Source: a virus. Taken from it: a DNA stretch of 40,812 nt. Both the position numbers and the translations under genes were made by a program. This document shows, piece by piece, positions 1 to 40,812 of the stretch. How positions within the stretch are numbered: position 1 is the stretch's first letter; the number at the start of each line of letters is the position of its first letter. Where the stretch lies: the IMG/VR virus record IMGVR_UViG_3300044617_000798, positions 1 through 40,812 of that record; one strand, written 5' to 3'. The notes under the pieces were generated by a model, which was not told the DNA's origin, did no database searches, and saw only the letters and a program-made list of their open reading frames with translations.

Positions 1-154
1 CACCGCTTGAGGATGTGAACGAGTCAAAGAGCGACGCCGCCGCCGCCGCTTGCTTGCCGAGGTTCTGCAGCTGCCTGTCGACCTGCGACAGTCCCTTGGT
101 CATGCCGTTGGCATTGGCCGAGAACTGCACGCCGAGTCCGATTACCGTCGACAT
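1..154 (-). CDS. Tape measure protein, N-terminal fragment (left copy)
   Basis: Partial gene running off the left edge; 51 codons are present. The encoded start MSTVIGLGVQFSANANG is a diverged version of the N-terminus of the full tape measure protein at 37432-40563 (MSNTAIGLGIQFTANANG). The shared segment GMTKGLSQVDRQLQNLGKQ follows in both. The ATG at 154-152 overlaps the TAA stop of the tail-chaperone extension by one base (TAATG), the same junction seen at 40561-40565. The reading frame is intact, so this is a real variant of the gene and not a decayed copy. It is probably the same locus as the full-length gene on a circular map. Confidence 0.85.
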   Translation of the reverse strand, partial: MSTVIGLGVQFSANANGMTKGLSQVDRQLQNLGKQAAAAASLFDSFTSSSG

Positions 155-403
155 TATTCACCCGCCAAGTCTCGTGCCAGCTGTTCCAACGCCTCTTGAA
201 TCTGCAGTTCGTGCTGCGGGCCTTTCACTATCGGAACAAAGTCCTCGACCTTCGGTGTCCTGCCGCGCGGGCAGTACGGCGCGAGCGTCGCACTGGCCAC
301 CAGGCCCGTCTGCCGCCATGTGTCAGGAAGTGGGTGGAAGTGCCGGTGGATCGCAATCCACTCAGCAAACTCCCGGCTGTCCATTTCCTGACACAACCGC
401 TTG
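1..403. repeat. Left copy of divergent terminal overlap
   Basis: This stretch is homologous to 40407-40812 at the other end of the window. Both contain the end of the frameshifted tail-chaperone extension and the first ~51 codons of the tape measure gene. Identity is high (roughly 94% by eye) over 152-403 and clearly lower over 1-151. The two copies also differ by one codon right after the tape measure start. A direct terminal repeat of a single molecule would be identical, so the simplest reading is a circular genome assembled across two co-existing variants. A junction of two related tandem prophages is the alternative. Confidence 0.9.
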
Positions 404-471
404 ACCGTCATTCCGAGATGTGCCGCCAGACGAAACAGAAAAACACGCGTCGGGCGGACTGCTAGTTTTTT
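154..471 (-). CDS. Tail assembly chaperone, -1 frame extension (gpT-like)
   Basis: This is the downstream frame of a lambda G/GT-type pair. After a -1 slip at 471-465 translation continues KKLAVRPTRVFLFRLAAHLG and ends at TAA 156-154, adding 103 residues. The fusion would be about 220 aa. The frame has no good start codon of its own near the junction, and its content (compact helical segment, then EMDSREFAEW and WRQTGLVASATL) is typical of gpT-like extensions that contact the tape measure protein. It lies directly before the tape measure start, with a one-base overlap. The same extension, slightly diverged, recurs at 40563-40812. Chaperone function is inferred from position and the frameshift arrangement, which is conserved across long-tailed phages. 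Confidence 0.85.
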   Translation of the reverse strand, partial: KKLAVRPTRVFLFRLAAHLGMTVKRLCQEMDSREFAEWIAIHRHFHPLPDTWRQTGLVASATLAPYCPRGRTPKVEDFVPIVKGPQHELQIQEALEQLARDLAGE

Positions 472-815
472 GCGAGTTCCTCCACGTCCTTGTCGGTGAG
501 TGCGTTGTGCTCCATGGCCTTGGCCCACACTCGGCTCATGACCTTGGCCGACTTCTTCGCCAGCTGCTCCACCTCCGCGTCGGTGAACAGCCGCGCGCCT
601 TTCTCGTCGCACAGGCAACGCGCCAAAAACTTGGTCCTGAAATTTTCGACGCCCTTGCCCTTGTTCGCCACCCAGTCGTTCTCGTACGAGTCACGCTCGC
701 CGCATGTCATCACGCGAATAAAGACGCTGCCGCCCCACTCCTTTACCTTGACCTCGAGGAGGCCGAGATCGTCTGCTGCGAGAATCTGTTCTTTTGTCAG
801 TGCCACGGTTGTCAT
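462..815 (-). CDS. Tail assembly chaperone (gpG-like)
   Basis: 117-aa protein starting at ATG 815-813, which overlaps the stop of the preceding tail protein (ATGA). It begins MTTVALTKEQILAADDLG and contains EVKVKEWGGSVFIRVMTCGERD, the pattern of small phage tail assembly chaperones that lie between tail tube and tape measure genes. It ends GAACTCGCAAAAAACTAG, so the last two sense codons form the slippery site for the longer gpGT-type product. Both forms are expected to coat the tape measure protein during tail assembly. Family assignment rests on position, size and the frameshift signal; sequence similarity to lambda gpG itself is not evident by eye. Confidence 0.85.
   Translation of the reverse strand: MTTVALTKEQILAADDLGLLEVKVKEWGGSVFIRVMTCGERDSYENDWVANKGKGVENFRTKFLARCLCDEKGARLFTDAEVEQLAKKSAKVMSRVWAKAMEHNALTDKDVEELAKN
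465..471 (-). promoter_or_regulatory. Programmed -1 ribosomal frameshift site
   Basis: The minus strand reads GCA AAA AAC TAG, that is the heptamer A AAA AAC immediately before the zero-frame stop. This is one of the classic bacterial -1 slippery sequences. Slippage puts the ribosome in the frame that stays open to 154, next to the tape measure start. Gene order, sequence and open frame all agree. Confidence 0.9.
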
Positions 816-1120
816 CCAATCAGGTCGAACGTGAACGTGTAACGCGTCACATCGTTGGCAGCCGCAGTGGCTCCCTTGCCTGTGCATACTGCGTTGTATG
901 TCAAGCTCACGCCGCCGCCGCTGATGCTGAGATTGCCGTACTGGCCCCAGTTGAAATTCGCTGGAGCGAGTCCCTCGACGCTGACGCTGCCGCCGCTGGG
1001 TGCATAGCCGCCGCTGCGACTGACGGGCATGCCGCCGCCCAGCTCCAGCTGCACGCTGGTCAGCTCCGTGATCGAAAACCCGGCAAACGAAACCACACAG
1101 CCCTGCGAGTACGTCGCCAC
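812..1120 (-). CDS. Tail tube-like protein, second paralog
   Basis: 102-aa beta-rich protein starting MATYSQGCVVSFAGFSITEL. Its opening pattern (QG, hydrophobic pair, FAG, S.T, then alternating strands) matches the neighbouring 1135-1503 protein (QGTTLTFAGSSYTVTSITYS). Both carry an internal G.L.ISGG segment (YGNLSISGGG here, TGTLAISGGL there). They look like tandem duplicates of a small tail tube subunit. The stop overlaps the chaperone start (ATGA). Whether it is the main tube, a tube-terminal ring or a decorating subunit cannot be told from sequence. No signal peptide or membrane segment is present. Confidence 0.7.
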   Translation of the reverse strand: MATYSQGCVVSFAGFSITELTSVQLELGGGMPVSRSGGYAPSGGSVSVEGLAPANFNWGQYGNLSISGGGVSLTYNAVCTGKGATAAANDVTRYTFTFDLIG

Positions 1121-1134
1121 GGAAACCTCCGTGA

Positions 1135-1503
1135 CTAGACTCGCGCGACCCGGAACGTTGCCTGGCCACGCGTGGCGTCGTTGACCGTCAGCGTGACGCT
1201 CGACGAACTGACAGTGGCGGCCGCCGAAAGCGTCAGGCCGCCGGAAATCGCCAGCGTGCCGGTGGCCCCGTCAGTGATCGGCGCGGTGCCCAGGTACTCG
1301 ATGCTGACCTCGCGGCCCGTGTCGGTGGCGGAACCCTTGAGCGGTCGATCCATGGTGAGCACGTTGCTGCCCGCCGATTGCCCAAGGTGCGAAACGTCGA
1401 TGGTGTCGCCTGCCGACACGTCGTTCATCGAGTAGGTGATACTCGTGACCGTGTAGCTTGAGCCAGCAAAAGTAAGTGTCGTGCCCTGAGCGTGGCTTCC
1501 CAT
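1135..1503 (-). CDS. Major tail tube protein (putative)
   Basis: 122-aa protein starting MGSHAQGTTLTFAGSSYTVTS, dominated by short beta strands with Ser/Thr/Gly. It lies between a DUF3168-type tail completion gene and the tail chaperone, exactly where long-tailed phages encode their tube subunit. It is shorter than most tube proteins (about 150-250 aa). The motif MNDVSAGDTIDVSHLGQS and the loop after it fit the small gpV-like or phi13-like tube fold. The next gene appears to be a paralog. Position is strong evidence; the fold call is inference. Confidence 0.7.
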   Translation of the reverse strand: MGSHAQGTTLTFAGSSYTVTSITYSMNDVSAGDTIDVSHLGQSAGSNVLTMDRPLKGSATDTGREVSIEYLGTAPITDGATGTLAISGGLTLSAAATVSSSSVTLTVNDATRGQATFRVARV

Positions 1504-1506
1504 GAA

Positions 1507-1926
1507 TTATGTCTCCAGCCAAAAAGTTTCGTAGGTTTGTCGAACGAGATAGAGCGAGTTTTCCGCGCCGTCGATTTCCACTAGGTCGTCGGCCTCGTCC
1601 ACCAGAAACGACTGCCGCACCTCCGTATTGTCGAGACTGCCAGCGAACCCATCCAGAACGCGGCGGCACTTGTCCGCCAGATCCCGTGCCGCCTCGTAGG
1701 TCACGCCGTAGACGTAGAGTTCGACCGTCACCTTCGGCAGGCCGACCGGCCCGCTCATTGCCATCTCACGCAGGACGCGGGCACGCCGCCAGATGATGAT
1801 CGGAAACTGGATCGGCGACGGCCCGACGTATCGCAGCGGGTAGATCCTGCCGCTGACCAACGCCTGAACGTCGGTGTCCGAAATAAGGGCGTTTCTGAGA
1901 ACCGCCTCGGGAGATTTCAGCGCCAT
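1507..1926 (-). CDS. Tail completion / terminator protein (DUF3168-like)
   Basis: 139-aa protein beginning MALKSPEAVLRNALISDTDV, followed by SGRIYPLRYVGPSPIQFPIIIWRR. The early ALxSDxxVxxLVxxRIYP pattern and the later VELYVYGVTYEAARDLADKCRR helix are typical of DUF3168 (SPP1 gp17-like) proteins that cap the tail tube at the head side. The start overlaps the HK97 gp10-like stop by one base (TAATG), so translation is coupled. It forms the tail-side part of the joining apparatus with the two genes upstream. Confidence 0.8.
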   Translation of the reverse strand: MALKSPEAVLRNALISDTDVQALVSGRIYPLRYVGPSPIQFPIIIWRRARVLREMAMSGPVGLPKVTVELYVYGVTYEAARDLADKCRRVLDGFAGSLDNTEVRQSFLVDEADDLVEIDGAENSLYLVRQTYETFWLET

Positions 1927-2477
1927 TAGAAAGGCCCTTGGAGTGACTTGATTTTGTCGGCCAGCTCGCGGGCGGCCTTATCGAAAGCGTTGGTCATTTC
2001 CTCGACCATCAGCGACTCAACACGCGCGCGGGTCTGCTCCCATGCCGACCGGATTGGCGGCCGACCGTACGAGCCGCCGACCGGCATCTTCCCGGTCGAC
2101 ACCATGCGGCCGTCCTTCGTGCGGCGGAAGCGCTCTTTGGTGCCGAACTCGACGAGCCCCTGGTGGTAGCCCAGCTTTGTGTTGTCGTACGGCTCGTTCA
2201 TCTTCCGGCCAGACTTGAACCCAAGGATGGCGATACCAACACCGGTTCGCGGGTACCGCTTACTCTTCACGGCGATCGACCGCCGGAGGTTCCCGGTAGG
2301 GCCTCTCGGCGTGGCTGACTTCAGGGCCTGCAGCGTGCCGCCCTTTTCTGCGGCACGCCTCAGCCCGGCCGCCATGTGCTTGGCGGCCAGGTTCTTCGGC
2401 AGGGACTCGAACGCATTGCGGATGCTTTCAAGCCCAGGAATGTTCGTCGTGATCCTGATGCCGACCTGTTCAGCCAT
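1926..2477 (-). CDS. HK97 gp10-like head-tail joining protein
   Basis: 183-aa protein, start ATG 2477-2475 (MAEQVGIRITTNIPGLESIR). The order of features follows HK97 gp10-family proteins: an N-terminal I..L..I...L..LP helix, A.A.GLR.AA..G, then PRGPTGNLRRSI, and a closing block G.VEFGTKERF... with GRPPIRSAWEQ. It sits between a head-tail adaptor and a DUF3168 protein, as in HK97-type genomes. The start overlaps the upstream adaptor gene by 8 bases. Longer in-frame starts exist upstream but run through the adaptor gene. Confidence 0.85.
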   Translation of the reverse strand: MAEQVGIRITTNIPGLESIRNAFESLPKNLAAKHMAAGLRRAAEKGGTLQALKSATPRGPTGNLRRSIAVKSKRYPRTGVGIAILGFKSGRKMNEPYDNTKLGYHQGLVEFGTKERFRRTKDGRMVSTGKMPVGGSYGRPPIRSAWEQTRARVESLMVEEMTNAFDKAARELADKIKSLQGPF

Positions 2478-2793
2478 TGCGACGCTCCATGCAAATTGCT
2501 TCGTGTTCGGTGCGGTGCCCGTGCTCGAGCAGGCTGGCAATCTCCAGCGTGCGGCCACGCCACGCGAACCGCATCTGGCTGGTGAGGCCGGGCAGATACC
2601 GCAGCCGTAGCCTGTGCGTCACGGTGGTTTCCTGCTGGCCTGCCGACAGGGCCTCGCGGGCCGACACGCCCTCGACGCTGGCCCACACAGCCGACGAGTC
2701 GGACCACGCCAGCACGGTCTCGCCGAGAGCATTGGTGGTGCCGCTGGCCACCTGCACAGTCACCCGCTCGCGTAAGTCGCCTGGTCGGATCAT
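2470..2793 (-). CDS. Head-tail adaptor (SPP1 gp16 / Phage_H_T_join-like)
   Basis: 107-aa protein starting MIRPGDLRERVTVQVASGT, the hallmark opening of the head-tail joining family (GxLRxRVxxQ). Further family signs are the W.DSSAVWASVEGVSAREAL segment and the R.RYLPGLTSQMRFAWRGRTLEI block. It is expected to form the stopper ring below the connector. The start overlaps the preceding stop (ATGA). Confidence 0.85.
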   Translation of the reverse strand: MIRPGDLRERVTVQVASGTTNALGETVLAWSDSSAVWASVEGVSAREALSAGQQETTVTHRLRLRYLPGLTSQMRFAWRGRTLEIASLLEHGHRTEHEAICMERRNG

Positions 2794-3104
2794 GTGGCCT
2801 CCTCGACGAACGCTTGATCGACCCAAAGGCCCGTAGCCTCGTTCAGCACAAAACCTTCGCCGGGACATGGCGGAATGAAGCCATCGAGCCGCTCGTCGTA
2901 CGTGTAGCCGATGCCTGCGTAGTTGAGCCGGAACGGCACGCCGCCGGTGAGATGCTGCCCGCCGAGAGTGTGATAGCTGGTTCGCAGGCAGCGAAGACCG
3001 ACCGCCGCAGCGTAGTGCGACTCCCAGTCGCCGGTTGTCTCGTCGTTGCCGACAATCACCTCGGTAACTACGTTGTTTTCGTCGATAAATGCGTAGTGTG
3101 CCAT
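2790..3104 (-). CDS. Small virion-associated protein, marine-phage type
   Basis: 104-aa protein starting MAHYAFIDENNVVTEVIVG and containing an LRTSYHTLGGQH...RLNYAGIGYTYDERLDGFIPPCP stretch. This layout (MAH.A.ID.NNVVT.VIV, then KQTSYN, then YAGIGY.YD...D.FI.PQP, then a Trp-containing end) is a common structural protein in cyanophages and other aquatic phages, where it accompanies fibre genes. Here it follows the glycine-rich adhesin gene. Its exact role is unknown; a fibre or decoration function is inferred from the neighbourhood. Confidence 0.65.
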   Translation of the reverse strand: MAHYAFIDENNVVTEVIVGNDETTGDWESHYAAAVGLRCLRTSYHTLGGQHLTGGVPFRLNYAGIGYTYDERLDGFIPPCPGEGFVLNEATGLWVDQAFVEEAT

Positions 3105-3111
3105 TGCGGTC

Positions 3112-3963
3112 TCACCTAAACGTGACGGTTCCAGTGCCAGCGGTGATCGTGGTTATCTTGTCCGATCCGCTTGTGGTCGTTGTGGCTGTAAGACCAACGC
3201 CAACGGTCAGATTCAGTCCAGCCGAATACCGAAGCACGACCACGCCAGAGCCTCCAGCCGCCCCGGCTGCGTTTGCGGGCGATGCTCCGCCGCCGCCACC
3301 GCCGCCAGTGTTTGCTGAGCCTGCCGAACCGGCCCCGGTAGTTCCTCCGCTGCCGCCGCCGCCCGTGCCGCCACTCCCTGCTGTCGTGACGTTGTTCGCG
3401 TTGTTGTTCTGACCAGCACCACCACCGCCGCCAAAGTTAGTGCTACTCACAGGAGTTGTGCTTTGCCTGCCAGCACCGCCATTGCCGCCTGCCGAAGTCG
3501 TCGCATCACCACCCTGCGCGGCAGCACCTCCACCGCCGCCGCCGTGCAGGAAATTCGTGTTTGTTGTTGCTCCCAGACCTCCGCTAAACCCTTGGTGCGG
3601 AAACAGGGACGCCTGGCGAGGCGATGAACCAATCACTCCCGGCCCCGTCCCCATTTGAAAATAAGTCGTGCCCGCAGAGCCGCCGCCGCCGGTGGCAGTG
3701 AAGTCGTGAAAACGTGACCAGTTTCCAATCGCGCCAGCCGCACCGCCGCCACCAATTCGCACCGTGTACAGCACGCCCAAGATGATCTCCGTACTGGAAT
3801 CCACGACGCCGCCTCCACCACCGCCACCACCAACACGGTTCGAGGCTGACGCGCTAGAGCCACCTCCACCGCCGCCGACGACCAGTACCCGTATAGTGCG
3901 GCTGATCGCCGCCCGTAGCCGAGAGGCACTTGCCAGCGACTGCGATGCGTTGCGGATCGTCAT
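3112..3963 (-). CDS. Glycine-rich adhesin / fibre tip protein
   Basis: 283-aa protein. After an N-terminal helical anchor (MTIRNASQSLASASRLRAAI) it consists of beta segments interleaved with long poly-glycine runs (VVGGGGGGSS, NRVGGGGGGGGVV, GGGGGAGQNNNANN, GGGGGGGASPAN) and ends SGVVVLRYSAGLN followed by a short beta tail. Repeated glycine-rich sandwiches closed by GG.GVV.LRY are characteristic of host-recognition tips such as T-even gp38-type adhesins and bacterial glycine-rich surface domains. The start overlaps the upstream gene by four bases. It belongs to the BppU-like/collagen/adhesin block placed between connector and joining genes, so it may decorate the head-tail region or the tail. 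Function is inferred. Confidence 0.65.
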   Translation of the reverse strand: MTIRNASQSLASASRLRAAISRTIRVLVVGGGGGGSSASASNRVGGGGGGGGVVDSSTEIILGVLYTVRIGGGGAAGAIGNWSRFHDFTATGGGGSAGTTYFQMGTGPGVIGSSPRQASLFPHQGFSGGLGATTNTNFLHGGGGGGAAAQGGDATTSAGGNGGAGRQSTTPVSSTNFGGGGGAGQNNNANNVTTAGSGGTGGGGSGGTTGAGSAGSANTGGGGGGGASPANAAGAAGGSGVVVLRYSAGLNLTVGVGLTATTTTSGSDKITTITAGTGTVTFR

Positions 3964-4289
3964 GTGATCTCCACGCCGTAGGCGTGAAACGCCACGTCGG
4001 CAGAACCGGCAAAGACACTCACAACGTCAGTCGCCGCCAGCGTCACGCCGAGCGTGAGCGTCACCGTGTCATTCGCAGGCAGTGCAGCGTCGTAAACCAG
4101 ATACTGCGAGGTTGCGATGGAAGCACCAGCGGGTCGCACTGCGATCCGATAGGTGGTCGCCGTCGCTGCTATGTTGCACACCGTGACCGTCGAGACAATC
4201 GCCTGGGTGGCAGACGGCACAGTGTAGAGCGAGGCGAGCGTGGTAGCCGCTGGGCTGGTTTGCCCAAGAACTTTGTGCGTCTGTGGCAT
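3960..4289 (-). CDS. Small beta-sandwich fibre protein
   Basis: 109-aa protein starting MPQTHKVLGQTSPAATTLAS and continuing with alternating strands (LYTVPSATQAIVSTVTVCN, then YRIAVRPAGAS). The pattern 'KVLGQ..P.A.T...LYTVP....AVVSTI.VCN' is common in phage fibre-associated proteins that act as distal or connector domains. It lies between the collagen-like and glycine-rich proteins and is translationally coupled to the latter (overlap at 3960-3963). No enzymatic motif is visible. Confidence 0.6.
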   Translation of the reverse strand: MPQTHKVLGQTSPAATTLASLYTVPSATQAIVSTVTVCNIAATATTYRIAVRPAGASIATSQYLVYDAALPANDTVTLTLGVTLAATDVVSVFAGSADVAFHAYGVEIT

Positions 4290-4290
4290 G

Positions 4291-5091
4291 TCAGCCTCCC
4301 ATCAGAAGAAACGGGTGTATGGAGTCAGGCGAAGCCGCAGACGAAGCCGCCGCGACCGCCGAAGAAAAGTCGCTCACCTGCGCCGCCGTAATCGTCAGCG
4401 GATCGCTGCCTGCTGCGGCGTGACTGCTGGCGTGGCTGGCGGGAGTGAACGTGGTCGGCCTGTCTGTGATTCCATTCCACGAGGTCGTTCCAGCTGGCCC
4501 GGTTGCACCCTGCGGACCTGTGGCCCCCGTGTCGCCAGTTGGCCCTTGCGGACCGGTTGGGCCTGCCGGCCCCTGCGCGCCGGTTGCACCCTGCGGACCC
4601 TGAGCACCTGTCGCGCCCTGCGGGCCGGTCGGCCCTTGCGGTCCTGTCTCTCCCTGCGGTCCCGTGGCGCCCGTCACGCCTTGCGGCCCCTGTGGGCCTG
4701 TCTCGCCTGCTGGCCCCTGGGAGCCCGTGTCGCCTCGATCGCCCTTGTCGCCTTTCGCTCCCGTGGCTCCCGTGGCTCCAACCGCACCAGCTGGACCTGT
4801 GGCACCTTGCGGGCCGGTGTCGCCTTGCGGTCCTGTGGCACCAACCACGCCCTGCGGGCCGATAGCTCCCGTCGCACCTTGTGGCCCTTGCGGACCCGTC
4901 TCGCCCTGCGGACCCTGCGAACCCTGCGGACCAGTGGCTCCGGCCGCGCCCGCCGCGCCTGCTGCTCCGGCAGGCCCGAATCCGCCGGACGCACTCGCCG
5001 ACGTGCTCGAGCTCGTGACGGTTGCCGACACAGACGCACCGGATACGGTGGCTGTGATCGGGCTGCTGTTGACGGTTGCGGTGGTCGTCAC
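4291..5091 (-). CDS. Collagen-like fibre protein
   Basis: 266-aa protein, start GTG 5091-5089 overlapping the previous stop (GTGA). N-terminal ~35 residues ([18 protein letters not shown]...) are Ser/Thr/Val rich and resemble the N-terminus of the large fibre at 34081-36165. This is followed by about 50 uninterrupted Gly-X-Y triplets, many of the type GPQGPQG, GATGPQG and GEKG-like, and then by a short globular end ([22 protein letters not shown]). Collagen-like trimeric shafts are known in phage tail fibres and capsid fibres. Its position between the connector and head-tail joining genes, directly after a BppU-like protein, suggests a neck or head appendage. Confidence 0.85.
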
Positions 5092-5411
5092 CCGACTACC
5101 TCCACAAGGCCCTGCAGTGCCGTACGCCGCACGCTGCCGGGTGCATCCCATTCAAGACGCCAGCCGTACGTGCCGACCGGCAGGGCGGCCGTCTGCTGCT
5201 CCGTGAGTGCGATATTGACGATGCCGGCCGCTGCGTTGGTCAGCGTGGTCTGGAACGCCGCCACCGTGCTGCCGGTAACGAGAGACGTGATGACGGCCGA
5301 CACCGTGTAGCCAGTCATCGTCGTAGGCGAGAAGTCGATGGTCGTGCCAAGCTCGTCGCCACGCCGCAGCGAGAGACCAAGCTGGCCGGGCAGTTGTTCG
5401 TAGGTGCTCAT
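5088..5411 (-). CDS. BppU-like fibre-anchor domain protein, copy 1
   Basis: 107-aa protein, start ATG 5411-5409 ([20 protein letters not shown]). The [25 protein letters not shown] pattern, followed by a strand-rich middle and [13 protein letters not shown], matches the N-terminal domain of phage baseplate upper (BppU)-type proteins. It has a clear counterpart at 36162-36527 (LPGTLNISLTVGDEFGMLADLSI... TYRWYLRGVSPGLVTRTYLSG). Each copy is immediately upstream of, and overlaps, a fibre gene with a similar N-terminus. It probably anchors the collagen-like fibre to the virion. Longer upstream in-frame starts overlap the connector gene and were rejected. Confidence 0.6.
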
Positions 5412-5416
5412 CGGAA

Positions 5417-6019
5417 TTATCTCCAGCGGCAGGAGTCGAGCATCGACTTCACGCCGAATTCGATTTCCTTGGAAATGCTGCCGGTCAGCACAGCCTCGCG
5501 GCGGTCGTACCAGTGGGCAACCAGCAGGAGCATGGCGTGCTTCACCTGCGTGGGCACGCTGCGGCCGTCCTCGCCGTACCCGCCCCACCACGTAATCGTC
5601 ACGGAGTTGTCGTCTCGGCGATGCACTGGCCACGCCTGCTCGTACAGCGGGCTGATGGCGCCCGGCGTGGAGTTCCGGTCGACCCGGTACTCGTGCGATG
5701 GAAACACGACCACGGCACCGGTCTCCGTGGTGTACGTGATCGCTACCGCGGAGACGGCCGAGGCGGTTGCCATCGGCGGCCTCGGCAGCTCGAGGTTGTC
5801 CAGGCCGTTCGGCGGGAAGCCGTCCAGCCGCATGGTCCACTGCGTGTGCACCAGCGAGCGGTCCAGGTACTCCTCGACCCATGCTCGAGCTGCTGCCACC
5901 AGACCCATGATGTAGGTGTTGTCAGCGTCGGTGTCGACGCGCAGGTGGGCCTTGGCATCCGTGATGGTCACGGGCTCCACGACAGGCTGAGACGATCTGG
6001 TGAGGCTGCGGTACGTCAT
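5417..6019 (-). CDS. Head-tail connector (phiE125 gp8 / gp6-like)
   Basis: 200-aa protein starting MTYRSLTRSSQPVVEPVTIT. The segment EPVTITDAKAHLRVDTDADN, then YIMGLVAAARAWVEEYLDRSL, then the helical C-terminal part VPTQVKHAMLLLVAHWYDRREA are the hallmarks of the phiE125 gp8 / HK97 gp6 connector family. It forms the ring attached to the portal. The start overlaps the upstream 65-aa gene by four bases. Confidence 0.9.
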   Translation of the reverse strand: MTYRSLTRSSQPVVEPVTITDAKAHLRVDTDADNTYIMGLVAAARAWVEEYLDRSLVHTQWTMRLDGFPPNGLDNLELPRPPMATASAVSAVAITYTTETGAVVVFPSHEYRVDRNSTPGAISPLYEQAWPVHRRDDNSVTITWWGGYGEDGRSVPTQVKHAMLLLVAHWYDRREAVLTGSISKEIEFGVKSMLDSCRWR

Positions 6020-6213
6020 CGCTTGCTTTTCCTGCGTGGCGTGGCGTCGGCCGTCTTAACTGGCGTTTCGACAGCAGCGGTTTCAATCAACGACTTTTGC
6101 TTGTCCTCGACTGCCACCTTTCGGGCGATCAGTTCAGCGGCCAGGCCGCCGGGTATGTCGACCGTCTGGCCGGAGCAATAGGAACGCCACGACCGTACAA
6201 ACTTCAGTTTCAC
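6016..6213 (-). CDS. Small conserved head-region protein
   Basis: 65-aa protein, best start GTG 6213-6211 overlapping the glycosyltransferase stop (GTGA), with AGGAC about five bases upstream. It reads MKLKFVRSWRSYCSGQTVDI, then PGGLAAELIARKVAVEDKQ and a Lys/Arg-rich tail (PRRKSKR). Such 60-80-aa proteins with a '..F.RSWR.Y..G....V..G.A..LI.RKVA' pattern commonly sit between capsid and connector genes in HK97-type phages. An ATG at 6231 gives a six-residue longer version. Function unknown. Confidence 0.7.
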   Translation of the reverse strand: MKLKFVRSWRSYCSGQTVDIPGGLAAELIARKVAVEDKQKSLIETAAVETPVKTADATPRRKSKR

Positions 6214-6947
6214 GATTGTCCTACGCTCCATGCAGTTTCGGGTGCCTTGTTCGCCCGCATCCAATCGCCCGTGTATTGAAAAACAGGCTTGCCGAGATCG
6301 CGGCCCGGCCAGGTCACGACGTACTCTCCGTGCCCGATTGACACTCGCGGCGTTACGAAAACCTTGTTGCCCGAGTCTCGCCACGTGCGCCAGAAGCCGA
6401 TGTCCGAGTCCACGCGGCCTTCGCCGTAGCTGCCCTGTGGGTCTGGCTCTTCCCAGAACCACGGCTTCTTCATTCGCTTGAGGGCCGCGGTCGAGATGAT
6501 CGTGCAGCCGAAATGGGCGCTATCGACTTGCTGCACAGGCTCGGCAAACCATGTGGCCGGCAGGGTGCTGGCACCGCCCTCTGGCGGATTGTCGAGCGTG
6601 CCCAAGAGCGTGAGCATCGGCCGCCCGTCTTCCCGTTTCACTTGCAGCGGCGCGAGTGCGTCACACTGAAACGCCAGCGCCATGGCAAACAGCTGCTCGA
6701 TGTCCTGCCGGGAAACGAACGTGTCGTAGTCGAGCGTGATGATGTACTCGCACTGGTCGACGAACTGTTCCATCATGCGAGTAAGCACCTGGGACCAGAA
6801 CGCACCCTGGCCGAGCGTGGGCCGGATGCCGAGTGGCATCAGGGCCTGTGCCCAGCCGAACAGGTTGGCCAAAGGGCCGAACCTCGGGCCAGACAGAATC
6901 GCTTCCGCACGGATCTCGACCTCGGTGCCGCCGACCTTGATAAGCAC
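6210..6947 (-). CDS. Glycosyltransferase-like protein (GT-A fold)
   Basis: 245-aa protein. The preferred start is GTG 6947-6945, seven bases after GGAG; a TTG at 6953 is only one base from the same Shine-Dalgarno. Strand-plus-DXD motif IITLDYDTFV (residues ~69-78, D73-Y-D75) is followed by Q..DALAPLQVKREDGRP and VDSAHFGCTIISTAALKRM, then DSDIGFWRTWRDSGN and VSIGHGEYV. This order is that of phage and cyanophage GT-A glycosyltransferases. It lies directly after the capsid terminator in the head operon, suggesting glycosylation of virion proteins. Capsid or fibre glycosylation is inferred; acceptor and sugar are unknown. Confidence 0.7.
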   Translation of the reverse strand: MLIKVGGTEVEIRAEAILSGPRFGPLANLFGWAQALMPLGIRPTLGQGAFWSQVLTRMMEQFVDQCEYIITLDYDTFVSRQDIEQLFAMALAFQCDALAPLQVKREDGRPMLTLLGTLDNPPEGGASTLPATWFAEPVQQVDSAHFGCTIISTAALKRMKKPWFWEEPDPQGSYGEGRVDSDIGFWRTWRDSGNKVFVTPRVSIGHGEYVVTWPGRDLGKPVFQYTGDWMRANKAPETAWSVGQS

Positions 6948-6954
6948 AGGCAAA

Positions 6955-6998
6955 CTCCAAAAGAGAACGGGCGGTTCTCGCGTGAGAACCGCCCGTTC
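6955..6998 (-). terminator. Intrinsic terminator after the capsid gene
   Basis: A perfect 15-bp stem (6965-6979 pairing with 6984-6998) with a GCGT loop is followed on the minus strand by TCTTTT. It begins 25 bases past the major capsid stop. This is a textbook factor-independent terminator, and the downstream Shine-Dalgarno GGAG of the glycosyltransferase gene lies right after the T run. It would cap high-level capsid transcription, leaving the connector genes on partial read-through. Confidence 0.9.
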
Positions 6999-7023
6999 AG
7001 GATTGCACTGCTGTCAAGCTGGA

Positions 7024-8361
7024 TCAGACACCACGCAGGGCGATGACCGGGCCGGCGACCGTCGAGCTGCCGATCGTGTGGTGGGAAATTCCCACCCGAG
7101 CGATCGCACGGATGACGGTCTGATCGGACAAGAAGTTGACCTGGTCGCTGCTCTGGATCTCCAGGCCCGCACGGGTGCCGTAGATCGAGGAGTTGGCCAG
7201 ATCGCCGTAGAGGGCCATGACCTTGCCGGTGGCATCGTCGCTGCCCGGAAGCTGGTCGGTGAACACGACCGGCGAGCCGAGGAACGTGAGGCCGAGGCCC
7301 TGCGACAGGCCGACCGAACCACCTTGGTTCAGGTCGAGAGCCTGCATGCAGGTCGCGAAGAAGTACGGGCTCACGAACCACTTGCTTCCCGCTCTCGAAT
7401 GCTGCGGGACCGCAGCCATCATCGCGAGCAGGTTCGCCTTGGTCACCTCGTCCGGCGTGTCGCCGGCCGCGGCCACGAGCGACGCCGCGTAGTCGTAGGT
7501 CGTCACCGTGTCTGCCGTGGTGGTCTTGAGCAGACCGCCAGCGTGCGAAGTCACGATGCCCGCGACACCCGGAGCGCTGCTCGGGTTGCCGAGCCACGCA
7601 GCCGTTTCCACGGCGTTGCTGATGCCGAGGGCCAGCTCCGCAGCCACCCAGTCGGCGATCGACACGATCGAGTCCTGAAGCAGCTCGGACGAGATGACCA
7701 CGGCCGCCGCCAATTTCTTGGCCGTCACGGTGACCTGGGTGGCGTTGGGATCGGCCGGAGTGATCGCGGAGTTCTCCGAGATCCATGCCGCCGAGTTGCC
7801 TGCCGTGCGCTTCGGGAACAGCACCACGTCGCTGGGCATCTGGATCGACGTGGCGTTCTGTGCGAACGCCGAGTATTGCTCGACGAGACGCAGAACGGTG
7901 CTCGACAGCACGTCGGGAACGAAGCTCGCACCGCCACCGGACGCACCACCGAGGGCACGCACCTCGACGCCGTGGTCTTCACACCACCGCTTGGCGTGAG
8001 CGTCGCCGCTCTTCGCCTTGAACCACATGCCCGCCTTGTAGGCGTCTTCGGCCTTGCCGAACGCACGAAGCCGACCGGAGAACGGAACCGCCTCGACGCG
8101 GGCCTGCTCGCTGCGAGCTTCGGTCGCCTCGGGCGCCGGCGTGCAGCGGTCGACCACCGCCCGGAGGTTCTTGGCCGACTCGGCGACCGACTTCTCGAAG
8201 TCCACCTTCTTGGCGAGCTCACCGGCCCGCTTGTTCAGCTGCTCGAGCTCGAGGTCTCGCTCGGCGATCTTGTCGGCGTCGTCAGACTCGACAGCCCGAA
8301 CGGCGTCGATGCGGTTGGCAAGGGTAACGGCTTCGTCCTGAAGCTTCTTGAGATTGTCCAT
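7024..8361 (-). CDS. Major capsid protein (HK97 fold)
   Basis: 445-aa protein, start ATG 8361-8359 (MDNLKKLQDEAVTLANRIDA), with GGAGGAG upstream. The first ~100 residues are a charged coiled coil, the delta/scaffold domain that the prohead protease removes. The rest shows the HK97-family order: FVPDVLSSTVLRLVEQYSAF, then ATSIQMPSDVVLFPKRT, then AAWISENSAITPADPNATQV, then LAAAVVISSELLQDS, and the C-terminal FLSDQTVIRAIARVG block. Portal and protease lie upstream in the expected order. A strong terminator follows. An upstream in-frame extension overlaps the zinc-ribbon gene and has no support. Confidence 0.95.
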   Translation of the reverse strand: MDNLKKLQDEAVTLANRIDAVRAVESDDADKIAERDLELEQLNKRAGELAKKVDFEKSVAESAKNLRAVVDRCTPAPEATEARSEQARVEAVPFSGRLRAFGKAEDAYKAGMWFKAKSGDAHAKRWCEDHGVEVRALGGASGGGASFVPDVLSSTVLRLVEQYSAFAQNATSIQMPSDVVLFPKRTAGNSAAWISENSAITPADPNATQVTVTAKKLAAAVVISSELLQDSIVSIADWVAAELALGISNAVETAAWLGNPSSAPGVAGIVTSHAGGLLKTTTADTVTTYDYAASLVAAAGDTPDEVTKANLLAMMAAVPQHSRAGSKWFVSPYFFATCMQALDLNQGGSVGLSQGLGLTFLGSPVVFTDQLPGSDDATGKVMALYGDLANSSIYGTRAGLEIQSSDQVNFLSDQTVIRAIARVGISHHTIGSSTVAGPVIALRGV

Positions 8362-8410
8362 GTGCGGTGATTCTCCTCCGGCGGTATTGCCGATGGAGTC
8401 AACGCTACGG

Positions 8411-8581
8411 CTAGGGCCGTGGCCCCTTGCAGAACCGCACTTCGGAATGTGTTGTTTTGACAAACGCCACGCCGCGAGCGCCGCACCTCGGACAACGAAG
8501 ATACCGCTGCCGCTCGTTGCCGACCGGCCTGCTGGATCGGCACCGCAGACGCTCACCGCACTGGCACCGAACGTCAGACAT
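8411..8581 (-). CDS. Zinc-ribbon microprotein
   Basis: 56-aa gene between the prohead protease and the capsid gene. ATG 8581-8579 overlaps the protease stop by eight bases, with GAGG seven bases upstream. The product starts MSDVRCQCGERLRCRSSRPV and contains two metal-binding knuckles, CxCG (C6, C8) and CPRCG (C30, C33), separated by ~20 residues in a basic context. This CxC...CxxC layout is that of small phage zinc ribbons resembling Ogr/Com-type regulators. It could act as a nucleic-acid-binding regulator of late expression; no direct evidence. Without it this 212-base stretch would be an unusual gap in a tightly packed operon. Confidence 0.65.
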   Translation of the reverse strand: MSDVRCQCGERLRCRSSRPVGNERQRYLRCPRCGARGVAFVKTTHSEVRFCKGPRP

Positions 8582-9245
8582 TTCGCAGCCTCAGAGTCCA
8601 CGCCGCAGCGGCGTCACGGGCCAGGGAACGCACGGCCCTCTTAACCTCCACCTCGGCCTCGGCGTCGGCCTCGATAGCCACTGCCTGGGCCGCCAGCCAC
8701 GCCTCATACGAGCGCTGAGCAACAACAGCAGAAGTGGCACTGCCATAGGCTGGAACGTTTACTGGGCCGACTTCGTACAGGCCAGAAGCCTCGACGATTT
8801 CGCGGATAGCCTTGCCGTTTTCGTCAGTCGTGAACCGCTCGCCCTTCTGACTTACTGTGAATGCAAATGAGCTTCCGCGCAAATTTCGAGAACGCACGAG
8901 GGCAAGAACGTCCCGGCCGGCCGAAGTATCCGGCGGCTCTACGACGTAGGAGATTCCGCGATCATCAGCGATGATCTCAAGCGTGCCAGCAGACTCGCGG
9001 CCTAGCAGCTTGTCGCTGTTGTGGTTGTAGTAGCTGAGGATCTCTCCCTTGCCACGCTGGCGGTTCAGCACCTTGTCGAAGGAGCCAGGCAATATTCGCT
9101 CCCTAAAACCGCCGAGGTCGAGGGAAAGGCGGTTGTAGGGCACCGCCAGCCCACGGATCGCTTCTCGCCCGCTGGAGCGAGTCTCAATCGTCAGCTCGCA
9201 CTCAGGTGCCTCGTCTACGGTCAGGCAGCGGCGTTCAATTTCCAT
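8574..9245 (-). CDS. Prohead protease (HK97 family, peptidase U35)
   Basis: 223-aa protein starting MEIERRCLTVDEAPECELTI. Family features are IRGLAVPYNRLS followed by GFRERILPGSF near the N-terminus, the catalytic His in YYNHNSDKLLGR (H75) and the catalytic Ser in RNLRGSSFAF (S125/S126). It processes the capsid scaffold domain during head maturation. The start overlaps the portal stop by 11 bases. The Ala/Glu-rich C-terminal tail is typical of a self-cleaved segment. Confidence 0.9.
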   Translation of the reverse strand: MEIERRCLTVDEAPECELTIETRSSGREAIRGLAVPYNRLSLDLGGFRERILPGSFDKVLNRQRGKGEILSYYNHNSDKLLGRESAGTLEIIADDRGISYVVEPPDTSAGRDVLALVRSRNLRGSSFAFTVSQKGERFTTDENGKAIREIVEASGLYEVGPVNVPAYGSATSAVVAQRSYEAWLAAQAVAIEADAEAEVEVKRAVRSLARDAAAAWTLRLRNV

Positions 9246-10524
9246 CTGTGTCGTCCTCCTCGGATTGGTCTTCGGCGTCGTCGGCTGGGCTTTCCTCGTC
9301 CTCGGCCGGCGGCTCGGGCATCGGCTCTGGTGCCGGTGGATCTTTGCCCACCTTGTCGAGCGTGGTCATGTTCAGCTGCACGAAGTGCTTGTCGCCTTCC
9401 GGCCCGATCGGGTTCAGGTTTTCCAGCTCGCGGATCTCGTTGATCGTCATCCAGCCATTCTGCAGGGCCGAGACGTAGTAGGCCGACCGGCTGGCGTGAT
9501 CGCCACGCAGCAAGCCGCTCACGCTGTGCTCGGCGAAGTAACGCTCGTCGTCCACGATGAGGTCGCGGCTGATGGCCGCCTCCCACCGCTTCAGGTGCGG
9601 CAACAGGCAGTGCTGAACGAACTCCGTTCCCTGCACCTCGATGTTCGAGTACGTCGAGCGTGTCAGGTCTTGAATCATGTGCGGTGGTACACGGAACGCC
9701 CGGCAGATCTCAATGACCTGGTACTGGCGAGTCTCAAGGAACTGCGCCGCCTCGTTGCTGCCGCTGAGCTCGTGGGCCTTCACGCCGTTCGGCAAGACCG
9801 CCGTGCGGTGTGCCCGGTCCGGCCCGCGGTGCATCCGCTCCCACTGCTCCCGGAGCCGCTCCGACGCTTCGGCCGGGATCGGGTTGTCAGACTCCAGGAC
9901 AATGCCGGGCCGGGCACCGTTGCCGAAGTAGGTGGCACCGTGGGCCTCCAACGCCTGGGCCAGGCCGATGGCATTGCGAAAAAGCTGGTACGTCGGCACC
10001 GGACGGATACCGTCCTCGGTCGTGAACCGCAGGGCGAATATCTGGTCCTGCGAATAGACCGTCTGTCGGCCGTTCGGCTCGCGGTAGCGATACCGTACCG
10101 TGCCATCTTCCAGGCGCTCGGCCTCCATCCGCGACGAGTGCAGCGGCCACAACTCCGAGACCGCACCTCGAGCACCTGGGCGGATCTCCGCGTAGCTGGC
10201 GCCGTAGTGCAGATACATGCCGGTCATCCAATCCCGGAACTCTTGAGCCGTCTGCCACGGGTTCGGCTGCATGTGCAGGAGCCGGTAGACCGGGTTGGTA
10301 GCGGCCTTGGCCTTGCCGCCGTTCGGCAGCCGCTCGTAGACGTGGAGTGGCAGCGAGCTCACAGCGTCAGAGATGACGCGGATGCAGGCCGTGTAGGCCG
10401 AGCAGGCCATCGACGTATCGGCAGTGACGCGGATACCGGAGGCCGTGCGGGTGCCGCCCATGTCGTGCCACTCGATGCCACGCAGGTCGAGCATCTTGAA
10501 ATCGGCGGCAGCGTTTTCGCTCAT
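9235..10524 (-). CDS. Portal protein (HK97 family)
   Basis: 429-aa protein, start ATG 10524-10522 overlapping the terminase stop (ATGA). It shows the portal order: ACSAYTACIRVISDAVSSLPLHVYER near the N-terminus (written here as overlapping short blocks ACSAYTACIRV and ISDAVSSLPLHVYER), LLHMQPNPWQTAQEFRDW, then GNGARPGIVLESDNPIP, and FRVPPHMIQDLTRSTYSNIE. These correspond to HK97 gp3-like portals. The C-terminus is a long acidic tail (EDEESPADDAEDQSEEDD). A longer in-frame start at 10695 lies inside the terminase gene and is unsupported. Confidence 0.95.
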   Translation of the reverse strand: MSENAAADFKMLDLRGIEWHDMGGTRTASGIRVTADTSMACSAYTACIRVISDAVSSLPLHVYERLPNGGKAKAATNPVYRLLHMQPNPWQTAQEFRDWMTGMYLHYGASYAEIRPGARGAVSELWPLHSSRMEAERLEDGTVRYRYREPNGRQTVYSQDQIFALRFTTEDGIRPVPTYQLFRNAIGLAQALEAHGATYFGNGARPGIVLESDNPIPAEASERLREQWERMHRGPDRAHRTAVLPNGVKAHELSGSNEAAQFLETRQYQVIEICRAFRVPPHMIQDLTRSTYSNIEVQGTEFVQHCLLPHLKRWEAAISRDLIVDDERYFAEHSVSGLLRGDHASRSAYYVSALQNGWMTINEIRELENLNPIGPEGDKHFVQLNMTTLDKVGKDPPAPEPMPEPPAEDEESPADDAEDQSEEDDTDGN

Positions 10525-12122
10525 AGCGTGATGATGTCCCAGGATTGGTCGGGTGGCGTCGTGGTAGCTACGGCATGCAGTCCGAGAGCCATGACCAGCG
10601 ACACAATGCCGTCGATACGCTCGGTGCTTTTGGCCTTGCTTGGCTTGATGTTGCCCTGGTGGTCCGACTGCACAGCCACGTTTCCGGCCATCCACGACAG
10701 CACCGGATGGTTCGCGTGGCGAATACGCTCCGACAGCACAAGGTTTTCCAGTTGCTTGCTCGGGCTCGACATCGAGCCATAGCCCTGCCCAAATCCTGTC
10801 ACTTGGAGGCCATCTCCTTGCAGTTGTGTTGCCAGCTGCGTGGCGTTCCAGCGGTCGATACCCACCTGCCGGATGTTGAACTTCTGCGACAGTTCGACGA
10901 TGTCTCGCCGGATCACGTCGTAGTCGGTGACGTTGCCATCCGTGGCCCGGATGTACCCGTCACGAATCCAGCCGATGTAGTCCACCTTGTCCCGCTGCGT
11001 CCGCTCGGCAGCGTTCTCCTGCGGCACCCAAAACCACGGCATCACGTCGAACGAGCCGTCGTCGGCCTGACTCACAAGCACCAGGGCGCTGAGGTCGTAC
11101 GTGGTTGCAAGGTCGAGGCCCGCGTACCACTCCCGCTGCTCGAGGTCGGGTGACAGCGGCCCGCCGCACTTGGCCCATGTGTCAGGCGAGATCCACCGCA
11201 CGTCCTGCGTTGTCCAGACGTTGAGCCGGTAGCGAAGGAACGCGTTGAGCTTGGAGGGCGACTGCTCGGCCTCGCGGGCATCGGCCGCGAAAGACTCGAC
11301 GGTGATCGTCTCGCCCAGCGACGGGTTGGCCTTGTGCCAAGTCTTGGACGCTTTCCAATCGTCCTCCGGCGCCGCCGCGTAGATACACCCGAAGAAGGCA
11401 GGGTCGACGGTCGGGTCGGCAATGCACCGCTCAGCGTAGGCATGCTGTTCCCAGCAGATGCTCTTGCGGTCGTAGCCTGCCGTCGTGATTGACAGTAGCA
11501 GCGGCGAGCGTCTGGCCGCACCGCCGTACCGCAGGGCATCCCACAACCTGCGGTCCCGCTGGGCGTGAAGTTCATCGAAAAGAAGCGCGTGGATATTGAG
11601 ACCCTCGGCCCTGAACGCATCGGCCGACAGAACACGATAAAACGAGTTGCTGGCCTTATGGACGATCGTCTTCCGGCTGTCGATCACCTCGAGGTGCCGC
11701 GACAACGCAGGCGAAGCCCGCACCATCGACGCCGCCTCGCGGTAGATGATGCCAGCCTGCTCGCGGTCGCAGGCCGCACCGTAGACCTCGGCACCCGGCT
11801 CCGAGTCAAAAGCGGTCATGTACAACGCAATGCCAGCCAGCGTCGTGCTCTTGCCTTGCTTCTTCGGGAGCTCGATGTACCCGACGCGATGCTTCCGTGT
11901 GCCGTCTGGGTGCAGCCGGCCGAAGAGCTCACGCATTACGTGATGCTGCCACGGCAAGAGCTTGAACGGCTTGCCGGCGTTCTGCCCTTTGCTGTGGCGA
12001 AGGATCTTCTCGAAGAAGTGAACAACACGCTCGTACTTGGCCTGGCCCTCTTTGCAGAGATCAGGCGCCGTGGAGCTTGAAGAAGTCTTCGACTTCGTCG
12101 GTCGGCTTTTCTTGCTTGGCAC
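10521..12122 (-). CDS. terL: Terminase large subunit (HK97 / P27-associated type)
   Basis: 533-aa DNA-packaging motor. Start GTG 12122-12120 with AGGA nine bases upstream, overlapping the small terminase gene by 62 bases. The ATPase domain has Walker A LPKKQGKST (residues ~85-92) and Walker B ALLFDELH (~179-186), and the coupling motif SITTAG (~211-216). The nuclease domain opens with GLDLATTYD (D337). Size and motif spacing match Terminase_1-type large subunits. The GTG start with long overlap suggests translational coupling to the small subunit. Confidence 0.97.
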   Translation of the reverse strand: MPSKKSRPTKSKTSSSSTAPDLCKEGQAKYERVVHFFEKILRHSKGQNAGKPFKLLPWQHHVMRELFGRLHPDGTRKHRVGYIELPKKQGKSTTLAGIALYMTAFDSEPGAEVYGAACDREQAGIIYREAASMVRASPALSRHLEVIDSRKTIVHKASNSFYRVLSADAFRAEGLNIHALLFDELHAQRDRRLWDALRYGGAARRSPLLLSITTAGYDRKSICWEQHAYAERCIADPTVDPAFFGCIYAAAPEDDWKASKTWHKANPSLGETITVESFAADAREAEQSPSKLNAFLRYRLNVWTTQDVRWISPDTWAKCGGPLSPDLEQREWYAGLDLATTYDLSALVLVSQADDGSFDVMPWFWVPQENAAERTQRDKVDYIGWIRDGYIRATDGNVTDYDVIRRDIVELSQKFNIRQVGIDRWNATQLATQLQGDGLQVTGFGQGYGSMSSPSKQLENLVLSERIRHANHPVLSWMAGNVAVQSDHQGNIKPSKAKSTERIDGIVSLVMALGLHAVATTTPPDQSWDIITL

Positions 12123-12531
12123 CTAGCCGCGTCCTGCTGGTAGGAGTCAATCCAAACTCGCCCATTAGCGAAGCCTGCAGGCTCACTAATCCTCGATATA
12201 GCGGCCCGGCCGGGTTCGGTTTCACGCCGCCAAGGTCCGTCCTCATGACCGGACCAGTGGCACGCAGCTCGAGCAGACACGCCTGCGAAGCAGCGTACAC
12301 CTCGCACAAAGTCGCCAAGGCTTCGCCGTCGGCCAGCGTCAACGTGCCGAGCTCCAGAAGAAGCGGCACGAACTCGTTCCACTTCTCGACGGCAAGCGGC
12401 TCGACGAGCAATCGCTTCGGCATCGGCGGCGAGCCCACCGGCGCCGGAAGGTCCGGCCGGATCTTCCGTTTGCCAGGGTTCCCGGCCAGCTTTTTCACAG
12501 AGGCCGGTAGCGGCCTGCGTCCCTTCGGCAT
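12061..12531 (-). CDS. terS: Terminase small subunit (P27 family)
   Basis: 156-aa protein, start ATG 12531-12529 (MPKGRRPLPASVKKLAGNPG). The opening GRRPxPxxxKxLxGNPGKR and the following LP.P.GSPP.PK.L...A...W pattern are diagnostic of P27 small terminases. Phages with this family usually cut 3'-overhang cohesive ends and carry an HNH gene next to the terminase, as here (13816-14130). The frame is shared for its last 62 bases with the large subunit start. Confidence is high for the family; the packaging mode is inferred. Confidence 0.92.
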   Translation of the reverse strand: MPKGRRPLPASVKKLAGNPGKRKIRPDLPAPVGSPPMPKRLLVEPLAVEKWNEFVPLLLELGTLTLADGEALATLCEVYAASQACLLELRATGPVMRTDLGGVKPNPAGPLYRGLVSLQASLMGEFGLTPTSRTRLGAKQEKPTDEVEDFFKLHGA

Positions 12532-12612
12532 ACGACTACCCCACAAATTGCCGGGAAAAACGTCGTTTCAATTTGCGGCCGCGCGCTCCGAGGTTACGAC
12601 CGTGGTAGGTGG

Positions 12613-12629
12613 CATGCCAAGTTGGCATG
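12613..12629. repeat. 17-bp perfect palindrome upstream of terS
   Basis: CATGCCAAGTTGGCATG reads the same on both strands around a central base. It lies in the only sizeable gap of the packaging region, two bases beyond the HNH gene end and about 80 bases upstream of the small terminase start. Candidates are a terminase/cos recognition element, a hairpin at the end of the HNH transcript (no T run follows), or the footprint of the inserted HNH gene. Confidence 0.7.
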
Positions 12630-12630
12630 G

Positions 12631-13776
12631 CTAGCAGGCCCCTCGCATGGGCAGCCTACGCTGGCCATCCCACGCATCGCTCTTTCTGCTGTTGCACTGC
12701 CTGCAAGCGCACCGCACGTTGTGCCAATCGTGGTCACCACCTTTACTCAATGGTATCGGGTGATGGTCAACCGTTGCAGCCCTCGGATGATTGAAGTTAG
12801 CGCCATTATGGCACTTGCAACCGCACACGTGGCACTTTAATCCGTCGCGGAGCAGTATGTCCTTTCTTCTACATTTCGGATTGTAAAAACCACCGTACTT
12901 CCTACATCGCTTGCGATAGTCGCCGACGCGTTTTTTAAGTTCTCGTCTCTGTTTCGCAAGAGCAGCTTTCCTGCAATCCTTGCAATGCGGAGGCGGGCCG
13001 AAGGCCGTCGCGTTTTCAACCGTCTTTCCGCATTTACACTGCCTTGGTTCTCGCCAGTTCTTGTTGCATTGGTAACTGCAAAACCGAGACGCACCTGGCT
13101 TGCAAGCGTTGCCGCAAGCCTCACACCACTTCGTCGCTGCAATAGCCTCCCATAATCCAGCACCGTGCTGATGCACGCCACGCATTGCCTGCTCCACTGT
13201 GCGAGCCCATTTGACCGATGGGGCACTTGCATACATGCCGCCCTTGTGCCAGCGTCCTCTTTCGACGGCGGAATTGTCCCTTGATACGCGACCGGCTCTA
13301 ACAGCCGTGAAGTAGCATGGCTTTGAACAGTACAAAGCCTTGTCGTTCTTGCCGTTTGGCCCTTTGGGCGATCTCCTGAACTGTTTACCGCACTCAATGC
13401 AGTTCTTGCTTATTGGCCGCAGTGCTTCCCGCATGCACGCTCTACCACAGAACCTATGCCCTTGGGCTTTGCGAGTGAGGTTTGTTGCGAATTGCTTGTT
13501 GCACTGCTGGCAATTCAGCAAGACCCGACCACCGCTTGAAATGTATTGGCAATGACGACTGCAAAACTTGGATTTAGGGTGCCTGGCAAGCCATTGGCGA
13601 TTGCAATGCAAGCACACTCGCAAATGTCCCGCATCAGCTTTTTTTCGATTGCTTTCCCTTGATCTAGCCAGGTTTGCCGCTTGTTGACATGGGCCGCATC
13701 GCTTGGAAATTGGCCCCCTTCTGGCTGGACACACAAAAACCTGATGGCAATCAACGCACTCATTCTGCCGGCACAT
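12631..13776 (-). CDS. HNH endonuclease with multiple zinc knuckles (homing-type)
   Basis: 381-aa protein starting MCRQNECVDCHQVFVCPARR. At least five CxxC pairs of knuckle type follow (CVDC, CGPC, CLHC...CSRHC, CQQC...CGRAC, CIECGKQF...CSKPC, CEACGNAC...CSYQC), then a C-terminal HNH core with CHVCGCKC, TVDHHPIPLSKGG, and N.R.ACRQCNSRKSD. Repeated zinc knuckles for DNA recognition joined to an HNH nuclease are typical of free-standing homing endonucleases. It separates a second, compact HNH gene from the terminase. Base composition is visibly more AT-rich than its neighbours, suggesting recent entry. Translation start is embedded in a hairpin (13776-13797). Confidence 0.85.
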   Translation of the reverse strand: MCRQNECVDCHQVFVCPARRGPISKRCGPCQQAANLARSRESNRKKADAGHLRVCLHCNRQWLARHPKSKFCSRHCQYISSGGRVLLNCQQCNKQFATNLTRKAQGHRFCGRACMREALRPISKNCIECGKQFRRSPKGPNGKNDKALYCSKPCYFTAVRAGRVSRDNSAVERGRWHKGGMYASAPSVKWARTVEQAMRGVHQHGAGLWEAIAATKWCEACGNACKPGASRFCSYQCNKNWREPRQCKCGKTVENATAFGPPPHCKDCRKAALAKQRRELKKRVGDYRKRCRKYGGFYNPKCRRKDILLRDGLKCHVCGCKCHNGANFNHPRAATVDHHPIPLSKGGDHDWHNVRCACRQCNSRKSDAWDGQRRLPMRGAC

Positions 13777-13797
13777 GGAACAAACCTCCTTGTTCCA
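13776..13797 (-). promoter_or_regulatory. Hairpin presenting the Shine-Dalgarno of the HNH gene
   Basis: The mRNA reads TGGAACAA-GGAGGT-TTGTTCCA, a perfect 8-bp stem with the Shine-Dalgarno GGAGG in the six-base loop and the A of the AUG as the last paired base. Such a structure would restrict ribosome access to the start codon. Hairpins that limit translation of homing endonucleases are established in T4 (I-TevI). Pairing is seen directly; the regulatory effect is inferred. Confidence 0.65.
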
Positions 13798-13815
13798 TGC
13801 AGCATGCGCTCAATG

Positions 13816-14130
13816 TCAATGTTTGCGGCCAGCAGTCTCCCTTACGGTCTTCCTCGAGTGACACGACCGGCATCGACACGCGCCGTTGTTCACGTCGTAC
13901 CGCAGGTCTGGCCGTTGACTCACCGGAACGATGTGGTCGGCGTGGTTGGCTTGGTCGATGCGGCCACAGTCCACGCATGCCCAAGAGTCACGGGTAAGCA
14001 CGGCTTGCCTCCAAAGGCGGTGCCGCTTGTCGGTATAGCCACGCGCCGACGCGCTCGGCCTGGTGCTATCGTCACGCGTGTAACGCGCACGTAGTCGCGG
14101 CGGCCTGTGCGTGGGCATCCTGCTGGGCAT
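13816..14130 (-). CDS. HNH endonuclease (packaging-associated type)
   Basis: 104-aa protein starting MPSRMPTHRPPRLRARYTRD. Core motifs are RGYTDKRHRLWRQAVLTRDSW, CVDCGR (first zinc pair), NHADHIVPVSQRPDLRYDVNNG (catalytic D-H and N), and CRSCHSRKT (second pair, final K). Compact HNH proteins of this size next to P27 terminases assist terminase cutting in HK97-type phages. The large homing-type HNH gene now sits between it and the terminase. The start shares its ATG with the stop of the upstream holin-like gene. Confidence 0.9.
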   Translation of the reverse strand: MPSRMPTHRPPRLRARYTRDDSTRPSASARGYTDKRHRLWRQAVLTRDSWACVDCGRIDQANHADHIVPVSQRPDLRYDVNNGACRCRSCHSRKTVRETAGRKH

Positions 14131-14408
14131 CAGTTCTTTGTCTCAGCATCCGTAGATGTTGCACTCGACACATACCCGCTCTCACCTGAGCGTGGCTGCA
14201 ACGCGTACAGCAAACGCGTCTGCTCACCAAGTGCCTTGGAGATGTCTTTTTGCGTGTCGCCCAGCTGCTCGAGGAACTTGGTGTGGGCCTGCACAAGAGG
14301 CAGCAGGACATCCTGCCGCAGCATCCAGCCGCAGGCTACCGCAACCAGTACAGGGAATCCCCATCTTTCGATGATGGTGGCCAGTGTCGCTTTGACTTCG
14401 TCGCTCAT
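14130..14408 (-). CDS. Holin-like membrane protein (putative)
   Basis: 92-aa protein starting MSDEVKATLATIIERWGFPV. One hydrophobic segment (FPVLVAVACGWMLRQDVLLPLV, given as residues ~18-38) is followed by a charged amphipathic helix (HTKFLEQLGDTQKDISKALGEQ) and a polar tail. A single N-terminal membrane span with a coiled-coil cytoplasmic tail resembles BhlA/UviB-type small holins. It is the last of a run of membrane and secreted proteins around the papain-like peptidase. Holin function is inferred from topology and context. Confidence 0.5.
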   Translation of the reverse strand: MSDEVKATLATIIERWGFPVLVAVACGWMLRQDVLLPLVQAHTKFLEQLGDTQKDISKALGEQTRLLYALQPRSGESGYVSSATSTDAETKN

Positions 14409-14764
14409 TTGGTTAGCTCATGCTTCATAACGATGAGAAATGCCCGATTGGCTCGCTGCTCAAGCCACCATTCCAGGATCTTCTGGACGATCAATGACAC
14501 AAGGCCTTGCAGCAGGAACGCCCACAGCATGCCATAGGAGGCCGAGTCGACATTGGAGCAGGCCTGATGCAGTCGCTTCACTGAACGCTCGATATCGGCG
14601 GCCACGATTGCTCGCTCCTCATCCGATGCAGCCGCGTTCATGTAGTCGGTGGGCCATGCCTCGATCGTGAGCTGCACTAAATCGTTCACCGTGGACCGTC
14701 CGGCGAGAAGCCGCCGGGCTGGCAAGGAACGCCATACGTGCTTTTGCAGGCCGTCGAGATTCAT
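14405..14764 (-). CDS. Membrane protein with C-terminal span
   Basis: 119-aa protein starting MNLDGLQKHVWRSLPARRLL. The first ~75 residues are helical and charged (TIEAWPTDYMNAAASDEERA and ERSVKRLHQACSN); a hydrophobic stretch MLWAFLLQGLVSLIVQKIL (residues ~80-98) precedes a basic end (EWWLEQRANRAFLIVMKHELTK region). Topology suggests an inner-membrane protein with the bulk on one side. Neighbouring starts and stops overlap (ATGA type) on both sides. No family recognised; a lysis-accessory or phage-exclusion role is possible. Confidence 0.6.
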   Translation of the reverse strand: MNLDGLQKHVWRSLPARRLLAGRSTVNDLVQLTIEAWPTDYMNAAASDEERAIVAADIERSVKRLHQACSNVDSASYGMLWAFLLQGLVSLIVQKILEWWLEQRANRAFLIVMKHELTK

Positions 14765-15006
14765 CGTTTACCGGTTCCTTTGCACTCTGGGCACTGAATC
14801 TTCACGGTGCCGTCTCCGATGATGCCTGTCCCGTTGCAGTTGTCGCACTTGCCCGAGGGCTTTGGTGCAGGCGTTGGCGTGATCTGCGAACGCAGACGCA
14901 CAACGGCGTATGCCGTCTCACACGCGAGGTCTGCGTACATGCCGCTTCGATCGGCAGCAGTGCCGCAGCCGGCCAGGCAGAGCACGAGAAGGCCAGCCCA
15001 CCTCAT
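14761..15006 (-). CDS. Small lipoprotein with DnaJ-type zinc knuckles
   Basis: 81-aa protein. The N-terminus MRWAGLLVLCLAGCGTAADR is a signal with lipobox LAGC, so Cys14 should be lipidated after cleavage. After a ~35-residue linker rich in Pro (TPTPAPKPSG) come two CxxCxGxG knuckles, CDNCNGTG and CPECKGTG, spaced as one DnaJ-type zinc-binding unit. It overlaps the peptidase stop by four bases. Outer-membrane lipoproteins are common in lysis cassettes (o-spanin), but a zinc-knuckle end is unusual for that role. Lipoprotein nature is well supported; function is unknown. Confidence 0.75.
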   Translation of the reverse strand: MRWAGLLVLCLAGCGTAADRSGMYADLACETAYAVVRLRSQITPTPAPKPSGKCDNCNGTGIIGDGTVKIQCPECKGTGKR

Positions 15007-15923
15007 AGCGCTACTCCGGTCCAGTTGGGCATCTTGGACGCCTGGAAGCCGCTGTAACCCGCGTATGCGTATGAGTCACGGCCCGACAGCATCTTGTCGC
15101 ACACGGCAGCGTCAATCCAAAAGCTGCACGCCTTGACCTCTTCCGGGATGTTCTCTGGGAAGTGCTTGCCGACCGTGTTGGACCTTCCCCACGAATTGAA
15201 ACAGAGCAAGCCGGGCCGCTTGCCCCAGCGCAAACCGCCAAGCGTCATGCAATGCCACCAGACGCCGCCGGGCTTGCAAAACCCATCGTCATCTCGGCTC
15301 ATGGAAAAGCCCTGGCCACTGCACACCACGACCGGGTATCCGTTGGCGATCGCCTTGGCAGCCTCGACAAACGATGTGGCCAGCGTGGTCTCGCTGCAAC
15401 GTCGCAAGGACGCGAACCGCTCAAGCTCATTCGGCACACCATCCCGGCCCCACTCGCGCTCTCTAGCCGAGGAGTGCGAGTCGATCCGAGTGCCGCCGTA
15501 GTCCTGGCCGTAGTGCAGACAGCCCAAGTCCCTCACGGTCTTGGCAGCGTGAAACCCGGTACTGCCGTCGCCGCCGTTGTTCACCTTCTGGCCGCGGGCC
15601 TCGACACGGCTGAAACCGTAGATGCTCGCCTCGACAGTCCGGCCGCCCCACTGCTCGGACTCGCGCCGCCAGTGGATATCGCAGGCCGCCAGCATGTCGA
15701 TACCCAGAGCCGCGCCCCAGCCGACACACGACCCGACGTTTCCTTGGCTGCCACGCTTCCACGAGGGCATGCACTTCAGCAGCGACTCGTACAAGAAAAC
15801 GTCCGTCTTCTCGTCGGTTGTCAGGTCAGGCCCGGCCTGTGCGAGCGTGGGCCGTGGAAGCGACGACACAAACGCCTCTGCGCCTGCTGGATCTGGATCG
15901 TAGCCAAAGGCGGGAGCTGCCAT
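15003..15923 (-). CDS. Papain-like (C1) cysteine peptidase
   Basis: 306-aa protein starting MAAPAFGYDPDPAGAEAFVS. Papain-family landmarks appear in order: oxyanion Gln and catalytic Cys in SQGNVGSCVGWG (Q60, C66), catalytic His in VWWHCMTLGG (H224), and Asn in LLCFNSWG (N243, matching the NSWG motif). Between them is YPVVVCSGQGF (~197-207), as in C1 enzymes. There is no signal peptide, so a holin or other route would be needed to leave the cell. It lies in a block of membrane, secreted and lipoprotein genes between terminase and DNA genes. It may be a lysis enzyme acting on protein layers, or a virion protease. Fold and catalytic residues are well supported; role is inferred. Confidence 0.8.
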   Translation of the reverse strand: MAAPAFGYDPDPAGAEAFVSSLPRPTLAQAGPDLTTDEKTDVFLYESLLKCMPSWKRGSQGNVGSCVGWGAALGIDMLAACDIHWRRESEQWGGRTVEASIYGFSRVEARGQKVNNGGDGSTGFHAAKTVRDLGCLHYGQDYGGTRIDSHSSAREREWGRDGVPNELERFASLRRCSETTLATSFVEAAKAIANGYPVVVCSGQGFSMSRDDDGFCKPGGVWWHCMTLGGLRWGKRPGLLCFNSWGRSNTVGKHFPENIPEEVKACSFWIDAAVCDKMLSGRDSYAYAGYSGFQASKMPNWTGVAL

Positions 15924-15926
15924 GTG

Positions 15927-16397
15927 TCACCCTTTGGCGATTCCAGCCCATGCGATCGCCCGACAGACTTCGACATAAGCTTTCCGTACGTCGGCGTCGA
16001 CCGGCTTGACCTCGAGCGACAGGACCGATTCCATGGCCGTCTCGACCGCGGTACGCAGGCCGTCGTACGCTCCCGGCTTGTGCTCGCCAATGCGTCGCCA
16101 GCCGATGTCCAGAGCAAGGATGGTGAACGCCCGCAGGCTGCGGGTATCTGTGAACACAACGTCGGTGGCCACGGCATCGCCGGCCACGACAACGGCCGCC
16201 TTCTCCCACAACTGCTGCCACAAAAGCTTGTCGCCCATCGGCGCAGACTGCAGGGCTTCCACGACAGGCGTAACAAGGCGTTGCATATCGTCACGAGGTG
16301 TTTCAACGGCTGGCGGTGCCAGGCTCTTTACGGGCGGCAGTCCGCCAACGGCAATGGCCGCCAACGCAATTGCCAGAGCAAACCGGAGAGCAGTCAT
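15927..16397 (-). CDS. Secreted or membrane-anchored protein
   Basis: 156-aa protein, start ATG 16397-16395 overlapping the previous stop. The N-terminus MTALRFALAIALAAIAVGGL is a signal peptide or anchor. The rest is helical with repeated hydrophobic faces (MQRLVTPVVEALQSAPMGDK, LLWQQLWEKAAVVVAGDAVA, LRAFTILALDIGWRRIGEH) and no recognised motif. Context (between a small membrane protein and the cysteine peptidase) suggests the envelope as its place of action. Function unknown. Confidence 0.7.
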   Translation of the reverse strand: MTALRFALAIALAAIAVGGLPPVKSLAPPAVETPRDDMQRLVTPVVEALQSAPMGDKLLWQQLWEKAAVVVAGDAVATDVVFTDTRSLRAFTILALDIGWRRIGEHKPGAYDGLRTAVETAMESVLSLEVKPVDADVRKAYVEVCRAIAWAGIAKG

Positions 16398-16666
16398 TTG
16401 GAGCCCTTGCCATTGCGAAGCATCACGTCGAGCAGCTGCTGGCACAGTGCCACGCCGTCTTCCATGCCGACGGCCCGCAGTTTGTTCGCCAGGTCAAGAA
16501 CGACACGCATTTCGCCGAGTCCGACCGAGGAGGCTGCGGCGGGCTCTTGGGTTCGGAGCGTTCGTGCCCAGGCATAGGCTTTACGTAGTCCAGCCATGAT
16601 TGCTGGCGCAGCAACAAGACCCACAGCCGCCAGCCCGGCAACAAGTCGAATAGCGGCATCGGTCAT
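16394..16666 (-). CDS. Small membrane protein
   Basis: 90-aa protein, start ATG 16666-16664 overlapping the previous stop (ATGA). It begins MTDAAIRLVAGLAAVGLVAA with one hydrophobic span (residues ~6-25), followed by a basic patch (GLRKAYAWARTLRT) and an amphipathic C-terminal half (MRVVLDLANKLRAVGMEDGV). The positive-inside pattern places the C-terminus in the cytoplasm. It could be a second holin or antiholin candidate next to 14130-14408; no family recognised. Confidence 0.65.
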   Translation of the reverse strand: MTDAAIRLVAGLAAVGLVAAPAIMAGLRKAYAWARTLRTQEPAAASSVGLGEMRVVLDLANKLRAVGMEDGVALCQQLLDVMLRNGKGSK

Positions 16667-16965
16667 CGCTTGAGCGCCTCCGCCTGTAGCAGGCACCACC
16701 GAACCATCGACTCTCCCTCGGCCGTACGCAGCACAGCGGCGAGATGCCGAATGAACTCGTCATCCGCTCGGCTGTTGGTCTTGGACGCGATCCACTCGCA
16801 GGCGTCGGCAACGATCAGACCACGCTTGAACGGGTCCGACTCTTGGGCGAAGCGCTGGCCGTAGCCGATGAGCGGTGCATACGCCTGCACGAGCGCGATC
16901 TTCTGCCAGATGGAAAGGCTTTCGCCGTACTCTGCCGCCTCGGCGGCTGTCAGTTCGAAACTCAT
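16663..16965 (-). CDS. Hypothetical helical protein
   Basis: 100-aa protein, start ATG 16965-16963 (MSFELTAAEAAEYGESLSIW). Purely alpha-helical composition with a conserved-looking middle (GQRFAQESDPFKRGLIVADA) and C-terminal helices (DDEFIRHLAAVLRTAEGES). No signal, membrane span or catalytic motif. GAGGTG lies nine bases upstream of the ATG. Its stop overlaps the membrane protein start, so it is the first gene of the coupled membrane/peptidase block. Function unknown. Confidence 0.7.
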   Translation of the reverse strand: MSFELTAAEAAEYGESLSIWQKIALVQAYAPLIGYGQRFAQESDPFKRGLIVADACEWIASKTNSRADDEFIRHLAAVLRTAEGESMVRWCLLQAEALKR

Positions 16966-16979
16966 GCGGGCACCTCCAC

Positions 16980-17339
16980 CTACCAATCTGGCTCTAGTCC
17001 GGCCATGTCTTGCAGTTCGGCTGGGACTTCGCAGGATTTCAGCTGAAAGCCCTGCCGCTTCACCACGCGCCGCTCGTGCTCCGTGGCATCGTCCCAGGAT
17101 GCCCTGATACGGCTGGTGGCGTCCCGGATCTCTGCAGGCGTCGGGTCGCGTTGCTCCGACCGCTTGGGCTTGAACCGAAAACGCCTGTCGTGCCGAGGAG
17201 CGAGCGGCACGACAGACTTCAGCCGGATGAGCTGGTCTTTGGTGATCGTCCAATGCGTGCAGATCGCCACCATGGCTGAGTGAGAGTCCCACTGAACCCG
17301 CAGGAGGTTCAGATCAATCCTCGCCGTGTTGCCCGCCAT
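16980..17339 (-). CDS. Putative DNA-binding protein
   Basis: 119-aa protein, start ATG 17339-17337 with GAGG seven bases upstream. The N-terminal half (CTHWTITKDQLIRLKSVVPL) has the shape of a helix-turn-helix, followed by a strongly basic stretch (APRHDRRFRFKPKRSEQRD) and a charged helix (DATEHERRVVKRQGFQLK). This suggests nucleic-acid binding, possibly as a late regulator. It overlaps the glycosyltransferase end by 26 bases. No family assignment is secure. Confidence 0.55.
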   Translation of the reverse strand: MAGNTARIDLNLLRVQWDSHSAMVAICTHWTITKDQLIRLKSVVPLAPRHDRRFRFKPKRSEQRDPTPAEIRDATSRIRASWDDATEHERRVVKRQGFQLKSCEVPAELQDMAGLEPDW

Positions 17340-18210
17340 CGAGCCACCTCATGACGCACCTCTGCGACGGGTTCAGGTACAGCTGCTGCCCGGTCGCCTT
17401 GGCGATACTCTCGTGGAGCGGAACGTGCTCGCAGTCGGCACCGTCGTAGGTACCCGCCAGGTACGCGTAGGTGCGGTAAATGCACAGGCCGCCCATGGCA
17501 CTGCAGACCGGCACAGGCGGGCTGCCCACCGGTGGCAACCACTGGTGCTTCCACCCGCCGACGCCCGTGGTGTAGTCATCCCAGTAGGAGTTCAGACGGA
17601 GCGCCCAGCAGTCGTAGTGCAGCCACGCAGCAATCGGCCGGGTGTGGCCCTCGGCGTTCGTCTCGTAGGCCGGATGCTGTAGCAGCGACACGCTGGCCAT
17701 GCCGTACGCCTCCGGCAGCTCGAGCAGCCAGCCGATGCCGTTGAGCACGCCTTGGTGTGACCAACCGCCCCACGCGTCGAGGTCGACCACCACGACGTAG
17801 TCCGAGTCGCCAGCACACTCACGCACCCACCGCTGGCAGGCCGTGCGGTACTCGGCCAGGGCCTCCGTGCGGCGGCCTGCAAACTCTGTGGAGAACTGCT
17901 GACGGCCGAGCCGCTGGCTCGTGAACGTGGCTTGGCGGTGCTTGCGGCAGAAGTCGGCGAGCACCTGGTCGGTACCATCCTCGTTGTCGTTGGTCTCGAT
18001 GTGGAGCTTCCACTCGCGGCACGATTCACCAAGCCGCGCCGCCCGCTCGAGGTTGGCCGCGACCTGCCAATCGCAGTTTCGGGCCAGCCCCACGATGGCG
18101 ATCCGGCTTTCGGCAAGCTCGACAGCGCCGGACACCACCTGTTCGTCAAACGATGACCGGAAAGGCTCAGTCGGACGCAATAGGTGCGTGGGTATCTTTA
18201 CCGTTTCCAT
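17314..18210 (-). CDS. Glycosyltransferase (GT-A fold)
   Basis: 298-aa protein, start ATG 18210-18208 inside the end of the methyltransferase gene (13-base overlap). A Rossmann-like opening (ESRIAIVGLARNCDWQVAAN) is followed by TNDNEDGTDQVLADFCR and the DXD motif DYVVVVDLDAWGGWSH (D143-L-D145), which binds metal and nucleotide sugar. VCSAMGGLCIYRTYAYL and the end region (HVPLHESIAKATG) match phage and cyanophage GT-A enzymes that start with 'IAI.GLARN'. With the adjacent methyltransferase it could build a methylated glycan on a virion protein or on DNA. Acceptor unknown. Confidence 0.75.
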   Translation of the reverse strand: METVKIPTHLLRPTEPFRSSFDEQVVSGAVELAESRIAIVGLARNCDWQVAANLERAARLGESCREWKLHIETNDNEDGTDQVLADFCRKHRQATFTSQRLGRQQFSTEFAGRRTEALAEYRTACQRWVRECAGDSDYVVVVDLDAWGGWSHQGVLNGIGWLLELPEAYGMASVSLLQHPAYETNAEGHTRPIAAWLHYDCWALRLNSYWDDYTTGVGGWKHQWLPPVGSPPVPVCSAMGGLCIYRTYAYLAGTYDGADCEHVPLHESIAKATGQQLYLNPSQRCVMRWLDGGQHGED

Positions 18211-18731
18211 GCCACCCCGACTCCGTAGTCTTTCGCGATCACGTCGCCGAACGCGCCGTGCTTCAAAACAAACGCGTCGAAGCAAGCCATCAGGTCAGGG
18301 TGTGCCGGGTGCAGGATGTCGTGGAACACCACGCAGCATCCGGGTCGAACGAGCGGCCAGGTGTTTACGAGGTCGGCCATGCCGCCCTCGTACGAGTGGT
18401 CACCGTCCACGAGCACTAGGTCGAACGCCTCGGCCTTCTGCGGCATCAGGGCCGGGATCGTTTCTCGGCTGTCGCCGTCGAGGAACGCCCGACGGCCGGA
18501 GAAGTTGAAGTCGTCCAGCAGCTGCTCGATGTGGGCATGGCTGCCGCGACCGCTGCCGCCGTAGTCGGTGCCCCACTTGTCGGCCACCCACACGCCCTCG
18601 AGCTGCTGGCCAGCGTTCTCCAGAACCACACGCAGGCTTCCGCCTTCCCGTGTGCCGATCTCCAGGTACTGCCGCACTTGGTGCGTTCTGCAATGCTCGG
18701 CCAAGAAGCGGTACAGGCTGGCGTTGCTCAC
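18198..18731 (-). CDS. Class I SAM-dependent methyltransferase
   Basis: 177-aa protein starting MSNASLYRFLAEHCRTHQVR. SAM-binding motif I is YLEIGTREGGSL (residues ~22-33); the later DLVLVDGDHSYEGG (strand 4 with acidic Asp) and the PGCCVVFHDI strand place it in the Methyltransf_24/CmcI-like family, which mainly methylates small molecules or sugars. The start overlaps the RusA stop (ATGA) and the end overlaps the glycosyltransferase start, so the two enzymes are translated together. Sugar or glycan O-methylation is the most natural guess; the sequence does not decide it. Confidence 0.8.
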   Translation of the reverse strand: MSNASLYRFLAEHCRTHQVRQYLEIGTREGGSLRVVLENAGQQLEGVWVADKWGTDYGGSGRGSHAHIEQLLDDFNFSGRRAFLDGDSRETIPALMPQKAEAFDLVLVDGDHSYEGGMADLVNTWPLVRPGCCVVFHDILHPAHPDLMACFDAFVLKHGAFGDVIAKDYGVGVAWKR

Positions 18732-19126
18732 GTGACACGCACGGTGGTCCGTGCCTCCGTGCCGTAGCTCTTCTCGATCACCAGCCGCCGGACCTGTTTG
18801 TCGTTGCCGATGATTGGGCCTATGGCATCCAAAACAGCTTTCGCGACGTTGTCCACGTCCGGGAGCGGTGCCTCTGGTGCCGTTGGCTTAAGCCCTTTTT
18901 TGTTCGCGTGTGACTTGGGCCGGACGAACACCGCGTCGATCACGACCTCGACCGTGGCCGTGGTGGGCCGCAGGCCAGCATCGACCGCGGCAAGTTGCAG
19001 CGCCTTGCGGTACGCGTGGACGGCGTGACCTTTCTCGACGTAGGCGTGCGGGAACTTGCCACGAGTAGTGATCTTTGCCCGAGGCTGAGGAACCGGCTCG
19101 CCGTCTACGCTGAACGTGATGGACAT
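18728..19126 (-). CDS. rusA: RusA-like Holliday junction resolvase
   Basis: 132-aa protein starting MSITFSVDGEPVPQPRAKIT. The opening 'I.G.P.PQ.RPR' type segment and the core APLPDVDNVAKAVLDAIGPI (Asp pair that binds metal, K in AKAV) are diagnostic of RusA/YdfU-type resolvases. It would cut branched intermediates of replication and recombination before packaging, matching the Sak4-like ATPase and SSB-like protein upstream. An inverted GCCGCC/GGCGGC pair lies immediately before the ATG. Confidence 0.9.
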   Translation of the reverse strand: MSITFSVDGEPVPQPRAKITTRGKFPHAYVEKGHAVHAYRKALQLAAVDAGLRPTTATVEVVIDAVFVRPKSHANKKGLKPTAPEAPLPDVDNVAKAVLDAIGPIIGNDKQVRRLVIEKSYGTEARTTVRVT

Positions 19127-19374
19127 GCCGCCGATATTGGCGGCTGTGTCAAGCTAAGCGGGCCAACAGCAAGCGGCGGTGTGACAAAACCTAGGCTCTT
19201 GTTTCTTAAGACCGAGGTTTTGTCACGCTTCACGCCCTCGCCACAATTCACAGCGTCGCCCGGCGGGACGGCAGCGGACTGATAAACCGTGTCGCCCACA
19301 CCCGCCGGGCGGCCGTTGATCGTCGCGGCTGACACCACCAGCAGCGTTTCCAGTTTCCGGCGCACCGCTGGCAC
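19105..19374 (-). CDS. Doubtful small ORF in the RusA upstream gap
   Basis: 89-aa open frame from a GTG at 19374. The first half (INGRPAGVGDTVYQSAAVPP) looks protein-like, but the second half runs across the 46-base inverted repeat at 19181-19226 and overlaps RusA by 22 bases. No convincing Shine-Dalgarno precedes the GTG. It may be real, or the 258-base gap may be regulatory. Listed so the gap is described. Confidence 0.25.
   Translation of the reverse strand: MPAVRRKLETLLVVSAATINGRPAGVGDTVYQSAAVPPGDAVNCGEGVKRDKTSVLRNKSLGFVTPPLAVGPLSLTQPPISAACPSRSA
19181..19226. repeat. 46-base inverted repeat (12-bp perfect outer stem)
   Basis: GTGACAAAACCT at 19181-19192 pairs perfectly with AGGTTTTGTCAC at 19215-19226; inside, TCTT and AAGA arms pair again around a short loop. 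It is locally AT-rich. No T run follows on either strand, so it is not a normal intrinsic terminator. It could be an operator, a protein-binding dyad or a structured RNA element ahead of the RusA gene. Confidence 0.7.
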
Positions 19375-19384
19375 ACGCCACGAT

Positions 19385-19906
19385 TCACGGCATCCGCTTC
19401 AACAGCTTGCGGAGCGTGGCGGCTGTCTCGTCATCTGGCACATGCGCAGTTCGCAGCCTCGCCTCGGCGCGATAGATCGCCTCCCGCTCCTCGGCGGTGA
19501 TCGTGGGCGAACTGTAGAGCGGGACGGCGTCGGCGGGCGGGCGATCCAGATAGACAGACTGCGGACCACCGTTCTGGAAGAACCGCGCCCACGCCACTGG
19601 CTTCTGTTTCATATCAGATACGCCACGTTTTTCGTCGTTTTCCCGATACGAGTTGGGCAATGTACCCTCGCCCTGCAAGCCACCCTCGCACGGTGTAGCG
19701 TGCGTGGCGTGTGTATCCTCGGCGGGCTTGATAGGCTGTGACCTATCAAATTGCCGCAGCCGCTCAATCTCGTTCGCGGCCTCGTCCATCAAGTCGATTG
19801 CCGAGACGGCGTTCACGTCTCTAAACCACGTTCGAAGTCGTTCAACGATGTCGCCGTTGGCGACACGATCCGGCGACGTGTCGCCGTTTTTGTGTTGTTG
19901 CGTCAT
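19385..19906 (-). CDS. Ead/Ea22-like accessory protein
   Basis: 173-aa protein starting MTQQHKNGDTSPDRVANGDI. The early DIVERLRTWFRDVNAVSAID...LMDEAANEIERLR block (helical, acidic) is the 'DIV.RLR....AIDLM..AA.EIERLR' segment found in many phage early-region proteins. The C-terminal half has VAWARFFQNGGPQSVYLDRP followed by VPLYSSP, another recurrent cassette of such proteins, and a helical end. These are modular accessory proteins of unknown function. It begins four bases after the clamp stop. Confidence 0.65.
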   Translation of the reverse strand: MTQQHKNGDTSPDRVANGDIVERLRTWFRDVNAVSAIDLMDEAANEIERLRQFDRSQPIKPAEDTHATHATPCEGGLQGEGTLPNSYRENDEKRGVSDMKQKPVAWARFFQNGGPQSVYLDRPPADAVPLYSSPTITAEEREAIYRAEARLRTAHVPDDETAATLRKLLKRMP

Positions 19907-19910
19907 GTCG

Positions 19911-21014
19911 TCACTCCGCCAGCGGCATAATCACGCCATGCACGTCGCCGCACTTGAGCCGCACGGCATCGCCCGGCTTCGCGGCCTGAATCTCCACATC
20001 CGGCTCGGCGTCCTTAGCCAAGCCAGCCAGGAAGTCGAGCAGAAACTTCGGATCCAGCTTCACTGTGGCAGCGTTGCCGAACTCCACGATGTCGCACGTC
20101 ACGCTGGACTCGCCAGCCTCGCTGCTCTGAGCGTGGAGGTGCAGGCCCTGCTTGGAGAACGAGAAGTCCACGCCCTTACTCGACTCGCTCGTCGTGATGG
20201 CCGCGGCCCGCGTGGCATCAGCCAGCAGACCACGGCTCACGGTCGTCGCCTTGGTCGAGTTCGTCGGGAATACATCTCGCCACCTCGGGAACCGGCCCTC
20301 GACCAGCCGGGCCGTCACCACGGTCGACCCGATGGTACAGACCAGCGTGTTCGTACTGGCCTCGAGCTCCACGAGCTCCTCGCCGCCGGCCTCCTTGGCG
20401 ATCTCGGACAGCATCTTGGCCACCCGTTGCGGAATCAACGTCTCAGAGTCATCGACGGCCAGGTCGTGCTCGGCCTCGGCCATCGTCAGCCGCCGGCCGT
20501 CTGTGGCCACGACAGAGACCTTGTCGCCCTTGACCTCGACCATTACGCCACCCAGTGCGTAGCGGCTGCTCTCGCGGTCGCAGGCTTCCACCACGGCATG
20601 CACCAAACCGGCAAACTGGTCGGCCGGAAGCTTGATCCGGTTGGTCGCGTTCTCGGCCGTCATGGTCGGGAACTCGGCCGGATCTTCCGTCGGCAGCGTC
20701 CAAGAGCCGCGCTTGGTCGACAGCACGCAGCTGGTGTCCTGCGGCGTGATGGTGATCTCGTCGTCACGGCACTCGGTCAGGATCGACCAGACCCGTGCGA
20801 GCGGAAGCAAGAGCGCCGGGCCGTCGAACGGCACGGCCGCCGTCACCTGCACCTCAAGGTCGGTGCCAACCACTTGGCCGCCCGAGATCAGCACGTTGCG
20901 GAGAATCGGCCGCGGCGTGCGGTCAGTCACCGCGCTTTTCACGATCGAAAATGCCGCCTTGAGCGCCGCGACGCTCAACACGATGCCATTGCGATTTTTG
21001 GTAGTCGTACCCAT
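19911..21014 (-). CDS. dnaN: DNA polymerase III beta-type sliding clamp
   Basis: 367-aa protein, start ATG 21014-21012 with AAAGGA eight bases upstream; length equals the bacterial clamp (E. coli 366 aa). Landmarks of the three-domain ring: TDRTPRPILRNVLIS near residue 30-45 (bacterial T..RSTLPIL.N), GTDLEVQVTAAV, domain-2 segment SSRYALGGVMVEVKGDKVSV with VATDGRRLTMAE, the EGRFPRWRDVFPT segment, and the C-terminal GVIMPLAE matching bacterial ..IMPMRL. It encircles DNA and tethers polymerase. No DNA polymerase gene is visible in the window, so it presumably recruits host Pol III or replaces the host clamp. Phage-encoded bacterial-type clamps are uncommon. Confidence 0.93.
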   Translation of the reverse strand: MGTTTKNRNGIVLSVAALKAAFSIVKSAVTDRTPRPILRNVLISGGQVVGTDLEVQVTAAVPFDGPALLLPLARVWSILTECRDDEITITPQDTSCVLSTKRGSWTLPTEDPAEFPTMTAENATNRIKLPADQFAGLVHAVVEACDRESSRYALGGVMVEVKGDKVSVVATDGRRLTMAEAEHDLAVDDSETLIPQRVAKMLSEIAKEAGGEELVELEASTNTLVCTIGSTVVTARLVEGRFPRWRDVFPTNSTKATTVSRGLLADATRAAAITTSESSKGVDFSFSKQGLHLHAQSSEAGESSVTCDIVEFGNAATVKLDPKFLLDFLAGLAKDAEPDVEIQAAKPGDAVRLKCGDVHGVIMPLAE

Positions 21015-21123
21015 GTGAGGAATCCTTTCGCTTGAGGGAAGCGCCGACGGCGATGCCGAGGGCAAAAGTCAATCCGTTGACCAGAACACCAGTAGCTAGA
21101 AACACTGCGTTTTCGACAGTCAT
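20923..21123 (-). CDS. Small membrane protein overlapping the clamp start
   Basis: 66-aa frame starting MTVENAVFLATGVLVNGLTF, with one clear membrane span (residues ~6-28) and a basic, polar remainder. The ATG overlaps the LexA-like stop (ATGA), as for most real genes here, but the last ~30 codons overlap the clamp gene in another frame. The first 36 codons fill the otherwise empty 106-base gap. Possible small regulator or exclusion peptide; function unknown. Confidence 0.45.
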   Translation of the reverse strand: MTVENAVFLATGVLVNGLTFALGIAVGASLKRKDSSHGYDYQKSQWHRVERRGAQGGIFDREKRGD

Positions 21124-21359
21124 GCGTTCACCTTGATCCCACGCACCGCGTGCGGTTTGCGGCTGATCCAGCCCTTTTTCTCCAAGGCGTCCAGGTGCAC
21201 AGTTACGCCGTGCGGCGATTTGATCGACAACGCTGTGGCGATCTCCCGCACGGTCGGCGAATAGAGCTCGATGTTCGCCACGATGAACTCGTAAACCTGT
21301 TGTTGCCGCGCTGTCAGCGGCGCTTTCTCTGCCGTGGTCATTTGCTGCTCCTGCGTCAT
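21120..21359 (-). CDS. Stand-alone LexA-type DNA-binding domain
   Basis: 79-aa protein, start ATG 21359-21357 overlapping the preceding stop. It is essentially the LexA N-terminal winged helix: LTARQQQVYEFIVANIELYS, then PTVREIATALSIKSPHGVTV (recognition helix region) and HLDALEKKGWISRKPHAVRG. The C-terminal peptidase/dimerisation domain of LexA is absent, so it cannot self-cleave in the SOS response. It may compete for or read host LexA-type operators, or repress phage promoters. The long upstream in-frame extension is out of phase with the real genes there and was rejected. Confidence 0.8.
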   Translation of the reverse strand: MTQEQQMTTAEKAPLTARQQQVYEFIVANIELYSPTVREIATALSIKSPHGVTVHLDALEKKGWISRKPHAVRGIKVNA

Positions 21360-21580
21360 GGTGTCACCTCGTTCAACAATTTCGTTGCCGTCTCCTGGCA
21401 CAGCGTGTCGCCCTGGGCCAGGTCGAACGTGTGCGGGTAGTGCTTGAGCAGCCGCCGGGCCTCCTGCCGGACGACCGCAGGGATGCCCTTGAGACCGTCC
21501 GGCACGTACGGGCTCGATAGCCGCACAAGGAACGCACGCGTCCAGACGATCGCGGCAGTGCGCTCGGATGGCATGGTCAT
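21356..21580 (-). CDS. BPSL0761-like protein
   Basis: 74-aa protein starting MTMPSERTAAIVWTRAFLVR. The pattern MTMP.ERTRA...TR.FL..L........VP...R.EAR.LLRHYP..FDL (here RQEARRLLKHYPHTFDLAQG) is that of the small BPSL0761 family found in proteobacterial genomes and prophages. No function is established for it. It is coupled by ATGA overlaps to both neighbours. Confidence 0.6.
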   Translation of the reverse strand: MTMPSERTAAIVWTRAFLVRLSSPYVPDGLKGIPAVVRQEARRLLKHYPHTFDLAQGDTLCQETATKLLNEVTP

Positions 21581-22152
21581 GCGCCGGCCTCCTGGTGGGT
21601 GGCTTTCCTGCCTTGCTCGTCGGAGGGCAGGAGCCCGTCAGGGCTTCCGCCCTCAACGGTTCCTTGAGGAACCTTGAGGACAATTGAGGAATAGGGGGCA
21701 CACCCTGTGTGCGCGCTGGACACACCCGGTGACCCCTGCGCGCACACCCCGTGTCCGGAGCGCACACCGGGGGTGACCGGGGGGGGCACGGCTTGTGCCC
21801 GGGTGGTGGACACGGTGTGTGACCGGGGGGGGCACGGCTTGTCACCCCCCTGCGGGACACGGAAGCGGTACTTCTGGCGCTTTCCGGGGTCTGCTGGCCC
21901 GACTTCGAGGATGCCAGCTTCGACAAGCTGGGTAAGCCCGCGACGCACAGTGGTCGGATGCACTCCAGCCATTGTCGCCGCACCACGCACCGACATCCTG
22001 AAGGTGCACTTGCCGTAGTCGGCCCAGCAAAGGGCAATGCCGAACACCAGGCGACCCTCTGAGCGCACGCGAGCTAGGGCTCCACTGCGGATGATCCGCT
22101 CGTGGCGCCTCCGCATTTCGCCTCTGCCGGGCGTTTCGCTTCCTTGCGTCAT
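21577..22152 (-). CDS. HTH replication-initiator-like protein carrying the iterons
   Basis: 191-aa protein starting MTQGSETPGRGEMRRRHERI. Residues ~10-100 form a winged helix-turn-helix (VFGIALCWADYGKCTFRMSV, then AATMAGVHPTTVRRGLTQLV and EAGILEVGPADPGKRQKYRF). The C-terminal half is low-complexity (Pro, Gly, Ser, Cys) and is encoded by the ~23-bp DNA repeats at 21698-21862. Since 23 is not a multiple of three, the repeat is a DNA feature, not a protein repeat. The gene directly follows the DnaB-type helicase. An initiator gene with its origin inside the coding sequence, next to the helicase gene, recalls lambda O/P. Initiator function is inferred. Confidence 0.65.
   Translation of the reverse strand: MTQGSETPGRGEMRRRHERIIRSGALARVRSEGRLVFGIALCWADYGKCTFRMSVRGAATMAGVHPTTVRRGLTQLVEAGILEVGPADPGKRQKYRFRVPQGGDKPCPPRSHTVSTTRAQAVPPPVTPGVRSGHGVCAQGSPGVSSAHTGCAPYSSIVLKVPQGTVEGGSPDGLLPSDEQGRKATHQEAGA
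21661..21863. repeat. Iteron array and adjacent 10-bp repeats (candidate replication origin)
   Basis: Eight degenerate units beginning GCACAC, GACACA or G(G)CACGG start at 21698, 21719, 21742, 21762, 21786, 21809, 21832 and 21856, a spacing of 20-24 bases (about two helical turns). Two of them (21774-21796 and 21820-21842) are perfect 23-base copies exactly 46 apart. Next to them three 10-bp units ending TTGAGGA run from 21661 to 21690. The whole lies inside the HTH/initiator-like gene. Iterons plus a neighbouring less GC-rich stretch are the layout of lambda-type origins. Confidence 0.6.
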
Positions 22153-22155
22153 ATG

Positions 22156-23451
22156 TCACTCCCAGTTGTCAAAGGCCTTCTCGCGGCCAGCAGCAGCGTC
22201 TGTGAACGTCTGTAGGCGACCGTCGAACATCGTGTCAGCGTCGAGACACTGGCCGTGCCTGTTCTTCTTGCAGGCCCACTTCACCGACCGCAGGCCGTCC
22301 TGGTCCTCGCGGTCCTCGGCAACTCCAAGCAGCAGCAGGTCGGCAGCGAAGTCGAGCTCGCTAGATTCCTTGCCGATCGCACCGATCCGCGTCTCGGCAG
22401 ACACGATCTTGGACACGTTGGAGACACCAACTACGGCCACTCCGTGCTCGAGCGACAGCCGTCGCAGGCGACGCACAACGCCATCGATCTCTGCCCGGCG
22501 GTCTTGGGCATCGCCAAGCTCCACCAGCTGCACGTAGTCGATAACGACGAGCTTGGCCTTTGACTGAATTACCTCCGCTTCGATCCGATCAATCGACAGT
22601 GGTGGCTTGACGATCTTGAGCCGGTCTTCAATGTGCATGGCCAGGCTAATGACAGACCCGCGGGCCAGCTCTGTCCGCTGCTCGGCGCTGGACATGCTGA
22701 CGGGTGCCTGTGAGCCGCGAGTGGACCAGTGGCAGACTGCACGCCTGGCAAACGCTTCCAGCGTCATTTCGCCCAGACACCAGATCGCCACGAGGCTGCG
22801 GTCGAACTCCATCGCGCCCAGCAGTAGCTGCAGGGAAAGTGCGCTCTTGCCGACCGATGGCGGGGCAGCCAGTACGGTTAGGCCGCCAACCGGAAACCCA
22901 CCGCCAAGGCGGTCAAATGGATGAAACTGCGTGGGAATGGTCGGCACGGCCTCCATCCGCAGGTACTCGTCCAAGGCATCCTGTAGCGTTGGCGTCCGGC
23001 TGTCGGTCTCAATCGCACTTGCCGCATCCGACACGGCCCGAGCCGCTTCCGATATCTCGGCCGGAGATGCACCGGCTTCCACCAGTGCGGACAGATCTTG
23101 GGCTGCCCTCTCAGCCTGCAGCCGGCTGTAGTCCGCACGCAGCTCGTGGACGTACCTTTCGGCACCCAAACTGTACGCACACAGGTTGGCTGCGCCTTTC
23201 GCCACAACGTCTATCACAACGTCTCTGCACCTTCTGTAGTGCACGTCGCGAGTGATGTCGCTCATTGTGGGCTGCTTACAGACAGCCAGCACGCAACGCA
23301 CTAAGCGAAAAGCGTCGGCAGTGCCTTCACCTACGAACATCTCCGGCTTCAGCTTTGAACAGACACCGCGCCCGCGGTCTGGGTTCTGCAAGGCCAGCTC
23401 ATAAAGAGCTGTCAGCACGTCGAACTCAGTCTGCACTAAAACGTCATTCAT
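22156..23451 (-). CDS. DnaB-type replicative helicase
   Basis: 431-aa protein, start ATG 23451-23449 (MNDVLVQTEFDVLTALYELA), overlapping the zinc-ribbon stop. An N-terminal helical domain is followed by the RecA-like core: FDRLGGGFPVGGLTVLAAPP, Walker A PSVGKSA (residues ~198-204), the Glu strand VAIWCLGEMTLEAFA, Walker B KLVVIDYVQL (~307-316), and a motif-4-like block with VGVSNVSKI and SSELDFAADLLLL. It unwinds DNA at the phage origin; the presumed initiator gene follows four bases later. The family usually measures 430-470 aa, so it is complete. A longer in-frame start at 23754 crosses two other genes and was rejected. Confidence 0.92.
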   Translation of the reverse strand: MNDVLVQTEFDVLTALYELALQNPDRGRGVCSKLKPEMFVGEGTADAFRLVRCVLAVCKQPTMSDITRDVHYRRCRDVVIDVVAKGAANLCAYSLGAERYVHELRADYSRLQAERAAQDLSALVEAGASPAEISEAARAVSDAASAIETDSRTPTLQDALDEYLRMEAVPTIPTQFHPFDRLGGGFPVGGLTVLAAPPSVGKSALSLQLLLGAMEFDRSLVAIWCLGEMTLEAFARRAVCHWSTRGSQAPVSMSSAEQRTELARGSVISLAMHIEDRLKIVKPPLSIDRIEAEVIQSKAKLVVIDYVQLVELGDAQDRRAEIDGVVRRLRRLSLEHGVAVVGVSNVSKIVSAETRIGAIGKESSELDFAADLLLLGVAEDREDQDGLRSVKWACKKNRHGQCLDADTMFDGRLQTFTDAAAGREKAFDNWE

Positions 23452-23630
23452 GATCGGTCTCCAGCAAGATGAGTGTTTCGCGCACATTGCTCGCAGAGCA
23501 CGCCGTAAACAAGACCGCCTTCGCCAACGACGGCCGTGACGGTATCGCTCGGGAACAGCAGGATTGGCTCGAAACACTGATTGCACTGCCACTCGACTGA
23601 ACCATCCGTGTTTGTGATGTATGGTTTCAT
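23448..23630 (-). CDS. Zinc-ribbon microprotein
   Basis: 60-aa protein, start ATG 23630-23628 (MKPYITNTDGSVEWQCNQCF) overlapping the HNH stop; its stop overlaps the helicase start. Two CxxC pairs (CNQC and CEQC, ~35 residues apart) around a beta-rich core form a small zinc ribbon. Its place between an inserted HNH gene and the helicase means it is co-translated with the helicase. Function unknown. Confidence 0.65.
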   Translation of the reverse strand: MKPYITNTDGSVEWQCNQCFEPILLFPSDTVTAVVGEGGLVYGVLCEQCARNTHLAGDRS

Positions 23631-24787
23631 GCGTTGCACTCCTCTTGAATATGCAAGTCGCTGTCGCTCTTCCCGTTGTTGCAGGGGTGGCAAAGAGTCC
23701 ACAGATTCTGCGGAGTTGTCTTTCCGCCCTTAGCGACGGGCACTTTGTGATCAACCTCTAACTGAGCGCCGTCGCTTGCGGTCGCTCCGCAGAGTTGGCA
23801 CCGATAGCGGTCGCGATTGAGAATGAAAAAGCGAAGTCGCTTTGGTGTTGTCTGCCTTGTCGCCTTGCAGGCTGGCTGCCTCGCGATTAGCTCTTCTTTA
23901 CTTTCACGACCAAAGAATCCAGTTGGAACCTTTGACATATCGCGAGGTATTACTACGCACCCAGAGCGAACACGAAGCTCTGGAATCGACCTTCCTGGGC
24001 CAGTGTGAAACAGTGCCAAGTGTGGCATGCGCCAGTGCGGGCACGCCTGCCTCTCGACTTCAAGGTTACGCCCGACATCAAACGAGCGACCTAGTCTCTT
24101 GGCGGCACGCTCTTCTAGCCAACGTTTCCTCGCATCATCTGACGTGGCGTCGTACTCTTCGCGATCTGCCGAAAGAATTGCAGGCGTTATAAGGTCTGTC
24201 CCGCGAGACAAAAGCCCAATAAAAGCAAGCAGGCGGATCAGAAAATTGGTCCTGTGGCTGAACGAAGAACATGCCGCCTGCGAGGTGACGTCGATTGCCG
24301 TGTCTGCGATTACCTCATCCTTTAATGATTGCGGCGCTGCATAGACCCACAGACTCCCGTCCTGATCAAGTGTCTGTATATGACCTGCAAGCTCAATTTT
24401 GCGAGCCAGATATAGCGTTTCTTTGCGGGTGCGATGAAACGCAACCTCAGTCTTTTCAGCAGCATCGGATGGCACTCTAGCAAGCACCGTACGCACGCCG
24501 AACGGCTCGTGCCCCTGCGCGAACCGAAGCAGCAGTCGGCGATGCGGAAACAGAATGTTTCCCCACTTCATGTTTAATGATGTCTTAAGGCACAGCTCGA
24601 CCGCGACAGGGTAGACGTTGTAGTAAGGTCTTTCGTGTGTGAGCCATCCGAGCTCAATTACCCCAAGCAAAGCGGTCATGCCTTCTTCGTCTTTAGTCTG
24701 TGGCTCAAGCATGCAATGCCGGATGTATTCTTCGCTCGTGCCTTTGTAAGCCGGGTCTCGTAGCGTTCTGTAATCGTGAAACCTCAT
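23627..24787 (-). CDS. HNH endonuclease with long N-terminal domain
   Basis: 386-aa protein, start ATG 24787-24785 (MRFHDYRTLRDPAYKGTSEE) with GGAGG five to six bases upstream. The N-terminal ~300 residues have no recognised domain. The C-terminus is a complete HNH nuclease: RFFILNRDRYRCQLCGATAS, then LEVDHKVPVAKGGKTTPQNL (D-H, N) and WTLCHPCNNGKSD. The sequence is visibly more AT-rich than its neighbours and interrupts a replication operon. It is likely a mobile homing-type nuclease; coupling overlaps at both ends show it is integrated into translation of the operon. Confidence 0.85.
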   Translation of the reverse strand: MRFHDYRTLRDPAYKGTSEEYIRHCMLEPQTKDEEGMTALLGVIELGWLTHERPYYNVYPVAVELCLKTSLNMKWGNILFPHRRLLLRFAQGHEPFGVRTVLARVPSDAAEKTEVAFHRTRKETLYLARKIELAGHIQTLDQDGSLWVYAAPQSLKDEVIADTAIDVTSQAACSSFSHRTNFLIRLLAFIGLLSRGTDLITPAILSADREEYDATSDDARKRWLEERAAKRLGRSFDVGRNLEVERQACPHWRMPHLALFHTGPGRSIPELRVRSGCVVIPRDMSKVPTGFFGRESKEELIARQPACKATRQTTPKRLRFFILNRDRYRCQLCGATASDGAQLEVDHKVPVAKGGKTTPQNLWTLCHPCNNGKSDSDLHIQEECNA

Positions 24788-25104
24788 GTCCCCCTCCATT
24801 CCCTCTCGCCCCTACCGCTCGAGCTCGTCACCGTCCTGCCCGTCTCCACGATCCTGCCGGCCTTGGCCAGCTCGTGGATCCGCTTGCCGATCTGGTGCGG
24901 CAGCAGGCCGCACCGCGCCGCAATCCCGCTGGCCCCGGCCGGGCCGTCGAGCAGTGCCGCGAGGATCTGCCGCTGATGCCGTGTCGCCAGCCCACAGGCC
25001 TGTGCCGCAGCCGCGTGCGATGTCGCAGGGTCTGATGCCCTGGCTGCTACAAACAGCGGCAGGGCCTCCTCGATCGGCGGCGTTATGTAGTGCGGTCTGA
25101 TCAT
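24784..25104 (-). CDS. Winged-helix DNA-binding protein
   Basis: 106-aa protein starting MIRPHYITPPIEEALPLFVA. The core RHQRQILAALLDGPAGASGI, then AARCGLLPHQIGKRIHELAK and AGRIVETGRTVTSSSGR is a MarR/LexA-like winged helix, as used in phage gene-regulation proteins with the 'DPATSHAAA' signature (ASDPATSHAAAAQ near residue 24). The start is preceded by GGAGTAACGCAA. Its stop overlaps the HNH start. Probable transcription or replication regulator; target unknown. Confidence 0.75.
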   Translation of the reverse strand: MIRPHYITPPIEEALPLFVAARASDPATSHAAAAQACGLATRHQRQILAALLDGPAGASGIAARCGLLPHQIGKRIHELAKAGRIVETGRTVTSSSGRGEREWRGT

Positions 25105-25136
25105 TTGCGTTACTCCAAGCGTTTGTATTGGCCCGG

Positions 25137-25274
25137 TTACGCCGGGCAGGCGGCTCGGTCACCGGGGAAGGCTTCCCAGCCCGAACTGCGGTGGTATGGC
25201 GTCACGCCCGCGAGACGACCCATACGGCGGATGCAGACGCCGCTGCGGCCAGGGTGGGCCGGTCCGTCGATCAC
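25137..25274 (-). CDS. Possible 45-aa coupled ORF
   Basis: A GTG at 25274-25272 overlaps the stop of the secreted-protein gene (GTGA). The frame reads MIDGPAHPGRSGVCIRRMGR and ends at TAA 25139-25137, filling most of a 166-base gap. A short GC hairpin (25131-25136 with 25142-25147) covers its stop. Coupling is as in other genes here, but no family is recognised, so it may be spurious. Confidence 0.35.
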   Translation of the reverse strand: MIDGPAHPGRSGVCIRRMGRLAGVTPYHRSSGWEAFPGDRAACPA

Positions 25275-25585
25275 TCGTAGCGGATCACTGCGAACCAACC
25301 GCGAGGGCCGCGGGCGACGCCTCGTTCGACAATGCGGTAGCGCCCACGCTGGGCGTCCTGGTAGAAGCAGCAGCTGCGGAACGCAGCGTCCGGCGAGCTC
25401 GAGGAGAAGCCGATTCCCTCCCGACGGCCTCCAGCCCTGCCGCAATGCGCCAGCACGCCGGTACGGGCCATACGCTCGGCCGCTTCCTGCGCCGACACGA
25501 TCGTCGTTACCGTGATCACCTGCTCGGCCTTGGCCGTGGCAGCACAGCACGACAGCACACAAACCATCAACATTGCGAATCTCAT
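25271..25585 (-). CDS. Secreted small protein
   Basis: 104-aa protein with a strong Shine-Dalgarno (AAGGAGG, seven bases before ATG 25585-25583). N-terminus MRFAMLMVCVLSCCAATAKA is a classic signal peptide with an AKA cleavage site before EQ. The mature part (~84 aa) starts with beta-prone QVITVTTIVSAQEAAERMAR and has cysteines in LAHCGR and RSCCFYQ and a basic end (GRYRIVERGVARGPRGW). A secreted protein inside an early replication operon is unusual and suggests an envelope role such as superinfection exclusion. Function unknown. Confidence 0.7.
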   Translation of the reverse strand: MRFAMLMVCVLSCCAATAKAEQVITVTTIVSAQEAAERMARTGVLAHCGRAGGRREGIGFSSSSPDAAFRSCCFYQDAQRGRYRIVERGVARGPRGWFAVIRYE

Positions 25586-25654
25586 GTAGATCCCTCCTTG
25601 GAACCATCGAACCAGGGCAACACGCCCACCAACGTCTCGCTGTTTGTCAGTCTT

Positions 25655-25879
25655 CTAGTCGCCGGTCCAAACCGGCCCGTTCCGGCCCGACCGGTCGTAT
25701 TCCTGCTGGCACACTCGCTGGTGCGACTCCAAGAGTTTTTCGAGCCAACCGACGAAGTCCTGACCCGTAAGGTGTTGGTGCACCTTTCCCGGCGGCTCGA
25801 CCGCTGCGGCAATCCGCTCGGCGTTGTGTTTCAGCCATCTCCGTGCCAGCCAGACGTGCCCCGGATCTGCGAGCGTCAT
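25655..25879 (-). CDS. Hypothetical protein
   Basis: 74-aa protein starting MTLADPGHVWLARRWLKHNA, with ATG overlapping the SSB-like stop (ATGA). Helical, with aromatic-rich segments (QDFVGWLEKLLESHQRVCQQ). No family recognised. Coupling to the SSB-like gene suggests a link to recombination or replication. Confidence 0.6.
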   Translation of the reverse strand: MTLADPGHVWLARRWLKHNAERIAAAVEPPGKVHQHLTGQDFVGWLEKLLESHQRVCQQEYDRSGRNGPVWTGD

Positions 25880-26415
25880 GCCGCACCGCCGATCACGCTG
25901 GCGATCAACGCCACGAGCCAGGCGAACGGGATGTCGTCGGAGCCGATCGCAGGCGACGCCGCCCGCACCCGTGCTGCCGGAGTTCGTGCCGGCTTGGCGG
26001 CCTGCGGCTGCACAGGCCCAGGCAGGTACTTCTTGATCACGGCGCTGACCTTGCCCGCCTTGCTCGTGTAGTGCTCGACCATGGCGATCACCACCTGGCC
26101 GAGCACGGCCTCGGGCGACACTCGCAGCGTGTTCCCGTCGGCCTCTAGGCCGATGGCCTTGGCCAACTCGGCACCCATGTAGGGCCTGTGCTTGGGCAGG
26201 TCGTGGTAGATGTGCTTGTGGGTGGCGTCGAGCTCGAGCCGCAGCTTCAGGCAGATGCCGTCAGGGTTGACCTTCTCATCCGTCTTCCACTGGTTCGGGC
26301 CGACCTCGGCCGACACGATCTTCAGCCGGTGCGTGCCGACCGGGACGATGTCGTACTCCTCGGGCCTCGTGCCGTGTACGTCCGCCGCATCGTCCATCGT
26401 CCATTCGATATCCAT
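25876..26415 (-). CDS. SSB-like ssDNA-binding protein (DUF669-type)
   Basis: 179-aa protein, start ATG 26415-26413 with AGGA eight bases upstream (MDIEWTMDDAADVHGTRPEE). A strand-rich first half (EYDIVPVGTHRLKIVSAEVG, then CLKLRLELDATHKHIYHDLP) and a middle helix (MGAELAKAIGLEADG) are followed by a basic, Pro/Ala linker and the acidic tip DDIPF. In SSB proteins DDIPF-type tips end the chain and bind replication partners. Here the chain continues AWLVALIASVIGGAA, a hydrophobic extension. The gene follows a Sak4-like ATPase, which typically partners with an SSB. Family call is moderate; the tail is a genuine oddity. Confidence 0.65.
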   Translation of the reverse strand: MDIEWTMDDAADVHGTRPEEYDIVPVGTHRLKIVSAEVGPNQWKTDEKVNPDGICLKLRLELDATHKHIYHDLPKHRPYMGAELAKAIGLEADGNTLRVSPEAVLGQVVIAMVEHYTSKAGKVSAVIKKYLPGPVQPQAAKPARTPAARVRAASPAIGSDDIPFAWLVALIASVIGGAA

Positions 26416-26467
26416 ATCGTCCGTCCTCTCCTGTGGTGGTTTCTTCCGCTTCATCGATGCCCAAGAG

Positions 26468-27424
26468 TCATGCCACGCCATTCGCCACCTCCGGCTCGAT
26501 CTGCTGGTGGCGTATGGTGATTTGCTTGTCGAGCCGCGCCCGCTGAGTGGGCGACAGCTCGCCGGTCGACACAGCCTCGTCCGCCTCATCGCCGATGGTG
26601 CCGAGCTCCTCGACGGTGGCCGCGGTGTTCACGCGATCAAGCCAGCCGCCTCGGGCAGGCTGGCCGGCCCCTGTACCGCCGGTAGCGTCGGCAGTTCTTG
26701 CTGGCGTCGGCGCCGACGCCACAGGGGACGGGAGCCCGCCGGCCAGCCAGTCGGCCAGCCGTTTGCCGGTATCCACGGTGATTGGCTTGGGATCGCCAGA
26801 GAACAAGCCGGTGCGATCCTTGGACGCGACGGCAAAGTGGCCGTCGTGAACCAAGCTGAGGCAAGTCGTGAACTCGTACTCGACGCCGTCCCTGGTCTCC
26901 GCCTTCATGCCGAGTTTCACCACTTTGGTGCGGCCACCCTCGTTCACCTGGGCGGTCTCAGTCTTGCTGCGTGTGGTCGCGATGATGTGGGCAGACGACC
27001 GCAGCATCCTGTCGATGAACGCCCGGTGCCGCGGCGTGATCTCGCTATAGGCCGACCAGGTGTTTCCCTTGAACTTGGCCCTGGCAATCTCGTCGACCAG
27101 CTCAAGGCAGCCGCCTTTTCCGTTCCACTCGTGCGAGATGGAATCGATAATGATGCAGTCGGCTCCAGCCTGCTCGGCAGCCTCGATGGCCTCGATGTAT
27201 CTCTCGGGCGTGAACGGCGGCGAAAGGTCGATCACGTCGAACGGAAGGATGGAGTCGTAGAGGTCCGACGATCCCTGTTCGGTGTCGATAACGATGACGT
27301 GCTGACAGCCAAGTCCCTTGGTAACTGTCAGGCCACCGTACGTCTTGCCTGATCCGCTTGGGCCTTCCAACAAAAGCCGCAGTTTTGTGGCACTGCGACG
27401 GGCCTTTCTGATGTTCACTGTCAT
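26468..27424 (-). CDS. Sak4-like RecA-fold ATPase (phage recombination)
   Basis: 318-aa protein, start ATG 27424-27422 with AAAGGA about six bases upstream (MTVNIRKARRSATKLRLLLE). Walker A is GPSGSGKT (residues 21-28), Walker B ADCIIIDSI (88-96), and SHEWNGKGGCLELVDEI and the later IIATTRSKTE complete the AAA_24/Sak4 arrangement. After the core come a KKA-like linker and helical end. Such proteins pair with an SSB and promote single-strand annealing or RecA-like repair during phage replication. The next gene is SSB-like, in agreement. An upstream ATG at 27469 is out of reach of the Shine-Dalgarno. Confidence 0.8.
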   Translation of the reverse strand: MTVNIRKARRSATKLRLLLEGPSGSGKTYGGLTVTKGLGCQHVIVIDTEQGSSDLYDSILPFDVIDLSPPFTPERYIEAIEAAEQAGADCIIIDSISHEWNGKGGCLELVDEIARAKFKGNTWSAYSEITPRHRAFIDRMLRSSAHIIATTRSKTETAQVNEGGRTKVVKLGMKAETRDGVEYEFTTCLSLVHDGHFAVASKDRTGLFSGDPKPITVDTGKRLADWLAGGLPSPVASAPTPARTADATGGTGAGQPARGGWLDRVNTAATVEELGTIGDEADEAVSTGELSPTQRARLDKQITIRHQQIEPEVANGVA

Positions 27425-27564
27425 TTCCGTGTCCTTTCGTGTTTCGCGAATCTGGAACCCGCTCCGCATCCTGCTCGGCGGGCATTACTGTGCGTCCTTG
27501 CTTCTGGCGACTCCGTCGCCGCTCCTTCCGACCAACGGTTCCACCGCTGGCCGTTCCTGTGCGA

Positions 27565-27810
27565 TTACCAGGGCAGTACGTTGCCCTCGGGCCACGCCCG
27601 CGGGTCGACCTCCACGATGTCGTCGGCGGTCTCGACGAGCAGCTTGCCGTTGTGGTGGCCGATCACATCGCCGTCGTCGAACGAGCTCTGAGGCCAGCCG
27701 GCGAGGCGAAAGGTGACTCCCGTGCCGATGGCAAAGGCGTTCACGTCGCTGCCGTAGGTTTCTGACATCCCGGCGACGGCTCCGGCGTATTCACGATCAT
27801 GAGCATCCAT
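27565..27810 (-). CDS. Small early protein
   Basis: 81-aa protein. AAGGAG is nine bases from ATG 27810-27808 but abuts the alternative ATG 27819, so the start is MDAHDREYAGAVAGMSETYG. A beta-rich middle follows (AFAIGTGVTFRLAGWPQSSF) and an acidic end (KLLVETADDIVEVDPR). No family recognised. It is the first gene after promoter P1 in the early operon. Confidence 0.6.
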   Translation of the reverse strand: MDAHDREYAGAVAGMSETYGSDVNAFAIGTGVTFRLAGWPQSSFDDGDVIGHHNGKLLVETADDIVEVDPRAWPEGNVLPW

Positions 27811-27964
27811 GTGGGTCATCTCCTTCTGTGTTGGGGCAAAGATATACGGCTGTCCAGTTGCTGGCAATCTAGTGGTCAGGCATTCCAGTTGGCGAAATGA
27901 GGACTAGAAACTTCGTCCATCGGTCGTGGCTTTGCGTGTGCCGCTAACGTCACTTGGTTGCGAG

Positions 27965-27992
27965 AGAGTACGGATAGCGTTACTTCTGTCAA
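27965..27992 (-). promoter_or_regulatory. Promoter P1 (early operon)
   Basis: On the minus strand: -35 TTGACA (27992-27987), 16-base spacer, -10 TACTCT (27970-27965). The spacer contains AAGTAACGCTA, shared with P2. Transcription would start near 27958 and give a ~150-base leader before 27810. Confidence 0.6.
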
Positions 27993-28132
27993 GCAAGAAA
28001 TCTTGCAAGCGTGGAAACAACGAGGTCAATGCACTTGGCGATCGCCTGGGCCAGGTCCGAGTCGGTGCCCAGCTGCTGGCCGAGGCGGATGAACACGAGG
28101 GCTTGAATCAGCCGGTCGAGGTGTCGTTTCAT
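27989..28132 (-). CDS. 47-aa early microprotein
   Basis: ATG 28132-28130 is preceded by AAGGAGG eight bases upstream, one of the best Shine-Dalgarno sequences in the window, and promoter P2 lies ~40 bases further up. The product reads MKRHLDRLIQALVFIRLGQQ and ends STLARFLA: two amphipathic helices with a Leu/Ile face, possibly a small helical regulator. It fills most of the 27811-28242 interval. No family recognised. Confidence 0.65.
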   Translation of the reverse strand: MKRHLDRLIQALVFIRLGQQLGTDSDLAQAIAKCIDLVVSTLARFLA

Positions 28133-28171
28133 CGCTTGGCCCTCCTTGGCCGGAAGAATCCTGTGTGCCCT

Positions 28172-28199
28172 AGTGTAGCGTTATCGTTACTTTGTGCAA
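28172..28199 (-). promoter_or_regulatory. Promoter P2 (47-aa gene)
   Basis: Minus strand: TTGCAC (28199-28194), 16-base spacer, TACACT (28177-28172). The spacer has AAGTAACGATAACGC, holding two overlapping copies of the GTAACGCTA-like element found in P1 and P3. Start of transcription would be near 28165, 33 bases before the 47-aa gene. Confidence 0.6.
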
Positions 28200-28242
28200 G
28201 GGCTCTTGAGGAGATTTCTTTGGGTGCGGCTTTCCTCGAGGA

Positions 28243-28506
28243 TTACGAGGGCTTCCGCTTGCGGCTGGGCTTGGGTGCCGCCGGCTTCTCAGCTCGCCTG
28301 CCCACAGAGCGGGTGGACAGGCTGGCCTTGAGTGCCACCGCGTCGGCCCGCTTGACCAGCCAGGCCCGCTGTCCGGCCTTCCAGCCGGTCAGCCGGGGAT
28401 CCTCGGCAATCAAGAGCCGCCGGATGTAGCCCTCGGTGCAGCCGCAGAGCTTCACTGCTTCGGCGACTGTGATCCATTCTTTGTCTGGCGAGGCCACGGC
28501 AATCAT
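28243..28506 (-). CDS. Excisionase / AlpA-like HTH protein
   Basis: 87-aa protein, ATG 28506-28504 (MIAVASPDKEWITVAEAVKL). EWITVAEAVKLCGCTEGYIR is a MerR/Xis-type helix-turn-helix ('..YLTVSEAA...GCS..TIRR' pattern) followed by a wing (LTGWKAGQRAWLVKRADA) and a Lys/Arg-rich tail (KPSRKRKPS). It is divergent to the integrase across a regulatory gap, the usual place for an excisionase. Promoter P3 ends six bases before the ATG, so the mRNA may be leaderless. A GTG at 28497 has AGGA nine bases upstream and is the alternative start. It may also be the control-region regulator. Confidence 0.7.
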   Translation of the reverse strand: MIAVASPDKEWITVAEAVKLCGCTEGYIRRLLIAEDPRLTGWKAGQRAWLVKRADAVALKASLSTRSVGRRAEKPAAPKPSRKRKPS

Positions 28507-28512
28507 TCCTGC

Positions 28513-28540
28513 AATGTAACGCTAGCGGTTCTAGTGTCAA
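28513..28540 (-). promoter_or_regulatory. Promoter P3 (excisionase gene, possible leaderless start)
   Basis: Minus strand: consensus -35 TTGACA (28540-28535), 16-base spacer CTAGAACCGCTAGCGT, -10 TACATT (28518-28513). The expected start site falls on the ATG at 28506. The spacer/-10 boundary carries TAGCGTTAC, the reverse complement of the element in P1 and P2. Confidence 0.6.
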
Positions 28541-28546
28541 ACATAC

Positions 28547-28744
28547 GCGGACAACCTTGGTCCGTATTTCACGAGGTAGGCGCCGCTTCGAATTCCTGCT
28601 TTGCTCCGTTCACTGGAAACGCTGTACACTATCACCTCATCCCAAATGGGGCGATTGTTCTAGCGGATGGGGTGCAGATTGAACCTCTGTACACGGTGTG
28701 CAGAGTTTCGAGCGGACTGAGCGGACGGCCAACCTTGGTCCGTA
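28547..28744. repeat. Duplicated 14-bp element in the integrase/excisionase gap
   Basis: AACCTTGGTCCGTA occurs identically at 28553-28566 and 28731-28744, 178 bases apart. Each is preceded by GCGGAC, so both sit in an inverted GGAC...GTCC arrangement. Such paired sites flanking a central region are what integrase arm-binding sites look like, so this is a candidate for attP arms. Core att sequence not identified. Confidence 0.6.
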
Positions 28745-28776
28745 CCCTTGAGCCGAAAACTTGAACGTCTGTACAC
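28622..28776. promoter_or_regulatory. Three CTGTACAC operator-like repeats
   Basis: CTGTACAC at 28622-28629, 28687-28694 and 28769-28776, each preceded by a GAA(M)C-type stretch (GAAACG, GAACCT, GAACGT). The middle copy is part of a 21-base near-perfect dyad, CTCTGTACAC-G-GTGTGCAGAG (28685-28705). The last copy overlaps the -10 of the integrase promoter, and the first coincides with another possible TACACT -10. A repressor site set controlling int is the natural reading; the binding protein is unknown. Confidence 0.6.
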
Positions 28777-28777
28777 T
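28748..28777 (+). promoter_or_regulatory. Integrase promoter
   Basis: TTGAGC (28748-28753), 18-base spacer, TACACT (28772-28777) on the plus strand. The start would lie near 28784, giving a ~37-base leader with GAGGAG eight to nine bases before the integrase ATG. The -10 overlaps a CTGTACAC repeat. Confidence 0.5.
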
Positions 28778-28820
28778 ACCCGCTAGGATCGCCCCTCAAA
28801 CACCAAAGAGGAGAGCGAAG

Positions 28821-29795
28821 ATGCAGCTGAAAGACCTGTTGATTGACCGATTTGCCCCACACAAGGACCTGTGCGACCGGACGGTGACGATGTACGTGGC
28901 GACGCTGGCCCGCCTAAGAGACTTTCTGGGGCGGGAGCCGACCGTGGACGACCTCGACGATCTGACGATCGCCAAGTTTCTGCGGTGGCGGCGTGTCACC
29001 CAGCACTCACGGTGGAAGCTGATCAGCCCGGCGTCTTTGGCGAAAGACTCAGCCCACATCCGCACACTGTGGAACTGGCTGGCCAAGAAGCGTTGGAAGC
29101 GGTCGGACGGCCAGATGATCGAGTTCCCAGACTACGCAAGGCCGAAGGTGCCGAAGCCTGTACCGAAGGCCTACAAGGCCGAGGAGCTCGTGCGGCTGGT
29201 GGAGGTTGGCAGGCAGAGGAAGGGAATGGTGTCGGGAAAGCCTGCCGCCTGGTACTGGCCGACGAACATCATGGCCATGTTCCAGACCGGCGAGAGGATC
29301 GGTGCCATCTTGCAGATCCGCTGGTCGGAGGTGGACCTCGAGCGGCACACTCTCACGTTCCTTGCAGCCACCCGCAAGGGCCACAGGGAGACGATTACAC
29401 GGCCGATCACGCCAGACCTAGCAAAGATGCTGGCTGCCCAGAAAGGCCCGCCAGAGGCTCGCGTATGGCCTTGGCTGGACGACCGGGAGCCGCTGTCTGC
29501 CTACAACAGCCTGCGGGTGCTCTGCCGGGTGGCTGGCGTGCCATACAAGCCGTTCCATGCCATCCGCAAATCGACGGCCAGCTACCTCAAGCGGGCCGGG
29601 ATCTCAGCGAAGCGGCAACTAGGCCACTCCTCGGAGGAAATGGCCGAGAACCACTACTACGACGAGGAAATCACGGGCCGGGAATCCAACCTCGGCTACC
29701 TGCCCGACATCGACAGGCCCCATGATCCAGGTGCCAAGCAGAAGAAGCTTCCACCTGGCGGAGAGGAATCTACGGGCGACAAGCCAGCAACCTAA
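28821..29795 (+). CDS. int: Tyrosine recombinase (integrase)
   Basis: 324-aa protein, start ATG 28821 with GAGGAG upstream (MQLKDLLIDRFAPHKDLCDR). N-terminal core-binding domain (residues ~15-105) with YVATLARLRDFLGREPTVDD and SLAKDSAHIRTLWNWLAKKR. Catalytic domain carries Arg in FQTGERIGAIL (R159), Lys in ATRKGHRE (K186), HxxR in PFHAIRKSTA (H246, R249), His in RQLGHSSEEM (H269) and the nucleophile in AENHYYDEE (Y279 or Y280). All six positions are present, so it should be active. It is the only plus-strand gene and marks the phage as temperate. The layout resembles integrases of planctomycete prophages, an impression only. Confidence 0.95.
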   Translation: MQLKDLLIDRFAPHKDLCDRTVTMYVATLARLRDFLGREPTVDDLDDLTIAKFLRWRRVTQHSRWKLISPASLAKDSAHIRTLWNWLAKKRWKRSDGQMIEFPDYARPKVPKPVPKAYKAEELVRLVEVGRQRKGMVSGKPAAWYWPTNIMAMFQTGERIGAILQIRWSEVDLERHTLTFLAATRKGHRETITRPITPDLAKMLAAQKGPPEARVWPWLDDREPLSAYNSLRVLCRVAGVPYKPFHAIRKSTASYLKRAGISAKRQLGHSSEEMAENHYYDEEITGRESNLGYLPDIDRPHDPGAKQKKLPPGGEESTGDKPAT

Positions 29796-29806
29796 CGGCA
29801 GACGGC

Positions 29807-29842
29807 GAGCGGCGCGGGGAAAGGATAAAACCCGCGCCGCTC
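29807..29842. terminator. Hairpin between converging genes
   Basis: A perfect 12-bp GC-rich stem (29807-29818 with 29831-29842) around a 12-base purine-rich loop lies between the integrase end and the end of the 29878-30093 gene. It could stop transcription from both sides, but no T run follows on either strand, so factor-independent termination would be weak. Confidence 0.55.
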
Positions 29843-29877
29843 GAGCCGCCGCCCGGATCAAGTGTCTCGTTCTGTGG

Positions 29878-30093
29878 CTACTTGCTCGTTTCTCGCGTTC
29901 GCTCCAGCAGGCCGCATAGTGCAGTCTTGAACTCCAGCCACGTTCTCCGCACAAAGCCGTCTTTCGGATCGTTGTGTGCGATGAATGAGATGGCAACTCG
30001 TTCAGCCCGAGTGAGCGACGGCCCGCCGCACACCGGACACTTCTCCACAGAACCAGTCGATGCAGCGGACGGCCCTGCTACGTCATGCGTCAT
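29878..30093 (-). CDS. Zinc-knuckle small protein
   Basis: 71-aa protein starting MTHDVAGPSAASTGSVEKCP. One CPVCGG knuckle at the N-terminal third is followed by a helical, charged end (RVAISFIAHNDPKDGFVRRT, then WLEFKTALCGLLERTRE). Start overlaps the preceding stop by 11 bases. It is the last gene of the long minus-strand unit before the hairpin and integrase. Function unknown. Confidence 0.6.
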   Translation of the reverse strand: MTHDVAGPSAASTGSVEKCPVCGGPSLTRAERVAISFIAHNDPKDGFVRRTWLEFKTALCGLLERTRETSK

Positions 30094-30835
30094 GGTGAGT
30101 CCTCCGGTGGCCGCCGTTGATCTTTCCGTGTTCTTCTCGGTGCAACAGCAGTGCCAGCAGGCTGTACGAGGCCAGGTCGAAGAGGTTGTCCTCCAGCGAC
30201 TCGTTCTCCAGCCGGCCAGTGACGTTGTAGGTCGCCAACCTGGTGACCTTGTCGCTCAGCCGCACCATGGCCGCTTTCCAAGCTGGGATCCCGACGAACT
30301 TGGCACCGTTGCGGATGTTGGCCAACGGGTCACTGCCACTCGGGCACCCATAGTCAGAGGATTTTCTCCGGTGCATGTCCTTGATTGCGTCGCAGAGGTC
30401 GTAGAACGCTTGGCTGGTCGGGTGCACGTCCGACTTGAGCAGCGACGAGCCGAGGAACCGCTCGGCGGCGTACTTCTCGGCGCTCGCCTGCGTGATCTCG
30501 CGCCACCGCTCCGGCGCTTTGTCTTCTGGCGTGTGGCACTTGCCACCGTCGCAGCAGCCGCCAGATGTGTTTCGCATCCAGTCGGCGAACTCGCCACCAG
30601 CAGCGTCGGTCTCGTCGACGCTGGGCTGGCCGGCCAGCCGGTTCTCGACAGCTTCACGCAGTGCAGCATTGGAGTTTTCGAGATCTGTAAGAATTCCTTG
30701 CATCTTTTTCCTTTCGATGAGAAGTCTGGCGACATCGGCCGCCAGTGATCCTGCTGTGCCAGTCCACTGTCCTTGGTACCGATACGCTCGTTTGCGAGCC
30801 TCGGCGATGTAGTCGTCGCTCAAGTCGTAAACCAT
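30083..30835 (-). CDS. Nucleotide-modification-associated domain (Nmad1/DUF1599-like) protein
   Basis: 250-aa protein starting MVYDLSDDYIAEARKRAYRY. The N-terminal ~45 residues (ARKRAYRYQGQWTGTAGSLA) look like a separate small phage module. The C-terminal ~100 residues carry the family core: DMHRRKSSDYGCPSGSDPLA, then NIRNGAKFVGIPAWKAAMVR and LSDKVTRLATYNVTGR with LEDNLFDLASYSLLALLL. This DYG...K..R...ED...DLA.Y pattern occurs in MazG-like/DUF1599 proteins of phages, linked to nucleotide pools or base modification. An internal ATG at 30703 has its own AAAGGA, so a shorter 206-aa form is possible. Substrate unknown. Confidence 0.7.
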   Translation of the reverse strand: MVYDLSDDYIAEARKRAYRYQGQWTGTAGSLAADVARLLIERKKMQGILTDLENSNAALREAVENRLAGQPSVDETDAAGGEFADWMRNTSGGCCDGGKCHTPEDKAPERWREITQASAEKYAAERFLGSSLLKSDVHPTSQAFYDLCDAIKDMHRRKSSDYGCPSGSDPLANIRNGAKFVGIPAWKAAMVRLSDKVTRLATYNVTGRLENESLEDNLFDLASYSLLALLLHREEHGKINGGHRRTHHDA

Positions 30836-30838
30836 GCG

Positions 30839-31909
30839 TCAACGCGTCCGTAGGTCGCGGTCGCAGAACAGCGGATACGCACGCGTCACCTCGTTGCGGC
30901 CGTGGTCGATGATTGCCATGCCCTGGCATGGCCTCTCTGGAGAGGCGACCCTCTCAGCGTATGGGCTGTGTCCAATCACGCTCCCGTTCGCCACGTAGCG
31001 TGCACCACGCAGCCAGCCGAACGAGTGGTAGTGGCCAAAGATGGTCAAGTGAGCCTTGCGTCCCGCGTCCCACCGGGCGATGGCCTTAGAGGCCGGTAGG
31101 GCCAGACCGTAGACACCACCAGCGAACCGGATGGAGTGCCCATGGGTCGTGCGGACGAGGAACCCGTCGAGGTCGACGTAGCCTAGGTGGCCCTCGGCGA
31201 TCTTCCATTGCACGTTCTTATTCTTCTCCTCGCGGGCCAGCGTGAAAAACATCAACTGCTCCCACGAGTGGTCGAGCTCCGTGGCAATGCGGTTTTTCTC
31301 TGTGGATCTTCCGTGGTTGCCTGCGTTGGTGGCGACCACCACTTCGTCGGCGTGCTGAGCCACGTTGTCGATGAGTCCACGCAGCCGCTCGGCGATCCAC
31401 CGCGTGGCGTTCATGGGCGAAAGCTGGGCCACTTCGACGCAATCCGGGTGGATGTGGCCCGTGATGAAGTCGCCGCCCAGCCAAATCAGCACGCGGCGGA
31501 TATCGGCCTGGTTGCGTTCGTGGTGCAGGCAATCCAGAAACCGCTCCTCGAGCTCGGCGAGCCGGGCCTGGCATACGTCAAGCGAGTAGTCGTTTTCACC
31601 GTTGACGGTCTCGGGAAGTACGCGCTCTTCGCAGTGCACGTCCGACAGCATGAGGATCGCCGTGGCGGAGTGCTTGGCCCGCTTCTTGCCTTTGACAACC
31701 TTGGTCAAGGCGACCGGCTGCACGCCCTGGAGCGACGATATAGCGTCGGCCCGCTCGCGTTCCCGGTCGATCTGCGACAAGGCGGCCTTGTACCGATTTC
31801 GGTACGAGGCCAGCTCCGACCGCAGCCGTGCGATCTCGGCATCGGTGGCGAGTTGTGACGCGGCGGCCAGGTCGCTGGCAACCTCGTCTTTCAGGCTACG
31901 TCGAGCCAT
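30839..31909 (-). CDS. Calcineurin-like metallophosphoesterase
   Basis: 356-aa protein, start ATG 31909-31907 with GGAG seven bases upstream. An N-terminal coiled coil (~1-65) is followed by the metallophosphoesterase motifs in order: LMLSDVHCEE (D90, H92), IWLGGDFITG (G145-G-D147), NAGNHGR (N198, H199), THGHS (H256, H258) and IFGHYHSFG (H293, H295). All metal ligands are present. Relatives occur in several phage groups and are usually of unknown substrate (nucleotide, DNA end or nucleoprotein). Position near the Nmad1-like gene is compatible with nucleotide metabolism. Confidence 0.85.
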   Translation of the reverse strand: MARRSLKDEVASDLAAASQLATDAEIARLRSELASYRNRYKAALSQIDRERERADAISSLQGVQPVALTKVVKGKKRAKHSATAILMLSDVHCEERVLPETVNGENDYSLDVCQARLAELEERFLDCLHHERNQADIRRVLIWLGGDFITGHIHPDCVEVAQLSPMNATRWIAERLRGLIDNVAQHADEVVVATNAGNHGRSTEKNRIATELDHSWEQLMFFTLAREEKNKNVQWKIAEGHLGYVDLDGFLVRTTHGHSIRFAGGVYGLALPASKAIARWDAGRKAHLTIFGHYHSFGWLRGARYVANGSVIGHSPYAERVASPERPCQGMAIIDHGRNEVTRAYPLFCDRDLRTR

Positions 31910-32157
31910 GTCAGAACTCCTTGCCACCCGATATCACTGATGCCACGAGAACGCAGGTTGTTGCTGATGGTGCGGGCCAGCGTCTTCTTGCGGGTGCCCA
32001 GCTCGCCTGACTGCCACGCAGCTTTGATCGCACTGAGTTCTGCGAGGTGCTCCGGTGCGACTCGTTCCCACCACGACGGAGGTCCATGCCGCACCTCAGC
32101 CATCTCCCGGCGAACGGCGTCGAGCAGGCCGCCGCCGCTTGGGCTTTTCTTCGTCAA
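31891..32157 (-). CDS. Small helical phage protein
   Basis: 88-aa protein, preferred start TTG 32157-32155 with AAGGAG seven bases upstream; an internal ATG at 32103 lacks a Shine-Dalgarno. It reads MTKKSPSGGGLLDAVRREMA, then WWERVAPEHLAELSAIKAAW and KKTLARTISNNLRSRGISDI. The 'AEL..IK..W..GE...KK.LAR.I..NL..RGI' pattern is common in small phage proteins of unknown function, possibly DNA-binding. It overlaps the phosphoesterase start by 19 bases. Confidence 0.65.
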   Translation of the reverse strand: MTKKSPSGGGLLDAVRREMAEVRHGPPSWWERVAPEHLAELSAIKAAWQSGELGTRKKTLARTISNNLRSRGISDIGWQGVLTWLDVA

Positions 32158-32287
32158 GGGTCGTCTCCTTTACGTGGATCCAGCCATCCTCATCCGGGAT
32201 GCCGCCGCCGCCACAATCCTCGTCATCATCGAGCTCGGGCGGCAGGATGACCGCGTCGGGCTTCGGCTGATGCTTGGCGCGTCCCAT
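32096..32287 (-). CDS. Possible acidic small protein
   Basis: 63-aa frame from ATG 32287 (MGRAKHQPKPDAVILPPELD) with an acidic Gly-rich middle (DDDEDCGGGGIPDEDGWIHV) and a basic tail. It fills a 150-base gap but overlaps the next gene by 62 bases, and its Shine-Dalgarno is weak. The composition looks protein-like. Real or not cannot be settled by eye. Confidence 0.4.
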   Translation of the reverse strand: MGRAKHQPKPDAVILPPELDDDEDCGGGGIPDEDGWIHVKETTLDEEKPKRRRPARRRSPGDG

Positions 32288-32308
32288 CCACCCAGCGTGG
32301 CAGGGCCG

Positions 32309-32764
32309 TCAAGCGACCGGATGCCACTTGCCCGCCGGGCAGGCTTGGTCGGCCCAGGACAGCTTGCTGACGTAGCCCGCCACCCTCGACACCGGGCATC
32401 CGCAGAGGTTGCAGGCGTTGTTCTCCAGATGCTCGCACTTGAGGCATATGTCGTGCCGCCGGATGATCTCGGCGTCGGACGCCATCGGCATGCCTGCGGC
32501 GACGTGCGATACGGCGGCGGATGCGAGATTTCGCACCTTGGTCAGAAACGAGGGCGTGCCGTGTCTGGAAAGCTGCGTTGCTACGGCCGCGTCTTCCACG
32601 CTGTAACCCGGCTTCAGCATCCTCGGATACCACGGGCTTTCAGTGTCGACGATCCACTCGTCGGCAGCCCGCGAGACAACGCACGGCATCACTTCTGCCA
32701 GCGTGTAGCCTCGCTCGGCGCAACGCTCTTCAAGGTGCTCGCGGCGGCAACTGACTGTGTTCAC
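32309..32764 (-). CDS. Zinc-binding virion-region protein
   Basis: 151-aa protein, start GTG 32764-32762 overlapping the upstream stop (GTGA). N-terminus CRREHLEERCAERGYTLAEV is helical. The C-terminal third has a metal-binding cluster, HDICLKCEHLENNACNLCGC, then SWADQACPAGKWHPV. This cluster with trailing 'CP..KW' is widespread in phage accessory proteins located near tail genes. Function unknown. Coupled to 32761-33384. Confidence 0.65.
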   Translation of the reverse strand: MNTVSCRREHLEERCAERGYTLAEVMPCVVSRAADEWIVDTESPWYPRMLKPGYSVEDAAVATQLSRHGTPSFLTKVRNLASAAVSHVAAGMPMASDAEIIRRHDICLKCEHLENNACNLCGCPVSRVAGYVSKLSWADQACPAGKWHPVA

Positions 32765-33384
32765 GGCAGCGGGTTGTCCAACGAGTTTATGTGGCAGTAC
32801 GGGCTGGGCGGCGACGAATACTCGCCGCTCAACTCAGAGCGAATCAGAGAAAAGCCATCCTTTTGCTTGGTCGGCACCTGCGGACTTCCAAGAAGGTAAG
32901 CAAACCAATCAGGGTCGCCCGAGGCTGGAATATAAGACTCCGACAACTCGCGACCACCGCCGGGAATGTTTGAAAGCCCAGATCCTCGGTTGAATATTGT
33001 GGGCTGACGCGACGGGATATACGGGCTGGGTTCTCCACCCAGCAATCCACGACTCGGAGAATTTGCTGGACTCCTATTACCATACGAACCCGGCGGATAT
33101 CTTGGCCCGCCCGTAACCGAAGGAAGCGAAGCCTCCGGGTATCCCGGACAAAGCGACAGCGCGTCTGCAACCACGTGCCCGTCGACAAGTCGCCCAGGAG
33201 GCGCGGGCGTTCCGGACGGGTCCATGATTGCAAAGTCTTGATCTTGCGGCGTCAGAACGTATTGGTTGACTCCAAATGTTGGAATGTCCCAGTCGTAGTA
33301 TGTGAAGTAGCGGTAAAACTTGTTCGTGCCGTCAAACGCACGAAACGCTGGGCAGCACCTCGGCAGGCAACACGGGCAAACCAT
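32761..33384 (-). CDS. Cys/Pro-rich hypothetical protein
   Basis: 207-aa protein starting MVCPCCLPRCCPAFRAFDGT. Six cysteines in the first 12 residues are followed by aromatic-rich sequence (FYRYFTYYDWDIPTFGVNQY) and a disordered Pro/Gly/Ser region (GGPRYPPGSYGNRSPANSPS). No family recognised. It lies one base after the preceding gene. Probably a virion or fibre-associated protein by context. Confidence 0.55.
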   Translation of the reverse strand: MVCPCCLPRCCPAFRAFDGTNKFYRYFTYYDWDIPTFGVNQYVLTPQDQDFAIMDPSGTPAPPGRLVDGHVVADALSLCPGYPEASLPSVTGGPRYPPGSYGNRSPANSPSRGLLGGEPSPYIPSRQPTIFNRGSGLSNIPGGGRELSESYIPASGDPDWFAYLLGSPQVPTKQKDGFSLIRSELSGEYSSPPSPYCHINSLDNPLP

Positions 33385-33385
33385 G

Positions 33386-34045
33386 TCACAGCTCCAGCGT
33401 GATGTAGGTTGCCGTGAACGTGCCTGAAAACACGGTCGCAGTCTGCGTGCTCGACATGGACAGGATCGTGGCGGTCTGCGTTATCCCGACTGTCCGCACT
33501 GCTGTCGTTGTCTTACTGACGGTGATGCTGCAATTGCTAGTATTTAGGACGGCGGAAACGTCCGTAATTGCGTTTACGTCTGGACCGACAGTAGCGAAAG
33601 AAATTGTCTGTGTAGCACCCGTGCCCATAAACGTGATGGTCTGCGTGCCCGTGGACATGATCGCCGTAGCGGTCATCAGCGGGAACGAGACGAGGTACCA
33701 CTGGGTATGGTCTTTGGCGATGTTTACGGTCCGGCTCGCGCCAGTGCTTTTCATCGCAGGCAGCGGCATGATGTGATTCATGACGCTGGCCGTGTTCGGC
33801 GTCGTTGTCTGGTTTCGGAAGGTCACAGTCCGCAGCGTGTTCAACTCCCACGCACCGCTGACCGTCGCCACCCGGAAAACCTTGCTAGACGAGCCGCCGA
33901 CACCTCTCGGCCCCCACTCCAGCGGCCCGAGGTCGCGGTTCCCGGCTTCCACCTCGCGAACGACCTTGCCGATCCGCTCAGCTGCGGGCTTCGTGAACGT
34001 CACTCGCTGCGTACCAGCGGATGCGCCGTCGGGTTTCTTTGCCAT
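33386..34045 (-). CDS. Virion-associated protein
   Basis: 219-aa protein starting MAKKPDGASAGTQRVTFTKP. The opening AERIGKVVREVEAGNRDLGP, then GVGGSSSKVFRVATVSGAWE is a recurrent N-terminus of phage structural proteins near fibre genes. The rest is Thr/Ser-rich beta repeats (TATAIMSTGTQTITFMGTGA). Cell-wall or virion surface location is inferred. The gene is downstream of the LamG-type fibre. Confidence 0.6.
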   Translation of the reverse strand: MAKKPDGASAGTQRVTFTKPAAERIGKVVREVEAGNRDLGPLEWGPRGVGGSSSKVFRVATVSGAWELNTLRTVTFRNQTTTPNTASVMNHIMPLPAMKSTGASRTVNIAKDHTQWYLVSFPLMTATAIMSTGTQTITFMGTGATQTISFATVGPDVNAITDVSAVLNTSNCSITVSKTTTAVRTVGITQTATILSMSSTQTATVFSGTFTATYITLEL

Positions 34046-34080
34046 GTGGGACTACCAGTAGCTCAGGATTCCCCGGCCAA

Positions 34081-36165
34081 TCACCCACTAGGAAACGCCG
34101 CTGTCGGCACGGTGATGGTAGAGCCGGTGTATCCACGATCGGCTCCGATCGTCACTCGCACGTCGTCGATGTAGCCATTTAGGATGTTCACGTTGTAAAG
34201 CGAGCCGATGTAAGCCGCAGTTGACGAAGGATAGTCCGTGGAGTCTGACCACGAGCTGCCTGCCTGTGTGCCGTTGAAATACATCCGCGTGGTGCCAGAC
34301 GAGCGAGCCACGGCGACGTGATGCCACGCACCCGCCGAGACGGTCCCGCCTGTAATGCGAGTCGCACCGGAAGCGTTTCCGCCTTGCACGACGTAGTAGG
34401 TAAGCACGCCGCTGCCAAGAAAGAGCACAGGGTGCGCAGTTACGTCTCCCGACCTTCCGTCGTACAAGCCAACGTAGTCTCCTGCATTGGAAACAAGATA
34501 CAGCCACATTTCGATAACAAAGTCGCTGGTGCCGAGTGCGGGCATGGCAACAGTTAGAGCATCGCCGCTGCCGTCGAAATACGCAGACTTTCCGCCCCAC
34601 TTGCTCTGGGTCGTTGATTGCGTGACGCTGCCGACCGCAGTGATCGTCTTAGGAGACGGTGACGAATCAACAAACGTCGCGCCGCTGCCGTCCATCCTGA
34701 GCAGAATCGCCACGTTGCTAAAAAACGGATCTTGTGCCCACGATGCCAACGCCGTCCGCCTCCAAGTGTTCGCGGCTGTGGCGACGTAAAGGTAGTCGGA
34801 ATCATACGCGATCTGCCCAGCCGTCCCTGTAGCCGTCGGCGACGCAGGCGCCGACAGCCACGAAATACCGCCACCACCGCCAGCCGCCGCGATCGTGATC
34901 GAGCTGCTGGCCGTGCTGACCGTCACACCAGCACCGCCGGTAATCGACACAGTGCCCGTCAGCCCGTTCAGCACCTGCACGTAATCGTGCGAGTGGCTGG
35001 CGGGAGCGGCTCCAACGTCTGCCGCGGAGGGCATCAAGTGCACGTGGTCGGCCCGCGACGCGTCTCCGCTCGTACCCGCCGAGGCTGTGCCCAGCGGCTG
35101 CGGCGTGGCACTGCTCACGACAATCCCGGACGTGCCGCCCGCAAACGCCACCGTGATCGACCCGGCCGCCGTGTCGCGGCTGAGCGTCATGCCAGCACCC
35201 TGGACCAGCACCGGGTCGACGATGCTGAAGCGGCTCGCCCAGCTGGCCGCCGTGCCGTCAGTGACCAGCGGCCCCGCCTTGCCGCCCTGTGCGGGCAAGC
35301 TGGTGTATCCAGCGATGTCGGCCGTGGAGTGCGTGTGGATCGACGCCGCGTAGTCGTGCGTGTGCCCGACCTGTGAGAACGATGCCGTGAGGCCCACAAC
35401 GTCGGCCGTGCTGTGCGTATGGGCCTGCGGTGCGAACGTCGACGGCACGCCGCTGAGCGCCGTGTAGCCAATGGTTGGGATGCGAGCGAGCGCGAGCACG
35501 CCGCTGGAAATCGCCGCGGCGTCGTGCGTGTGGCTGGCTGCCGCGAACGAGCTCGAGATACCGGTGATGTCTGCCGTGCCGTGCGTATGGGCCGCAGGTG
35601 CAAAGGTCGCCGGGACATTCTGCAGGCTCGTATACGAGCCGCTGGTGGCCACGGACGCCAGGCCGCTTACGTCAGCCGCTGCCAGCGAGATCGCACCCTG
35701 GCGGCCCGCCACGCTCTGCACCGGAGCAGCGGCCGCCGCCGCAGCCGTGAACGACACCACGTCGCTGGTCGAGTGCGTGTGGGCCGAGGGTCCGAACGTG
35801 GCCGGTACGTTGGCCAAGGCGGTGTACGAGATCGTCGGAATACGTGCGATGTCGAACGTACCAGCCGTCACGTCTGCGGCCTGCAGCTGCACCGCACCCA
35901 CACGCCCGGCCACCGACTGCACAGGAGCGAGGCTGGAGACAGCCGCCGTGCCGTAGCTTGAAATCGTGAACTGCGAGGCACTGGTGGAAATCGTGATACC
36001 GTCGCCCGCCGCCAGCTGAAACGTCCCGAAGGCGTTGGTTGCCGTGCCAGGAGCGACAACAAAGCCAGCCGGGCCGATGCCGCCGCCGACCTCGATCGAC
36101 ACGGCTGTGCCGCCCGACACGCTCACACCCGCAGCGGTGCTAGAGACAACGACGGAGATGCTCAT
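34081..36165 (-). CDS. Tail fibre with HTHxTxDI repeats and LamG-like C-terminus
   Basis: 694-aa protein, ATG overlapping the BppU-like stop (ATGA). N-terminus MSISVVVSSTAAGVSVSGGT resembles that of the collagen-like fibre at 4291-5091. The middle (~90-330) has about eight repeats around AHTHGTADITG, SHTHDAAAIS and YAASIHTHSTADI, typical trimeric fibre shafts. Linker DGTAASWASRFSIVDP and others lead to a C-terminal concanavalin/LamG-like domain (~490-694: AILLRMDGSGATFVDSSPSP, then WGGKSAYFDGSGDALTV and FVIEMWLYLVS). The latter probably binds a host glycan. This is the likely receptor-binding fibre. Confidence 0.85.
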   Translation of the reverse strand: MSISVVVSSTAAGVSVSGGTAVSIEVGGGIGPAGFVVAPGTATNAFGTFQLAAGDGITISTSASQFTISSYGTAAVSSLAPVQSVAGRVGAVQLQAADVTAGTFDIARIPTISYTALANVPATFGPSAHTHSTSDVVSFTAAAAAAAPVQSVAGRQGAISLAAADVSGLASVATSGSYTSLQNVPATFAPAAHTHGTADITGISSSFAAASHTHDAAAISSGVLALARIPTIGYTALSGVPSTFAPQAHTHSTADVVGLTASFSQVGHTHDYAASIHTHSTADIAGYTSLPAQGGKAGPLVTDGTAASWASRFSIVDPVLVQGAGMTLSRDTAAGSITVAFAGGTSGIVVSSATPQPLGTASAGTSGDASRADHVHLMPSAADVGAAPASHSHDYVQVLNGLTGTVSITGGAGVTVSTASSSITIAAAGGGGGISWLSAPASPTATGTAGQIAYDSDYLYVATAANTWRRTALASWAQDPFFSNVAILLRMDGSGATFVDSSPSPKTITAVGSVTQSTTQSKWGGKSAYFDGSGDALTVAMPALGTSDFVIEMWLYLVSNAGDYVGLYDGRSGDVTAHPVLFLGSGVLTYYVVQGGNASGATRITGGTVSAGAWHHVAVARSSGTTRMYFNGTQAGSSWSDSTDYPSSTAAYIGSLYNVNILNGYIDDVRVTIGADRGYTGSTITVPTAAFPSG

Positions 36166-36527
36166 GGTGCGAAGGCTCGCAGTGTGCCAGAGAGGTAGGT
36201 CCTGGTGACGAGGCCCGGCGAGACGCCACGCAGATACCAGCGGTAGGTCTGTGCCGACACAAGCGTCGAGGTCTGCAACTCAGTCAGCGAAAGGTTTAGC
36301 TGCCCGGCCGCAGCGTTGACCGTCGTGACGGCGAACGTGGCCGCGGTGGCGCCCTGCGTTGCGACGCCGGACGGGTTGACGAACGACACGCTCGTCGAAA
36401 CCTGGTAGACGATGGCCGTCCAAGTGAACCCGGTGGTGTCGATGCTCAGGTCGGCCAGCATGCCGAACTCATCGCCCACCGTGAGGGAGATATTGAGCGT
36501 GCCCGGAAGTGCAAGAAAATCTGCCAT
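36162..36527 (-). CDS. BppU-like fibre-anchor domain protein, copy 2
   Basis: 121-aa protein starting MADFLALPGTLNISLTVGDE. Similar in size, strand pattern and end (AQTYRWYLRGVSPGLVTRTY) to the 5088-5411 protein ([20 protein letters not shown]), and likewise located before a fibre gene. It matches the BppU N-terminal type ('GD.F.M..DLS.DTTGFTWTA'). Likely anchors the large fibre to the tail tip. Confidence 0.6.
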   Translation of the reverse strand: MADFLALPGTLNISLTVGDEFGMLADLSIDTTGFTWTAIVYQVSTSVSFVNPSGVATQGATAATFAVTTVNAAAGQLNLSLTELQTSTLVSAQTYRWYLRGVSPGLVTRTYLSGTLRAFAP

Positions 36528-36559
36528 AACGTCACCTTACTCGGTGTGTCGAAATGCTT

Positions 36560-37432
36560 TTAGAAAGGCGGCGTTCCGAACAACGGCGCAAACGCCACCT
36601 CGGCGTGAACCCGCCGGTAGAGAATGTCGGGTGCGACGCCCGACCCTTTCAGCGAGCCGTTGGAGTTGAGCGCGACAGGGTTGGACGAGGCGAGCTTTTC
36701 GCCGCTTTCGGCGTCAAGGACATACGCCCGTTTCTTCTGGCTCCCATCGATGTAGTTGTAGCCCACGTTCGGGAGCATCAACCGCCAGCCGCTCTGCCGG
36801 AACGCCAACTCAACCGACACGGCCCAGAATTTAACCTCTTCGCCGTTGACCACTTCGACCTGTTGCTGGCCGCTGATGCCCTGGCATTTCCACTGGTACG
36901 GCGCTGCACCCAGATACCCGTCTGAGTTGACGGAGTTTGTGACAGCGGCCGCGACACCGACAGGAAACACAGCGCGATTCCCGGAAATCGTCGCTCGCAA
37001 TTCCGCCTCCTCGGTCATCGCACCCTCAAGGAAGTCATAGGCCGAGTTGATCAGCGGCAGTACGTTTCCATTCCCGCTGCCCTCGTAGTACGCCAGGGCA
37101 GGGACGGCGGCACCACCTGTCGAGAACGACCAAATGTCCGCACGGGCCAGCGGGTTCGGGTCGCTGTCCTCGGTGCCAATCGCTGGCACCTCGTAGGAAT
37201 ACGTGGCCTCGACATGGTACGGGTCGAGTTCGTTGACCGCTCCCTGAACGCAAAGAAGGTAGCCGTACTCCGGATGGCTGGCACCGTGGAATATCCCGAT
37301 TGAGTCCAGCACCTCCTGCGTCGACGTTGCACCGTTCGTCGTGCAGTGGTACTTGATCTCCGCCGTCGGCGACTCGCCAAACTTGTGCGTGAACGTTCGC
37401 GGTATAACCTCGCGGTAGGTCAGTACGGCCAT
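36560..37432 (-). CDS. Minor tail protein
   Basis: 290-aa protein starting MAVLTYREVIPRTFTHKFGE. It overlaps the tape measure stop (ATG at 37432 with the TAA of the tape measure gene), in the place of distal-tail or tail-tip proteins. Rich in beta and aromatic residues (SHPEYGYLLCVQGAVNELDP; RLMLPNVGYNYIDGSQKKRA). No recognised family. Role in tail tip assembly is inferred from position. Confidence 0.7.
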   Translation of the reverse strand: MAVLTYREVIPRTFTHKFGESPTAEIKYHCTTNGATSTQEVLDSIGIFHGASHPEYGYLLCVQGAVNELDPYHVEATYSYEVPAIGTEDSDPNPLARADIWSFSTGGAAVPALAYYEGSGNGNVLPLINSAYDFLEGAMTEEAELRATISGNRAVFPVGVAAAVTNSVNSDGYLGAAPYQWKCQGISGQQQVEVVNGEEVKFWAVSVELAFRQSGWRLMLPNVGYNYIDGSQKKRAYVLDAESGEKLASSNPVALNSNGSLKGSGVAPDILYRRVHAEVAFAPLFGTPPF

Positions 37433-40400
37433 TACGCTGCTCCCACGATGTCGACCACGCCGCCGAGCTTGTTGATCTCGGCCTTGATCTTCTGCAGTTC
37501 CGACAGCTGTTTCCGATACTCGGCAATCGCCGGATCTTCGCGGCCGGTCGCCAGCCGCAGGAACTCGCTCACGCCCTCGCTCGTGCGTACGTCGGTCGCC
37601 TGCACGGGCTGCTGCGAGACCTGCGATAGAGCGTCCAGCCGGTCGGCCTCGATCTCAGCAGCACGGTTGGCGTACTGCTCGTTCAGGTCGGCAATCTTCT
37701 GGGCCGTCGCCAAAGCGTCTTCAAAGCCTTTGCGGATTGCGTCGGCCGCTTGCTCAAACGTCTCCGGGTCGATGACCTTGGCGTCGAGGTCCGCCTCCAG
37801 CTGCGACAGCTGCTCCTGTGCAGCTGCGAACGCCTCCGGCGCAATCTCAAAGTTTTCAAACGAGAACGTCTCGTCGAGGGACTCTCGCACCGACGCTATC
37901 GCACGCTCTGCGTCCTGTGTTGAGAACCCAAACTGTGCCGTCTCTTCGGCCGCCGCCTGGGCCTGGTCGAGAACTTGCAGCCGTCGGATGGCAGCATCTT
38001 CGGCCGCCTTGTCGCCGCTGGCACGGGCCTCGACGATTGCCGCCTCGGTCTCCTCGATCTGCCGAGTGATAGCCAGCAGCGTGTCTGCCGCCGTCGCACC
38101 ATCGCCGCCAAGACCTTGGGCTGAGATGAACGCATCGGCCAGCTTGCGGTCGGCCTCGACGGCAGCAGCTGCGGCACGCTCTGCCGCTGCGATCTTTTCG
38201 TCGGCCGCCTTCTGCGCGGCCTCGGCGGCCTTTGCCTGCGCTTGGGCCTCTTGGTCCAGCGTTGCAATCTTGGCCTCAAACGCAGCCTTCTCCTGCTCTG
38301 CCATTTTCTTGGCTTCTTCGGCCGTCAGCGTGTTGTCGGCCTGTAGTTGGGCGATCTGCTCCAGAGACTCTTGATAGGCAAGGGCCGCCTGAAACCCGGC
38401 CTCTCCAAACTCTGCGGCGGCCGTCGCTGCCGTGCCGATATCCTTGGCGAACTGTGCGGCGGCAAGGCTGGGCTGCGTAAGGTCGAGTTCGGGCGTGATG
38501 GTCGTGTCAACCTCGGCCGTGATGCCAAGAAAGTTTTCGGCAATCGTGAGCAAACGGTCGACCGTGCCGCCGATGGCTGTGGCGATCTTTTGGAATGTCG
38601 ACGAGACGCTGCCGAACACGGACGAGATTACGCCGCCGATCTGTTCGATGGCCGACTGCAAGTCGAAGAACTCGGCCCACGATTCCAGTGTCTCTCCGAT
38701 ATACCCGCCGACCTGAGAGAGCGCGGTGCCGATGATGTTGGAGATACGCGAAATGGTTTCGCCGAGGCCACCGATGCCGTCCGTGATTGCATTGAGCGGG
38801 CTGAATGAGGCCAGCCACTCTCGCGCTGCCACCTCCGCGTCGACGAAATACCGGACAACGTCCACCAGCCCGTCATCGAAACCGCCCGTCAAGCCGCCCC
38901 ACGCCTGAGCCAGATCGCCCACCGGAGCCAACAGCGCGCCAATAGAACGGCCGATGCCGCCGAGAATCACGCCAACAATCTCAAACGTCGTGCCCAGCCG
39001 AGATAGCATGGGTTCCAGCACGTCGCCAATCGGGCCGATGATGGCGTTGATGCCGCCCAGGAACTCGGCCGAGCCTTGTGAGATGCCTTCGCCCAGGCCA
39101 GCGAACGGCAGCAGTAGCAGTTCACTGAGCCTGGAACTGGCAACGCCCAGCGCGTCGACGCCTGCACCGAAATCGTCGATGCGGCCTCGGTCGATCTCAG
39201 ACATAGCGCCGCCGAGCCGTTCAATGTCATCCGCCGCCGGGCCGAGGTTGGCGAAGAACGGCAGCAAATCCGCGCCGCTCTTGCCAAAGATCTGCATGGC
39301 AGCGGCAGTGCGTTTCGCCGGATCTTCGATGCCCTGCAGTTGCTCGCCAATCAGCCGGATCTGCTCCTCTGGGCTGAGGTTCTCCAGGTCTGTGAACGCA
39401 ATGCCCAGCTTGGCAAGAGCCGCCGTCGCGGCCTTGCTTTCCTCGTCTGCACCGGCGAGCGTCTTTTGCAGCTTGCCGAAAGCACTGCTGACCGATTCGA
39501 TGGAAACGCCCGAGCGGTTGCCCGCCTCTTCAAGCGTCTGGATGAACTCAAACGAGACGCCCAGCTTGTCCGCCGTGTTGCCGAGCTTCTCGACGCGGTC
39601 TTCCAGATCGAGCAGTCCGCTGGCCACTGCATTGGCACCGGCACCAAACGCAGCAACCGCAGCGAGGCCGACGGTGAACGGGTTCACCAGCCCGGCCACT
39701 GAGGCACCAATATTGGCGAGACCGCCCGACAGCCCAGCACCGCCGCTAAAAACTTTGCCCAGACCTTGGCCAGCTGAGGATAGACCGGACAGCCGACCGG
39801 CCACGTTTCCAATCGGGCCGGGCAGCGCCGACAGCACGCCTGAAAGCTCGTTGAACTGCATCGTGCCGCGACCACTACCGGCGGCGGTTGCGTCGTCGAA
39901 TTTGTTGGCGGCCCTAGCGGCTTTGTCGTAGTCTGTCGTAGCTTTGGCGATTGCCGAGTTGTACGTCTCCTGCGAGATGCGGCCAGCGGCCAGGTGGTCG
40001 CTCAACTCCTGGACCGCCGCGTCGTACTTCTGCTGAGGTGACAGGTTGGCCTGCGTAATCTGAGCCGCCCTCGACAACGCCTTGGCTCGCTCGGTCTCGG
40101 CTGCCGCAGCCTCTTCGTTGGCACCGCTGGCCTCTGCCGCGGCACGCGAGTAGGTCTCCTCGCTGATCGCTCCTTGCGCGAGCAGCTGCCCGAGCCGCTC
40201 GAGCTCGGCGGTCCGCCGCTCCTCGGCCGTGGCAACCTGGTCCGTGATCCTCGCACCTTCCGCAAACGCAGCGGCCGCCGTGCGGGCCTCGGCGGTAATT
40301 GCCTGCAATTGCGACGCGTACTCTTGGGCCGATATCTGGCTGGCCTGGTACGCACTCGTCAGGGAGCTAATATCCGTGGCAAATTGCTGCTGGGCCGCAC

Positions 40401-40563
40401 CAGCCGCACCGCTTGAAGAAGCGAAGCCGTCAAACAAACTCGCCGCCGCCGCCGCTTGCTTGCCGAGGTTCTGCAGCTGGCGATCAACCTGCGACAGGCC
40501 CTTGGTCATGCCGTTGGCATTGGCAGTGAACTGAATTCCAAGGCCGATTGCCGTGTTTGACAT
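37432..40563 (-). CDS. Tape measure protein (full length)
   Basis: 1043-aa protein that sets tail length. N-terminal coiled coil (QVDRQLQNLGKQAAAAASLF...), Gly-rich hydrophobic stretch (FTVGLAAVAAFGAGANAVAS, ~270-290), a conserved central block (LGVSFEFIQTLEEAGNRSGV; LSPEEQIRLIGEQLQGIEDP; TAAAMQIFGKSGADLLPFFA) typical of phage tape measures, several hydrophobic segments (~490-600), and a long Ala/Glu/Lys coiled coil (~750-840: EEAKKMAEQEKAAFEAKIAT). The length predicts a tail of roughly 150 nm at ~1.5 angstrom per residue. It overlaps neighbours at both ends by one base. The diverged N-terminal copy is at 1-154. Confidence 0.95.
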   Translation of the reverse strand: MSNTAIGLGIQFTANANGMTKGLSQVDRQLQNLGKQAAAAASLFDGFASSSGAAGAAQQQFATDISSLTSAYQASQISAQEYASQLQAITAEARTAAAAFAEGARITDQVATAEERRTAELERLGQLLAQGAISEETYSRAAAEASGANEEAAAAETERAKALSRAAQITQANLSPQQKYDAAVQELSDHLAAGRISQETYNSAIAKATTDYDKAARAANKFDDATAAGSGRGTMQFNELSGVLSALPGPIGNVAGRLSGLSSAGQGLGKVFSGGAGLSGGLANIGASVAGLVNPFTVGLAAVAAFGAGANAVASGLLDLEDRVEKLGNTADKLGVSFEFIQTLEEAGNRSGVSIESVSSAFGKLQKTLAGADEESKAATAALAKLGIAFTDLENLSPEEQIRLIGEQLQGIEDPAKRTAAAMQIFGKSGADLLPFFANLGPAADDIERLGGAMSEIDRGRIDDFGAGVDALGVASSRLSELLLLPFAGLGEGISQGSAEFLGGINAIIGPIGDVLEPMLSRLGTTFEIVGVILGGIGRSIGALLAPVGDLAQAWGGLTGGFDDGLVDVVRYFVDAEVAAREWLASFSPLNAITDGIGGLGETISRISNIIGTALSQVGGYIGETLESWAEFFDLQSAIEQIGGVISSVFGSVSSTFQKIATAIGGTVDRLLTIAENFLGITAEVDTTITPELDLTQPSLAAAQFAKDIGTAATAAAEFGEAGFQAALAYQESLEQIAQLQADNTLTAEEAKKMAEQEKAAFEAKIATLDQEAQAQAKAAEAAQKAADEKIAAAERAAAAAVEADRKLADAFISAQGLGGDGATAADTLLAITRQIEETEAAIVEARASGDKAAEDAAIRRLQVLDQAQAAAEETAQFGFSTQDAERAIASVRESLDETFSFENFEIAPEAFAAAQEQLSQLEADLDAKVIDPETFEQAADAIRKGFEDALATAQKIADLNEQYANRAAEIEADRLDALSQVSQQPVQATDVRTSEGVSEFLRLATGREDPAIAEYRKQLSELQKIKAEINKLGGVVDIVGAA

Positions 40564-40812
40564 TATTCACCCGCCAAGTCTTTCGCCAACTGTTCCAACG
40601 CTTCCTGTATCTGCAATTCGTGCTGCGGGCCTTTCACTATCGGAACAAAGTCCTCGACCTTGGGTGTCCTGCCGCGTGGGCAGTACGGCGCGAGCGTCGC
40701 ACTGGCCACCAAGCCCGTCTGCCGCCACGTGTCAGGGAGTGGGTGGAAGTGCCGGTGGATCGCAATCCACTCGGCAAACTCCCGGCTGTCCATTTCCTGA
40801 CACAACCGCTTG
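40407..40812. repeat. Right copy of divergent terminal overlap
   Basis: Homologous to 1-403, offset 40409 upstream of the tape measure start and 40406 beyond it because of a single-codon difference. This gives a unit genome of about 40.4 kb. Confidence 0.9.
40563..40812 (-). CDS. Tail chaperone extension, C-terminal part (right copy)
   Basis: Last ~82 codons of the -1 frame extension, cut by the right window edge. It carries the same EMDSREFAEW, WRQTGLVASATL and ...LEQLAKDLAGE end as 154-471; the protein differs by very few residues (LAKDLAGE here, LARDLAGE there), while the DNA differs at scattered third positions. The frameshift site itself is beyond the edge. Most substitutions are silent, which shows purifying selection on both copies. 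Confidence 0.85.
   Translation of the reverse strand, partial: KRLCQEMDSREFAEWIAIHRHFHPLPDTWRQTGLVASATLAPYCPRGRTPKVEDFVPIVKGPQHELQIQEALEQLAKDLAGE

Follow-up and report, generated by a model that had tools for sequence, protein, structure and literature searches.

A putative replication origin inside a winged-HTH initiator-like gene of an uncultured temperate-type tailed phage

A DNA stretch of 40,812 nucleotides (the window; IMG/VR virus record IMGVR_UViG_3300044617_000798, positions 1 to 40,812) was analyzed and found to contain an array of seven palindromic iterons next to a low-stability element. Array and element together very probably represent a phage replication origin located inside the gene of its own initiator. 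That the phage is a tailed one of the temperate type is indicated by genes for integrase, terminase, portal, capsid and tail proteins, all of which are present in the window. The origin reading is drawn from the sequence features of the locus and its relatives: the conserved spacing of the units, their indifference to codon phase, the adjacent low-stability element, the linkage to a helicase gene and the initiator-like matches of the encoded protein. The features are as follows.

22156..23754, minus strand: DnaB-like replicative helicase (DnaB_C E 1.2e-23, phrog_19)
21577..22152, minus strand: winged-HTH initiator-like gene, 191 aa (Pfam HTH_Crp_2, weak; PHROG matches across the family; AlphaFold2)
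21830..21846, minus strand: iteron 1, GGTGACAAGCCGTGCCC, left half most diverged
21808..21824, minus strand: iteron 2, GGTCACACACCGTGTCC
21784..21800, minus strand: iteron 3, GGGCACAAGCCGTGCCC
21762..21778, minus strand: iteron 4, GGTCACCCCCGGTGTGC
21740..21756, minus strand: iteron 5, GGACACGGGGTGTGCGC
21718..21734, minus strand: iteron 6, GGTCACCGGGTGTGTCC
21696..21712, minus strand: iteron 7, GCACACAGGGTGTGCCC, adjoins the low-stability element
21650..21695, minus strand: putative DNA unwinding element of low stability with three CCTCAA repeats at 10-bp spacing
21651..21679, minus strand: hairpin within this element, its 12-bp stem interrupted by a single bulged base, its TCAA loop formed by the third repeat
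19911..21065, minus strand: DNA polymerase III beta sliding clamp of the same replication module (profile matches)

The iteron array and its reading frame

The array consists of seven 17-bp imperfect palindromes (GNN-CAC-N5-GTG-NNC) on the minus strand (21696-21846) with start-to-start spacings of 22, 24, 22, 22, 22, and 22, and is contained within the 191-codon winged-HTH frame. An earlier note on this DNA had described eight units at 21661-21863; an eighth unit was unsupported at 22-bp spacing. The two perfect 23-base copies, 46 bp apart, that the same note had reported were recovered as the last 23 positions of two near-identical 33-nt copies (21764-21796 and 21810-21842, 91% overall). Counted across the whole window, single units are no more frequent than chance would give (38 found, 37 expected); the special signal lies in their clustering and phasing.

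Protein searches of viral contigs identified 27 loci with the winged-HTH gene, and all of them (27/27) contain five to seven units at 22-bp spacing with one interval of 23 or 24 bp. A DNA-only scan of 2.9 million viral contigs for four CAC-N5-GTG cores at exact 22-bp spacing returned 46 stretches, every one of which (46/46) carries the winged-HTH gene with the array inside its frame. Removal of duplicates left 44 family members. Aligning the array with relatives, which had been proposed as a check, showed that the spacing is kept down to the most distant members at ~30-40% protein identity. Since the family sequences are related, these counts are not independent, and since part of the set was found via the CAC/GTG core, those six bases are conserved there by construction. 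No search template included the outermost G and C of the 17-mer, which are also conserved and carry 1.7-2.0 bits in each codon phase. The four-unit signature locates the putative origin to the base in dozens of uncultured phages without relatives in the phage records that were searched (tblastn of the initiator). A literature search of partial coverage found no description of the winged-HTH initiator family.

Two trivial sources of a regular array were considered. An ordinary tandem duplication was ruled out because the units have the palindromic core in common and differ in the rest, and because the layout is kept across relatives of such low protein identity. A generic 22-bp satellite was set aside: the same DNA pattern was found in 105 stretches of bacterial and archaeal genomes, mostly tandem satellites (many in Prevotella), none of which belongs to the winged-HTH initiator family. 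As a separate observation, Prevotella-type genomes contain numerous separate arrays, spread over different contigs and outside the initiator family, whose palindromic units of ~22 bp resemble CACANNNTGTGCA (genome contigs L090, L093, L107, L119, L129-L136, L155, and others). The units of these arrays are often diverged (65-85% alike), indicating that the arrays are not merely recent satellites.

The earlier note had argued from the mismatch between period and codons that selection acts on the DNA. This part stands. A period of 22 bp is not divisible by three, and the iteron units occupy all three codon phases. When synonymous codons were re-drawn or permuted with the protein kept, the chain score reached at most 48 compared with the observed 52 (0/2000 in each null), and codon shuffling of the C-terminal half gave scores of at most 19. 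Repeats driven by the protein sequence were rejected on the basis of the synonymous nulls and the three-phase placement.

The reading frame is selected as well, as motif variants that would create an in-frame stop are avoided or flipped. Right halves of the form GTGA were found once among 70 units at the phase giving an in-frame TGA compared with 46 out of 214 elsewhere (Fisher p 1e-5; the sequences are related and not independent). The single exception is the actual stop codon of L077, a distant member (initiator at 820-1203, minus strand) whose gene ends inside the array while perfect iterons continue beyond the stop; all six of its units match the full core consensus. L077 is a natural separation of the putative origin from the coding sequence. 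The spacer GTAGC was absent from the phase that would give TAG but present 19 times at the other phases, and its reverse complement GCTAC occurred 10 times at that phase and three times at the others, which suggests that the sites would work in either orientation. Both stop avoidance and spacer flipping fit freely flippable palindromic binding sites, here putative, that lie in a translated frame. One stretch of DNA acts as code and carries a candidate control signal, and the avoided stops and flipped palindromes display both pressures together.

The winged-HTH protein and its gene neighborhood

An AlphaFold2 prediction made with 36 family members shows a confident winged helix at residues 11-98 (pLDDT above 90), no folded region after residue 101, and predicted disorder in the array-coded residues 101-176 (pLDDT about 46-56). 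Protein conservation is weak in this array-coded half, and the initiator ends within or just after the array in two groups (L025-L027 and L077). A PHROG "replication initiation protein" was matched by eight of the 36 members (best replication-initiation or O-like E 1.9e-6), and several members displayed weak matches to the O-like profiles phrog_678, 345, and 391 (best E 8e-5); the 191-aa protein of the analyzed phage itself matched none of the PHROG O-like profiles. Matches in a viral fold library include the lambda GpO N-terminal protein and replication protein O. The description of the protein as a member of a family unrelated to lambda O, as given in the earlier note, is therefore not clearly correct. 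The top PDB Foldseek match is 4pql (4pql_B; E 4.5e-3, Z 8.8, rmsd 3.4 over 86 residues), which we take to be the N-terminal domain of a plasmid RepA initiator; the further Rep entries 4pt7 and 5kbj are also listed, and the score of 4pql is tied with those of the CRP and CodY winged helices. Pfam RepA_N was not matched at E 0.01 by any of the 36 members.

Members that lack the recognition-helix Arg70 (L056, L062, L065, L071, and L083) mostly have CA/TA half-sites in place of the GG/CG types. A co-variation of initiator and iterons was not accepted from these data, as L077 breaks the rule and relatedness was uncontrolled.

The winged-HTH gene comes directly after the DnaB-type helicase gene, in agreement with the earlier note, and the helicase gene is located immediately upstream of the initiator gene in all 42 family loci that have upstream sequence. 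The helicase frame (22156-23754) contains ~100 extra N-terminal codons that are uncovered in relatives; the true start is probably the ATG near 23451. A sliding clamp gene is located downstream of the initiator in 24 out of 44 family loci. The window also encodes an orphan DNA-binding domain of the LexA type, 79 aa long and without the protease part (21120-21359, minus strand; Pfam LexA_DNA_bind E 1.1e-19), which has kept its place close downstream of the initiator gene in several relatives (L002, L003, and L010). A 66-aa probable one-pass membrane protein with the pattern FxLGxxVGxSxxRKDS (20923-21123, minus strand) is kept between the LexA-like and clamp genes (relatives L003, L005, L010, and L011).

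The neighborhood bears on a reading in which the winged-HTH protein binds a centromere-like partition site or a packaging site. Small DNA-binding proteins on iteron arrays do form partition sites, and in some small terminase subunits an HTH domain binds to arrays. The array is however linked to the helicase, clamp, and RusA genes, with the large terminase gene away at 10.5-12.1 kb, and a ParA gene was absent from the proteins scanned. Together with the match to initiator-type profiles and the presence of a low-stability element that neither role needs, this makes a partition or packaging site highly improbable.

GC skew, which had been proposed as a check for an origin at ~21.7 kb, showed no switch at this position; GC skew and third-position skew are both too weak in this genome to place an origin. 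A search for end repeats on the contig found none. A host search in ~780 genomes of two phyla picked via unrelated loci returned nothing and carries little weight.

The low-stability element and its hairpin

The triple 10-bp repeat adjoining the array was confirmed as three CCTCAA copies on the minus strand at about 21662-21691. The element that holds them (21650..21695) is among the weakest duplexes nearby: of the 40-bp windows up to 1.5 kb away in either direction, only 0.1% are less stable. Its sequence is fully conserved in L002 and L003. Across the family a weak segment of 45-50 nt begins ~17 nt from where the core of the last iteron starts. In 31 out of 43 loci it contains the 40-bp window of lowest stability in the surrounding 3 kb, and in all 43 it falls within the weakest 1.6%. 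Short repeats 10-11 bp apart are found in the element throughout, CCTCAA in the clade of the analyzed phage and YCAGT or similar in others.

A hairpin inside this element had not been described in the earlier note. Folding of 21651..21679 as DNA gave a z of -4.0, a free energy that no shuffle equaled (0/200). Owing to the bulged stem base, this hairpin does not stand out from its shuffles under gapless scoring. In the family the hairpin loop lies ~30 nt after the last iteron. Among 33 unique sequences, 93.7% of the stem cells are Watson-Crick pairs compared with 43% (maximum 54%) after re-dealing of the right arms, and every stem position is found as several pair types. The inner stem cells (n = 330) comprise 309 Watson-Crick pairs, 21 other mismatches, and no G-T pair, which points to selection of the hairpin as DNA (single strand or cruciform) rather than as an RNA stem. 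Many relatives contain a second GC-rich hairpin ~20 nt after the first which, taken singly, mostly fails to beat composition shuffles.

The hairpin is relevant to two further readings. In one, the array is a multi-operator at which the winged-HTH protein binds inside its own gene as a regulator that silences or tunes the replication operon, with the hairpin serving as an RNA attenuator or in translational control. Winged-HTH proteins with operator arrays are common as regulators, which counts against an origin; the fold matches CRP, CodY, and MarR-type regulators as well as initiators, the LexA-type gene lies downstream, and the hairpin would be stable as RNA too. On the other hand, the array is located ~300 nt into the gene, an even row of seven units next to the least stable duplex of the region has the layout of an origin, the stem is not followed by a T-run, and covariation with 0 out of 330 inner G-T pairs is unexpected for a selected RNA stem. 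Regulation of this kind is considered unlikely.

The other reading, a rolling-circle-type origin with the conserved hairpin as nick site, is modeled on plasmid pT181, in which the dso and its cruciform are located in the rep gene (PMC5703833). Both a hairpin beside initiator sites and a site within the rep gene are common to pT181 and the phage locus. However, the 191-aa protein consists of a winged helix and a disordered tail and lacks a nuclease domain by Pfam and structure prediction, the linked helicase is of the hexameric type, and the sequence and loop of the hairpin differ between clades without a constant nick sequence. A rolling-circle mechanism is thus extremely improbable.

A model of initiation and comparison with known systems

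The steps of a theta-type initiation at the putative origin can be proposed from its architecture and from precedent. The dyad symmetry and the 22-bp spacing suggest that the winged-HTH protein binds as dimers to the seven iterons, about two helical turns apart. The assembled complex would strain and then melt the adjacent element, a step suggested by its weak duplex. The exposed strand, which could fold the conserved hairpin, would receive the DnaB-like helicase encoded by the neighboring phage gene, and theta replication would then begin, using the sliding clamp of the phage. The half of the protein that the array encodes may be a disordered linker or tail that is tolerated because the DNA is needed, a view based on the disorder prediction, the weak protein conservation and the stop codon inside the intact array of L077.

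A hairpin whose shape is conserved within an unwinding element raises the question of how the helicase is placed, and the short initiator contains no recognizable helicase-loading domain. One tentative possibility, somewhat more doubtful than probable, is that the hairpin, folded in single-stranded DNA or extruded as a cruciform, is a DNA-level signal that is recognized by shape rather than sequence and guides priming or the loading of the helicase. In a large group of uncultured phages the origin would then have two parts, iterons and a structural loading site, served by a minimal initiator that has a winged helix but lacks a loader domain. If true, this would be a distinct way of starting theta replication.

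The plan of phage lambda, an initiator gene containing its own iterons, had been proposed for this locus in the earlier note and is the one best supported by the comparative evidence. The lambda origin lies in gene O, where four inverted-repeat iterons of 18-19 bp precede an AT-rich segment of 38-39 bp; in lambda and Stx-phage origins the iterons are imperfect inverted repeats bound by dimers and vary in number (4 or 6) (PMC6022878, PMC3349717, PMC7466680). The putative origin described here likewise has imperfect inverted repeats in the middle of an initiator gene with the unwinding segment on one side. It differs in the number of units (5-7), the motif (CAC-N5-GTG), the 22-bp spacing, and the GC-rich genome. 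In lambda O a C-terminal domain recruits the helicase through P; here, the tail encoded by the array extends almost to the C-terminus, and no folded domain for helicase contact is predicted. Further differences from lambda are the conserved, covarying hairpin that occupies the unwinding segment and the DnaB-like helicase and sliding clamp that the phage itself encodes.

A likeness also exists to the RepA_N theta plasmid pSK41, since the putative origin is located centrally inside an initiator gene with an N-terminal winged-HTH and the best Foldseek match, tied with CRP and CodY, is to the N-terminal domain of a plasmid initiator. In pSK41 the origin is central in rep, is bound by the N-terminal winged-HTH domain and encodes a linker segment that is dispensable (PMC5703833). 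pSK41 differs in being a plasmid with four Rep boxes and a further C-terminal domain, and no sequence-level membership of the phage family in the pSK41-type RepA_N group was found. Tandem initiator sites of ~22 bp are shared with the iteron origins of Rep_3-type plasmids such as RK2 and pSK639, the latter of which has five 22-bp repeats as initiator sites (PMC5703833), and RK2-type origins also contain an AT-rich unwinding element; in contrast to the phage array, Rep_3-type arrays sit outside the rep coding sequence and belong to another initiator family. As far as sequence can tell, the best reading is that the origin works like ori-lambda or that of pSK41, with an added conserved hairpin.

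Elsewhere in the window, tandem repeats of 27/54 bp were found at 4562-4932 within a minus-strand gene region, a candidate for a repetitive, possibly collagen-like, tail protein.
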